Origin: Gammaproteobacteria bacterium
GTDB taxonomy: Bacteria > Pseudomonadota > Gammaproteobacteria > Xanthomonadales > SZUA-5
DNA: 41,450 nt
Assembly (NCBI GenBank): GCA_030430155.1
Contig: JAUIFV010000021.1
Location: 1 to 41,450, forward strand
Direction: 5' to 3'
Shown: positions 1 through 41,450 of the stretch, piece by piece
Position numbering within the stretch: position 1 is the first letter of the stretch
How the letters are laid out: the number at the start of each line of letters is the position of its first letter
Translations under genes and position numbers: made by a program
The notes under the pieces: model-generated
What the model was told of the DNA's origin: nothing
Database searches by the model: none
The model's input: the letters and a program-made list of their open reading frames with translations, nothing else

Positions 1-1227
1 TCATCTCGGACGCGGAGTCCCCAGCGACGATGCCGGCGGCAGGAGCCACGAGGGCCTCTGGAGGACGGACCCCTGCTTGCGTCGCCGCTTCGGCTGGCCA
101 CCCACAGCACCGCCCCACTCATACCGCGCTGTCCGCAGACCACCGACAGCCCGAATCTGCAAGACCGCTTTGGCGCCGACAGCACCATCACTTTCGGCGC
201 CTACTACAGCGATCAGCGCATCAATCAGCTTACCGACTTTCGCATTCGGCGCCCGGACGGCATCATCTATGAGTCATGGCGATTCGAGTTGCCGCAAGGC
301 GCCGACGACCCCGAGTTCTACGCCGCCTCCTACTGGCTGTGGACCTACACCATCAACGCCGGCCAGCCGCAGGGGCGCTGGCTGTTCGAGGCCGACTACG
401 AGGGCAAGACGCTGGTACACGCCTTCGAAATCGGCGCGGCGACCAATCGCAGCAACATCTATTGGAATCCGCAGCAACCCGGCTGGGGACTGAATCTGCA
501 GCATCAGGGCTCACTGCTTTACGGCACCTGGTACAGCTATGCCGACGACGGCCAGGTGATGTTCCTGACCATTGAGGCGACTGCCGATTCGGACGGCAGC
601 TTCATCGGTCCGATCTACAGAGTCAGCGGCACCCCGCTGGAGGAGATCAACAACGCCCAGGCCTTCACCTCGGTCAGCGAAGTCGGCACTGCCCACCTGG
701 TGTTCGATGCTCAAGGAAACCTACAGATCGAGTACACGATCAACGGGATCAGCCAGAACCGCCAGCTGCAGCCCTTCGCCTTCGCCGATCAACCGCTGCG
801 TTGCGAAGGGACGACGCTGTCCAGAGCGATGGCCGAAAACTACTCGGATCTGTGGTGGAACCCGGCCGAAGCGGGCTGGGGCCTGACCCTGTCGCACCAG
901 GGCGACACCATCTTCGCGCTCTGGTACACCTACGGTGAAAACGGTCGCGACCAGTGGATCAGCGCCTCGGCGTTGACCCTGCAGCCGGACGGCAGCTATC
1001 AGGGCGCCCTACAGCGACCTGCCAGCGGAACCCCGCTGGCCCAGATCAGCGGTCCGGCGACCACCTTCCCCGTACCTGAAATCGGCACCGCGACCTTGCG
1101 CTTTGTCGACGGCGAGAACGCCCAGTTCAGCTATCAGATCGGCGGGATCAGCCAGAGCAAGGCGATTGAGCGCTTCGTTGCTGTGGCTGAGGGGCAGGCG
1201 TTGCCTGTTTGTTCCGATCAGGGCTGA
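1..1227 (+). CDS. C-terminal part of a secreted protein with two tandem ~118-aa domains (5' end outside window, apparent frameshift)
   Basis: The reading frame is open at the left edge, so only the C-terminal part is present. After a junction around residue 50 it holds a beta-sandwich-like segment (TFGAYYSDQ ... RRPDGIIYESW ... ASYWLWTY), then two tandem copies of one domain. Copy 1 begins YWNPQQPGWGLNLQHQG and copy 2 WWNPAEAGWGLTLSHQG; each continues with a W-Y-(S/T)-Y strand and a GISQ motif near its end. Similar C-terminal modules occur, as far as I recall, on secreted peptidases of Xanthomonadales, but no catalytic domain is visible here. Positions 2-70 read sensibly in frame 2 (GGRSHEGLWRTDP), while everything after reads in frame 1. 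One extra C in the run at 70-73 would join them, so the gene is either frameshifted or carries a sequence error. The stop codon lies inside a heptamer repeat. Confidence 0.6.
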   Translation, partial: SSRTRSPQRRCRRQEPRGPLEDGPLLASPLRLATHSTAPLIPRCPQTTDSPNLQDRFGADSTITFGAYYSDQRINQLTDFRIRRPDGIIYESWRFELPQGADDPEFYAASYWLWTYTINAGQPQGRWLFEADYEGKTLVHAFEIGAATNRSNIYWNPQQPGWGLNLQHQGSLLYGTWYSYADDGQVMFLTIEATADSDGSFIGPIYRVSGTPLEEINNAQAFTSVSEVGTAHLVFDAQGNLQIEYTINGISQNRQLQPFAFADQPLRCEGTTLSRAMAENYSDLWWNPAEAGWGLTLSHQGDTIFALWYTYGENGRDQWISASALTLQPDGSYQGALQRPASGTPLAQISGPATTFPVPEIGTATLRFVDGENAQFSYQIGGISQSKAIERFVAVAEGQALPVCSDQG

Positions 1228-1241
1228 GGGCTGAGGGCTGA
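1221..1241. repeat. GGGCTGA heptamer repeat, three units
   Basis: Three perfect consecutive copies of GGGCTGA. The TGA of the first copy is the stop codon of the upstream gene. The unit differs by one base from the GGGCTCA/GGGCCCA heptamers found at 5855, 30880 and 38212, so this may be a degenerate member of the same intergenic family. Confidence 0.55.
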
Positions 1242-1279
1242 GAAGAGCGTCGCGCGCCCGAGATGCCACGGGAACCCGC

Positions 1280-1314
1280 GTAGGATGTGCTGAGCGAAGC
1301 GAAGCGCATCAACG
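1280..1314. repeat. Short dispersed intergenic palindromic repeat (GTAGGATGTGCTGAGC type)
   Basis: The sequence starts GTAGGATGTGC and ends GCGCATCAACG, so GATGTGC (1284-1290) can fold back on GCGCATC (1304-1310) with one G-T pair. The same layout (GTAGGRTG ... inverted arm) recurs at 12651. From memory, repeats of this form are common between genes of many proteobacteria; their function is not known to me. It lies between two converging genes. Confidence 0.5.
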
Positions 1315-1337
1315 GCCGGCACGGGCCGGCGACGACT

Positions 1338-2288
1338 TTAGTCGATCACCCGCCACCCGCTCTGCCGACGTCGGTCCACGCGCAGCTCAAGCACATCCGG
1401 CCGCGAATAGTGGCCGAAGGGATCGAAGTTCTGCCGCGCCTGGCGCACCTTGGCCGGGTCCAAAGTGGCCAGATACAGGCCCTCCTCTCCGCACTCCGGC
1501 TCCAGCAGCCATTCGCCGTCGGGCTCGGCGATACAGCTGCCGCCATCGGCGGCCAGCGTCGGCATGGCCTTGCGCAGCGCATCGGCCTCGGGCAAGTCAT
1601 CACTGATCTGCGCCTGACCAAGAATCCCGCTCACCGAGAGCACATAGCTGCGCCCCTCGCGGGCGATCATCCGGGTGACATCCTCGGTATTGCGCCCACT
1701 GCCGGGCCAGATCGCCACGTGCAGGTCGACGCCCTGCGCATACAGCGCGCTGCGCGCCAGCGGCATCCAGTTCTCCCAGCAGTTCAGCGCGCCCAGGGTG
1801 AATTCACCGATCCGGAAGCTGCGCAGGCCGTGGCCATCGCCAGGAGACCACACCAAGCGTTCCTCGTAGGTGGGCATCAGCTTGCGATGCACATTGCGCA
1901 GCTCGCCCTGGCTGTCGATGATCACCAGAGTGCAATAAAGGCTGTGACCGCCACGCTCGCGCGGCCTTTCGATGCAGCCCAGCACCACCCACAGCCGCAG
2001 TTCGGCGGCCAGTTCGCACACCGCGCGCAGGTCGCCGCGCTCTATCTGCACAGACTGATCGGAGTAGCGTTCGAACCAGGCCTTCTGCAGCGGCGAGTCG
2101 AAGCGCGCGCCGTCGCTAAGCTCCACCCAGAACGGGTAGCCGGGAACCAGGGCTTCGCTGAAGGCAATCAGTTCGGCGCCAGCCACGGCGGCCTCGGCCA
2201 TTTGCGCCAGCACTTTGTCCAAGGTCGCCTGACGATCGAGCCAGACCGGCGCGCACTGCGCCAGGGCCACGGTCAACAAACCGCTCAT
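1338..2288 (-). CDS. Carbon-nitrogen hydrolase (nitrilase family)
   Basis: A 316-aa member of the nitrilase/cyanide-hydratase superfamily, of usual length for a nitrilase. The Glu-Lys-Cys catalytic triad is in place: E45 in FSEALVPGYP, K136 in HRKLMPTYEERLVW, and C170 in GALNCWENW. The Lys and Cys contexts match true nitrilases (branch 1) more closely than omega-amidases. The expected reaction is hydrolysis of a nitrile or amide carbon-nitrogen bond in the cytoplasm; the substrate cannot be told from the sequence. There is no signal peptide. The ATG overlaps the stop codon of the upstream YcgL gene by one base (TGATG), so the two are probably co-transcribed and translationally coupled. Confidence 0.88.
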   Translation of the reverse strand: MSGLLTVALAQCAPVWLDRQATLDKVLAQMAEAAVAGAELIAFSEALVPGYPFWVELSDGARFDSPLQKAWFERYSDQSVQIERGDLRAVCELAAELRLWVVLGCIERPRERGGHSLYCTLVIIDSQGELRNVHRKLMPTYEERLVWSPGDGHGLRSFRIGEFTLGALNCWENWMPLARSALYAQGVDLHVAIWPGSGRNTEDVTRMIAREGRSYVLSVSGILGQAQISDDLPEADALRKAMPTLAADGGSCIAEPDGEWLLEPECGEEGLYLATLDPAKVRQARQNFDPFGHYSRPDVLELRVDRRRQSGWRVID

Positions 2289-2545
2289 CAGGCACTCAAG
2301 GCAAGCAGGGATTGCTCATGACGGGGCAGCTGCAGATGCCAACCGCGCTCCTGCAGGTTCGCCAGCACCGCTCGGGCGTCTTCCTTGGCCAATCGGCGCT
2401 GAGGGTCCAGATCGACCTCCAGGACCAGTTGCAAGGGTCCAAGCCGTTCGCTCAGATCGGCCGGCAGCGACTGAAAATCGTCCCTATTCGCCAAATAGAC
2501 GTAGGTGTGGTCACGTCGAGTTGAGCGGTAGACAAAGCAGAGCAT
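2288..2545 (-). CDS. YcgL domain-containing protein
   Basis: An 85-aa protein starting MLCFVYRSTRRDHTYVYLANRDD, which matches the YcgL family start (MxCxVYKSxKKxxTYLYV) known mainly from Gammaproteobacteria. It continues through an LPADLSERLG segment to the family's typical end (GWHLQLP). Although the frame is open further upstream, homologues begin at this ATG. The upstream Shine-Dalgarno is weak. YcgL is a small alpha/beta protein of unsettled function. Its stop overlaps the nitrilase start by one base. Because the family is largely gammaproteobacterial, it is one of the better lineage markers in the window. Confidence 0.85.
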   Translation of the reverse strand: MLCFVYRSTRRDHTYVYLANRDDFQSLPADLSERLGPLQLVLEVDLDPQRRLAKEDARAVLANLQERGWHLQLPRHEQSLLALSA

Positions 2546-2619
2546 CGTCCAGGCCAACACAGCAGACGGCGAATAACACCCAATCGTAAACGATTCGCAC
2601 CTGCAGTGCCATCGCCTTG

Positions 2620-3328
2620 TCACTCAAAGCTATTGGCGAAGATAGACGGCCCGTCAATGACGAAGATGTTTCCGGTCATCGCTGCGTGGATCTCACAGTT
2701 ATAGTAGAGCTGCGCTGGTGCATCGAAGGGCACATCGAAGACTATGTCAGCTTCACCAGTAGCGCCGTTTCCAACCACCCCGTTGTCATAGGTATTGCCG
2801 CTGCCGGTGGATTGGATCAGCTTGATGTAAAAGGGATGGAAGGTCGGGATGCCCTGCAGGTCGAAGACGTATCGCTCGCCTCGCATCAAGGGACTCCCTG
2901 AACAATGCACGCGAGCCGCGTTGCGAGTCCAAATCGCCTGCTGGTAGGCGCAGTCCCGAAAGGCATAGTCACTCTATGCCCGAGGGCTGCAACGCCGCAG
3001 CAGGCGCTGGGCCTCCAGAACTTACGGGACAGCACCTGAGAAGCCCGCCAGCTGCGTTGGACGTCTTGCCCAGAGCGCCTACTGTGAGCTGCGACGCCCG
3101 CCTTACCGGCGAACTTCTCAGGTGCCGTCGCGGCCGCGTGCATTATTCAGGGAGTCCCTAGGTCAAATCGGGATCTGGCTGGCCGTCAATGAGGTAATTC
3201 TGGAAGTCCTGGTTGGTTACCACGAAGGTCGTGGTGCCGCGCTGGTCCGATTGCGATTCGGCACCTGCCAACGCCGGAACTAACAACAGAACCAGCCCAC
3301 AGGACATGACTACACCAGCATTCATCAT
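2620..3328 (-). pseudogene. Cupredoxin-like secreted protein, interrupted by a 271-bp inverted-repeat element
   Basis: The N-terminal part reads from the ATG at 3328: a signal peptide (MSCGLVLLLVPALAGA), then TTFVVTNQDFQNYLIDG and QPDPDLT, followed at once by TAG. The C-terminal part resumes at 2888 with LMRGERYVFDLQG and runs through HPFYIKL and LYYNCEIHAAMTG to the tail IFANSFE. Removing 2889-3159 joins TTG-ACC to TTG-ATG exactly in frame and restores one ~145-aa protein resembling cupredoxin-like proteins (H near FHPF, and C-x-x-H in NCEIHAAM). Both halves are otherwise undamaged, so the insertion looks recent. The start overlaps the stop of the upstream acetyltransferase by one base (TAATG), which suggests an operon. 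The mature protein would be periplasmic or secreted; copper binding is inferred only. Confidence 0.82.
2889..3159. mobile_element. 271-bp non-autonomous inverted-repeat element (MITE-like)
   Basis: The ends are 22-bp terminal inverted repeats (2889-2910 and 3138-3159) with one mismatch, each starting AGGGACTCCCTGAA; the first 11 bases are themselves palindromic. The interior is rich in nested palindromes: GGCATAG/CTATGCC at 2962-2980 and CACCTGAGAAG/CTTCTCAGGTG at 3033-3043 and 3114-3124. No transposase is encoded. The flanks rejoin the reading frame of the split cupredoxin-like gene exactly when the element is removed. A target-site duplication is ambiguous: at most the two bases AG could be counted. 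I could not assign it to an insertion-sequence family. Confidence 0.75.
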
Positions 3329-3888
3329 TACGCCCCCGCGTCAGGTTCATGCACTGTAGCGCAATGTGACTCGATTGCGTCGATCGACAAGGAGTACACC
3401 CAAAGCGCGCAGTCATCCTCGGTCGCGGGCTGCAGATAGCGGTCGGCAAAACCCAGTTTCTCCAGCAGTCGGATCGACCGCGCGTTGTCCGGCTGGACGA
3501 TCGCCAGGATCCGTGGCAGCTGTCGCTGGCTTGCCTCAGCGACGATCGCAGCGGCCGCTTCCAGCGCATAGCCGTGGCCGGCGAAGGGCGCCAAGAGCGC
3601 ATAGCCCAGATCGAAATCCGGCAGGCTGTCGCGTTTGACCAAGCCACAGATACCCATCGGCGCGCCATCGTCCCGACGCTCGCACAGGTACATGCCGAAG
3701 CCGTGCTCAGCGTAGCTACGCAAGATGCCGCGCTGCAGGTAATCCACCGCCTGCGCTTCGCTGCGCACCTCGCGGTCGCCGACAAAGCGCAGGAAACCGG
3801 GATCGTTGAGCAGGGCCAGCATGAAGGCGCCATCGCTGGGCTGCAGGCGGCGCAGGTGCATTCGTTCAGTGCTCAGGACGATGGACAA
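3328..3888 (-). CDS. GNAT family N-acetyltransferase (RimJ/RimL-like)
   Basis: A 186-aa protein with the layout of RimJ/RimL-type acetyltransferases: LSTERMHLRRLQPSDG at the N-terminus, a GICGLVKRD beta4 strand, DFDLGYALLAPFAGHGYALEA as motif A with the acetyl-CoA loop (here GHGYA), and PDNARSIRLLEKLGF as motif B. It should transfer an acetyl group from acetyl-CoA to an amine; the substrate is unknown. The start is taken as TTG at 3888 because the alternative ATG at 3861 would remove the conserved ST-E-R strand. The stop overlaps the start of the cupredoxin-like gene. Confidence 0.85.
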   Translation of the reverse strand: MSIVLSTERMHLRRLQPSDGAFMLALLNDPGFLRFVGDREVRSEAQAVDYLQRGILRSYAEHGFGMYLCERRDDGAPMGICGLVKRDSLPDFDLGYALLAPFAGHGYALEAAAAIVAEASQRQLPRILAIVQPDNARSIRLLEKLGFADRYLQPATEDDCALWVYSLSIDAIESHCATVHEPDAGA

Positions 3889-4050
3889 GCTCGTTGCTCA
3901 CTGGCCACTCCGCCCGACATCTTACGAGAGCGAATCCGCATCAGGCGCAACTCCCGGCCATTCTTGGCGTAAGCCGATCAACCCCTTTGCGCATACGCCG
4001 CCGTTGTGACTAGCACCCCGGTCGACAGGCCGCCTACAGCGAGGAAGACG

Positions 4051-5847
4051 ATGCGCGCATACCACCACTCCACGATTCGCCCCATGCCCCTGGCCGCTGC
4101 GCTTGCCGCGGTCCTTATGCTCAACGCCTGCGTGCGCAGCGGCGAGAAAGCGGACCAGCCGCTGGCCGAGCAAAGCGCCGACCTGCGCATCAAGAAGGCC
4201 ACTGAACTGGAGGTCGGCAGCAGCGCCGCAGCCAGCCCCGAACCGCAGCCCGTCGTGGCGCATGAGGAGACACGATTGCGCAACGATGCGCCGGCAGAAC
4301 CGGCACGGACCTCGAAGATGCCTGCGCCGGCCAAGCCGGCGAGCCCTGCGGCGCTGGGCATCGCCGTTCCCGCCAGCGGGCCGACCGACCGCTGGGGTCT
4401 GCAGCAGCCCACCGACAGTGAGCGCTACGCCGATATGGAAGCCAACCCGGTGAAGCTGGTAGCGGAGTCGCCGGTGTCGACCTTTTCCGTCGACGTCGAT
4501 ACCGGCGCCTACAGCAATGTGCGGCGCTTTCTACAGCAGGGTCGACTGCCGCCTACCGACGCAGTGCGTATCGAGGAGTTCATCAACTACTTCGACTACA
4601 GCTACCCCACGCCGGCAGCTACGGCGACGCCCTTCACCGTCTCCACCGAATTGGCGCTGACCCCATGGAATGCCGAACGCTGGCTGTTGCAGGTGGGTTT
4701 GAAGGGCTTCGAAGTGCCCCATCAGCAGCTGCCGGCCAGCAATCTGGTCTTCCTGCTCGATGTCTCGGGGTCCATGCAGTCGCCAGACAAGCTTCCGCTG
4801 GTCAAAACCGCCTTGCGCAAGCTGGTGGCCCAGCTGCGACCGCAGGATCGCGTTTCCATCGTCGTCTACGCCGGCGCCGCTGGCTTGGTGCTGCCGCCCA
4901 CCGGCGGCGAAGACCAGGACCGCATCCTGGCCGCGCTGGACGCATTGGAAGCCGGCGGCTCCACCAACGGTGGCCAGGGCATCCAGCTGGCCTATCAGGT
5001 GGCGCGCGAGCAGATGGTCGAAGGCGGGGTCAACCGGGTCATCCTGGCCACCGACGGCGACTTCAACGTCGGCCTGGTCGACCAGCAGGATCTGGAGGAT
5101 CTGGTCAGCCGGCAGCGTGAAAGCGGCATCGCCCTGACCACGCTGGGCTTCGGCCAGGGCAACTACAACGATCACCTGGCCGAGCGCCTGGCCGATCTGG
5201 GCGATGGCAATCACGCCTACATCGACAGCGAGATGGAAGCGGAGGAGGTACTGGTCACCGAGCTGTCGGCCAATCTGCTGACCATCGCCAAGGATGTGAA
5301 GATACAAATCGAGTTCCATCCCGCGGTGGTCGCCGAATACCGGCTGATCGGCTACGAGAACCGCATGCTGGCCCGCGAGGATTTCGACAACGACGCGGTC
5401 GATGCCGGCGAGATCGGCGCCGGTCACACTGTGACCGCGCTCTACGAGCTGACCCCGGTAGCCTCAGCAGCACGACGCCTGCCGCCGCTGCGCTACGGCA
5501 GCAACCAAAGCGAAACCGGGCCCAGCACTGAGGTGGCCTTCCTCAAACTGCGCTACAAGCAGCCCGATCAGGCACAAAGCCAGCTGATCACCCAGCCTAT
5601 CCCGCGTCCGCAGCGCATCGATTCCGGATCCAGCCAAATCCAGTTCGCCGCCGCGGTCGCCGCCTTCGGCGAAGCGCTGCGCGGGGGCAAGTCTCTGGAC
5701 GGCTACGGCTACGCCGACATCGCCGAGCTGGTCCAGGCCCATCGCGGCCAGGATCGCTATGGTTTGCGTGCGGAGTTGGTTGAACTGGTTCAACGTGCGG
5801 AACAGCTCAGCGGCCAGCGCGAAGCAGTCGCGGCGATTGCACGGTGA
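4051..5847 (+). CDS. VWA domain lipoprotein (YfbK-like)
   Basis: A 598-aa protein starting MRAYHHSTIRPM, with AGGAAG about five bases upstream of the ATG. A hydrophobic stretch ends in the lipobox LNAC (C27), so it is probably anchored in the inner or outer membrane. Order of parts: a low-complexity Ala/Pro linker (30-125), a YfbK-type N-terminal domain (STFSVDVDTGAYSNVRRFL ... RIEEFINYFDY), a von Willebrand A domain with an intact MIDAS (D237-V-S-G-S241, T in GGSTNGG, D in ATDGDFNVG), then the C-terminal region typical of YfbK homologues (AYVKLRYK-like FLKLRYKQPD). VWA domains bind a divalent metal and protein partners; the role of YfbK proteins is not settled. It stands alone, followed by heptamer repeats. 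Confidence 0.88.
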   Translation: MRAYHHSTIRPMPLAAALAAVLMLNACVRSGEKADQPLAEQSADLRIKKATELEVGSSAAASPEPQPVVAHEETRLRNDAPAEPARTSKMPAPAKPASPAALGIAVPASGPTDRWGLQQPTDSERYADMEANPVKLVAESPVSTFSVDVDTGAYSNVRRFLQQGRLPPTDAVRIEEFINYFDYSYPTPAATATPFTVSTELALTPWNAERWLLQVGLKGFEVPHQQLPASNLVFLLDVSGSMQSPDKLPLVKTALRKLVAQLRPQDRVSIVVYAGAAGLVLPPTGGEDQDRILAALDALEAGGSTNGGQGIQLAYQVAREQMVEGGVNRVILATDGDFNVGLVDQQDLEDLVSRQRESGIALTTLGFGQGNYNDHLAERLADLGDGNHAYIDSEMEAEEVLVTELSANLLTIAKDVKIQIEFHPAVVAEYRLIGYENRMLAREDFDNDAVDAGEIGAGHTVTALYELTPVASAARRLPPLRYGSNQSETGPSTEVAFLKLRYKQPDQAQSQLITQPIPRPQRIDSGSSQIQFAAAVAAFGEALRGGKSLDGYGYADIAELVQAHRGQDRYGLRAELVELVQRAEQLSGQREAVAAIAR

Positions 5848-5854
5848 GCTGAGA

Positions 5855-5915
5855 GGGCCCAGGGCTCAGGGCCCAGGGCCCAGGAAAGCCGAGTACGGCG
5901 CGCTCCTGGGCCCTG
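5855..5915. repeat. GGGCYCA heptamer array with inverted partner (large hairpin)
   Basis: Four consecutive heptamers (GGGCCCA, GGGCTCA, GGGCCCA, GGGCCCA) occupy 5855-5882. The 12 bases at 5874-5885 (CAGGGCCCAGGA) are perfectly inverted at 5904-5915, leaving an 18-base loop. The hairpin begins 8 bp after the VWA gene stop and could end transcription or protect the mRNA, but no T-run follows. The rest of the 361-bp gap between the VWA gene and tsaB holds the related block at 6016-6085 and no gene I can support. Confidence 0.7.
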
Positions 5916-6015
5916 TCGGATTCGACTCCGAATCGGGCGTGCCACTCCGGTCGGCATGCCGGCGAGTGGACCGCCGAAACGGCTCGCCTTTGCGACGCTA
6001 CTCCAAACCGCCGCC

Positions 6016-6085
6016 CCTGGGCCCTGGGCCCTAAGCCCTGGGCCCTTTCTCAGCTCCCAGCTGGGCCCATTCTCAGCTCCCAGCT
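6016..6085. repeat. Inverted heptamer block plus 16-bp direct repeat
   Basis: TGGGCCC units in the opposite orientation to the block at 5855 (at about 6018, 6025 and 6039, with a degenerate TAAGCCC between). They are followed by a 16-base direct repeat, TTCTCAGCTCCCAGCT, at 6047-6062 and 6070-6085, separated by 7 bp. Together with 5855-5882 it could form a very long stem across the intergenic region upstream of tsaB. Confidence 0.65.
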
Positions 6086-6208
6086 ACGAAACTCTCGCGC
6101 AATCCGGCGGTCACACTCTCGCTGCCCGCAAACCGCCCCATCCAGACCCTGACAGTGCCCGCTCCAGGCACTACACTACATTCAACTTCAACAAGCTGCT
6201 CCAAGACC

Positions 6209-6925
6209 ATGAATTTACTCGCGATTGATACCTCAACAGAAGCCTGCTCGGCCGCGCTGTGGGTGGATGGGCGGATTCTGGAGCGATTCGAAGTGGCGCC
6301 GCGCAAACACGCCGAACTGCTGCTGCCGATGATCGACGAGCTGCTGCTGGAAGCCGAGCTGCCGCGCAGCGCGCTGGACGCCATCGTTTTCGGCCGCGGT
6401 CCAGGCTCCTTCACCGGGGTGCGACTGGCCGCATCGGTGGCCCAAGGTCTGGCCTTTGGACTGGGCATCCCGGTAATCCCGCTGTCCTCGCTGGCCGCGC
6501 TGGCCCAGGCCGAAGCCGACGAGCATCCCGGGCTGCCCATCGCGGCGATGATCGATGCGCGCATGGGCGAAATCTATCTGGGCCTCTACAAGCCCGACGC
6601 GGAAGGCTTGGTGGTCGCACTGAACGCCGAACGCGTGCTGCCGCCCGAGCAGGTCCAGCTCGGTACCGAGGCGCAGTGGCGTGCGGTGGGCAGCGGCTGG
6701 CAGACCTACGGCAAGGCGCTCAGCGGCGAGTTGGGAAGTCGACTGCAGGGACAGCCGCAGCCGCGCTATCCACGCGCCGCAGCGCTACTCAAGCTGGCCC
6801 AGCGCGAGGCCCGCAGCAGCCGCTGGCAGACCCCCGAACACGCCCAGCCGCTGTATCTGCGCGACAAGGTGGCGCTGACGGTGAGTGAACGACTGGAGCA
6901 GCGGCGCCTGGCAGCCGTTGGCTGA
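6209..6925 (+). CDS. tsaB: tRNA threonylcarbamoyladenosine biosynthesis protein TsaB
   Basis: A 238-aa protein of the ASKHA fold starting MNLLAIDTSTEACSAALW, the TsaB N-terminal signature. This is followed by RKHAELLLPMIDELL and the hallmark VFGRGPGSFTGVR(L)AASVAQGLA. TsaB is the non-catalytic partner of TsaD in making N6-threonylcarbamoyladenosine at position 37 of ANN-decoding tRNAs. Length agrees with gammaproteobacterial TsaB (about 230 aa). The frame is open 54 bases upstream, but the family starts at this ATG. It is a cytoplasmic housekeeping gene and appears to be a single-gene unit. Confidence 0.95.
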   Translation: MNLLAIDTSTEACSAALWVDGRILERFEVAPRKHAELLLPMIDELLLEAELPRSALDAIVFGRGPGSFTGVRLAASVAQGLAFGLGIPVIPLSSLAALAQAEADEHPGLPIAAMIDARMGEIYLGLYKPDAEGLVVALNAERVLPPEQVQLGTEAQWRAVGSGWQTYGKALSGELGSRLQGQPQPRYPRAAALLKLAQREARSSRWQTPEHAQPLYLRDKVALTVSERLEQRRLAAVG

Positions 6926-6961
6926 GTAGGCCGCACAGACGGAATCCAGCGCTACTTACAA

Positions 6962-7391
6962 TCAGCCCGGTTGCTCGGCTGCCGCGAGTAACGACCCGCC
7001 AAACGTGGCCCCAGCCACCGCCGGCGCCAGTCGTATCAATCTCGAATCGAGCACGGCGGCTTGACGGTGTTTGACCGCCTCGCGATAGAGCGGATCGCGA
7101 ATCATCGCCACAAATGCCGCCACCGACGGGTACTCGGCGATAAAGCACTCGTCCCAAGTCTCAGGGCCGATCAAGGTCAGCTCGAAGCGGCCACGCCAAA
7201 TGATCCGAAAATATCGGCGTGCTCTCGCGGCCATAGGCCGCATAGGCCTGCGCTCCGGTCGCCGCACGACCGTCCGGGTATGCGGCCTGGTCGCGAAAGC
7301 GCACCAGATTGAGCATCTGTATCGGACCCTGCCGATCGTTGCCACGAAACTCCGCGAAGGCCTCCTTGGTCGGATCGATATAGGCAGTCAC
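6962..7391 (-). pseudogene. DUF1330 family protein, frameshifted
   Basis: Two overlapping frames each hold half of a DUF1330-type ferredoxin-like protein. The first starts at GTG 7391, preceded by GGGAAGAGGAT as a good ribosome site, and reads VTAYIDPTKEAFAEF, GPIQMLNLVRFRD and AYAAYGRESTPIF. The second continues from about 7210 as IIWRGRFELTLIGP, WDECFIAEYPSVAAF, REAVKHRQAAVLDSRLIRL. In relatives the PIF and the WRGRF strand are linked by a few residues that are absent here, so a deletion of roughly 11 bp is the simplest explanation. DUF1330 proteins are small dimers of unknown function. The gene is probably dead. Confidence 0.75.
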
Positions 7392-7638
7392 ATCCTCTTC
7401 CCAGGTCCATGCGCTCGGTCGTTTGATGATGACCAATTCCTGTGCACAGGGCAAAAGCGCGCTGCTTGCGGCGTCTCACCCGTCTTCCCTGCTGCCAAAT
7501 CCACGATCAGTTGGCAGTTTTTCGTACACCGCGCCAACCCCATGTCGTTTGTGTTGGTTCGCTCCGTAGTTCCAATTGGTTGCAAATACGGCATTGCCAT
7601 CCGCAGCTGAACCCGCCTTGACCAAACGGAGCAAACCC

Positions 7639-9594
7639 ATGGACTTTCGCCACCCGACAGCCAACCCATCCAAGCAACCTCGCCTTAGGATCGGCGCGCT
7701 GGTTGCTGCCATCGCCGCGCTCACCGGCTGCGGCCAGCCGCCGGTGCAGAACGGTGCCGATCACGTTCCCGACAGCAATGTCGCCATCGCCGCTGCCAAG
7801 GACGGCAAGTTCGCGACCATGGCCTGGCCGATGGTCGACGGGCTGATGAACAGCGTGCTCGACGGCGCTTTTGCGCCCGGCTGCGCGGTGGGCGTGAGTA
7901 TCGACGATGAAATCGTCTATCTGCAGGGCTATGGCCGCTCGCGGCTGGGCCTGTCGGCGCAGGACTGGTCGGTATCTACCATGGGCGCGGTCGGCTCGGT
8001 GTCCAAGACCTTCACCGCGCTGGCGGCAATGCGCCAGATCGAAAGCGGCTGGGCCACGCTGAACACCCAGGTCGCCGATCACTCGCCGGCCAATGGCGCG
8101 CTGGGCAACGCGGTGTTGGCCCAGCTGCTCAGCCACACCTCGGGTGTGGGCGGGCCCGATCGCGGTGCCGCCTTCAGTCCGAACTGGGATGCGGGCTCGA
8201 CCATGGACCAGTGCAAGAACGCGATTACCCCTGATCCGGCCGACCCCTTCTGTACCGAAGTGCATCGGGCCTCGCTGGATCCGCAATGGATGCTGTTCAG
8301 CTACGTCAACAACGAGACCACCAATGTCGTCAATCTGCCGACCGTGGACTTCGACGGTGATGGCTCCGCTGACGGCTGGCAGGCGATCTACTCCAATGTC
8401 GGCTACAGCGTCGCCGGGGCGATGGTCGACGACATCGCCAAGGCGCACGGCTACAGCGGCTATGAGCACTACGTCTGGGATGAGGTCGGCACCTGGTCGG
8501 CCAATCCGCTGGCTCCCGGGCAGGCTACCTCGCTTGCCATCACCCACGCCCATCGCGCCGACGACATCCCTAACCGGGCGGTCGGCTATTACGACGGCAA
8601 CTGGGGCGCCGGCGCCAAGAACTGGGTTCAAGGCGAAGCCTGGGAGGTCACCGAAGCACAGGCCAGCTGGTTCGGGCCTTCCGGCGGCTGGTCGCTGACC
8701 ATCGGCGACTTCATGCGCCTGCTGGTCGCCTATCGCGACGAAAAGATCGTCAACAGACACTGGATGGAAACCCGCTTCGGGCACCTGGCTTTGGGTCCGG
8801 ATCCGATGAACCTGCCGCCCAACGGTCTGGGGCTGTTCCTGGATGATGCCAACGGGTCGATCTACAACGGCGGCGACATCGGCATCGCCCAGGGCAACCA
8901 ACGGCAGTCGGTACACGGCGCGATCTGGTCCCTTTGGCCCAACGCGGTGAATAATCAGGACGTCGGCGTTGGCATGATCTGCAACAACGGCCGCGGCAGC
9001 GGCTGGATCTACAGCCGCGCCAAGGACATCGTCGAGGAGCTTCAAGACGATCCCGACAGCCGCCCCTTCTCCACCCAGACCCATACCACTTCCCCGCACC
9101 CGCAGCGCATCGACGGACGCCATTACGAGATCGACCACAGCGCCGCCTACGTGCTGCAGCCGGCCGGTTTCCCGATCCTGCCCAGCGCGGCCAACGCCGT
9201 GCGCATGCAGCCCAACCTGCGCACGGGCAAAGTGCTGCTCAGTGATGCCGACGGCGCATTCAGCGGCGTGCTGGACAGCGTGAAGCTGGATCGACGTGGC
9301 CGACTGCAGGCGAGCCGAGGATGGATGCAGCTGGGCGTCGGCGCGGCCGATATCGATGCCGATCAGCTGAGCATCTCCTTCCAGGTCGCCGACGACGGCA
9401 GTCAACTTTATGACGGTCGCATCCAATCCATGGTCGACGCGCGAAATCTGGCCCAGCAGCAGCTGACTCCGAGCGCTGCATTGGTCTGCGACGCCGTCGA
9501 AGCCTCTGGCGCCGGATGCCTACCCTGCGACGACGGCCAGCGCTATTGCTTCCTGACCGAGCTGGGCGGCGTCCGCGCGACGCTGTCGCGATAG
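7639..9594 (+). CDS. Serine hydrolase lipoprotein (beta-lactamase class C/esterase family)
   Basis: A 651-aa protein starting MDFRHPTANPSKQPR, with a membrane segment ending in the lipobox LTGC (C31), hence membrane-anchored outside the cytoplasm. The catalytic S-x-x-K is S120-V-S-K123 (GAVGSVSKTF). LLSHTSG follows as in class C-type enzymes, and YSNVGYSVAG supplies the Tyr-x-Asn motif. About 250 residues after the catalytic domain form a C-terminal extension ending GDDGQRYCF-like (CDDGQRYCFLTELGG), possibly a second domain. Family members are DD-peptidases, esterases or peptidases; the substrate is not evident. The start was chosen for the signal sequence; an in-frame ATG at 7576 would bury it. 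Confidence 0.85.
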   Translation: MDFRHPTANPSKQPRLRIGALVAAIAALTGCGQPPVQNGADHVPDSNVAIAAAKDGKFATMAWPMVDGLMNSVLDGAFAPGCAVGVSIDDEIVYLQGYGRSRLGLSAQDWSVSTMGAVGSVSKTFTALAAMRQIESGWATLNTQVADHSPANGALGNAVLAQLLSHTSGVGGPDRGAAFSPNWDAGSTMDQCKNAITPDPADPFCTEVHRASLDPQWMLFSYVNNETTNVVNLPTVDFDGDGSADGWQAIYSNVGYSVAGAMVDDIAKAHGYSGYEHYVWDEVGTWSANPLAPGQATSLAITHAHRADDIPNRAVGYYDGNWGAGAKNWVQGEAWEVTEAQASWFGPSGGWSLTIGDFMRLLVAYRDEKIVNRHWMETRFGHLALGPDPMNLPPNGLGLFLDDANGSIYNGGDIGIAQGNQRQSVHGAIWSLWPNAVNNQDVGVGMICNNGRGSGWIYSRAKDIVEELQDDPDSRPFSTQTHTTSPHPQRIDGRHYEIDHSAAYVLQPAGFPILPSAANAVRMQPNLRTGKVLLSDADGAFSGVLDSVKLDRRGRLQASRGWMQLGVGAADIDADQLSISFQVADDGSQLYDGRIQSMVDARNLAQQQLTPSAALVCDAVEASGAGCLPCDDGQRYCFLTELGGVRATLSR

Positions 9595-9602
9595 GCTCAG
9601 CG

Positions 9603-9630
9603 GCGCGGCCGACCCGTGCGGCGGCCGCGC
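9603..9630. terminator. GC-rich hairpin downstream of the serine hydrolase gene
   Basis: GCGCGGCCG at 9603-9611 pairs perfectly with CGGCCGCGC at 9622-9630 around a 10-base loop. It lies nine bases after the stop codon, where a transcription terminator is expected. There is no T-run, so intrinsic termination is uncertain. Confidence 0.4.
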
Positions 9631-9827
9631 TTGCACTGCACGTCAACTGACCCCTGTCAGCGGCCTCTCCAGTCGGCTCCACCTCACCCTGGTCCACCCG
9701 GGTCTTCTGCTCTCACGCCGATCGCCCAACGCTACGCTCCCGATTGCAACAAAAAAGGCAAGTTCTGAAAAACACCAGTGCCCGGATGCTAGCCTGCCGG
9801 CCGGACTCGTCTGCAGGGAGCGAAGAA

Positions 9828-11105
9828 ATGCACAAGCTGATCGCCGCGCTGGCGGCCCTTTGTTGGACTCAAGCCGTCGATGCACGGGCCATGCTGCTGA
9901 AGGCGGATGCCTATCTGGACGTGCAAAGCGGAGAACTGATCAAACCGGCTGAGATCTTGGTTGAGAATGGTCTGATTGCCGCGATCAATCGCGATAGCTG
10001 GCCCGACGAGGTCGAGATCGTTGCCTTGCCGGGCAAGACCCTGCTGCCCGGCCTGATGGACATGCACGTCCATCTGGATCTGGATTTCGAGCAGGCTGAT
10101 TTCGGTGTTGTGGTCACCGAAAGCGGCAGCGAAGCGGCGCTGCGCGGCGCCAAGAATGCCGAACGCACGCTGCTGGCGGGCTTCACCACGGTGCGCAATG
10201 TGGGTCAGGTCCACCCCACCCTGGAGCTGATCGACGTCGCCCTAGCCGGCGCCTCTGAACGGGGCTGGGTCAGGGCGCCACGCATCATTGCGGCTGGCCA
10301 CATGATTTCCATCCTCGGCGGCCACGGCGATTTGGCAATGGCCGAAGGTCTGGCCGAGGGTGTACTCGAACTTGGCCCGGAGTACGGCGTGGTCAGCGGC
10401 GTCGACGAGGCGATCAAGGCCACCCGCTTTCAGATCAAGCACGGCGCCAAGGTGATCAAGATTCACGCTACCGCCGGGGTCATGTCGCTGGAAGAATCGG
10501 TTGGCGCTCAGCAGCTCAATGACCAGGAAATGGCGGCAGTCGTCGCCGAGGCCGAACGCCACAACATCCCGGTTGCGGCCCACGGCCACGGCACCGAAGG
10601 CATCAAGGCGGCCATTCGCGCCGGTGTCTCGTCGATCGAACATGGCTCCATGCTCGACGACGAGGCGATCGAACTGCTGATTGACCGTGGCGTCTTCCTG
10701 GTCCCCACCAACGGGCTGATGGATCTGATCAATCTGGACCTGCTGCCGGCGCAGAAGCGCGCCAAGGCCGAGTTCGTCAGTCCACGGATGAATCAGTCGC
10801 TGACCGCGGCGATCAAGGCTGGGGTCAAGGTCGCACTGGGCACCGATGCGCCGCTGATCCCGCACGGACAAAATGCTTTCGAGATCGTCAAGATGACCGA
10901 GCGCGGGATGTCGCCGCTGCAGGCCATTCAGTCCGCGACCACGGTCGCCGCCGAGCTGCTGCGTATCGACAATCTGGGTCAGATCAAGTCCGGCTGGCAT
11001 GCCGACATCATTGCGGTCGACGGCAATCCCCTGGACGATATCGCCTCCCTGCAAGCGGTCAGCTTCGTGATGAAGGCGGGCCGGATCTACAAGGGCGCAC
11101 CTTGA
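9828..11105 (+). CDS. Exported amidohydrolase family protein
   Basis: A 425-aa metal-dependent hydrolase with an N-terminal signal peptide (MHKLIAALAALCWTQAVDA). GGGAGCGAAGAA lies just before the ATG. The binuclear metal site of the amidohydrolase superfamily is complete: H80-x-H82 in MDMHVHLD, the lysine expected to be carboxylated (K211 in VIKIHATAG), H252 in AAHGHG, H272 in SIEHGS, and D340 in LGTDAP. The sequence is closest in style to imidazolonepropionase-like/Xaa-Pro dipeptidase-type amidohydrolases, which cleave cyclic amides or dipeptides in the periplasm. It is followed after 110 bp by an MFS transporter in the same direction, so product uptake by that carrier is plausible but unproven. 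Confidence 0.88.
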   Translation: MHKLIAALAALCWTQAVDARAMLLKADAYLDVQSGELIKPAEILVENGLIAAINRDSWPDEVEIVALPGKTLLPGLMDMHVHLDLDFEQADFGVVVTESGSEAALRGAKNAERTLLAGFTTVRNVGQVHPTLELIDVALAGASERGWVRAPRIIAAGHMISILGGHGDLAMAEGLAEGVLELGPEYGVVSGVDEAIKATRFQIKHGAKVIKIHATAGVMSLEESVGAQQLNDQEMAAVVAEAERHNIPVAAHGHGTEGIKAAIRAGVSSIEHGSMLDDEAIELLIDRGVFLVPTNGLMDLINLDLLPAQKRAKAEFVSPRMNQSLTAAIKAGVKVALGTDAPLIPHGQNAFEIVKMTERGMSPLQAIQSATTVAAELLRIDNLGQIKSGWHADIIAVDGNPLDDIASLQAVSFVMKAGRIYKGAP

Positions 11106-11215
11106 GTCCAGTGCCGATGCAGAGCTAACGATGACGGGTTGATGAATGATCCGGCGCCGATCTGAGGCCGACGTTCGCGTCCATCAGCCGGCGGTCCAAA
11201 CGTAGGAGCACAGCC

Positions 11216-12532
11216 TTGGCAAGCGATGCTGACCAGCGCACACAACCGGGCAAGATGCTGTTCCTACTGCTGCTGGCCAATCTGCTGAACTTCTTCGACC
11301 GCAGCCTGCCGGCGGTGGTCGCCGAGCCCATCCGCCACGAATTTGGACTCAATGATCTGCAGCTGGGCATGCTGTCTACCGTCTTCGTGGTGGTCTACGC
11401 GATCGCCGGTTTACCGCTGGGTCGACTGGCCGATACCCGCTCAAGACGGACGGTGCTGATCTGGGGGCTGGTGGTGTGGAGTTTGTTCACCGGCTTCGGC
11501 GGTCTGGCCTGGAGCTTCATCTCGCTGCTGATCATCCGCATCGGCGTGGGCGTTGGCGAGGCCTGCTACGCGCCGGTGGCCAATTCGCTGATCGCCGACA
11601 TGTATCCTTCGGCGCGGCGCGCCCGCGCGGTGGGCATCTACATGCTGGGGCTGCCTCTGGGCCTGATGCTGGCCTTCTTTGCGGTCGGGCCGGTGGTGCA
11701 GCTGTTCGAAAGCTGGCGCGCGCCCTTCCTGCTCGCGGCCATTCCCGGACTGATCCTGGCCTGGGTGATCGCGCGGATGCCTGAACCGCCGCGCGGCGGC
11801 GCCGATGCCCCGGTGGCCAACGCGGCGGCGCCGGTCCAGCGGCCTTTCCGCACCCTGCTGCGCATACGCACGCTGTGGTGGGTGATCGCTTCCGGGCTGA
11901 CCATCAACTTTGCCGCCTACCCCACCTCCGGTTTCCTGGTGCCGCTGCTGCAGCGCCACTTCGAGCTCAGCCTCAGCCACGCCGCCAGCCTGACCGGCAT
12001 CATCGTCGGCGTGACCGGCTTGATTGGCCTGACCCTGGGCGGCAGCTTTGCCGATCGCATGCATCGCGGCGGCGGCAGCGGCCGACTGCTGTTCGGTGCG
12101 CTGATGCTGAGCCTGTCGGCGATTTGCGTGTTCGCCGCGCTGTGCTTCGGGGCCTCCGCCTTGGCCCTGTTCATTGCCCTGTTCTCGCTGGGCTGGCTGG
12201 GCTACTACACCTATTTCACCAGCGTCTACCCGGCCATTCAGGACGTGGTCGAACCGCGCCTGCGGGCCACCGCGATGGCACTGTATTTCGCCGCCATGTA
12301 CCTGCTCGGCGGTGCGATGGGACCGGTGGCGGTGGGCGCGCTGTCGGATCGATTGGCGCTGGGCGCCATGCACGCCGCCGGCGCACCGGCGATGACCGAG
12401 GGCTTTCGCTCGGTGGGGCTCTATCAGGCGATGTATCTGGTGCCGCTGATGCTGCTGCTGACTGCGCTATTCATCTATCTGGCGGCGCGCTGCTATGGCA
12501 AAGACCGTCTGGATCTGGCGCAGGCCCGGTGA
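11216..12532 (+). CDS. MFS transporter
   Basis: A 438-aa polytopic protein with 12 predicted membrane segments. The start is a TTG preceded by AGGAG seven bases upstream; no ATG lies near. The major-facilitator motif A between TM2 and TM3 is clear (GLPLGRLADTRSRRTVL), as is LLNFFDRSLPAVVAEPIRHEFGL in TM1, the pattern of the spinster-like/organic-anion branch. The second motif A-like loop (GGSFADRMHRGG) sits in the C-terminal half. The substrate is unknown; neighbouring genes suggest a small organic acid or amino-acid derivative, as inference only. Confidence 0.87.
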   Translation: MASDADQRTQPGKMLFLLLLANLLNFFDRSLPAVVAEPIRHEFGLNDLQLGMLSTVFVVVYAIAGLPLGRLADTRSRRTVLIWGLVVWSLFTGFGGLAWSFISLLIIRIGVGVGEACYAPVANSLIADMYPSARRARAVGIYMLGLPLGLMLAFFAVGPVVQLFESWRAPFLLAAIPGLILAWVIARMPEPPRGGADAPVANAAAPVQRPFRTLLRIRTLWWVIASGLTINFAAYPTSGFLVPLLQRHFELSLSHAASLTGIIVGVTGLIGLTLGGSFADRMHRGGGSGRLLFGALMLSLSAICVFAALCFGASALALFIALFSLGWLGYYTYFTSVYPAIQDVVEPRLRATAMALYFAAMYLLGGAMGPVAVGALSDRLALGAMHAAGAPAMTEGFRSVGLYQAMYLVPLMLLLTALFIYLAARCYGKDRLDLAQAR

Positions 12533-12871
12533 TGTTGGTCGGCTCAGGTGATTGAGCGCGAGTTTTTCACTAGCCCCGGATTGATTGTGAAATCTAAAGG
12601 GTCTGAGGGAAAGTGCACAGGCCCCAGCACTCTCCAATTCCCTCGCGGTCGTAGGGTGGGCAAAGCGCAGCGTGCCCGCCAATTGACTGCGAGCAACGAA
12701 ACCCCTTTCATTCAGAACCTGTGCGCGCAATCTGCGACGATCTACTCGCCCTTAGCCCTAGGCTCACAAATAATGCGGGCTTTGCAATCACTGCTACACA
12801 AGCGCCGGCCGTCCTCACGCTATCCTAGCAATGAGCGCGAGCCGCTCCATTCGACCTCTAGGAGATGTGTG
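12533..12871. other. 339-bp intergenic region without a gene
   Basis: Between the MFS gene and the PEP-synthase-like gene. It contains the short palindromic repeat at 12651-12680. The frame of the downstream gene stays open through most of it, but the residues do not look protein-like and the signal peptide starts only at 12872. I see no further gene; it presumably holds the promoter of the downstream pair. Confidence 0.5.
12651..12680. repeat. Short dispersed intergenic palindromic repeat (GTAGGGTGGGC type)
   Basis: Reads GTAGGGTGGGCAAAGCGCAG followed by CGTGCCCGCC. GTGGGCA (12656-12662) can pair with TGCCCGC (12673-12679) with one G-T wobble. It shares the GTAGGRTG head and overall plan with the copy at 1280. 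I recall very similar sequences scattered in many proteobacterial genomes. Confidence 0.55.
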
Positions 12872-15781
12872 GTGCTGCGCTTTTGCCGATATTTGATTCT
12901 GTTTGGAGCAAGCTGCCCGATCGCAGCCGTTGCGCAGCTGCCGGCTGAGGTCAATTCCGAACTGCGGCAGCTGGTGGCGCAGTACCGCGACGATCCGCGT
13001 GGGCCCTATCAGGGCATCCGCTGGTTCTGTGCCGATGGCAGCATCCAACCGGCGCAGCAGCCGTGCGGCGCGCCGGGCGGCGTCCAGCACGGATTGCACA
13101 GGGAGCGGGTGCAGCGGCTGGCGCAGGAACAGCATCTGTTTCTGGGCCAGATCCTGGCCGGGCAGTCCTTCGATCAGTTTTGGGATGCCGAACATCAGCA
13201 GTCGCGGCTGAAGCAGTATCAGCTGGAGCGTTTCCTGCAGCGCAGCGATGACGGCTGGATCATGCACAAGGCGCGGCAGTATCGCGGCGCGGTGCAGGGC
13301 GAAGATGAGGACCGCTGGGGTCTGGCCTTCTTCCGCGAACTGCTGGCCGACGACGAACGGCTGCAGGCGCACTACTTCCTGATCCGCCAGGCGGCCAAGG
13401 ACATCCCGCATCTGGGCACCAAGGGCAACCGCTGGGAGAACATCCGCTCGGTGTCCAAGACCATGGCCGAGCGGATGCGCAGCTTCGAACCGCTGCGAGT
13501 CAAGCTGCACGGGCAGCCGGCCGCAGAGGACTTGATCAAGGTTCGGCAGTTCCGACGCGACTACGCCCAGCGCATCGACGCCGAAATGGGCAGGCTGTTC
13601 GATACTCTGGAGACTGATCTGGAGCAGGCCTTCCGTGAAGCGACGCTGAGCTCACTGGCCCGCTATGTGCCGCTGATTCCGCCCGATGTGCCGCTGCGCG
13701 AGCCGCTGCAGGCGCTGAGCAGCGCCGAGAAGGCGCCGGTGGCGCAGGTCGCGGCCGAGCTGGCCGATGTGATGTGGACCTTGCGCGAGCATCTATTGAC
13801 CAATCCCAAGGGCGCCAACCGGCTGACCTTGATCGATCTGTCGCTGGAGCTCGAAAGCCTGCTTTTTGCCCGGGCGGCCAGCTGGCGCGCATCCAGCATC
13901 GGCGAACTGACCCGCAAGCACTACGTCTACGCCAAAGCAGCGGCCGCGGCCGGTTTCCTGGAGCGCTGGGAGTGGCTGGAGGTGGAGCCGCTGCTGCGCC
14001 CGCCGGCGGCCGACGCCAAGCTGCCGACAGCGCAGTTCGCGCTGCGCGCCGAGACCGCCCGGCGGGTAGTGGAATGGGCGGCAGGCATGGTCCGCGCCGA
14101 CTACGCCCCGGTGGTCAATCTTTACGCCGGCTTTGAGCCGCACGCGCTGGAGTTCATCGACGATCGCATTCGCGGCTCGGTGCTGCTGCCGCTGGGCGAA
14201 ACCGCCGGCGAGATAAGCGAGCTGGCGGCCAGCGCCTCCGGCATCCGCAATCGCGCCCTGGATCTGAAAGAGCAAAGCCACCTGCGCGGACTCAACCCCG
14301 GATTCGCCTTTGGCGAACTGGTGGTGATCGCCGGCACGCCCGAAGGCCTGGACTACTCGCCGCAGAAGATCTACGTCATCGAGCACCCGCCGGCCGACCT
14401 GAAGCCGGTCGCCGGCATCCTCACCGTTTCCGCCGGCAACATGGTCTCCCATGTGCAGCTGCTGGCGCGCAATCTGGGCATTCCCAACGCCACCCTGTCG
14501 GTGGAGAACCTGCAGCAGCTGCGCGCCTACCACGGCCGCAAGGTGTTCTACGCGGTCTCGCCAAAGGGCGCGGTGCTGATGACCGCTGACGACCAGCTCA
14601 GCGCCGAGCAGCGCGCCTTGGTCAGCGAGGCCGCGCGGCCGCAGAGCAAGATCAAGGTACCGATCGATCGCTTGGACTTCGGCGCCAAGGTGATGGCCAT
14701 GAGCAAGCTGCGCGCAGCCGATTCCGGCCGTATCTGCGGTCCCAAGGCGGCCAATCTGGGCCAGCTCAAGAGCATGTTTCCTGAGCGCGTCGGCGAGGGA
14801 CTGGTGATTCCCTTCGGCGTATTCAAGCGCAATCTGGATCAGCCCATGCCGGGCAGCGAAGGCAGCTATTGGGAACACCTGCAGGCCATCTTCACCCGCG
14901 CCAAGGCCCAGCGCGATCAGGGCGCTGACGAAGACGCGGTGGATACCCAGGTGCTCGCCGAGCTGACCGAGTTCCGCGCCGCGGTCGCCCAGATCCGTTT
15001 CCTGCCCGAATTCCAGGCCGAGCTGGAGACGCAGTTCCGCCAGGCCTTCGGCACCGAGCTGGGTCAGCTGCCAGTATTCATCCGCAGCGACACCAACATG
15101 GAAGATCTGGCCGACTTCACCGGTGCCGGCCTCAATCTGACCGTGTTCAACGTTCGCGACCGCAGCGCCATCCTGCAGGGCATCCGCGACGTCTGGGGCT
15201 CGCCCTACACCGAGCGCAGCTACCGCTGGCGACAGCGCTATCTGCTCAATCCGGAGAACGTCTATCCGTCGATCCTGCTGTTGCCCACGGTGAACGTGCA
15301 GACCTCCGGGGTGATGATCACCGCCGGCGTGGCGACCGGCGCCAGTGACGACATCACCGTGGCCTTCAGCCGCGGCGCCGGCGGCGCGGTGGAGGGACAG
15401 GCGGCGGAGACCTGGCTGCTCAGCGCCGACGGCGGCCGTCGCCTGCTCAGCCCCTCGCGCGAGCCGCGCTTCAACGTGCTGCCCGCGACCGGCGGCAGCG
15501 GGCACGGCTACACCCGCTTCCATCGCCGGGTGGTCAGCGATGAGCAGCTGGATCAGCTGCGCGCCGCCGCCGTTGAGGTGCGCCAGCGCCTGCCCGGGAC
15601 GCCCGGGGTGGACACCGACGGGCCCTTCGATGTCGAACTGGGCTTCTTTGAGGAGCAGATCAAGCTGTTCCAGGTCAGACCCTTCGTCGAGAACAAGCGT
15701 GCCAAGTCCTCGCAATTCTTGCGCGGACTGGACGCGACCGCGACGGCTCAAAGCACGGTCGCGATGGATCAGGAGCTATGA
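12872..15781 (+). CDS. Exported PEP synthase-like protein (swivel histidine domain followed by PEP/pyruvate-binding ATP-grasp)
   Basis: A 969-aa protein. GTG at 12872 is preceded by AGGAG at a good distance; the adjacent GTG at 12869 is the alternative. It starts with a signal-like peptide (LRFCRYLILFGASCPIAAVA), so export is expected. The first ~470 residues are a helical region I do not recognise. Next comes a PEP-utilising swivel domain with the phospho-acceptor histidine H527 in AGNMVSHVQLLARNLGIPN. The C-terminal third is the PEP-synthase/PPDK nucleotide-binding domain: K625 in CGPKAANLGQL, R738 in FIRSDTNMEDL, ending ELGFFEEQIKLFQVRPF. In PpsA the nucleotide-binding domain comes first; here the order is reversed and there is no PEP-binding TIM barrel. 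An exported phosphotransferase is unusual because ATP is scarce outside the cytoplasm. The stop overlaps the next gene by four bases. Confidence 0.8.
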   Translation: MLRFCRYLILFGASCPIAAVAQLPAEVNSELRQLVAQYRDDPRGPYQGIRWFCADGSIQPAQQPCGAPGGVQHGLHRERVQRLAQEQHLFLGQILAGQSFDQFWDAEHQQSRLKQYQLERFLQRSDDGWIMHKARQYRGAVQGEDEDRWGLAFFRELLADDERLQAHYFLIRQAAKDIPHLGTKGNRWENIRSVSKTMAERMRSFEPLRVKLHGQPAAEDLIKVRQFRRDYAQRIDAEMGRLFDTLETDLEQAFREATLSSLARYVPLIPPDVPLREPLQALSSAEKAPVAQVAAELADVMWTLREHLLTNPKGANRLTLIDLSLELESLLFARAASWRASSIGELTRKHYVYAKAAAAAGFLERWEWLEVEPLLRPPAADAKLPTAQFALRAETARRVVEWAAGMVRADYAPVVNLYAGFEPHALEFIDDRIRGSVLLPLGETAGEISELAASASGIRNRALDLKEQSHLRGLNPGFAFGELVVIAGTPEGLDYSPQKIYVIEHPPADLKPVAGILTVSAGNMVSHVQLLARNLGIPNATLSVENLQQLRAYHGRKVFYAVSPKGAVLMTADDQLSAEQRALVSEAARPQSKIKVPIDRLDFGAKVMAMSKLRAADSGRICGPKAANLGQLKSMFPERVGEGLVIPFGVFKRNLDQPMPGSEGSYWEHLQAIFTRAKAQRDQGADEDAVDTQVLAELTEFRAAVAQIRFLPEFQAELETQFRQAFGTELGQLPVFIRSDTNMEDLADFTGAGLNLTVFNVRDRSAILQGIRDVWGSPYTERSYRWRQRYLLNPENVYPSILLLPTVNVQTSGVMITAGVATGASDDITVAFSRGAGGAVEGQAAETWLLSADGGRRLLSPSREPRFNVLPATGGSGHGYTRFHRRVVSDEQLDQLRAAAVEVRQRLPGTPGVDTDGPFDVELGFFEEQIKLFQVRPFVENKRAKSSQFLRGLDATATAQSTVAMDQEL

Positions 15782-17037
15782 ACATGTTGCGAGTTGCCGC
15801 TATTGCGATGTTGGTTGCGCTGAGCGCCCCGGCGTGGAGCTATCCCATTGATGGCTATGAGTATTCGGGGATACGCCGCCTGGAGTTTCAGCAGCAGATC
15901 CAAGCTGGTCTGGCCAAAGGCAACGTGCTGCCGCCGGGCGCGCTGCTCAGCATCGATCAGGTGCAGCTCAATCTGGTCGACATCAGCGCAGCGGATGCGC
16001 CGGATTTGGCTCGCACCGATCCCGCTCTACAGGCCAAACTGGAAGCACTGTTACCAGGCCGCGACGCCAGCTACGCCGTCGCCCTGCTCGAGATCACTCC
16101 GGGTCAGTCCAGCCGCTATGCGGCCAGGGGGGCGCAACGGGCCATGGTTCCGGGCAGCGTCGGCAAACTAGCGGTGGCCGGCGGCTTGTTCGCCGAGTTG
16201 GCACGGCTGTATCCGGACGATATCGAAAAACGCCGTACGGTGCTGCGCGAGCGCATGGTGCGGGGCGGCAAGTGGGTTATCTCCGATCATCACACCATCC
16301 CCCATTTCGACCCGGCGAGCGGCAAGGGCCACCGCGCGCTTCCCACTGAGAATGACCTGTTCTCGCTGTACGAATGGACCGATCACATGCTCTCGCCCAG
16401 CGCCAATGCCGCCGCCAGTGTGGTTTGGAAAGAGCTGGTGCTGATGCGCGCCTTCGGTGATCAGTACCCGCCCAGCGCCGAGCAGGAAAAGGACTACTGG
16501 GCCAACACGCCCAAGCGCGAGATCACCCCCATCGTCATGTCCACGGTCAATGATCCGCTGCGCGAGATCGGAATTGCCGAGGCCGACTGGCGACTGGGCA
16601 ATTTGTTCACCCGAATGGGCAAACAACTCGCGCCCGGAGGCGGCGGCAGCAAGGCCTCACCGCAGGGATTGATGCAATGGCTGGTGGCGCTGGAATCGGG
16701 CACCGTCGTCGATCCCTGGTCGAGCCGGGAGATCAAGCGCCTGATGTACAGCACCGAACGCCGCATCCGCTACGCATCGGCGCCGGCGCTGGCCAATCAT
16801 GCGGTCTATTTCAAGTCCGGCAGCCTGTACAAATGCAAGCCCGAGCCCGACTTCAAATGCGAAAAATACAAAGGCAACGTCGAGAACTACATGAACTCGG
16901 TGGCCATCGTCGAACAAGCCGAGCAAGGACGGGTCTATCTGGTGGTCCTGATGTCCAACGTGCTGCGCAAGAACTCGGCTGTTGATCATCAGACACTGGC
17001 GGCGCAGATTGAGAAGTTGATGGCGGTGCCTGATTGA
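15778..17037 (+). CDS. Exported class A beta-lactamase-like serine hydrolase
   Basis: A 419-aa protein with a signal peptide (MNMLRVAAIAMLVALSAPAWS). The penicillin-recognising fold is indicated by three motifs in order and spacing: S127-V-G-K130 (MVPGSVGKLAV), S208-A-N210 (LSPSANAAAS) and K346-S-G348 (VYFKSGSLY). No Glu166-type omega loop can be pointed out with certainty, so it may be a peptidase or esterase rather than a true beta-lactamase. The ATG sits inside the stop of the PEP-synthase-like gene (ATGA overlap), so the two are translationally coupled and probably act together outside the cytoplasm. A four-cysteine-like patch (KCKPEPDFKCEKY) follows the KSG motif. Confidence 0.82.
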   Translation: MNMLRVAAIAMLVALSAPAWSYPIDGYEYSGIRRLEFQQQIQAGLAKGNVLPPGALLSIDQVQLNLVDISAADAPDLARTDPALQAKLEALLPGRDASYAVALLEITPGQSSRYAARGAQRAMVPGSVGKLAVAGGLFAELARLYPDDIEKRRTVLRERMVRGGKWVISDHHTIPHFDPASGKGHRALPTENDLFSLYEWTDHMLSPSANAAASVVWKELVLMRAFGDQYPPSAEQEKDYWANTPKREITPIVMSTVNDPLREIGIAEADWRLGNLFTRMGKQLAPGGGGSKASPQGLMQWLVALESGTVVDPWSSREIKRLMYSTERRIRYASAPALANHAVYFKSGSLYKCKPEPDFKCEKYKGNVENYMNSVAIVEQAEQGRVYLVVLMSNVLRKNSAVDHQTLAAQIEKLMAVPD

Positions 17038-17100
17038 CCAGAGCCACAACCCCAACCCCAATGGCAACCCGCTGCTTGGTCATCTTCGTTTCCGATTCAG

Positions 17101-17934
17101 TTAGGGCACCCAGATACAGCTCGGCGACCGCTGGGCAATCTCATCGTGTACTGTGATTCCGCCGCGCCATCTCCCATTGACCTTGTACCTATACCCGAGC
17201 CCACGGATTCTCTGAGCGTACCTTGCGCGAATGAGAATGTCCTTTGGGTTGACGTGCACACTTGTGACGTGTCCGACGCAGTAGGTGCTCGTCGCGATTG
17301 GAGTCAAGATAGCCGAGCAAAGGATGTCCGTAATCTGTAGAGGGATGTGGTTCTCGCTGTGCCCGAAGGTTGGCATATCGACAAGGTTTGCATAGGGGTC
17401 GCCACTGATGCGGAACTTCTGCGTAAAGATGGAGTGCGAAACCGAGGAATTGAGTGCAGGGGTTCGATGATCAGCGATCATCAATCCCCTACTACCGGAG
17501 TCCTGGAGAAACCGGTTGAAGCCCTCGCACAGGGCTTGCATTGAGGATGTGTAGACAGCTTGACCTTTGAACATCAAGCCAGGCTTCTTGATGTAGCAAC
17601 GCGAAAGGATCTTTCCGTCATTTCCCTCAACCAAATCGAGCATCTTGTCGATGAACCCAAACACTGCTCTTCGGCGGTTCCGTCGGCGCTTCCTAATCTC
17701 GCTCCGAAGGTCGGACCCCTTGATCTCTTTCTTGGCGACGTCCAAGAAATGGCTGCATCCGCTTCGCAGCGCTGGATTGAATCGTGATTTCAGTGTCAGG
17801 TAGTCTCGCGTAAGCGAGGCTAAGTTCTGTTGCGGAACTATCAGAGCAGCCAGAACCAGGGTAGGTTGAACCGGTGAGTCCGGACCTGGCAGAGTGCCAG
17901 GGCAGCCAGCCTCATCCACGTAGCAGATGTGCAT
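17101..17934 (-). CDS. DUF3800 domain-containing protein
   Basis: A 277-aa protein starting MHICYVDEAGCPG, the N-terminal strand with the conserved D-E-(S/A)-G of DUF3800. A later acidic motif (GLMIADHR) and the family's C-terminal IPLQITDILCSAI match the usual Q-x-x-D motif. DUF3800 proteins are widely associated with mobile or defence loci and are thought to be nuclease-like, but the function is unproven. Base composition is visibly less GC-rich than the flanking genes, a sign of transfer. GGGGG lies just before the ATG, and an elaborate structured leader lies directly upstream on the same strand. It is the last gene of the minus-strand island and is separated from the HamA-like remnant by that leader. 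Confidence 0.85.
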   Translation of the reverse strand: MHICYVDEAGCPGTLPGPDSPVQPTLVLAALIVPQQNLASLTRDYLTLKSRFNPALRSGCSHFLDVAKKEIKGSDLRSEIRKRRRNRRRAVFGFIDKMLDLVEGNDGKILSRCYIKKPGLMFKGQAVYTSSMQALCEGFNRFLQDSGSRGLMIADHRTPALNSSVSHSIFTQKFRISGDPYANLVDMPTFGHSENHIPLQITDILCSAILTPIATSTYCVGHVTSVHVNPKDILIRARYAQRIRGLGYRYKVNGRWRGGITVHDEIAQRSPSCIWVP

Positions 17935-17950
17935 CAGACCCCCGAAACAA

Positions 17951-18050
17951 CTAAGGCCGCTTGCGCGGCCTTAGGAATTGTCGCCCGGAGTTGCTCCGGT
18001 TCGACGGATGACAATTTGTCTCCGGGCATGATGATAGGCGGATTCCGCCA
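17951..18050 (-). ncRNA. Structured leader RNA upstream of the DUF3800 gene (candidate DUF3800-type motif)
   Basis: Read 5' to 3' on the minus strand. First a small hairpin (GGCGG-AAT-CCGCC, 18037-18049). Then GCCCGGAG (18027-18020), AATTGTC (18016-18010), a hairpin CCGGAG-CAA-CTCCGG (17999-17985) whose 3' side lies within CTCCGGGC (17990-17983), then GACAATT (17982-17976). GCCCGGAG/CTCCGGGC and AATTGTC/GACAATT pair in the interleaved order A-B-A'-B', so a pseudoknot or two exclusive folds are possible. Last is a perfect 10-bp helix CTAAGGCCGC/GCGGCCTTAG with a GCAA (GNRA) loop at 17974-17951, followed by TTGTTT. The GNRA loop exists only on the minus strand. I recall that candidate RNAs named DUF3800 motifs have been reported upstream of DUF3800 genes; this matches in position. 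Which motif it is cannot be told by eye. Confidence 0.65.
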
Positions 18051-18116
18051 TGTCAACACCTATTGACAGACATTCATCTTCCAGTCAGCCCGAACATAGC
18101 GTTGATTCATCCAGAG

Positions 18117-18770
18117 CTAGTTGTTCTCCAACTGCACTGCCAACTCGGCATCTGCATCGATGCCCGTCTCGAGCAACCGCGTCGCGATAAAGAGAACCGC
18201 ATGGCGACCAGGACGTCCACCGTCACGGTCAAGAGCGTCGGCGGCATTATTGACCACTGCTTGCGTTAGCTTCACTCAGCTCTTGGACTCGCCCTTCAGG
18301 AGTGCAGCCAGTGTGCCGCTGGAGTCAACGCGAACGCCGACGACGTCGTCACCGCGAAGGGCCATGTTGCGGCCATCCTTCCAACGGCGGCGGCGAACCG
18401 GGACCGTGAAGCCAAGAGTCTGCTCGGCAACCTCCGTGGCGAGCACGTCGCCGAAGTCGCCCGAACGAGCGGCCTTCGTCTTCGGCGGCAACTCGCGGAG
18501 GATCTTTGCGGTTGCAGTGGCTCCAAGATCAGCCACTCGCTGCGCAGCAATCTCAGGCGATACGTAATGGGTGCGAACAAGCGCACGGACATCATTGAAG
18601 ACGGAGGTGCGAACGCCCGCCTGTTCGGTCATGACGTTCAGCGGATGCTTGCCGACCGAAGAGCTGTTTATGGAAAGCCACCGCTTAAGCACGTGCAGCG
18701 GTGGCGATGGCTTCTTCGCAGGCGGCGACGACCGGACCTTCTTGGCCTTGTTCGTGGATGTCGTCGTCAC
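18117..18770 (-). pseudogene. HamA-like (DUF1837) nuclease gene, broken by an internal TGA and 3' truncated
   Basis: From a GTG whose last bases overlap the stop of the nuclease gene (GTGA), the frame gives 164 residues. A helical N-terminal part (HYVSPEIAAQRVADLGATATAKI) precedes a PD-(D/E)xK-like core: RSGDFGDVLATEVAE, VPVRRRRWKDGRNMALRGDD (D141, D142) and LKGESKS (E161-x-K163). TGA follows at 18278-18276, but the same frame stays open for 52 more codons that look genuine: KLTQAVVNNAADALDRDGG and AVLFIATRLLETG, ending at TAG 18117. Relatives have Arg after E-x-KS, so CGA to TGA is the likely lesion. The last ~90 residues expected of this family (ending near an anti-phage HamA C-terminal domain) are missing; the DUF3800 unit begins there. 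HamA is the nuclease of Hachiman defence. Here it would be a third component of the Argonaute operon, probably inactive. Confidence 0.7.
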
Positions 18771-20020
18771 GGCGTGCCACCCCCATCTGGCGCACTTGCC
18801 GGTCCTACAGGCGCTGACTCCATCTTCGAAGGGCGGCTGACGACGACCACTCCAGCGACGCGATCGAGCTTTTCCAGGCCCTGGATGAGCGTGGCGTGCT
18901 CTTCGGTGCGCGCGGCATCATCCCAGACGAACGCGACCATTCGGTCGTATTGGCTGCCCTGCGGGAAGTACATCGCGGCGTCCTGTGCGAGCTCCCGCTG
19001 GATCTCCTGGAGGCTCTTTTTGGCCCGCGCGAACTTCGCCTCGATGATGAGCTTCAGCGACGGGATGACGAGGTCTGCACGCGGCTGCGAGAAGCCGACT
19101 TTGGTCGAGTAGCCTTCGCTCTCGAGGTCTGGGAACAGCGGGGCGAGGACGGCCCAGAGCATATTTTGTACGTGGTACTCGTGATCGACGTGCCACATGC
19201 GAGCTTGGCTCGTTTTCGTCCGGGGCGTCTCCTCCCATGTCCAATCGCGGAGCGAGCGCTGGACGTTGCGGAGCAGCGCGAGCACGTCGTTGACCGTCAT
19301 CACGTCGGTGCGGATGGTTCGCACTACGCTGACCTTCACCCGCGACAAGGCAGCAAGCAGGAACGTCGCCCCTATCTGGTCCACGTGGGCGTGGTGCTCA
19401 AGGACCGCCGCCGTGACCGCTCGGTGGTCCTTCGCAGTGAGGACCTCGGTGTCCGACGCCACGGCGACTCTCGTCACGCAGCAGGCTTCTGACAGCTCCG
19501 GCGGTTGAGTGCGCTGCGCTCCCAAGAGCTGCGCGGCAACGTGGAGCTGGGCGCGCTCCCAGGTTTCCAGATGCTTGTCGAACTTGTCGAGGACCGATGC
19601 GAGCCAGGTACGCATCGCGGCCTGGCGGCTGGAGTCGGCCGAACGCAGGAGGGCCGACACCACTGCGAGGATTGCCGGAGGGTCGGCCGCAAGCCCGACC
19701 GCGGCACCGTCGACCTCGATGGCAGCTCCCAGGGCCCAATCGATTCCTTCGTTGAACGCGACCGTCGGATCGTCGTCGGGGGTTTTCATCGCGCTCGCCA
19801 ACGCCAGCGCGGTCACCGCTTGATACGAGCGCGGCGCGCCTCCTTGCTTCATCTGGTGCCATTGAGCGACGGTGCCCTGGGTGAGGCTGTGGGCGTCCGC
19901 TCCCCACATGTTCGGCAATAGCCAGCTGACGACGAGGCGATCGAGGACCGAACCACCTCGCAACTTGTCGACCTCGCGGCTTAGCACAGCCTCCGCGTCC
20001 CCGAGGAGCATGTCCCCCAT
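18767..20020 (-). CDS. PD-(D/E)xK nuclease, DpnII/MboI-like, Argonaute-associated
   Basis: A 417-aa protein. The first ~260 residues are mostly helical and not recognised. The C-terminal ~150 residues form a restriction-endonuclease-like core: E281 in DHEYHVQNMLWAVL, D316 in QPRADLVIP, and E327-A-K329 in LKLIIEAKFAR. Then come a helix (QEIQRELAQDAAMYF) and a strand VAFVWDDAARTEE, the arrangement of the DpnII/MboI-type PD-(D/E)xK family also found on defence effectors. The start is ATG 20020, five bases after the Argonaute stop; ATG 20011, which has GGGGGAC in front of it, is the alternative. The stop overlaps the next gene (GTGA). The gene arrangement implies a DNA-cutting effector controlled by the Argonaute; that is inference. 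The frame extends upstream into the Argonaute gene, but that part is a shadow. Confidence 0.8.
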   Translation of the reverse strand: MGDMLLGDAEAVLSREVDKLRGGSVLDRLVVSWLLPNMWGADAHSLTQGTVAQWHQMKQGGAPRSYQAVTALALASAMKTPDDDPTVAFNEGIDWALGAAIEVDGAAVGLAADPPAILAVVSALLRSADSSRQAAMRTWLASVLDKFDKHLETWERAQLHVAAQLLGAQRTQPPELSEACCVTRVAVASDTEVLTAKDHRAVTAAVLEHHAHVDQIGATFLLAALSRVKVSVVRTIRTDVMTVNDVLALLRNVQRSLRDWTWEETPRTKTSQARMWHVDHEYHVQNMLWAVLAPLFPDLESEGYSTKVGFSQPRADLVIPSLKLIIEAKFARAKKSLQEIQRELAQDAAMYFPQGSQYDRMVAFVWDDAARTEEHATLIQGLEKLDRVAGVVVVSRPSKMESAPVGPASAPDGGGTP

Positions 20021-20025
20021 GCCGC

Positions 20026-22383
20026 TCACAAGAACCACCTCGTCGTGCCGATCTGCCCGTAGAGGACGTCCGGGTTCCACCGCGTCGTCGTTCCCAGCCG
20101 CCCCATGTATCGGGCGATGAGCTGCGAGTAGCTGACCGTCACCGGCATTGAGGCAGGTTGGAAGCCGCGCCACGAATGACTCGCGAACAGCATCACCTGC
20201 TGTCCAAGGTACCGCAGATCACGGAACGTGGATGCGCGGTGCAGATGCAGCCGCAGAGGAACCGGAGCACCATCGGTGGGGCGCTTCAACTCCTTGGCGC
20301 CGGTCGCGCCGACGAGCATGTCCCTGTCAGAGAGCGCCACCATGAGCCCGCGCTCGGGCACGAACACGCCCTTCACCTTGCCGCTTTGGCCGACAGGAAC
20401 ACCATGCGCGTTCCGGTTGAAGAGCTGCAGGTTCGTATCGCCCGCGACGTGAAGGAACGCGAACTCTAGTTGGAAGTCGGAGAGTTCCTCCGCCAGGCGA
20501 GTAACTGCCCGCGCCTCGTTGTCTCGCAGCGGCTTGAACGCATGGAAGATGAGGCGAACGCGCTCGCCCTTCTGCCAGTTCCGCTCCTTCCTGACGCGCT
20601 CGAGCGAAAACCGCAACGAGGAGAGCATCTCGTCCGAGTATTCGTCGAAGGCAACCGCCTTGGAGACAGTGTGGAGGAAGTACGACCCATCCCCGCTGAA
20701 GACGGTTGTGAAACCGACAAGTCTTGCGCCCTGGGACAGTCGGCTCGTCCGAACCCGCGAGCTGGAGATTCCGACGACGAGCTCATGCGTCGTCGTCGGG
20801 TCGGCACGCAAGAGCCACGGAATTCCCCCGAGCTTCGCGTACGTCGCGAGACTCATGTTGCTAAGCGTGTACGCGAGCTGTTTTTGGTTGGGGGTCCGGG
20901 AAGTCTCGAAGCGGAATTGCTGGATCGAGATTTGCTGCGTGAGAAAAAACGCCTTTGTCACGAGATACGGGTTGTCGTCACCGCGCAACTGATGCGTGCG
21001 GTCCTCGACCTGCACAAAAGCGAGGTCCCATTCATGTCCGTTGTCGCGCGCGGATTGGAGCGCCCGCTGCGAAGCCTCGTGGTAAGCGGCGGAAGTCCCG
21101 TTGCGCGCGGTGAAGGGCACCGGCTGGCAGTCATCGAAGCCGTACGTGCGCAGAAATCCCCGCGAAAAGACGCTGTTCGGAATGCCGTGCAGGAACTTGT
21201 ACATCAACTGCTCGGCGACTCCCTGCTGCGACGCTTGGCAGATAAGGCAGACGCGCGGTGTGCGGGGGATCGGGGCAGAGCGGCTATAGGGACCGAACTC
21301 GGCGATACCGTGACTAGAAGATCGGTGCGTTTTGCGTCCTGCAGCATCGAAAACGAAGACGGCAGCCTCAGCTCGGCGCACGGTGGACGTCCCGTTCAGC
21401 CACTGGGTGGGATTCACGAAACGTCCAACCGTTGCATGCACTCCTGGTGCGATCTTGAGCGGCTCCTTCCGAAGAATCTCGCACGCACTATCAAGCCGTT
21501 TGACCCATGATGAGCCCTCATGGACGGCGGCGGCATTGTCTTTCATGTCGGTCTTCGCGCTGAGCCAACGGCCACGTCCGAGCGCGTACTCGAGCAGGCG
21601 GCCAATGTTCGCCTTCGAGGCCTCATTGTAGAGCTTGTCGGCATCGACCGCGAACGTGCTGCCGTCGTCCGCCTCGACGGTCGCCGTACCGCGGGTTACC
21701 CCACGAAGGACCCCTCGAAGACGCAGCTCGGGTAGGACTCGCTCATCCGGGATCGCTTCGAGTCTTCCAGCGTATGCGCCCCGAAGGTCAACTCCCCATG
21801 TTGCCAACTCGCCCACCGACGCACTGATCCTCTGCTGGACGGACACCCCGAGCGCGACGGCGGTAACCGTCAATGCGTCGCGGGACGCATTAGGTGGACG
21901 AAACGCTTGTGCCCAGAAGCTGTACGCAACGCGCGCGTCAATTGCGCGCACGACCTTTGGGTGAGTGCTCTCCAAGGCCCATCGCTCACCCGGTCCGACG
22001 AAGTCGCTTGATGCGGTCGAAAGCACTTGAACCGGTTTGCCTCGAATGAGCGGTCGTCTCCGCGCAAACATTCGACGCAGGAGTGCCTCGCGCCAGAGGT
22101 TGCACGCCATACCAGGGTGGTCGCGGAGAAGCAGTGTTCTTCGCAGCTCGCTGAGACGGGGTGCGTTCTCATCGATCGCAACTGCAAGGATCTCGTCTCC
22201 CTCGGCGCGAAATACGTGCGTTGCCCGATGGCTGCGACTGAGCTCAGCGAGTCTCGAGGTTCGGGGCAATATCTCCGCAACAACCGCTGCGTCCCCAAAA
22301 TCGAGGACGGCGGCGTTAATAAAGAGGCCCTTTCCGGCGGCATCGTCAATGGTGAAGTTCGCGCGTTGGTCAACGTCGCTCAA
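20026..22383 (-). CDS. Prokaryotic Argonaute with catalytically inactive PIWI domain (long, RsAgo-like)
   Basis: A 785-aa protein. The start is TTG 22383 with AGGGGG upstream. N-terminal and linker regions span roughly 1-370 (HPKVVRAIDARVAYSFWAQAF at about 141-161, and a possible reduced PAZ around 220-260). The MID domain (about 375-525) carries the guide 5'-end pocket motif NPYLVTK (Y473, K477) and Q489/Q490, and it ends in the hallmark YAKLGGIPWLL (K517). The PIWI domain (530-785) has the expected strands, but VVGISSSR has Ser540 where active enzymes have the first Asp, and IFHAFKPLRDNE lacks the Asp after the His. It ends with the family-typical PVTVSYSQLIARYMGRL and WNPDVLYGQIGTTRWFL. 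Length and inactivity fit long-B Argonautes. It should bind guide and target without cutting, and it leads a tight operon with a nuclease and a HamA-like gene. Confidence 0.88.
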   Translation of the reverse strand: MSDVDQRANFTIDDAAGKGLFINAAVLDFGDAAVVAEILPRTSRLAELSRSHRATHVFRAEGDEILAVAIDENAPRLSELRRTLLLRDHPGMACNLWREALLRRMFARRRPLIRGKPVQVLSTASSDFVGPGERWALESTHPKVVRAIDARVAYSFWAQAFRPPNASRDALTVTAVALGVSVQQRISASVGELATWGVDLRGAYAGRLEAIPDERVLPELRLRGVLRGVTRGTATVEADDGSTFAVDADKLYNEASKANIGRLLEYALGRGRWLSAKTDMKDNAAAVHEGSSWVKRLDSACEILRKEPLKIAPGVHATVGRFVNPTQWLNGTSTVRRAEAAVFVFDAAGRKTHRSSSHGIAEFGPYSRSAPIPRTPRVCLICQASQQGVAEQLMYKFLHGIPNSVFSRGFLRTYGFDDCQPVPFTARNGTSAAYHEASQRALQSARDNGHEWDLAFVQVEDRTHQLRGDDNPYLVTKAFFLTQQISIQQFRFETSRTPNQKQLAYTLSNMSLATYAKLGGIPWLLRADPTTTHELVVGISSSRVRTSRLSQGARLVGFTTVFSGDGSYFLHTVSKAVAFDEYSDEMLSSLRFSLERVRKERNWQKGERVRLIFHAFKPLRDNEARAVTRLAEELSDFQLEFAFLHVAGDTNLQLFNRNAHGVPVGQSGKVKGVFVPERGLMVALSDRDMLVGATGAKELKRPTDGAPVPLRLHLHRASTFRDLRYLGQQVMLFASHSWRGFQPASMPVTVSYSQLIARYMGRLGTTTRWNPDVLYGQIGTTRWFL

Positions 22384-22965
22384 GTGTCCCCCTCGGTTAG
22401 CGGATCATGCATCCTGACAGACAAGAGAGGATAGAAGCTGATGCTCGGTCCGCGCCTGAACAAATGCGCATTGTCGCCTGCACACACCTCGCGGACTCGC
22501 GGCGCGGACTAGACTGGTCTGAACGGAACTGAAGCGTGCAGGTCACATGCGCCGAGATTGGCTTGTACCGAGTGATCGACGCAGCAAAATTCATCCTCGT
22601 CGATACCGAGAGAATCGATCAGCCGTGGTTGCTGGGATTCCGCGCTGCCCGACTGCTGGCTCAGCGACCGAATTCTCCCCAACCGGCCAGAACGACCGGA
22701 GCCGTGAATGCTGCCCACAAGGATCGACGGGGTCGGCAAGAGAAGATTGGACTTGACCATTGATGAATCCAGAACTTTCCAACACCCACCCTCTCTCCAA
22801 GGCTGCCTGCAACCTCACACTGCGCCCAGCGCGCTATTCCTCTCACCAACTCTGGCCGCGGGCGTCGTCTAGGCCGATGCACACCGCCCAACCACCCTCA
22901 ATCGCACGCCCTCTAACGTAAACTCGTCGGAGTAGAGTACTCATGACACGTGCAGCTACCGCTTC
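22384..22965. other. ~580-bp region upstream of the Argonaute operon, no supportable gene
   Basis: Short frames on both strands here (for example around 22509-22763) have no recognisable motif, ribosome site or signal peptide. The region must contain the Argonaute promoter. TTGTCT followed 17 bases later by GCTAAC on the minus strand (about 22431-22403) is a weak candidate only. It probably marks the right edge of the island, because the next recognisable sequence belongs to the chromosomal transporter family. Confidence 0.5.
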
Positions 22966-23168
22966 TCCAACTCCGCCAACGCCCGCTGCGCCCAACAACG
23001 AGTACGCGGCGCGGATGACTAAGCAGCGAGCGCAGCAGTCCCTCATAGTCCGGGTCCTTGAGGGCGGCGACCAGGGCCAGGGCCTTGATCCTTAGCTGGT
23101 CGACTGCGCCAAGTAGCAGTGAGCTCAGACAGGCCATGGCGCCCGGCGGTGGCGGTGCGTTGATTTGC
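22966..23168 (-). pseudogene. Remnant copy of the 3' end of the nucleotide-transporter/HEAT gene
   Basis: On the minus strand it reads QINAPPPPGAMACLSSLLLG and then DQLRIKALALVAALKDPDY, LLRSLLSHPRR, matching the C-terminal ~75 residues of the transporter encoded at 24360-27215 with only a handful of substitutions. After HPRR the frame shifts; the neighbouring frame continues CWAQRALAELEKR and a stop, matching SWAQKALTGLSANP of the full gene. There is no start codon or upstream part. It is a decayed partial duplicate lying about 1.2 kb downstream of the intact gene in the same orientation, with the 319-aa hypothetical gene between. Confidence 0.8.
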
Positions 23169-23290
23169 AGGAAACCATCGGGGTCTAGCTTCGTAGCATG
23201 CCTCGCCCCCCTCCTAGCGAGAGGACCAATGGGATCGAACCAATCCCCGAAGGCACCCCGGGAGGGCGGCATGCCTGGCGGTCGAGCACC

Positions 23291-24250
23291 CTACCCGCCA
23301 TAAACATACACATGAAAACTGTAATCCGCCGGGCCGTTCGGATAGTCCGAATCGCCGGACGGGTCCTTGTCGGTGCCGTACAGGCGCAGGGTGGTGGGGT
23401 TGGCGATTTGCAGGCCCATGCCGTTGCGCCAGTCCGAGCCGTTCCAACCGGTGTAGTGGGTGACCAGGGTGGGTTTGCCGTAGTTGGAGCCGTTGCTGGT
23501 GTCGACGCTGTACAGCCATAGCTCCTCGTCTTCGCGAAAGCCCATCACGTAGACCACGTCGCCGCTGCTGGTCTGCTCGGTGACCATGGCGAAGCCCTGG
23601 AACTGGTCGCCGCAGTCGAAGGCACTGCCGGTGTAGGTGTGCACAAACTCCCAGCCGCTGGCGCTGGCCAGGCCGGCGGCGGGGGCGCGGTAGATGTACA
23701 TCTGATAGTCATCGTACTGGTAGACCATCAGAATGCACTGCTCTACGCCGCTGCCGTCGGTATAGGTGGTGATTGCCACCGCCGAGGCCTTGTTGGCCGG
23801 CATCGTCAGGTTGTACAGGTGCACCGGTGCGGCGAGGTTGCCGACGTTGTAGAAGGCCACCTTGGCCGAGCCGCTATCGCGCTCCAGCGGCACCGGCAGC
23901 AGGTCGCCGAGCATCTGGATCCCGGCGGCGTGAAAGTAGTTGGCGTCCGGCACCACCACCGAACGAACGTCGGCGTGGCCGCTGGCGCTGGCCTGGGAAA
24001 AGCCCGAGAAATAGCCTTGCGTGCTGCTGGCGCTGATGCAGCCGTTGGCCAAGGTGGCGCCGTCGCCGTTGTAGGGGGCGATGCCCTGGTAGTGCCATTC
24101 GACGGCGTGGAAGGGGTTGAGCGAGAACCACGGCGGAATGGGAATGGTGCCGTCGACGGTGCACTTGAGCGGGTTGCTGCGCGGAATGGTGTTGAGTAGG
24201 TTGGGTACGGAGGTTTGAGTGCCGTCGATCTTCGGGTTGGCCAAGAGCAT
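23291..24250 (-). CDS. Hypothetical protein, probably 5'-truncated
   Basis: A 319-aa protein, M1 at 24250. The residues before this ATG (SDCAHSQPWTTH) stay in frame and look coding up to a TGA at about 24304. No start codon or ribosome site is found there, so the true N-terminus may be missing. The protein has many Trp, Tyr and Asp residues and beta-rich segments (MVYQYDDYQMYIYRAP, YVMGFREDEELWLYSVDTS) that suggest a secreted beta-propeller-like or lectin-like fold, but I recognise no family. It ends FHVYVYGG. It lies between the intact transporter gene and a fragment of that gene, so it may have been caught in the same duplication or recombination. Confidence 0.55.
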   Translation of the reverse strand: MLLANPKIDGTQTSVPNLLNTIPRSNPLKCTVDGTIPIPPWFSLNPFHAVEWHYQGIAPYNGDGATLANGCISASSTQGYFSGFSQASASGHADVRSVVVPDANYFHAAGIQMLGDLLPVPLERDSGSAKVAFYNVGNLAAPVHLYNLTMPANKASAVAITTYTDGSGVEQCILMVYQYDDYQMYIYRAPAAGLASASGWEFVHTYTGSAFDCGDQFQGFAMVTEQTSSGDVVYVMGFREDEELWLYSVDTSNGSNYGKPTLVTHYTGWNGSDWRNGMGLQIANPTTLRLYGTDKDPSGDSDYPNGPADYSFHVYVYGG

Positions 24251-24359
24251 GTGGGTGGTCCAAGGCTGCGAGTGAGCACAATCACTGTGACCTGGAGCTC
24301 AGATCTCTCATCCAATCGGCGAGTGGATGACTCGCTGTTGTCTCAGCCAGTCGGATTGA

Positions 24360-27215
24360 CTACGGCGATTTCTCGATCGGGTTGGCACTCAAACCCGTCA
24401 GCGCTTTCTGCGCCCAGCTGCGGGTGCTACGGTGCGGGTGCTTGACTAGCGAGCGCAGCAGGCTGTCGTAGTCCGGATCCTTGAGCGCCGCGACCAGGGC
24501 CAGCGCCTTGACCCGTAGCTGATCATCGGCGCCCAGCAGCAGTGAACTCAGACAGGCCATGGCATCCGGTGGCGGCGGTGCGTTGATTTGTGCGGCGGTG
24601 TCGATCAGCGATCCCAGCATGTGCGATTCGACGATGGGAATGATCGCCCGCTTGAGGCTGGATTCGAGCAGGTTGTCCAGGAACTCCACCGCGCTGCTGC
24701 GCAGTTCCTCGCGATCGCTGCAGATGCCCAGATAGACCTGATCGATATCGCTAGGCGGGTACTTCAGGCCGAGCAGGCGGAAGATGCGCTGCAGGTTGCT
24801 GTCCAGGCGCAGCTCCAAGGCGTGCCTGAGCGCTGCCTGGGCAGCTGTCACCTCCGGTCGATGCTGCGCTTGAGCATCGCCGCGCACCGGCTCCGCGCGC
24901 AGCGCCGCCAGCGTCTGCAGATAAAGCTCGGACTCACCTAGGAGACGCCGCACGATGGGTTTGTCGTCGAAGCTCAGGTGAGCGTGATGGCGTCGCAGCC
25001 GATGCAGGGCGGCGATTACCGCATTGCGCACCCGCGGATCGGGCTCGTCCAGCTGGCGCAGCAGCAGAGTGGCCGAGCGCTGCACGGCAAAGCTGGCAAT
25101 CACCTCCGGAAGTACCACCCTGAGCGCCGGACTGGCGTCGGAGATCGCCAGCTCCAGGGCGAGCAGGTCGACGATTTCCGGTCCATAGCTGCGCAGCGCC
25201 TCACCGGCGGTGCGGCGATAGCGACCGCGCGGCAGATAGCGAAGGATGGCGGAGATGAAGATCTCGTCCTCGGTTTGCCCCATCGCCAACAGCGCCGCGC
25301 GCACAACGTCGGCATCGCGCTCGTTGAGCATGGTCAGCAGCCGACCGTACAGCTCTCGCAGCCGTGCGGCGCCAATGGCTTCGGCGCAGGTGCACTTGAT
25401 GTATCGCCGCCGCGCCGGATCGCTGATTTCGTCGACCTGCTCCAGCTTGCGCTCGATGCGATCGGCAAGCTGGAAATAGCTCTTGTAATCGTCGTTGTCG
25501 CGGCTCTCCCGCGCTGCGCAAAGCAGGGCTGCGCCGCGCAGCAGATAGTCCTCATCGCCCAGATACATCTGCAGCAGATCCCGGCGGGTGTCCGGGGAAT
25601 GCTGAAACAGGTAGTGGATGGCCTGGGTCTTCAGCGCGGCACTGGGACTGCGCACCAGCTTGCGGACCTGTTCGAACTGCTTGGACGCCGGGTAGTAGTA
25701 GAGCTGGCGCAGCGCCTCGCTCTGAATCGCGGGATCGGCATGAGTGATCAGCCGCTCCAGCGCCGGCAGCAGCTGCGGATTGCGCAGGTCGGCAATCATT
25801 GCCAGGCCCTTGCGCACCTGCGCCGGGTCGGAGTCGCCGAGCAGGGCTGCTATGCCCTCGAACACCCGATTGCCCGACTCCGCCAGCGCAGGTTCCGTCG
25901 CCGGCGTCTCCGATTCGATCTTCAGTCTGAACGAGTGCACATACTCCCGTCGCACCCGCACCACCAGATAGATCCAGACGCCGATCAAGGCGATCGTGAC
26001 CAGGCTGATCGAGCGCAGCGACAGACTCAGACTCAGCGTCAGCACGATCAGCAGCAGTCCGCCAAGGCCAGTGGCCAGACTGTCCACCAAAACGTCGATC
26101 AGCGACTTGGCCTGGCGTTTGATCTCATTCGGAATGGGCAGCGCCAGCAGCTCCATCCCGGCCTTGTTGATGGACTGCTTGAGGCTGCCATCGCTCATCT
26201 TCAGCAGCACCGCGGTGATCAGCAGCGGATAGAACAGCACACCCAGAGTGGCGATCAGAATCGCGCAGGGCAGAAACAGCAGCGAGACCGCCACCCCGAA
26301 GCGACTGACGATGCGCGCGGTGAGGAACAGCTGGATCAGCAGTGAAACGATGTTGACCGTAGACAGCCAGAAGCCGAAGAAGGCGGTCAGCTCGTCGGCA
26401 TCGGCGATCTGCTCGGAGGCGATGGCGCTGAACTGGTATTCGATCAGCTTGGCCACCAACACGCTGATGCCGACGATCGCGGCCAGATAGGCCAAGTGCC
26501 GTGAGCTGAGCAGCAGTCGGATCGGATTGCTGTCGGCGGCCTCGGTGTCCGGCACCACGCTGAACCGATCGCCGGCCTGGGCGGTCACCACGCGGGTGAT
26601 CTTGACGCAGATCAGCAGGAACAGCATGCACAGCAGCAGCAGATGGCTGCCGCCCACCACCGGGGCCAGGATCGTCGTCAGGTAGCCACCGAAAATGCCG
26701 CCGCCAATCGCGCCGGCACCGATCACTCCGAACAAGCGCCGCGCCTGGCGGGCGTTGAATACGGCGTTGGCCAGGATCCAGAACTGCGAGGTGACGATCA
26801 CCGCGTACAGGGCGGTCCAGACGTAGAAGGCGTAGAGCGACGGCCGCAGCGCCAGGTCGAAATAGGTCAGCGCCCAAAACAGGGCCAGCGAGGCGATGCA
26901 CAGATAAAGCGTTCGCACGATCAGCCGGTCATAGCTGATCAATCGGATCTGCCGGGTGTACAGAGTGACGGTGACTGCGGCCAGTATCGAGACCAGCACG
27001 AAGGCATAGGGCAGCTCTTCAGCGCCGAACTCATCCAAAAATTGGGCGCTGCTGACCGGCTTGACGATCAGCAGCGTGGAGACCACCAGAAAGATGTACA
27101 GCAGCATCAGCGCAACGCGCTGTTCCTCGCCGCGGCGGATGTCGAACACGCGACGCAGGAACTGACGGGTCAGCGCGACCAGAACGTTGCGTTCGTGCCG
27201 GAAGTCGTCAAACAC
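24360..27215 (-). CDS. Npt1/Npt2-family nucleotide transporter with C-terminal HEAT repeats
   Basis: A 951-aa protein. Residues ~30-430 are a polytopic membrane domain of the ATP/ADP-antiporter (Npt1/Npt2, TC 2.A.12) type. Visible are LLIVKPVSSAQFLDEFGAEELPY near TM1-2, VTSQFWILANAVFNARQARRLFG, and IGAGAIGGGIFGGYL between the middle helices. A charged linker precedes about 450 residues of helical HEAT-like repeats (for example LLGDSDPAQVRKGLAMIADL, ITHADPAIQSEALRQLYYYP, LDEPDPRVRNAVIAALHRLR). The classic family imports host ATP in obligate intracellular bacteria; free-living bacteria carry relatives fused to HEAT or cyclic-nucleotide domains whose substrates are unknown. I assume the HEAT part is cytoplasmic. 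A degraded copy of its last ~75 codons lies downstream at 22966-23168. Confidence 0.85.
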   Translation of the reverse strand: MFDDFRHERNVLVALTRQFLRRVFDIRRGEEQRVALMLLYIFLVVSTLLIVKPVSSAQFLDEFGAEELPYAFVLVSILAAVTVTLYTRQIRLISYDRLIVRTLYLCIASLALFWALTYFDLALRPSLYAFYVWTALYAVIVTSQFWILANAVFNARQARRLFGVIGAGAIGGGIFGGYLTTILAPVVGGSHLLLLCMLFLLICVKITRVVTAQAGDRFSVVPDTEAADSNPIRLLLSSRHLAYLAAIVGISVLVAKLIEYQFSAIASEQIADADELTAFFGFWLSTVNIVSLLIQLFLTARIVSRFGVAVSLLFLPCAILIATLGVLFYPLLITAVLLKMSDGSLKQSINKAGMELLALPIPNEIKRQAKSLIDVLVDSLATGLGGLLLIVLTLSLSLSLRSISLVTIALIGVWIYLVVRVRREYVHSFRLKIESETPATEPALAESGNRVFEGIAALLGDSDPAQVRKGLAMIADLRNPQLLPALERLITHADPAIQSEALRQLYYYPASKQFEQVRKLVRSPSAALKTQAIHYLFQHSPDTRRDLLQMYLGDEDYLLRGAALLCAARESRDNDDYKSYFQLADRIERKLEQVDEISDPARRRYIKCTCAEAIGAARLRELYGRLLTMLNERDADVVRAALLAMGQTEDEIFISAILRYLPRGRYRRTAGEALRSYGPEIVDLLALELAISDASPALRVVLPEVIASFAVQRSATLLLRQLDEPDPRVRNAVIAALHRLRRHHAHLSFDDKPIVRRLLGESELYLQTLAALRAEPVRGDAQAQHRPEVTAAQAALRHALELRLDSNLQRIFRLLGLKYPPSDIDQVYLGICSDREELRSSAVEFLDNLLESSLKRAIIPIVESHMLGSLIDTAAQINAPPPPDAMACLSSLLLGADDQLRVKALALVAALKDPDYDSLLRSLVKHPHRSTRSWAQKALTGLSANPIEKSP

Positions 27216-27341
27216 CGGGGATCGGGCGATTTCTAGCCAACATCAGTCACGATTGCGCCGCGCCATCGCCGCGAGCACGCGTGAGCGCGGATCGCGGTGC
27301 GGTAGCGGGAGCCGCAGTAGGTCATTCATGAACCAAAGGGA

Positions 27342-28259
27342 CTAGGTCGCGTCGTAGAGAACACTCTCCACAGTGTAGATAAGATCCCGCAGGATTTGTT
27401 CGCCGCGCGGATCCTCAACCAGCCCTACCACCACATAGCGCCGCGACCCGGCACCCCAAACCAGCGCCGAATCCGCGTGCCAGTTCTTCCAGGTGCCTGA
27501 TTTCCGATAGATTTTTGCGTCTTTGGCGACGCGATCAAGGGAATTGACGAACTTGTGGTGGAGTTCGGGATCGACCAGGCAGGCCAGCATCCGCTGCGAC
27601 TCGTTGTAGTTGACCAGATTGCCGGTGGCCAGCAGGTAGTAGAGCCGGCTGACCTGGTCGACGGTGGCGCCATGGCTGATGTTGTAGAGCGGATCACCGA
27701 CCCGACGACCGGTCTTGGCGTAGCGCTTGCCGACCCACAGACCACCTCCGGCATCCTGGTCATAGAAGCGATAGCGCGGGTCGGTGAGGGTGGACTGGAT
27801 CTTGGCAAAGCCCAGTTTGTCGATCAGTCGCGTGGCCGCGCCGTTGTCGGAGCGCGAAATCATCTGCCGCATGTCCGAGCGCACCGCCGGAGTATCTTTC
27901 AGGCTGCCGTCGGTCAACGCCTGCGAGGCGGCAAACAGCACCGCAATCTTGGGCAGGCTGGCCGCGTACATCATCTGCCCGCCATTGACCCGCGCATAGC
28001 GCGGCAGCTTGGGATCGGCCAGGTCGACCAGGCCCACCGCCATCTTGCGATCGGCGATCAGCCGCCGCCAGGTGGCGTTGGCCTTGAGACTCTCCTCCAA
28101 TCGATCCTGCAGTTGGGCGTCGACCCGTTGCTCCAGCGATGCCACCTCCTGATGGCCGATCCGCAGCGGCAGCTGAGCCTCGACGGCGGCGGTGGCGGTG
28201 GCGGAGACGCTGATCAGCCCAGCGATAATCGGCAGCAGTAAACGGGTCGAAAAACGCAT
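27342..28259 (-). CDS. Exported class A beta-lactamase-like serine hydrolase
   Basis: A 305-aa protein with a signal peptide (MRFSTRLLLPIIAGLISVSA). The three active-site motifs are all present: S101-L-P-K104 (YAASLPKIAVL), S137-D-N139 (ISRSDNGAATRL) and K253-S-G255 (IYRKSGTWKNW). SDN and KSG are the class A forms. However, the omega-loop Glu is not obvious, so hydrolysis of beta-lactams cannot be claimed. It may be a peptidoglycan-related or peptide hydrolase. The ATG at 28259 was chosen because it starts the signal peptide; a GTG at 28301 is an alternative. The gene is divergent from the CadC-like regulator at 28497, so the 237 bp between may hold a shared control region. Confidence 0.85.
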   Translation of the reverse strand: MRFSTRLLLPIIAGLISVSATATAAVEAQLPLRIGHQEVASLEQRVDAQLQDRLEESLKANATWRRLIADRKMAVGLVDLADPKLPRYARVNGGQMMYAASLPKIAVLFAASQALTDGSLKDTPAVRSDMRQMISRSDNGAATRLIDKLGFAKIQSTLTDPRYRFYDQDAGGGLWVGKRYAKTGRRVGDPLYNISHGATVDQVSRLYYLLATGNLVNYNESQRMLACLVDPELHHKFVNSLDRVAKDAKIYRKSGTWKNWHADSALVWGAGSRRYVVVGLVEDPRGEQILRDLIYTVESVLYDAT

Positions 28260-28496
28260 GCAATTCATCCGCAAAATCAATCGATCAAACAGAGTGGGCA
28301 CACTCCGCTCGTCCCAACCGGCACATCGGGCCGGCCGCGTATTTTATGCGGGACACGGCGCCTGCGCATTAGATTTTCGATAAAGCGAAGGGACCACACA
28401 GCGTAAATTAAGTGCAGTTTTGCGTTATCAGGGTGCGCGGGGTCGGCCGAGTCGAGGCGTATCATTGGGCCGTTTCTGCCAAATCACGGGGATCAA

Positions 28497-30815
28497 TTGA
28501 GCCAACAGCGCAGCGCCAAGATTGTGGTCGACCTCGACAGCGGCGACGTCCAGCGCGGCGAGGTGCATGAGCGCCTGCCTCCTAAACCATTGATGCTGCT
28601 GCGCTATTTCATTCTGCGCGAAAACGAGGTGGTGACTCGCGACGAGTTGATGGAGTCGGTTTGGGGGCACTTGGAGGCGGCCAGCGAAGACGCCGTCAAC
28701 GTGGCCATTTCCAGCCTGCGTCGGGCCCTGGACGATCAGCGCAGACCGCATCGCGTGATCCAGACCATCCCGCGACGCGGCTATCGCTACATCGGCGAAG
28801 GCATTGTCTTGGCCAGTGCGGCGGCCGCGGATGGCGCTGATCTTTCCGCCGATTCCAATACCCGGGCCGAATCGGCCACTGCCCCACCCTCAGCGGGCGA
28901 AGCAACGGCGCGAAGCAAGGCGGGTCTCACCGCGCCCCTGATCGGGCTGGCTGCGCTGGCCCTGATCGCCCTGTTGGTCTGGGGCCTTCCGGGAAGCCGC
29001 GAACCTGCGTCGGTCTCGACCAACTCGTCGCAAAGCGCGGCGTCGGCCGCGCCGTCGGTCGCCGTGCTGCCCTTTCTGGATCTGAGCCCGGATGCCGATC
29101 AGGGCTACTTCGCCGATGCCCTGGTGGACCGGATCATTCACATCCTGGCCCAGGCGGACGGGCTGCAGGTCGCCGCACGCACCTCCTCCTTCGCCTTTCG
29201 CGAAAGTCCGGCTCAGGTTGAAGAGATCGGTCTGAAACTGCGCGTGTCGGCGGTACTGGAAGGCAGCGTGCTGCACGACGGCGAGAAGATGCGTGTGTTG
29301 GCCCAGCTCATCGATGTCGAATCCGGCAAGCATCTGTGGTCGCGCGCCTATGACCGCCCGGCCGGCGAGCTGTTCCAGCTGCAGGATGAAATCGCCAACG
29401 ACGTCTCCCAAACCATGACCAACACCCTGCTCGGCGACGAGGTGCTGGAGCCGCCAGCCAACCGGGAAGCCTATGAGCTGACCGTTCAGGCCAGGCGTGC
29501 CGTCGACCAGGGCACTCTGGACAGCGTTGAGCAGGGCATCGAGCTGTTTCAACGGGCGCTGGCCATCGATCCCGAGCATGTTCCTGCGCTGGTCGGCTGG
29601 TTCGAGGCCGGTGGTCTGCGCCACGGCCTGGCCGGGGGAAGCACGAAAGAGCAGATGCAGGGGGCCTTCGGCGCTTTGGAGCGAGCGGTCAGCCTGGCCC
29701 CGAACAATCCGGACGTGCTTCGCGCCAAGGCCCAGGAGCAGCGCCGACTGGGCCGCAATGACGAGGCGATCGCCACCTTCAAGCGTGGGCTGGAACTCAA
29801 TCCCAACGACTCCGACGCCTTGGGCAAGCTGGGCGACCTGTACCTGCACCTGGGACGTTACGATGAGGGTCTGCAGGCGCTGCGGCTGGCCGAGCGCATC
29901 GACCCCTTCTCAGAACGCATCGCGACCCGCCTGGCCGACGCCTACTGGTCGGTGGGTCGCGCCGAGGAGGCGCTGGCAAAGCTGCGCGACAACATCCGCA
30001 ACAGCCCGCAAGTACCGGCCAACTACAGCCGCATGGCCACCTATCTGAATCAAATGGGCCGTACCGGCGAGGCGATGCGCTACATCATTGCCCAGCGAGA
30101 GCTGGACCCAGACAGCCCGATACGCCAGTTCCGGGTTTGCGAGTTCTATCTGCAGCTGGCCGATGACGCCGCAGCGGAAAGCTGTACCGATGAGTTTGAG
30201 CAGAACGGCGGGCCGCGCTTCAGGGTCGTCTATCTGCGTCAGATCATCCACAACTTCCGCGGTGAGTGGGCGCAGCAGAATGCTCTGATGGACGAGCTGC
30301 TGATTCTGGCCAATCCCAATGACCCGCTGACCCCGGCACTGGTGGCCTGGTCGCACGCCCGCCAGGAGTGCCCGCGCGCGCTGACCGTACTGCGGGACTA
30401 CTACCCCACGGTGTTCCACGACCAGCCTGAAATGTCACCGGTGCAGCTGCTTGCCGCGCGGGTTGGCATCTACTGTCTGCAGCGCAGTGATCAGTCCGAG
30501 CAGGCGCAGCGTCTGCTTCAGGCCTATGAGGAAACGATTGAGCGAATCCGACTCCAGCAGGGACCGTGGATCATCGCCGGCGACGAGCGCGCCGCCGGCT
30601 ACGCCCTGGCCGGCGAGGACAATCTGGCGGTGCAGGAACTGACCCGGCTGGTCGATTCCGACTGGCGCTACTACTGGTGGCAGCTGCACAACCGGGTCGA
30701 GTACCAGCACCTGGCCACCCGCGCCGACTTCATCGCCATGCAGCAGAAGCTGCGCGCCGGGGTGGCCAAGGAGCTGGAGTATTTTCGTCAGCATCGGAAT
30801 CAGCCGTTGCTGTAG
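28497..30815 (+). CDS. Membrane-bound winged-helix regulator with TPR domain (CadC-like)
   Basis: A 772-aa protein starting at TTG 28497, preceded by CGGGGA. Residues ~20-103 are an OmpR/PhoB-type winged helix (RLPPKPLMLLRYFILRENEVV, VNVAISSLRRALDD, VIQTIPRRGYRYIG). A linker leads to one membrane helix (about 144-164, LIGLAALALIALLVWGL). The outer part begins with a TolB/FlgO-like segment (VAVLPFLDLSPDADQGYFADALVDRI) and continues as TPR repeats (LGRNDEAIATFKRGLELNPN, LGRYDEGLQALRLAERIDP). DNA binding by a membrane-held wHTH that senses an outside signal is known for CadC and ToxR; the signal here is unknown. It is followed by a clear intrinsic terminator. Confidence 0.87.
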   Translation: MSQQRSAKIVVDLDSGDVQRGEVHERLPPKPLMLLRYFILRENEVVTRDELMESVWGHLEAASEDAVNVAISSLRRALDDQRRPHRVIQTIPRRGYRYIGEGIVLASAAAADGADLSADSNTRAESATAPPSAGEATARSKAGLTAPLIGLAALALIALLVWGLPGSREPASVSTNSSQSAASAAPSVAVLPFLDLSPDADQGYFADALVDRIIHILAQADGLQVAARTSSFAFRESPAQVEEIGLKLRVSAVLEGSVLHDGEKMRVLAQLIDVESGKHLWSRAYDRPAGELFQLQDEIANDVSQTMTNTLLGDEVLEPPANREAYELTVQARRAVDQGTLDSVEQGIELFQRALAIDPEHVPALVGWFEAGGLRHGLAGGSTKEQMQGAFGALERAVSLAPNNPDVLRAKAQEQRRLGRNDEAIATFKRGLELNPNDSDALGKLGDLYLHLGRYDEGLQALRLAERIDPFSERIATRLADAYWSVGRAEEALAKLRDNIRNSPQVPANYSRMATYLNQMGRTGEAMRYIIAQRELDPDSPIRQFRVCEFYLQLADDAAAESCTDEFEQNGGPRFRVVYLRQIIHNFRGEWAQQNALMDELLILANPNDPLTPALVAWSHARQECPRALTVLRDYYPTVFHDQPEMSPVQLLAARVGIYCLQRSDQSEQAQRLLQAYEETIERIRLQQGPWIIAGDERAAGYALAGEDNLAVQELTRLVDSDWRYYWWQLHNRVEYQHLATRADFIAMQQKLRAGVAKELEYFRQHRNQPLL

Positions 30816-30825
30816 ATCAACAAGG

Positions 30826-30868
30826 AACCGCCGATGCCTGGTCTAACGGCATCGGCGGTTTGTTTGTT
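30826..30868 (+). terminator. Intrinsic terminator after the CadC-like regulator gene
   Basis: AACCGCCGATGCC (30826-30838) and GGCATCGGCGGTT (30848-30860) form a perfect 13-bp stem with a nine-base loop. It is followed by TGTTTGTTG, ten bases after the stop codon. This is the best rho-independent terminator in the window. Confidence 0.85.
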
Positions 30869-30879
30869 GCCGAGGATGA

Positions 30880-30915
30880 GGGCCCAGGGCTCAGGGCCCA
30901 GGCCCAGGCCCAGGA
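30880..30915. repeat. GGGCYCA heptamer repeat
   Basis: GGGCCCA, GGGCTCA, GGGCCCA and then two six-base GGCCCA units followed by GGA. It lies just beyond the terminator of the regulator gene. It is the same family as 5855 and 38212, without a clear inverted partner here. The remaining ~100 bp to the Calx-beta gene stop hold nothing I recognise. Confidence 0.7.
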
Positions 30916-31016
30916 AGGCAGCTGATGGCGCTGCACGGATCCTTGCGCTTGGCGGCAGCGCCGCCCGGCGCTCGACCCGACCAGGTCATCCGCACCCCGC
31001 AGCCAGCGGCGGGTTC

Positions 31017-34000
31017 CTACTCAAAGCCATCGGCATAGATGGAATCGACGACGATCCCGGTATAGGGCGGTCCGTCCTGACGCACGATGCGAATGCGGTC
31101 AAAGCTCACCGTCGCGTCGTCCACGCCGAAACCGACTGTTCCCGCCGCGAGCGCCTGAGGCGAACACAGCTGCAGCCCGGAAACCGCCGGCGGACAATAG
31201 GTCGTGCCGCCGATGGTCAACTCAATCGCGGCATTCTGCGCGTCATAGTAGAGCCGAAGCGGATACTGCGTACTCGGCAAGGTGTTGATGGAGATACTCC
31301 GGATCAGTTGATCATTGCCGCCGATGCGCTGCACCAAACGCCATTCGTCGCGGAACTCATCCATCGACAGGTAAATGTGATTGTCGGCGTCGACATACCA
31401 GGCGTAAATGACGCCCAGACCCTTGCCGAACACGTCCATTCGGATCGTCGTCTCGATCTCGCACTCCAGACAGCCGGGGAAAGCCTGGTCGGCGATGATG
31501 GTTTGCAGATCCGTCGACGACCCGGTCAGCTGCGTCCCCGCCTCGGTCCAGACGCCGCTGCTTGAAACGGCCCAGCCCAAAGGTGTCTGCGTGTCATCGA
31601 ACTCATCGAAGAAGGCGCCTTCCTGATCCAGGCTGACGACTTCTGCGCCAACCAGCAGCGCGCCACTGCGGCCTGGCATAACGCCGTCGAAGGGCATCAC
31701 TTCGAAGTTCAGCGTGGCAGCACCCACGCCGCCGCTGACCGGTTGACCATCAACTCTCAGGTTCTCAACCCAATTCTCCGCGCCGCCGCTGAAGTTCAGC
31801 GACCACGGGGCCGCAACACAGTTGCCGACCTGACCGTCGGGCTGCAGGGTCTGGATCTGCACACTGGCCTGGCCACCGACCGGATAGAAGGCCAGCGCAT
31901 CGGGCTGCACATGGATGTCGCAGTCGATGCCCGCCTGCACCACGCTGACGGTCGATGGTGCCGCAACCGATTCGAACACCAGCTGCGCGCTGCGTGATTG
32001 TCCGGAGGCAGCGCCGCCGCCGGCCTGCGGCACGTTGGACTCGGCGACCAGTTCCACATAGCCATTGTCGTTGGCGCCACAGCCTGCCGCCGCCGGCGGT
32101 GTGCCGACCACGTCGGTACGGCTCAACCAGTCGGTGGGCTGACCGGGCGGAAAGCTCAGGGAACTGCGCCAGCTGCAGGTCTGCGGATCGAAGTTCTGCA
32201 CGCAGGCGTAGGCGGTGCCGCCTTCGACTGCCAGCTCCAGCAGGGGTGCTCCGGATGGCAGGCTGACCTGCGGCAGTTGGCTGCAGGTGTCGTTGTTGGC
32301 GATCCGCACGATGGCCACATTGGCGCCGGCCTCCAAGGTCAGATCCTCGGCCTCGAACAGCTCGACGCGGAAATTCTTCTCCATCTCCAGCAACGAGTTG
32401 TCGATGATCTCCACACTGACAAAGGCTTCGGTGCTGCCTGCGGGAAACTGGGCCTCGCCGCTAACCGGCTCGTAGTCAACGCCGGCAATCGCCGGCACTG
32501 AAGTGACCGGGTTGCCGATGTTGGTGCCGTCAAGCGTACGGAACTGCACGTTGCCGTCGACTTCCTGTGGAAACGGCAGGGACAGGCGCACCGTCACGGT
32601 CGGATTCGGAGTCACCGGCGCCGGCAATGGCGCGCACATCCCCAGGAAGAGAGGCTGGCCGCTCTCGCAAATCAGGGTGTTCTCCGCGGTGACCGTCTCC
32701 GGCGGATCGTTGTCGATGATCACGCCGATCCCCTGCGCCTTCACCACTACCGCGTCGGTTCCGCCAAACAGGTTGATGAAGAAGGTCTCGTTGTCTTCGT
32801 AGGTGGTGTCTTCGGTCACCGGCACCGGCACGAATCGACTGCTTGCGCCGGCTGTGAACTCGGCGATGCCGGTGGTGCGGGTGTAGTCGCTCAAGAAGGA
32901 CGCGGTGTCGTCAGCGGTCAGATAGCTCACCCTGGGCACGACGCCAGGGATGGGATGCGCTTTACTGGCGCTGACGGTGAAGGTGCCGGTGGCTTCGATC
33001 GGACCTTCGAGGATGCCGATGTCGTTGATCGACAGTTCCACCGGTCGGGTGAATCGGCGCGCGCCGATCACATTGGGTTCGGCCGATCCCGGTCCATCGC
33101 CGGCCCAGGCCAGCAGCATGTCGCCATCGCGGTATTGACCCAGCGCGGCACCCTGCTGGATGCCGGCGCTGATCTGATTGACCGGCAGCTGCGGCACAAA
33201 GGTGAATCCCGGCTGGTTGAAGTCACGATGCAGCCAGCGCATCGCAATGTTTTGCGGTCGATCGGAAAAAGACGCTTTGGCGGGCAGCCAGAACTGAGCA
33301 GCGATCCCGCCTTCGTCCAGTTCCGGGAGCAGCTCCGAGTTGGCGTCGAAGTTCACTGCGACTGTGCTCTTGTCGGCACTTCCACCCAGCTGATCAGCAC
33401 AGCTGCGGCAGGAGGAACCGGTGCATTGCTGCTCCAAAGTCCTGATCACCGAGGAAAAATTGCCGCTCAGCTCAAGGTTGACGCAGCGGTTGTTCTGACT
33501 GCTGAAGTTGCTGCCGAAGCGCAAGGTGAAGGCGGTGCCTCCGGCACCGTCGATGACAAAGTCGCGCCGGGTGTCGCGATCGAAGCTGTACCAGCCGCTG
33601 CTGGGAAGTTCTGGTAGCGGCACCAGCCGAGCCGAGACGCGGCAACCGAGCAGGGACGGCGAATTGGGATTCATTCCCGAGAGCGTGCATACACCGCCAC
33701 CCTGCGGCAACGCACCACCAACGGAACAACTCCCCGAGTACTGGGGAATAGGCGGATTGAGCCCGATGCACGTGCTTTCCGCTTCACTCCACGCCACCGC
33801 GACATGGCCCGCCACATCGTTGGCAGCGACATATGGACCGCGGCGGGAAATGATGTTTGCGGGGCCTTCGCCAGCGGTCGAGGCGTCCACCACCTCGCCC
33901 AGCGGCGCGCCGTTGACGCCGAAAGGCTGCAGCTGAATGCGCGAGGCGATGGCGGCATTCTCTAAGGTGCGATAGCGATTGAGCTCCCACGCCACCCAGG

Positions 34001-34967
34001 CAGTGCCCTGCAGATCCACCGCAACGTCCGGATCAAAGGCATTGACTTGGACGTCGGGATCACGTGGCAAGGCAATGATCGGGTCGCCGGCGGCTTGACC
34101 TGCCGCATCGAATAGTCCCAACACCAGGCTGCCGTCTGCACGCCGATAGACGAGTCTCGCGGCACCGCTGTTGGGTTCCAAAGCGATTCGCGGTCGGGCC
34201 ATGGCCTCGGCGTTGTTGGCGACGATGACCGGCTCGGGCAGCAGCGGCACAAGGGTACCGTCGCTGTGCATGTCGTAGTACTGAAAGTGCACGCTGTTGT
34301 CGTTGGTGCTCAATGTCCGCGAGCAGGTGTAGCAAGGCGCAGCCACATCCTCAGGGTTGCGGTCGTCGGCGAACACCAGCGCGAAGCGGCCAAAGGGCGC
34401 TGCGGCCAGATCGGCAGAGTCGGGGGCGTGCTCTGGAATTCCGCGCCCGGATTGAAACAGGGCATTGGCGTCCAGCAACAGCGCGAAGCCGGACATCAGC
34501 GGATCGAGCGCCCCGCCGCTGGTCTGCACCGGCAGGTAGCTCCGGTAGAGAAACTGCTTGCGATAGGCGTTCTGATGACCGTCGGGAGCCTGCGGATCCA
34601 GAATCTGCGGGATCACCACGACGAATCGCCCGTCGCCGCTGGCGGCCACGCTGGGCGGACCCAGCCGGCCCACCGTGCTGGCGCTGTTGTCGTATTCGAA
34701 CAGCAACTCGCGATCGACCAGCACGGTACCGAAACGATCGATCATGCTGGCGTAGACCGAGTAGAGATCATCGCCACGTTCCAGCCAGACCAACACCTGC
34801 CGTGGCGCGCCGCTGACCTCCAGCTCGGCCACACTCGCTGGCTCAGCGATGCGGGCGTCGATTCCCAGCGGCGGAAAATGCAGATCGTCTCCCAACGGCG
34901 GAATGGTCTGCGCGTTGCTTGTGCTCGCCATGAGCAGACTCACTGTAATCATCAGCGCTCGAATCAT
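31017..34967 (-). CDS. Large secreted Calx-beta domain protein
   Basis: A 1316-aa protein with a signal peptide (MIRALMITVSLLMASTSNA). The first ~600 residues look like a beta-propeller-like reader (repeated strands such as SVAASGDGRFVVVIPQ and VWLERGDDLYSVYASM). Two Calx-beta domains follow: about 645-750 (NDIGILEGPIEATGTFTVS ... YEDNETFFINLFG ... IIDNDP) and about 787-889 (DYEPVSGEAQFPAGSTEAFV ... VRIANND). The C-terminal third includes a lectin-like sandwich (IYAWYVDADNHIYLSMD) and ends in the tail VDSIYADGFE, a C-terminal motif also seen on the split cupredoxin-like protein. Calx-beta domains bind calcium in other proteins. It is the last gene of a three-gene operon; its ATG overlaps the preceding stop (ATGA). 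Confidence 0.85.
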   Translation of the reverse strand: MIRALMITVSLLMASTSNAQTIPPLGDDLHFPPLGIDARIAEPASVAELEVSGAPRQVLVWLERGDDLYSVYASMIDRFGTVLVDRELLFEYDNSASTVGRLGPPSVAASGDGRFVVVIPQILDPQAPDGHQNAYRKQFLYRSYLPVQTSGGALDPLMSGFALLLDANALFQSGRGIPEHAPDSADLAAAPFGRFALVFADDRNPEDVAAPCYTCSRTLSTNDNSVHFQYYDMHSDGTLVPLLPEPVIVANNAEAMARPRIALEPNSGAARLVYRRADGSLVLGLFDAAGQAAGDPIIALPRDPDVQVNAFDPDVAVDLQGTAWVAWELNRYRTLENAAIASRIQLQPFGVNGAPLGEVVDASTAGEGPANIISRRGPYVAANDVAGHVAVAWSEAESTCIGLNPPIPQYSGSCSVGGALPQGGGVCTLSGMNPNSPSLLGCRVSARLVPLPELPSSGWYSFDRDTRRDFVIDGAGGTAFTLRFGSNFSSQNNRCVNLELSGNFSSVIRTLEQQCTGSSCRSCADQLGGSADKSTVAVNFDANSELLPELDEGGIAAQFWLPAKASFSDRPQNIAMRWLHRDFNQPGFTFVPQLPVNQISAGIQQGAALGQYRDGDMLLAWAGDGPGSAEPNVIGARRFTRPVELSINDIGILEGPIEATGTFTVSASKAHPIPGVVPRVSYLTADDTASFLSDYTRTTGIAEFTAGASSRFVPVPVTEDTTYEDNETFFINLFGGTDAVVVKAQGIGVIIDNDPPETVTAENTLICESGQPLFLGMCAPLPAPVTPNPTVTVRLSLPFPQEVDGNVQFRTLDGTNIGNPVTSVPAIAGVDYEPVSGEAQFPAGSTEAFVSVEIIDNSLLEMEKNFRVELFEAEDLTLEAGANVAIVRIANNDTCSQLPQVSLPSGAPLLELAVEGGTAYACVQNFDPQTCSWRSSLSFPPGQPTDWLSRTDVVGTPPAAAGCGANDNGYVELVAESNVPQAGGGAASGQSRSAQLVFESVAAPSTVSVVQAGIDCDIHVQPDALAFYPVGGQASVQIQTLQPDGQVGNCVAAPWSLNFSGGAENWVENLRVDGQPVSGGVGAATLNFEVMPFDGVMPGRSGALLVGAEVVSLDQEGAFFDEFDDTQTPLGWAVSSSGVWTEAGTQLTGSSTDLQTIIADQAFPGCLECEIETTIRMDVFGKGLGVIYAWYVDADNHIYLSMDEFRDEWRLVQRIGGNDQLIRSISINTLPSTQYPLRLYYDAQNAAIELTIGGTTYCPPAVSGLQLCSPQALAAGTVGFGVDDATVSFDRIRIVRQDGPPYTGIVVDSIYADGFE

Positions 34968-36055
34968 GGCAGCAGCTCCCGGTAGGACAGTTGATAGTTG
35001 GCCGCGGCCTCGGCGTATCGGCCGGCGTTGTAGTGCCCATCGCCGGTTCGCAGAAAGTCCAGCGCCTGTCCCAGCGGCAGCTGCGCGTCGCGACTGCCGT
35101 TGATGGCATCGGCGACCACCTCCCGAACCATCTCCAGCTGCCCTCCGCTGGCAATGGGCAGTCGATAAAGCAGCGGCAACGAACTCTCGCCGTCTCCCAG
35201 CAGGCGCTGCAGCTGTAGCCGCTCCAAGCGGTCCTGGAACACGCTGCGCCGCTGCTCGTCGGCGCTCAGACCGGAGCGGATCGCTGCGATCTCCGTGGTG
35301 GCCTCCGCCAGGCCGTCGGCAAACACCTCTTGGGTGTCTTCGAACTCGGAGGCACGGCCCACGCCGGCCTGGGCGTTTTCAATCGTCGGCAGCAGTTCGA
35401 CGCGCGCGGCCACACCGATCTGGGTCAGCGTCATTGACGGTCCGCCCTTGATCCGTGCGCCCAGACTGTCTTCGGCCCAATCGCCCATTTCGCTGAAGTG
35501 GTCGGCCAGGCAGCTATAGGCGCTGGTGTCCAGCAAGCCTTCAATCGGCAACATGGCGGCGTTGACAAAGGGCGTTGCGGAGCAGGTCCCGGAGCAGCCG
35601 CCGGGGATACAGCTGGTCGCGCTGCAGGCGCCGTCCAGTCCAATCGAAGTCAGCTCCAGCGCGAAGTGGATCAAGCGCAGGGCCAAGAATGCGGAACGAC
35701 CCAGGCACAGGCCGGCACCCTTGGCAGGCCCACCGGCAGCCAGAAGCTGCGGCTGCACCGTCGCCGACTGCTGAACCGCCTTGGCCATCACCGCTTCCAC
35801 GCTTGGGTAGTCAGTCAGCAGGCGGCAGACCCAGTCCACGCTGTTGGGGTCGCCGCGGCGCAGCGACTCGCGCCATTGCTCACTGGCACCGGTCGGGCCG
35901 GCGTCCAGTGCCTCGCTGAACTGGGCCAATGTGGCCAGCTGGTCCATGTAGGCGTAGACCCGCGACATCTCGACTGTCGGGCAGGTGGACGCCATCAGCA
36001 TGGTCGACGAGGCGAGAAAAGCCAGCAGTCCGATCAAAGTCCTTGCCATCGTCAT
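34964..36055 (-). CDS. Exported hypothetical protein, paralogue of the upstream gene product
   Basis: A 363-aa protein with a signal peptide (MTMARTLIGLLAFLASSTMLMAS) and many cysteines, including a cluster CSATSCIPGGCSGTCSA around residues 145-161. Its C-terminal ~60 residues (LEMVREVVADAINGSRDAQL ... DGHYNAGRYAEAAANYQLSY) resemble the end of the upstream protein and look like one TPR-like helical pair. The middle part is helical. I recognise no family. The gene overlaps its neighbours by four bases on both sides (ATGA), so the three products are made together and may form one exported complex or pathway; that is inference. Confidence 0.7.
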   Translation of the reverse strand: MTMARTLIGLLAFLASSTMLMASTCPTVEMSRVYAYMDQLATLAQFSEALDAGPTGASEQWRESLRRGDPNSVDWVCRLLTDYPSVEAVMAKAVQQSATVQPQLLAAGGPAKGAGLCLGRSAFLALRLIHFALELTSIGLDGACSATSCIPGGCSGTCSATPFVNAAMLPIEGLLDTSAYSCLADHFSEMGDWAEDSLGARIKGGPSMTLTQIGVAARVELLPTIENAQAGVGRASEFEDTQEVFADGLAEATTEIAAIRSGLSADEQRRSVFQDRLERLQLQRLLGDGESSLPLLYRLPIASGGQLEMVREVVADAINGSRDAQLPLGQALDFLRTGDGHYNAGRYAEAAANYQLSYRELLP

Positions 36056-37221
36056 TCTCCCTTCAAGCCAACGCGGGGCGGCGCGCGCAGCGCCAGATAG
36101 GCCTGGCGATAGCCCTCATAGGCGTCCAGGTAGCGCTGCTGGTTGAATGCCTGATCGCCGAGACGAAACTGCGTCAGCGCCTGTTCCACGGATGCGCCGC
36201 TGGCGGCGATGGCATTCAGCCGCGCCGCAACCAGTTCGCGTACCGCATCCAGCAGGCCCCCGAATGAGGCGGGCAGGCGCAGTAGATGCACGCGAGCGCC
36301 GGTCGTCAAGGCCTCCTCGATCAGTTGAGCTTGCGCCTGCACCTCGAACTGCGCTTGTGCCGAGGCGTTGGCGTTGATGGTGTCCCGCAGCGCAACCAGC
36401 TGAGGATTGACCCCCGCAACACCCTTGCCCGCTACCGTCGAGCCGCCAAAAAACGCGTTTGCAACCGTGGAGCCGAACTGCTGGACAGCGCCGCTGGTCA
36501 CGGCATTCGACGACACATCAAACATGCGGCTGATCGCGTCGAAAAGCGTACTGCCGAGGTTCTCCACCTCATCGTTGCCGTGGTTGCGGGCCCGCAGCAT
36601 CCAGCGCTCGTGTTCTTCAACCCCGCACTGATCGTCCTGACTCATGCCCAGTTCAAACGACGCGGTGATCACCTTGACCGCAATCGGAGGAATGCAAACG
36701 ATGACGCAGATGCCGACACCGATGGGCGTGGGCGGGGCGCAGCCTGCGGTGTCGCAGACAGCGTCAAGGAACACGCTGAGCCCCTTCAGGGCGCTGGTCA
36801 GCCCAAGCAAGGTGAGATATCCGGCAGGGGTTAGACAATCACTGGTGCTGCGCGGGGTCACTGCGGCTTGACGAAGCAATTCACCAAGCTGCGGCTGCGC
36901 AGCCAGATAGGCACAGATCTGGCTGGCGGTTTGCGCATCGGTTTGCCGCAGCACCGCCACCGCGTCCAAACCCACCTGGCGTTGCAGCGCCGTTTCCTCG
37001 CTGCCCTGGGCCAGGATCAACTCCAGCGCGGAGGCGAAGTCCTGCAGCGACTGCTGCGCTCGCGATGCGCTTTGGCAGGGGTCGGTTAGCGGGAACAGCG
37101 GCGGCTGCGACTGCGGGTCCAATAGCCAGTCGTAATCACCCTGTTCGCCAGCGGCTGAAGCATTGGCGATCAACAGCAACAACAGGGCCAGAATCGGCCG
37201 AAACACAGTCCACAAAGTCAT
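36052..37221 (-). CDS. Exported hypothetical protein, first gene of the Calx-beta operon
   Basis: A 389-aa protein with a signal peptide (MTLWTVFRPILALLLLLIANASA) and the best ribosome site of the operon (GAGGAAGCGGGG before ATG). A cysteine-bearing hydrophobic segment (DAVCDTAGCAPPTPIGVGI, VIVCIPPIAVKVI) around residues 155-185 could be membrane-active or buried. The C-terminal LLDAVRELVAARLNAIAASG and LGDQAFNQQRYLDAYEGYRQ parallel the end of the second gene's product, so the two are paralogues. Family and function are unknown to me. Confidence 0.7.
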   Translation of the reverse strand: MTLWTVFRPILALLLLLIANASAAGEQGDYDWLLDPQSQPPLFPLTDPCQSASRAQQSLQDFASALELILAQGSEETALQRQVGLDAVAVLRQTDAQTASQICAYLAAQPQLGELLRQAAVTPRSTSDCLTPAGYLTLLGLTSALKGLSVFLDAVCDTAGCAPPTPIGVGICVIVCIPPIAVKVITASFELGMSQDDQCGVEEHERWMLRARNHGNDEVENLGSTLFDAISRMFDVSSNAVTSGAVQQFGSTVANAFFGGSTVAGKGVAGVNPQLVALRDTINANASAQAQFEVQAQAQLIEEALTTGARVHLLRLPASFGGLLDAVRELVAARLNAIAASGASVEQALTQFRLGDQAFNQQRYLDAYEGYRQAYLALRAPPRVGLKGE

Positions 37222-37601
37222 CCCCGCTTCCTCCGAAGCCGCCCCCAGTGAGGCACTGAGTTAATCACGGCGAAAAGTATGGAGGTCGGTGAAGTATCAA
37301 TCCTGTGCAAGATCTAACGCGAATTTTATTATTAAATTCAGTCGGTTAAAGAAATCGTAAACGATGCCCGCAGGTTTCCGCGGATGTCGAAGGTCAGTCG
37401 CGCAGCGCCTCGGAGCCCTCGGGGCCATCGGCCAACAGCCTCACCTCGCCGACGGAACTGCGCTGCGGGTTAGTACCACCGCAGGCTGAACCCTGCGGAA
37501 GGCATCAGAATGATTCGATAGCGCGCTCAACCGAGCCGATCACGCACTCGACAAAGCAAGAAGGCTGGGCGAAACGGGTGGTTTGCTGCTCAGGCGGCCA
37601 A
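37222..37601. other. 380-bp intergenic region with the presumed promoter of the Calx-beta operon
   Basis: Contains an unusually AT-rich stretch (about 37310-37360, with ATTTTATTATTAAATTC) just upstream of the minus-strand operon, a likely place for its promoter; exact -35 and -10 boxes are not convincing. The segment 37376-37600, next to the ilvN stop, contains no gene, hairpin or repeat that I can support. Confidence 0.4.
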
Positions 37602-38150
37602 CTACTGCGCCTCCGCCCCGCGCCCGATCGCCACCACGCCGGTACGGCTGTACTCAACCATCCCCAGCGGGATCATCAGATCGACGAAGGCGTCGATCTT
37701 CTCCGGAGTACCGGTGAGTTCGAAGATGAAGCTGGTGTGGGTGATGTCGATCACCCGAGCGCGGAAGACCTCGGACAAACGCAGCGCCTCGGCGCGCTTG
37801 TTGCCTTCGCCGGCAACCTTGATCAGCGCCATTTCGCGCTCTACGCCGGGCTTCTCCACGGCCAAATCGACGACTCGATGCACCGGCACCAGGCGGCCGA
37901 TCTGGGACATGATCTGGGTGATCACCTCGTTGGTGCCGGAGGTGACGATGGTGATCCGCGAGGTGTGCTTCTGGTGGTCGGTTTCGGCCACGGTCAGCGA
38001 CTCGATGTTGTAGCCGCGCCCGGAGAACAGCGCCACCACCCGCGCCAGCGCACCGACCTCATTGTCCACCGTCACCGAAAGCGTGGCCTTGCGCGGACGG
38101 GCCTGATCGTCAACCAGGAAGTAGGCGGAGGCGGGTTGGTTGGAGGTCAT
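37602..38150 (-). CDS. ilvN: Acetolactate synthase small subunit
   Basis: A 182-aa regulatory subunit of acetohydroxyacid synthase. The N-terminal ACT domain is clear (ATLSVTVDNEVGALARVVAL, FSGRGYNIESLTVAETD), and the second half (MALIKVAGEGNKRAEALRLS, FELTGTPEKIDAFVDLM) forms the C-terminal domain. ACT domains bind valine for feedback control of branched-chain amino-acid synthesis. It is slightly longer than enterobacterial IlvH because of ~20 extra N-terminal residues. It lies 160 bp downstream of the large-subunit gene, with a heptamer-repeat hairpin in the gap. Symbol ilvN or ilvH could be used. Confidence 0.93.
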   Translation of the reverse strand: MTSNQPASAYFLVDDQARPRKATLSVTVDNEVGALARVVALFSGRGYNIESLTVAETDHQKHTSRITIVTSGTNEVITQIMSQIGRLVPVHRVVDLAVEKPGVEREMALIKVAGEGNKRAEALRLSEVFRARVIDITHTSFIFELTGTPEKIDAFVDLMIPLGMVEYSRTGVVAIGRGAEAQ

Positions 38151-38211
38151 TGGTCGGGTTCCAGTGCTGTGTCGCGCGATTTGGTCGAGTCGTTGCTTCG
38201 GATGTTCGGTC

Positions 38212-38308
38212 GTAGGGCCCAGGGCTCAGGGCTCAGGGCTCAGGGCCCAGTTGGACATGCCTTGATGCGGCTGTTCTGGGCCCTGGGCCCTTCTGCCCTG
38301 GGCCCTAC
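38212..38308. repeat. GGGCYCA heptamer array and inverted partner between ilvI and ilvN
   Basis: Five heptamers (GGGCCCA, three GGGCTCA, GGGCCCA) at 38215-38249 face inverted units at 38276-38305. The outer 13 bases GTAGGGCCCAGGG (38212-38224) are perfectly inverted at 38296-38308. The structure fills the ilvI-ilvN gap, ending 3 bp from the ilvI stop codon. As RNA it would be a strong stem that could end, slow or process transcripts and so lower ilvN expression relative to ilvI. Confidence 0.75.
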
Positions 38309-38310
38309 GC

Positions 38311-40077
38311 TCAAACCAACATCTTCCCCGCCTCACTAACCCCCACCGCATCAACGGCGTCGGGGAGGATCATTTCGTCGTGGGCGGCGCCGGAGGGGAT
38401 CATCGGGTAGCAGTTTTCCAGTTTTTCGACCACGCAGTCGAAGATCACCGGGCCGTCGTAGTCGAGCATCTGCTGGATGGCGGCGTCCAGCTCGGCCGGG
38501 GTCCGGGCGCGGATGCCCTTGGCGCCGTAGGCCTCTGCCAGCTTGACGAAATCGGGCAGCGCTTCGGAGTAGGAATGGGCGTAGCGGCCGCCGTGCAGCA
38601 GCTGCTGCCACTGCCGCACCATGCCCATGTATTCGTTGTTGAGGATGAAGATCTTGATCGGCAGCCGGTACTGCACCGCAGTGGAGATCTCCTGCATGGT
38701 CATCTGCACGCTGGCCTCGCCGGCAATGTCGATCACCAGCGACTTGGGATGTGCCACCTGCACGCCGACCGCGGCCGGAATGCCATAGCCCATGGTGCCC
38801 AGACCGCCGGAGGTCATCCAGCGGTTGGGCTCATCGAAGTGGTAATGCTGCGCCGCCCACATCTGGTGCTGACCGACTTCGGTGGTGATGTAGGTGTCGC
38901 GGTTGCGGGTCAGCTGATACAGCCGCTCGATGGCGTACTGCGGCTTGATCGCGTCCTCGCCCTTCTGATAGGCCAACGACTGCCGCGCCCGCCAGGCGTC
39001 GATCTGCGCCCACCAGGTGGTCTGCGCGGCCACGTCCGGACGCTCGCCGCGTGCCTTCCAGGCCTCCAGCAGCGCCTCCAGCACCGTCGCGCAGTCGCCC
39101 AGCACCGGCACATCCACGCGCACATTCTTGTTGATCGAGGATGGATCGATGTCGACGTGGATCTTTTTTGACGCCGGCGAAAAGGCGTCCAGGCGACCGG
39201 TGACACGGTCGTCGAAGCGCGCGCCGATGTTGATCATCACATCGCAGCGGTTCATCGCCAGATTGGCTTCATAGGTGCCGTGCATACCGAGCATGCCCAG
39301 CCACTGCCGGTCGCTGGCCGGATAGGCGCCCAGACCCATCAGCGTGGAGGTGATCGGGAAGCCGGTCAGGCGGACCAACTCGCGCAGCAGTTCGGTGGCG
39401 CGCGGGCCGGAGTTGATCACCCCGCCACCGGTGTAGAAAACCGGCCGCTTGGCGCCGGCGATCAGCTCGATGGCCTGTTCGATACGCACCGGATCGGGCT
39501 CGGTCTGCGGCCGGTAGGTCTTGTGCAGGATGTTGGAGACTTCGGCGTATTCGCCTAAGCGGAACTGCACATCCTTGGGTATATCCACCACCACCGGACC
39601 CGGTCGGCCGGTGGTGGCGATGTAGAAGGCGTCGTGGATCACCCGGGCCAGATCGTTGACGTCCTTGACCAGAAAGTTGTGCTTGGTGCAGGCGCGGGTG
39701 ATGCCCACCGTGTCGCACTCCTGGAAGGCGTCCGAGCCGATCAGATGGGTGGGCACCTGGCCGGTGATGCAGACCAGCGGAATGGAGTCCATCAGCGCAT
39801 CGGTCAGCCCGGTCACCGCGTTGGTGGCGCCGGGACCGGAGGTAACCAGCAGCACACCGGCCTTGCCGGTTGAACGCGCGTAGCCCTCAGCGGCATGCGC
39901 GGCGCCCTGCTCATGCCGGACCAGGACGTGCTCGATCTGGTCCTGGTTGAACAGCGCGTCGTAGATCGGCAATACGGCACCACCGGGATAGCCGAAGATG
40001 TGGCGGACGCCCTGTTCGAGCAGCGCTCGAACCACGATCTGCGCCCCAGTCATCTGCCCGCCCTGCTCTAGTGCCAT
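38311..40077 (-). CDS. ilvI: Acetolactate synthase large subunit
   Basis: A 588-aa thiamine-diphosphate enzyme that condenses pyruvate (with pyruvate or 2-oxobutyrate) in the first common step of valine, leucine and isoleucine synthesis. Catalytic E56 is in VRHEQGAAHAAEGYAR. The substrate and FAD regions (GQVPTHLIGSDAFQE, INIGARFDDRVTGR) are present, and the TPP motif runs from IAGEASVQM to ILNNEYMGM. The usual GDG(S) Asp is Glu454 here (G-E-A-S), a form I recall from alphaproteobacterial enzymes, as is YSEALPDFVKLAEAYGA. The start is ATG 40077 with GAGGGAC upstream; the frame is open to 40185, but that region matches a promoter, not protein. Confidence 0.94.
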   Translation of the reverse strand: MALEQGGQMTGAQIVVRALLEQGVRHIFGYPGGAVLPIYDALFNQDQIEHVLVRHEQGAAHAAEGYARSTGKAGVLLVTSGPGATNAVTGLTDALMDSIPLVCITGQVPTHLIGSDAFQECDTVGITRACTKHNFLVKDVNDLARVIHDAFYIATTGRPGPVVVDIPKDVQFRLGEYAEVSNILHKTYRPQTEPDPVRIEQAIELIAGAKRPVFYTGGGVINSGPRATELLRELVRLTGFPITSTLMGLGAYPASDRQWLGMLGMHGTYEANLAMNRCDVMINIGARFDDRVTGRLDAFSPASKKIHVDIDPSSINKNVRVDVPVLGDCATVLEALLEAWKARGERPDVAAQTTWWAQIDAWRARQSLAYQKGEDAIKPQYAIERLYQLTRNRDTYITTEVGQHQMWAAQHYHFDEPNRWMTSGGLGTMGYGIPAAVGVQVAHPKSLVIDIAGEASVQMTMQEISTAVQYRLPIKIFILNNEYMGMVRQWQQLLHGGRYAHSYSEALPDFVKLAEAYGAKGIRARTPAELDAAIQQMLDYDGPVIFDCVVEKLENCYPMIPSGAAHDEMILPDAVDAVGVSEAGKMLV

Positions 40078-40434
40078 CACCGCTGTCCCTCGTTCATTGC
40101 AGATTGCACCCTGCCCCGCTGTTTGACCCATGCTGCAGCGCAAGATTTGTCTCGATGGAATCACAAAGATCGGTAGAGCTGTCAACCAACCTAGAGCAAC
40201 AAATTCGACTCGAAATTCACTGAGTTCGAGAATTCTTCTCCCAAGTCATTGTTTGGAAAATATTTTCTTCCAAACCGACGAATAATGAATTTTCCTGGTC
40301 GGACGTTGATCAGCGACTAGCACCCTCTGTCGCAGCGCAATATCCAAGCCCTTGCGAACACATCATGAGGCTGCGCTAAGCTGCGCCCGCCGTTCTGTTG
40401 GAAGCGGCATCATTGGCGCGCTGGAGGAAATCGC
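40078..40434. promoter_or_regulatory. ilvI upstream region with palindrome and candidate promoter
   Basis: A 357-bp gap between divergent ilvI and the hydrolase gene. On the minus strand TTGACA (40185-40180) is followed after 16 bases by TGATTC (40163-40158), a possible sigma-70 promoter about 80 bases from the ilvI start. Further upstream lies a palindrome, GTTTGGAA (40251-40258) and TTCCAAAC (40268-40275), around an AT-rich nine-base centre, set in AT-rich DNA. It could be an operator, for example for an Lrp- or LysR-type regulator; which one is unknown. No leader peptide rich in Ile, Leu or Val was seen. Confidence 0.4.
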
Positions 40435-41448
40435 ATGAGCATGGCCGGCAAACGGGTTTGGCTGGGTCTGGCGGCAGGACTGATCGGCCTGATCATCCTG
40501 CTGCTGGCGCTGGGCTGGGAAAGCGACCGCCCCTTGGACGAACTCGCTACGCGTTGGGCACCCCCACCGTCGCAGTTTGTTGATCTGCAGGGGATGCGCG
40601 TGCACCTGCGCGATCAGGGCCCGGCTGATGACCCCATACCGCTGCTGCTGTTGCACGGCACCTCGGCCAGCCTGCACACCTGGGAGGACTGGGCAACGGA
40701 GCTGTCAGCGGATCAGCGAACCATCAGCGTCGACCTGCCCGGTTTCGGCCTGACCGGACCGGAGCCGAATCGCGACTACCGCATCGAGCGCTATGTGGAC
40801 TTTGTGCGCGCCCTGCTGGATCACCTTCAGATCGATCGCGCGCTGATCGCAGGCAACTCACTGGGCGGCTGGATTGCCTGGGAAACCGCCCTGGCTCACC
40901 CCGGTCGGGTTCACGGCCTAATCCTGGTCGATCCGGCCGGCTACGGCAGCGCGCCGAAGGAGATCCCGCTGGCCTTCAGGCTGGCACGCCAACAATGGCT
41001 GCGCCCGTTGCTGGAAAGCTTGCTGCCGCGATCGCTGGTGCGGCGCAGCGTGGAACAGGTCTACGGCGATCCCGGTCGGGTCGAAGCCGATCTGGTCGAT
41101 CGCTACTTCGAACTCAGCCTGCGCGAGGGCAACCGGCAAGCGCTGTTCGATCGCTTCAACCAGGGGCTGGGCAGCGCGACAAACCGCAGCCGCAGCGCGG
41201 CCATCACCCAGCCCACATTGATCCTGTGGGGCAGCGAGGATCGGTTGATTCCACCGGCCGATGGCCTCCGATTCGCCGCCGACATCAGCGCTAGCGAACT
41301 GGTCATGCTGCCTGGCCTTGGGCACGTGCCGCACGAGGAGGACCCGGCGGCGACCTTGGCCGCGCTGCGTCCATTCCTGCAGCGTGTAGACCCGCCGCAA
41401 GCCACCGAAGTTGTCACCGATGCCGGCTATACTCCTGCCGATGAATGA
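40435..41448 (+). CDS. Membrane-anchored alpha/beta hydrolase
   Basis: A 337-aa protein with GGAGGAAAT before the ATG. An N-terminal membrane helix (VWLGLAAGLIGLIILLLALGW) anchors it with the catalytic domain outside. The alpha/beta-hydrolase fold shows the oxyanion-hole LLLLHGTSASLHTWEDW, the nucleophile elbow IAGNSLGGW (Ser), the acid in LWGSEDRLIPPADG (Asp) and the His in LPGLGHVPHEEDP. It belongs to the broad lipase/esterase/haloalkane-dehalogenase-like group; the substrate is unknown. The stop (ATGAATGA) lies at the window's end, and a following gene may start in the same bases at 41441 or 41445, outside what can be judged. Confidence 0.87.
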   Translation: MSMAGKRVWLGLAAGLIGLIILLLALGWESDRPLDELATRWAPPPSQFVDLQGMRVHLRDQGPADDPIPLLLLHGTSASLHTWEDWATELSADQRTISVDLPGFGLTGPEPNRDYRIERYVDFVRALLDHLQIDRALIAGNSLGGWIAWETALAHPGRVHGLILVDPAGYGSAPKEIPLAFRLARQQWLRPLLESLLPRSLVRRSVEQVYGDPGRVEADLVDRYFELSLREGNRQALFDRFNQGLGSATNRSRSAAITQPTLILWGSEDRLIPPADGLRFAADISASELVMLPGLGHVPHEEDPAATLAALRPFLQRVDPPQATEVVTDAGYTPADE

Positions 41449-41450
41449 CA

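What the first reader, a model, noticed from the sequence alone, without database searches (positions are those of the whole stretch)
17951..18050. Pseudoknot-capable leader RNA with GNRA-loop helix upstream of a DUF3800 gene
On the DUF3800 strand, GCCCGGAG and AATTGTC are followed by CTCCGGGC and GACAATT in interleaved order, so both helices can form only as a pseudoknot or alternately. CTCCGG also has a local partner CCGGAG, giving a third, competing fold. A perfect 10-bp helix with a GCAA loop lies 22 bases before the ATG and is followed by TTGTTT. Competing folds next to a terminator-like stem look like a switch or a recombination/RNA-substrate site rather than chance. Its place upstream of DUF3800 agrees with published DUF3800 RNA candidates as I remember them.
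Basis: partly seen in the sequence, partly recalled or inferred. Interest (0 to 1): 0.78.

Follow-up and report, generated by a model that had tools for sequence, protein, structure and literature searches.

The report
Small RNA paired with DUF3800 nuclease
Next to a predicted nuclease gene of unknown function lies a small, apparently separately transcribed RNA that matches no known RNA family searched and is kept together with the nuclease in very different bacteria; the two probably form an RNA-controlled toxin or defence module.

Summary
The minus strand carries what looks like a small RNA gene: a sigma70-like promoter (18056-18028), a predicted transcript of about 77 nt (18021-17945) with three hairpins, the last also a terminator, then the DUF3800 gene (17934-17101).

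In 31 aligned copies the P1/P2 hairpin and P3 stem show strong compensatory change (98.7% of cells paired, 12 of 15 pairs changed on both sides). No Rfam family matches, although some other DUF3800 genes carry Rfam DUF3800-V to -IX RNAs.

A promoter-like sequence precedes the RNA, and in two loci it lies on the strand opposite the gene, so it is not just a leader. RNA and protein co-diverge (r 0.71). The protein model resembles RNase HII (Z 10.7).

Best reading: a two-part ribonucleoprotein module, most likely an RNA antitoxin restraining an RNase-H-fold toxin, working like type III toxin-antitoxin or AbiF systems. The conserved RNA is well supported; the antitoxin function is inference.

The parts
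18028..18056 (-). sigma70-like promoter of the small RNA: TTGACA (18056-18051), 17-nt spacer, CATCAT (18033-18028)
   Evidence: consensus scan, 10 of 12 matches; TTGAC lies 47-59 nt before P1 in 21 of 31 copies, shuffles mean 0.53 for the 42-62 nt window counted
17945..18021 (-). predicted small RNA, about 77 nt, starting at the AG 6 nt after the -10 box
   Evidence: AG 5-8 nt after the -10 in 19 of 21 copies with TTGAC, shuffles mean 5.3; fold z -6.41; model R1 match 68.7 bits at 18030-17941, the window being part of the model. No transcript data.
18010..18020 (-). P0, small 5' hairpin GACA-AAT-TGTC; sequence variable, weakest part of the structure
   Evidence: mean z of the 22 nt before P1 is -1.3 over 31 copies, 27 of 31 fold below zero
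17980..18005 (-). P1/P2 hairpin: P1 GTCG 18005-18002 with CGAC 17983-17980; AA bulge; P2 CCGGAG 17999-17994 with CTCCGG 17990-17985
   Evidence: 97.3% of cells paired, 4 of 6 counted pairs with changes on both sides, 31 sequences
17975..17979 (-). linker AATTC (consensus RRAUC before the invariant C of P3): two bases can extend P3 by pairing with UU after it, three form a bulge
   Evidence: extension pairs 88.5% paired, both with changes on both sides; column counts
17951..17974 (-). P3, terminator stem CTAAGGCCGC-GCAA-GCGGCCTTAG
   Evidence: terminator scan; 99.6% of cells paired, 8 of 9 pairs with changes on both sides
17945..17950 (-). U-rich tail TTGTTT, short and interrupted, so read-through into the gene is likely (inference)
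   Evidence: sequence
17939..17943 (-). Shine-Dalgarno-like GGGGG before the DUF3800 ATG
   Evidence: sequence
17101..17934 (-). DUF3800 protein, 277 aa, RNase-H-fold predicted nuclease; D7, E8, E70, D155, D203 invariant in the 23 aligned proteins of A4
   Evidence: Pfam PF12686 E 1.5e-14; AlphaFold2 pLDDT 92.0; RNase HII 1eke_B Z 10.7, rmsd 3.6, 172 aligned; conservation

Best explanation
A two-part ribonucleoprotein module. Shown by comparison: a conserved structured RNA with a promoter-like sequence of its own, a P1/P2 hairpin with a conserved linker and a P3 terminator stem, kept next to one clade of DUF3800 proteins and co-diverging with it. Inferred: the RNA (about 77 nt, made in excess because most transcription stops at P3) binds the RNase-HII-like DUF3800 protein through P1/P2, the RRAUCC linker and P3 and holds the nuclease in check; occasional read-through past the weak terminator makes the protein mRNA; when transcription is shut down or the locus is lost, for example by phage takeover or plasmid loss, the RNA decays first and the nuclease is freed. 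It would thus work like a type III toxin-antitoxin or AbiF-type module with an RNase-H-fold toxin.
For: RNA core: 98.7% of 465 cells paired against 87.6% in shuffles and at most 47.8% when slid, 12 of 15 pairs with changes on both sides. A model from 15 copies finds 17 of 17 held-out RNA loci at 43.0 bits or more, while the other 7 sources given stay under 20 bits. The RNA lies beside the gene in 31 of the 37 loci found through the protein, window included (30 of these 31 were in the model used for this count). In the same 369 class genomes the protein search and the RNA search hit the same 2 genomes and no other (both copies were in the RNA model). Promoter-like TTGAC at a fixed distance in 21 of 31 copies. 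Divergent orientation in L013 and L026. Co-divergence r 0.71 over 22 loci, 0 of 9999 permutations as high. RNase-HII-like fold with invariant acidic residues. No constant third gene: 30 neighbour proteins from 18 loci share no Pfam family that recurs around the module, and 979 flanking reading frames from 31 loci give only 3 matching pairs, each between two loci. Found on plasmids and IMG/VR contigs. An RNA copy remains where the protein carries a stop (L023) or is missing (L032), as an antitoxin might. Precedent: RCd22 RNA neutralises AbiF in cis and in trans and sits before a terminator and the toxin gene (PMC12373285, abstract, sections 7 and 9 and passages seen).
Against: No experiment shows transcription, toxicity, nuclease activity or RNA binding. 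Single RNA copy per locus and no conserved pseudoknot found, unlike ToxIN. L018, L036 and L037 have a protein relative (35-41% identity) without a good match to this RNA. L021 and L022 are truncated proteins without the RNA. In L024 both RNA and protein are damaged. The divergent arrangement is probably one event, both loci being rhizobial by record title. Ten of 31 copies lack an exact TTGAC. The distance correlation also follows from plain shared descent. PADLOC has no model matching this protein.
Confidence: 0.5

Rival explanations
1. The RNA is a required cofactor or scaffold that activates or directs the nuclease, as in RNA-guided effectors, rather than an inhibitor.
For: RNase-H-fold nuclease paired with a dedicated RNA; DUF3800 occurs as an accessory in some CRISPR loci, where authors suggest a part in interference or in crRNA biogenesis or degradation (PMC10910872 and PMC12669027, passages seen).
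Against: No obvious free guide-like segment: the variable 5' part mostly forms hairpin P0 and is similar between close copies such as L030/L031, L028/L034 and L011/L014. The 20 nt at 18027-18008, which include the start of the predicted RNA, have no second site in the own genome with up to 3 mismatches. The protein is small (277 aa).
Confidence: 0.2
2. Autoregulation: the protein binds its own leader RNA to tune read-through of the P3 terminator; the RNA has no further role.
For: RNA and gene are in line in 29 of 31 loci with both.
Against: L013 and L026 have the RNA divergent from the gene; an RNA without the gene exists in L032; conserved P1/P2 and linker go beyond what a terminator needs.
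Confidence: 0.17
3. Cis-acting riboswitch or attenuator with competing folds.
For: A terminator precedes the gene and alternative pairings exist in the window; two other copies, L028 and L034, also allow an 8-bp upstream helix.
Against: The competing helices are at chance level over 31 relatives; divergent copies; the predicted start excludes most of the first arm.
Confidence: 0.05
4. Only a conserved terminator plus promoter, with no functional RNA.
For: P3 is the strongest element.
Against: P1/P2 covaries as well as P3 (97.3% paired, 4 of 6 pairs with changes on both sides), and the linker and P3 sequence are conserved beyond what termination needs.
Confidence: 0.03

Closest known systems
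Rfam DUF3800 RNA families (seen here: V RF02964, VI RF02915, VII RF02967, VIII RF03075, IX RF02968; I RF02969 named in PMC11701678)
   Same: Structured RNA of about 50-100 nt next to a DUF3800 gene; V, VII and IX also end in a run of U.
   Different: No match of our RNA to any Rfam model. In our sample V, VII, VIII and IX lie tail-to-tail with the gene (5 of 5 matches) and VI upstream; ours lies upstream in line, or divergent. The fold differs: two separate hairpins plus P0, with no closing outer helix as in VII and IX.
AbiF with RCd22 RNA (RF03085), Clostridioides difficile (PMC12373285)
   Same: SigA promoter, RNA of about 100-130 nt, Rho-independent terminator, ribosome binding site, then the effector gene; mobile context.
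   Different: Effector is an Abi_2 protein with links to Cas13 ancestors, not DUF3800; RCd22 carries two copies of its motif, ours one. RCd22 function is tested, ours is not.
Type III toxin-antitoxin systems (ToxIN, CptIN, TenpIN)
   Same: RNA, terminator and nuclease gene in one unit; found on plasmids and chromosomes.
   Different: No tandem repeats and no conserved pseudoknot found; a protein of the DUF3800 family.
RNase HII
   Same: Fold (Z 10.7 to 1eke_B) and an N-terminal DEAG stretch (VDEAGCPG here; the RNase HII counterpart is recalled, from no call).
   Different: About 12% identity over 172 residues and a dedicated RNA partner.

Membership tests
DUF3800-associated RNAs (Rfam) | matches one of the curated covariance models at its gathering score | tested here: not met
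   0 matches in the window; no DUF3800 RNA family in 17 loci that hold the RNA (which did find tRNA, RNAI and others); none at E<=10 for 351 bases of the window nor at E<=1 for 8 loci. Whether motifs II, III, IV, X and XI, recalled from the literature, are in the library was not seen.
DUF3800-associated RNAs (general kind) | conserved structured RNA adjacent to a DUF3800 gene | tested here: met
   31 of 37 protein-found loci, covariation
Type III toxin-antitoxin (ToxIN/CptIN/TenpIN) | antitoxin RNA made of tandem repeats | tested here: not met
   at most one strong model match per locus in 40 sources; the second weak match in L012 looks like an unrelated hairpin; no direct repeats of 12 or more in 3 regions
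Type III toxin-antitoxin (ToxIN/CptIN/TenpIN) | antitoxin folds as an H-type pseudoknot | tested here: inconclusive
Type III toxin-antitoxin (ToxIN/CptIN/TenpIN) | terminator between RNA and toxin gene | tested here: met
   not so in L013 and L026, where the RNA points away from the gene
Type III toxin-antitoxin (ToxIN/CptIN/TenpIN) | ToxN/AbiQ-type endoribonuclease fold | tested here: inconclusive
   Pfam gives only DUF3800 and the best structural matches are RNase H2, but absence from that list is not proof
Type III toxin-antitoxin (ToxIN/CptIN/TenpIN) | protein toxic and neutralised by the RNA | not testable with these tools
   needs experiment
DUF3800 protein family (PF12686) | Pfam score over the curated cut-off | tested here: met
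   55.3 bits against 21
RNase HII-like nucleases | RNase H fold with acidic active site | tested here: inconclusive
   fold similarity Z 10.7; D7, E8, E70, D155 and D203 invariant in 23 of 23 proteins of A4, though L031 has Ala at position 7; their superposition on the RNase HII site was not computed

The most novel reading that the evidence does not exclude
DUF3800 proteins as a whole are RNase-HII-like toxins, each subfamily held by its own co-diverging sRNA (Rfam DUF3800 families plus this one), making a large and so far unrecognised group of RNA-restrained toxin-antitoxin or anti-phage modules with RNA genes placed upstream, divergent or tail-to-tail.
Probability: 0.35. Interest if true: 0.82.

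Novelty: new member of a known kind. Interest (0 to 1): 0.62.

Why it matters
As far as I know (recalled, and a passage in PMC10910872 speaks only of putative ncRNAs), DUF3800-associated RNAs are structures without a known function. This family has unusually clear anatomy: promoter-like sequence, predicted start site, compensatory stems, terminator, two gene orders and a partner of predicted RNase-HII fold. That makes the question of what DUF3800 RNAs do directly testable with one two-plasmid toxicity assay and one pull-down, and it would give annotators a new RNA family.

Tried and rejected
Rfam: no useful hit; the only window matches at E<=10 were a CRISPR repeat model and a microRNA model on the palindromic P3, far below their cut-offs. 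Guide-like 5' end: no second site in the own genome; blastn of 120 bases of RNA and promoter in the own genome gave its own place and 14-20 nt chance matches. The window RNA in plasmids gave only chance matches of 21-37 bases at E 0.2-0.7, so even the plasmid copies known from the protein are too diverged for it. A 1001-base piece of L028 had no match in E. coli genomes, the L010 RNA none in phages, the window protein none in phages. Tandem copies: none seen. A promoter-RNA-terminator layout for DUF3800 genes in general: only 2 of 19 other DUF3800 loci had a terminator-like hairpin in the 200 nt upstream by my simple scan; of 23 such loci, L075 and L078 were not placed by the script and L084 and L089 not given to it, and several start codons chosen by it look doubtful. 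Weak model matches in 23 other phylum genomes (25 places, 22.7-30.3 bits) were taken as noise: none of the loci fetched for them held a reading frame matching profile A2 at E<=10. Pattern hit L040 has no model match and no DUF3800 match. The 115-aa reading frame after the RNA in L032, which I first took for a transposase, has no Pfam match. PHROGs and NCBIfam have no family for the protein. The structure comparison lists no toxin family beside the RNase H2 rows that I could use; this is not evidence of absence. No paper on DUF3800 function was found with the searches (open-licence PMC only; one search asked for several words at once and returned nothing). The paper that I recall as the source of the DUF3800 motifs (Weinberg et al. 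2017) is not held and is cited from memory only.

Full report
WHAT IS THERE. On the minus strand the order is: TTGACA (18056-18051), 17 nt, CATCAT (18033-18028), then GCCCGG, a predicted start at A18021, hairpin P0 (18020-18010), hairpin P1/P2 (18005-17980), linker AATTC (17979-17975), terminator stem P3 (17974-17951), TTGTTT, GGGGG, and ATG at 17934. The predicted 77-nt transcript folds into just these three hairpins at -37.7 kcal/mol, z -6.41. The gene is DUF3800.

RELATIVES. The protein was used to collect 25 loci from bacterial genomes, one from the same order (2 of 101 genomes including the own), four of ten plasmid records with a match, five IMG/VR contigs and one further genome (2 of 369 including the own). 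With the window that makes 37 loci, 35-69% protein identity, from Gamma- and Alphaproteobacteria and, by record title, Conexibacter, Myxococcales, Opitutia, Sumerlaeia and Tectomicrobia, many of them MAGs. Reading the DNA before the start codons showed one recurring element. A covariance model finds it at 44 bits or more beside the gene in 31 of the 37; 30 of these 31 were used to build it, so the test with held-out data below is the fair one. The six without: L018 (35% identity), L036 and L037 (41%; only 19-20 bits, mostly P3), L020 (cut by the contig end), L021 and L022 (N-terminal part of the protein not matched). L024, one of the 31, has lost bases in P1 and its protein match is broken into two pieces. 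A further copy, L032, was found by RNA pattern on an IMG/VR contig with no significant DUF3800 match in the 14 kb held.

STRUCTURE. Alignment A3 holds 31 copies (L032 in, L024 out) and was made by MAFFT without structure; L008 is misaligned at P1 and was counted as it stands. P1, P2 and P3: 98.7% of 465 cells form standard pairs, 12 of 15 pairs have changes on both sides, 61 cells changed on both sides against 16.4 in shuffles; slid structures pair at most 47.8%. RNAalifold independently returns the same helices plus one more P3 pair. Two bases of the linker can extend P3 by pairing with the two bases after it (88.5% paired, both with double changes), leaving a three-base bulge. The G-U cells would be A-C mismatches on the other strand, which supports the strand. 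As a test with held-out data, model R2, built from 15 copies with an automatically derived structure, found 17 of 17 remaining RNA loci at 43.0 bits or more; the 7 other sources given had nothing above 20 bits, and the other matches were mostly the palindromic P3 read on the reverse strand, up to 24.0 bits.

A SEPARATE GENE. TTGAC lies 47-59 nt before P1 in 21 of 31 copies, against a mean of 0.53 in shuffles. In L013 and L026 the whole unit, promoter-like sequence included, points away from the DUF3800 gene; both are rhizobial by title, so this may be one event. P0 is the least supported part (mean z -1.3).

LINK TO THE PROTEIN. In the same 369 genomes of the class, the protein profile (E<=1e-20) and the RNA model (E<=1e-6) hit the same two genomes, in adjacent places, and no other; both copies are in the model, and the RNA search scored only 11 candidates per genome, so the information lies in the absence of others at these thresholds. 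In 398 genomes of the phylum only the own genome scores above 31 bits. RNA and protein distances correlate (22 loci, r 0.71, 0 of 9999 permutations), which shared descent alone would also give. Thirty neighbour frames from 18 loci were scanned with Pfam; 13 of them match nothing. The named ones include an integrase (L004), an Eco57I-type methylase and a DprA-like protein (L007), an AAA_13 protein (L013), an IS1595 transposase (L026), and a terminase and an EcoRI methylase on either side (L033), besides housekeeping genes. Comparing 979 flanking reading frames of 80 aa or more from 31 loci with each other gave 3 matching pairs at E<=1e-8, each between two loci. So there is no constant third gene. 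The window's own neighbours are a pAgo, an Aga-type helical REase and a HamA-like protein.

THE PROTEIN. The AlphaFold2 model is confident (pLDDT 92.0, pTM 0.90). The best solved structures are RNase HII/H2 (1eke_B Z 10.7, rmsd 3.6, 172 aligned). D7, E8, E70, D155 and D203 are identical in 23 of 23 proteins of A4; in set A2 one copy, L031, has Ala at position 7. That these form the active site is inference. [quoted passage not shown]

KNOWN OR NEW. No Rfam model matches. A sample of 143 class genomes gave 24 DUF3800 places in 22 genomes; of the 23 loci other than the own, 6 carry a Rfam DUF3800 RNA in the stretch held (V twice, VI, VII, VIII, IX) and 17 none. In five of the six (V, V, VII, VIII, IX) the RNA lies on the other strand at the 3' side of the gene, by the reading-frame ends (L078 has a stop inside its frame; in L088 RNA and frame overlap by three bases); VI in L084 lies upstream on the same strand, next to a frame with stops. 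So the kind is known and this is a further family with its own fold and placement. I could not see whether all published motifs are in Rfam.

MECHANISM. The layout (promoter, small RNA, terminator, Shine-Dalgarno, nuclease gene) is that of AbiF/RCd22, where deletion of the RNA raised the effector transcript 17-fold and the RNA neutralised the toxin in cis and in trans (PMC12373285, abstract, sections 7 and 9, passages), and of type III toxin-antitoxin systems (PMC5086642, passages). An RNA without a whole protein in L023 and L032 is what an antitoxin could leave behind, but these are two cases and each could be plain decay; in L024 both parts are damaged. I therefore put about 0.5 on the antitoxin reading, 0.2 on a cofactor or scaffold, 0.17 on autoregulation only.

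Noticed in passing
window 18276-22383 (-): Defence-like run directly upstream: pAgo_II (20026-22383), Aga helical-REase with DpnII-MboI domain (18767-20173) and a short HamA-like protein (18276-18770) matching only the first part of HamA profiles.
   Followed up: partly
window 18037-18068 (-): Two palindromes at the RNA promoter: TGTCAA (18068-18063) with TTGACA (18056-18051), and GGCGGAATCCGCC (18049-18037) in the spacer; possibly an operator. Conservation not tested.
   Followed up: no
L071, L078, L081, L085, L088: Rfam DUF3800-IX, V, V, VII and VIII RNAs lie tail-to-tail with their DUF3800 gene on the opposite strand, so these too are likely stand-alone sRNA genes.
   Followed up: partly
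L036 and L037 about 2830-2991; L018 about 3830-3990: More distant relatives have a promoter-like, terminator-ended stretch before DUF3800 that is not this RNA but may be a diverged version; judged by eye.
   Followed up: partly
L032 12041-12129 (-): Orphan copy of the RNA with promoter-like sequence and terminator on an IMG/VR contig (with a D5_N-type primase-like frame) without a DUF3800 match: decay, or a phage-borne RNA that could neutralise the system.
   Followed up: partly
L031 4001-4843: Plasmid copy with Ala in place of Asp 7 but an intact RNA; still a DUF3800 by Pfam.
   Followed up: partly
L033 1253-5075: The RNA-DUF3800 module sits between a phage terminase gene and an EcoRI-type methylase gene on an IMG/VR contig.
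   Followed up: no
RNA core of A3 against Rfam consensus lines: Short shared strings: CGAA after a 5' strand in DUF3800-VIII, -IX and many copies of this RNA, and GAUCC in DUF3800-VII and some copies of this RNA; may be a common recognition element or chance.
   Followed up: no
L026 3780-3933, L035 2709-2983, L013 3313-3937: tRNA genes lie near the module in three loci (one base from the RNA in L026, about 120 in L035, about 450 in L013), suggesting integration at tRNA genes.
   Followed up: no
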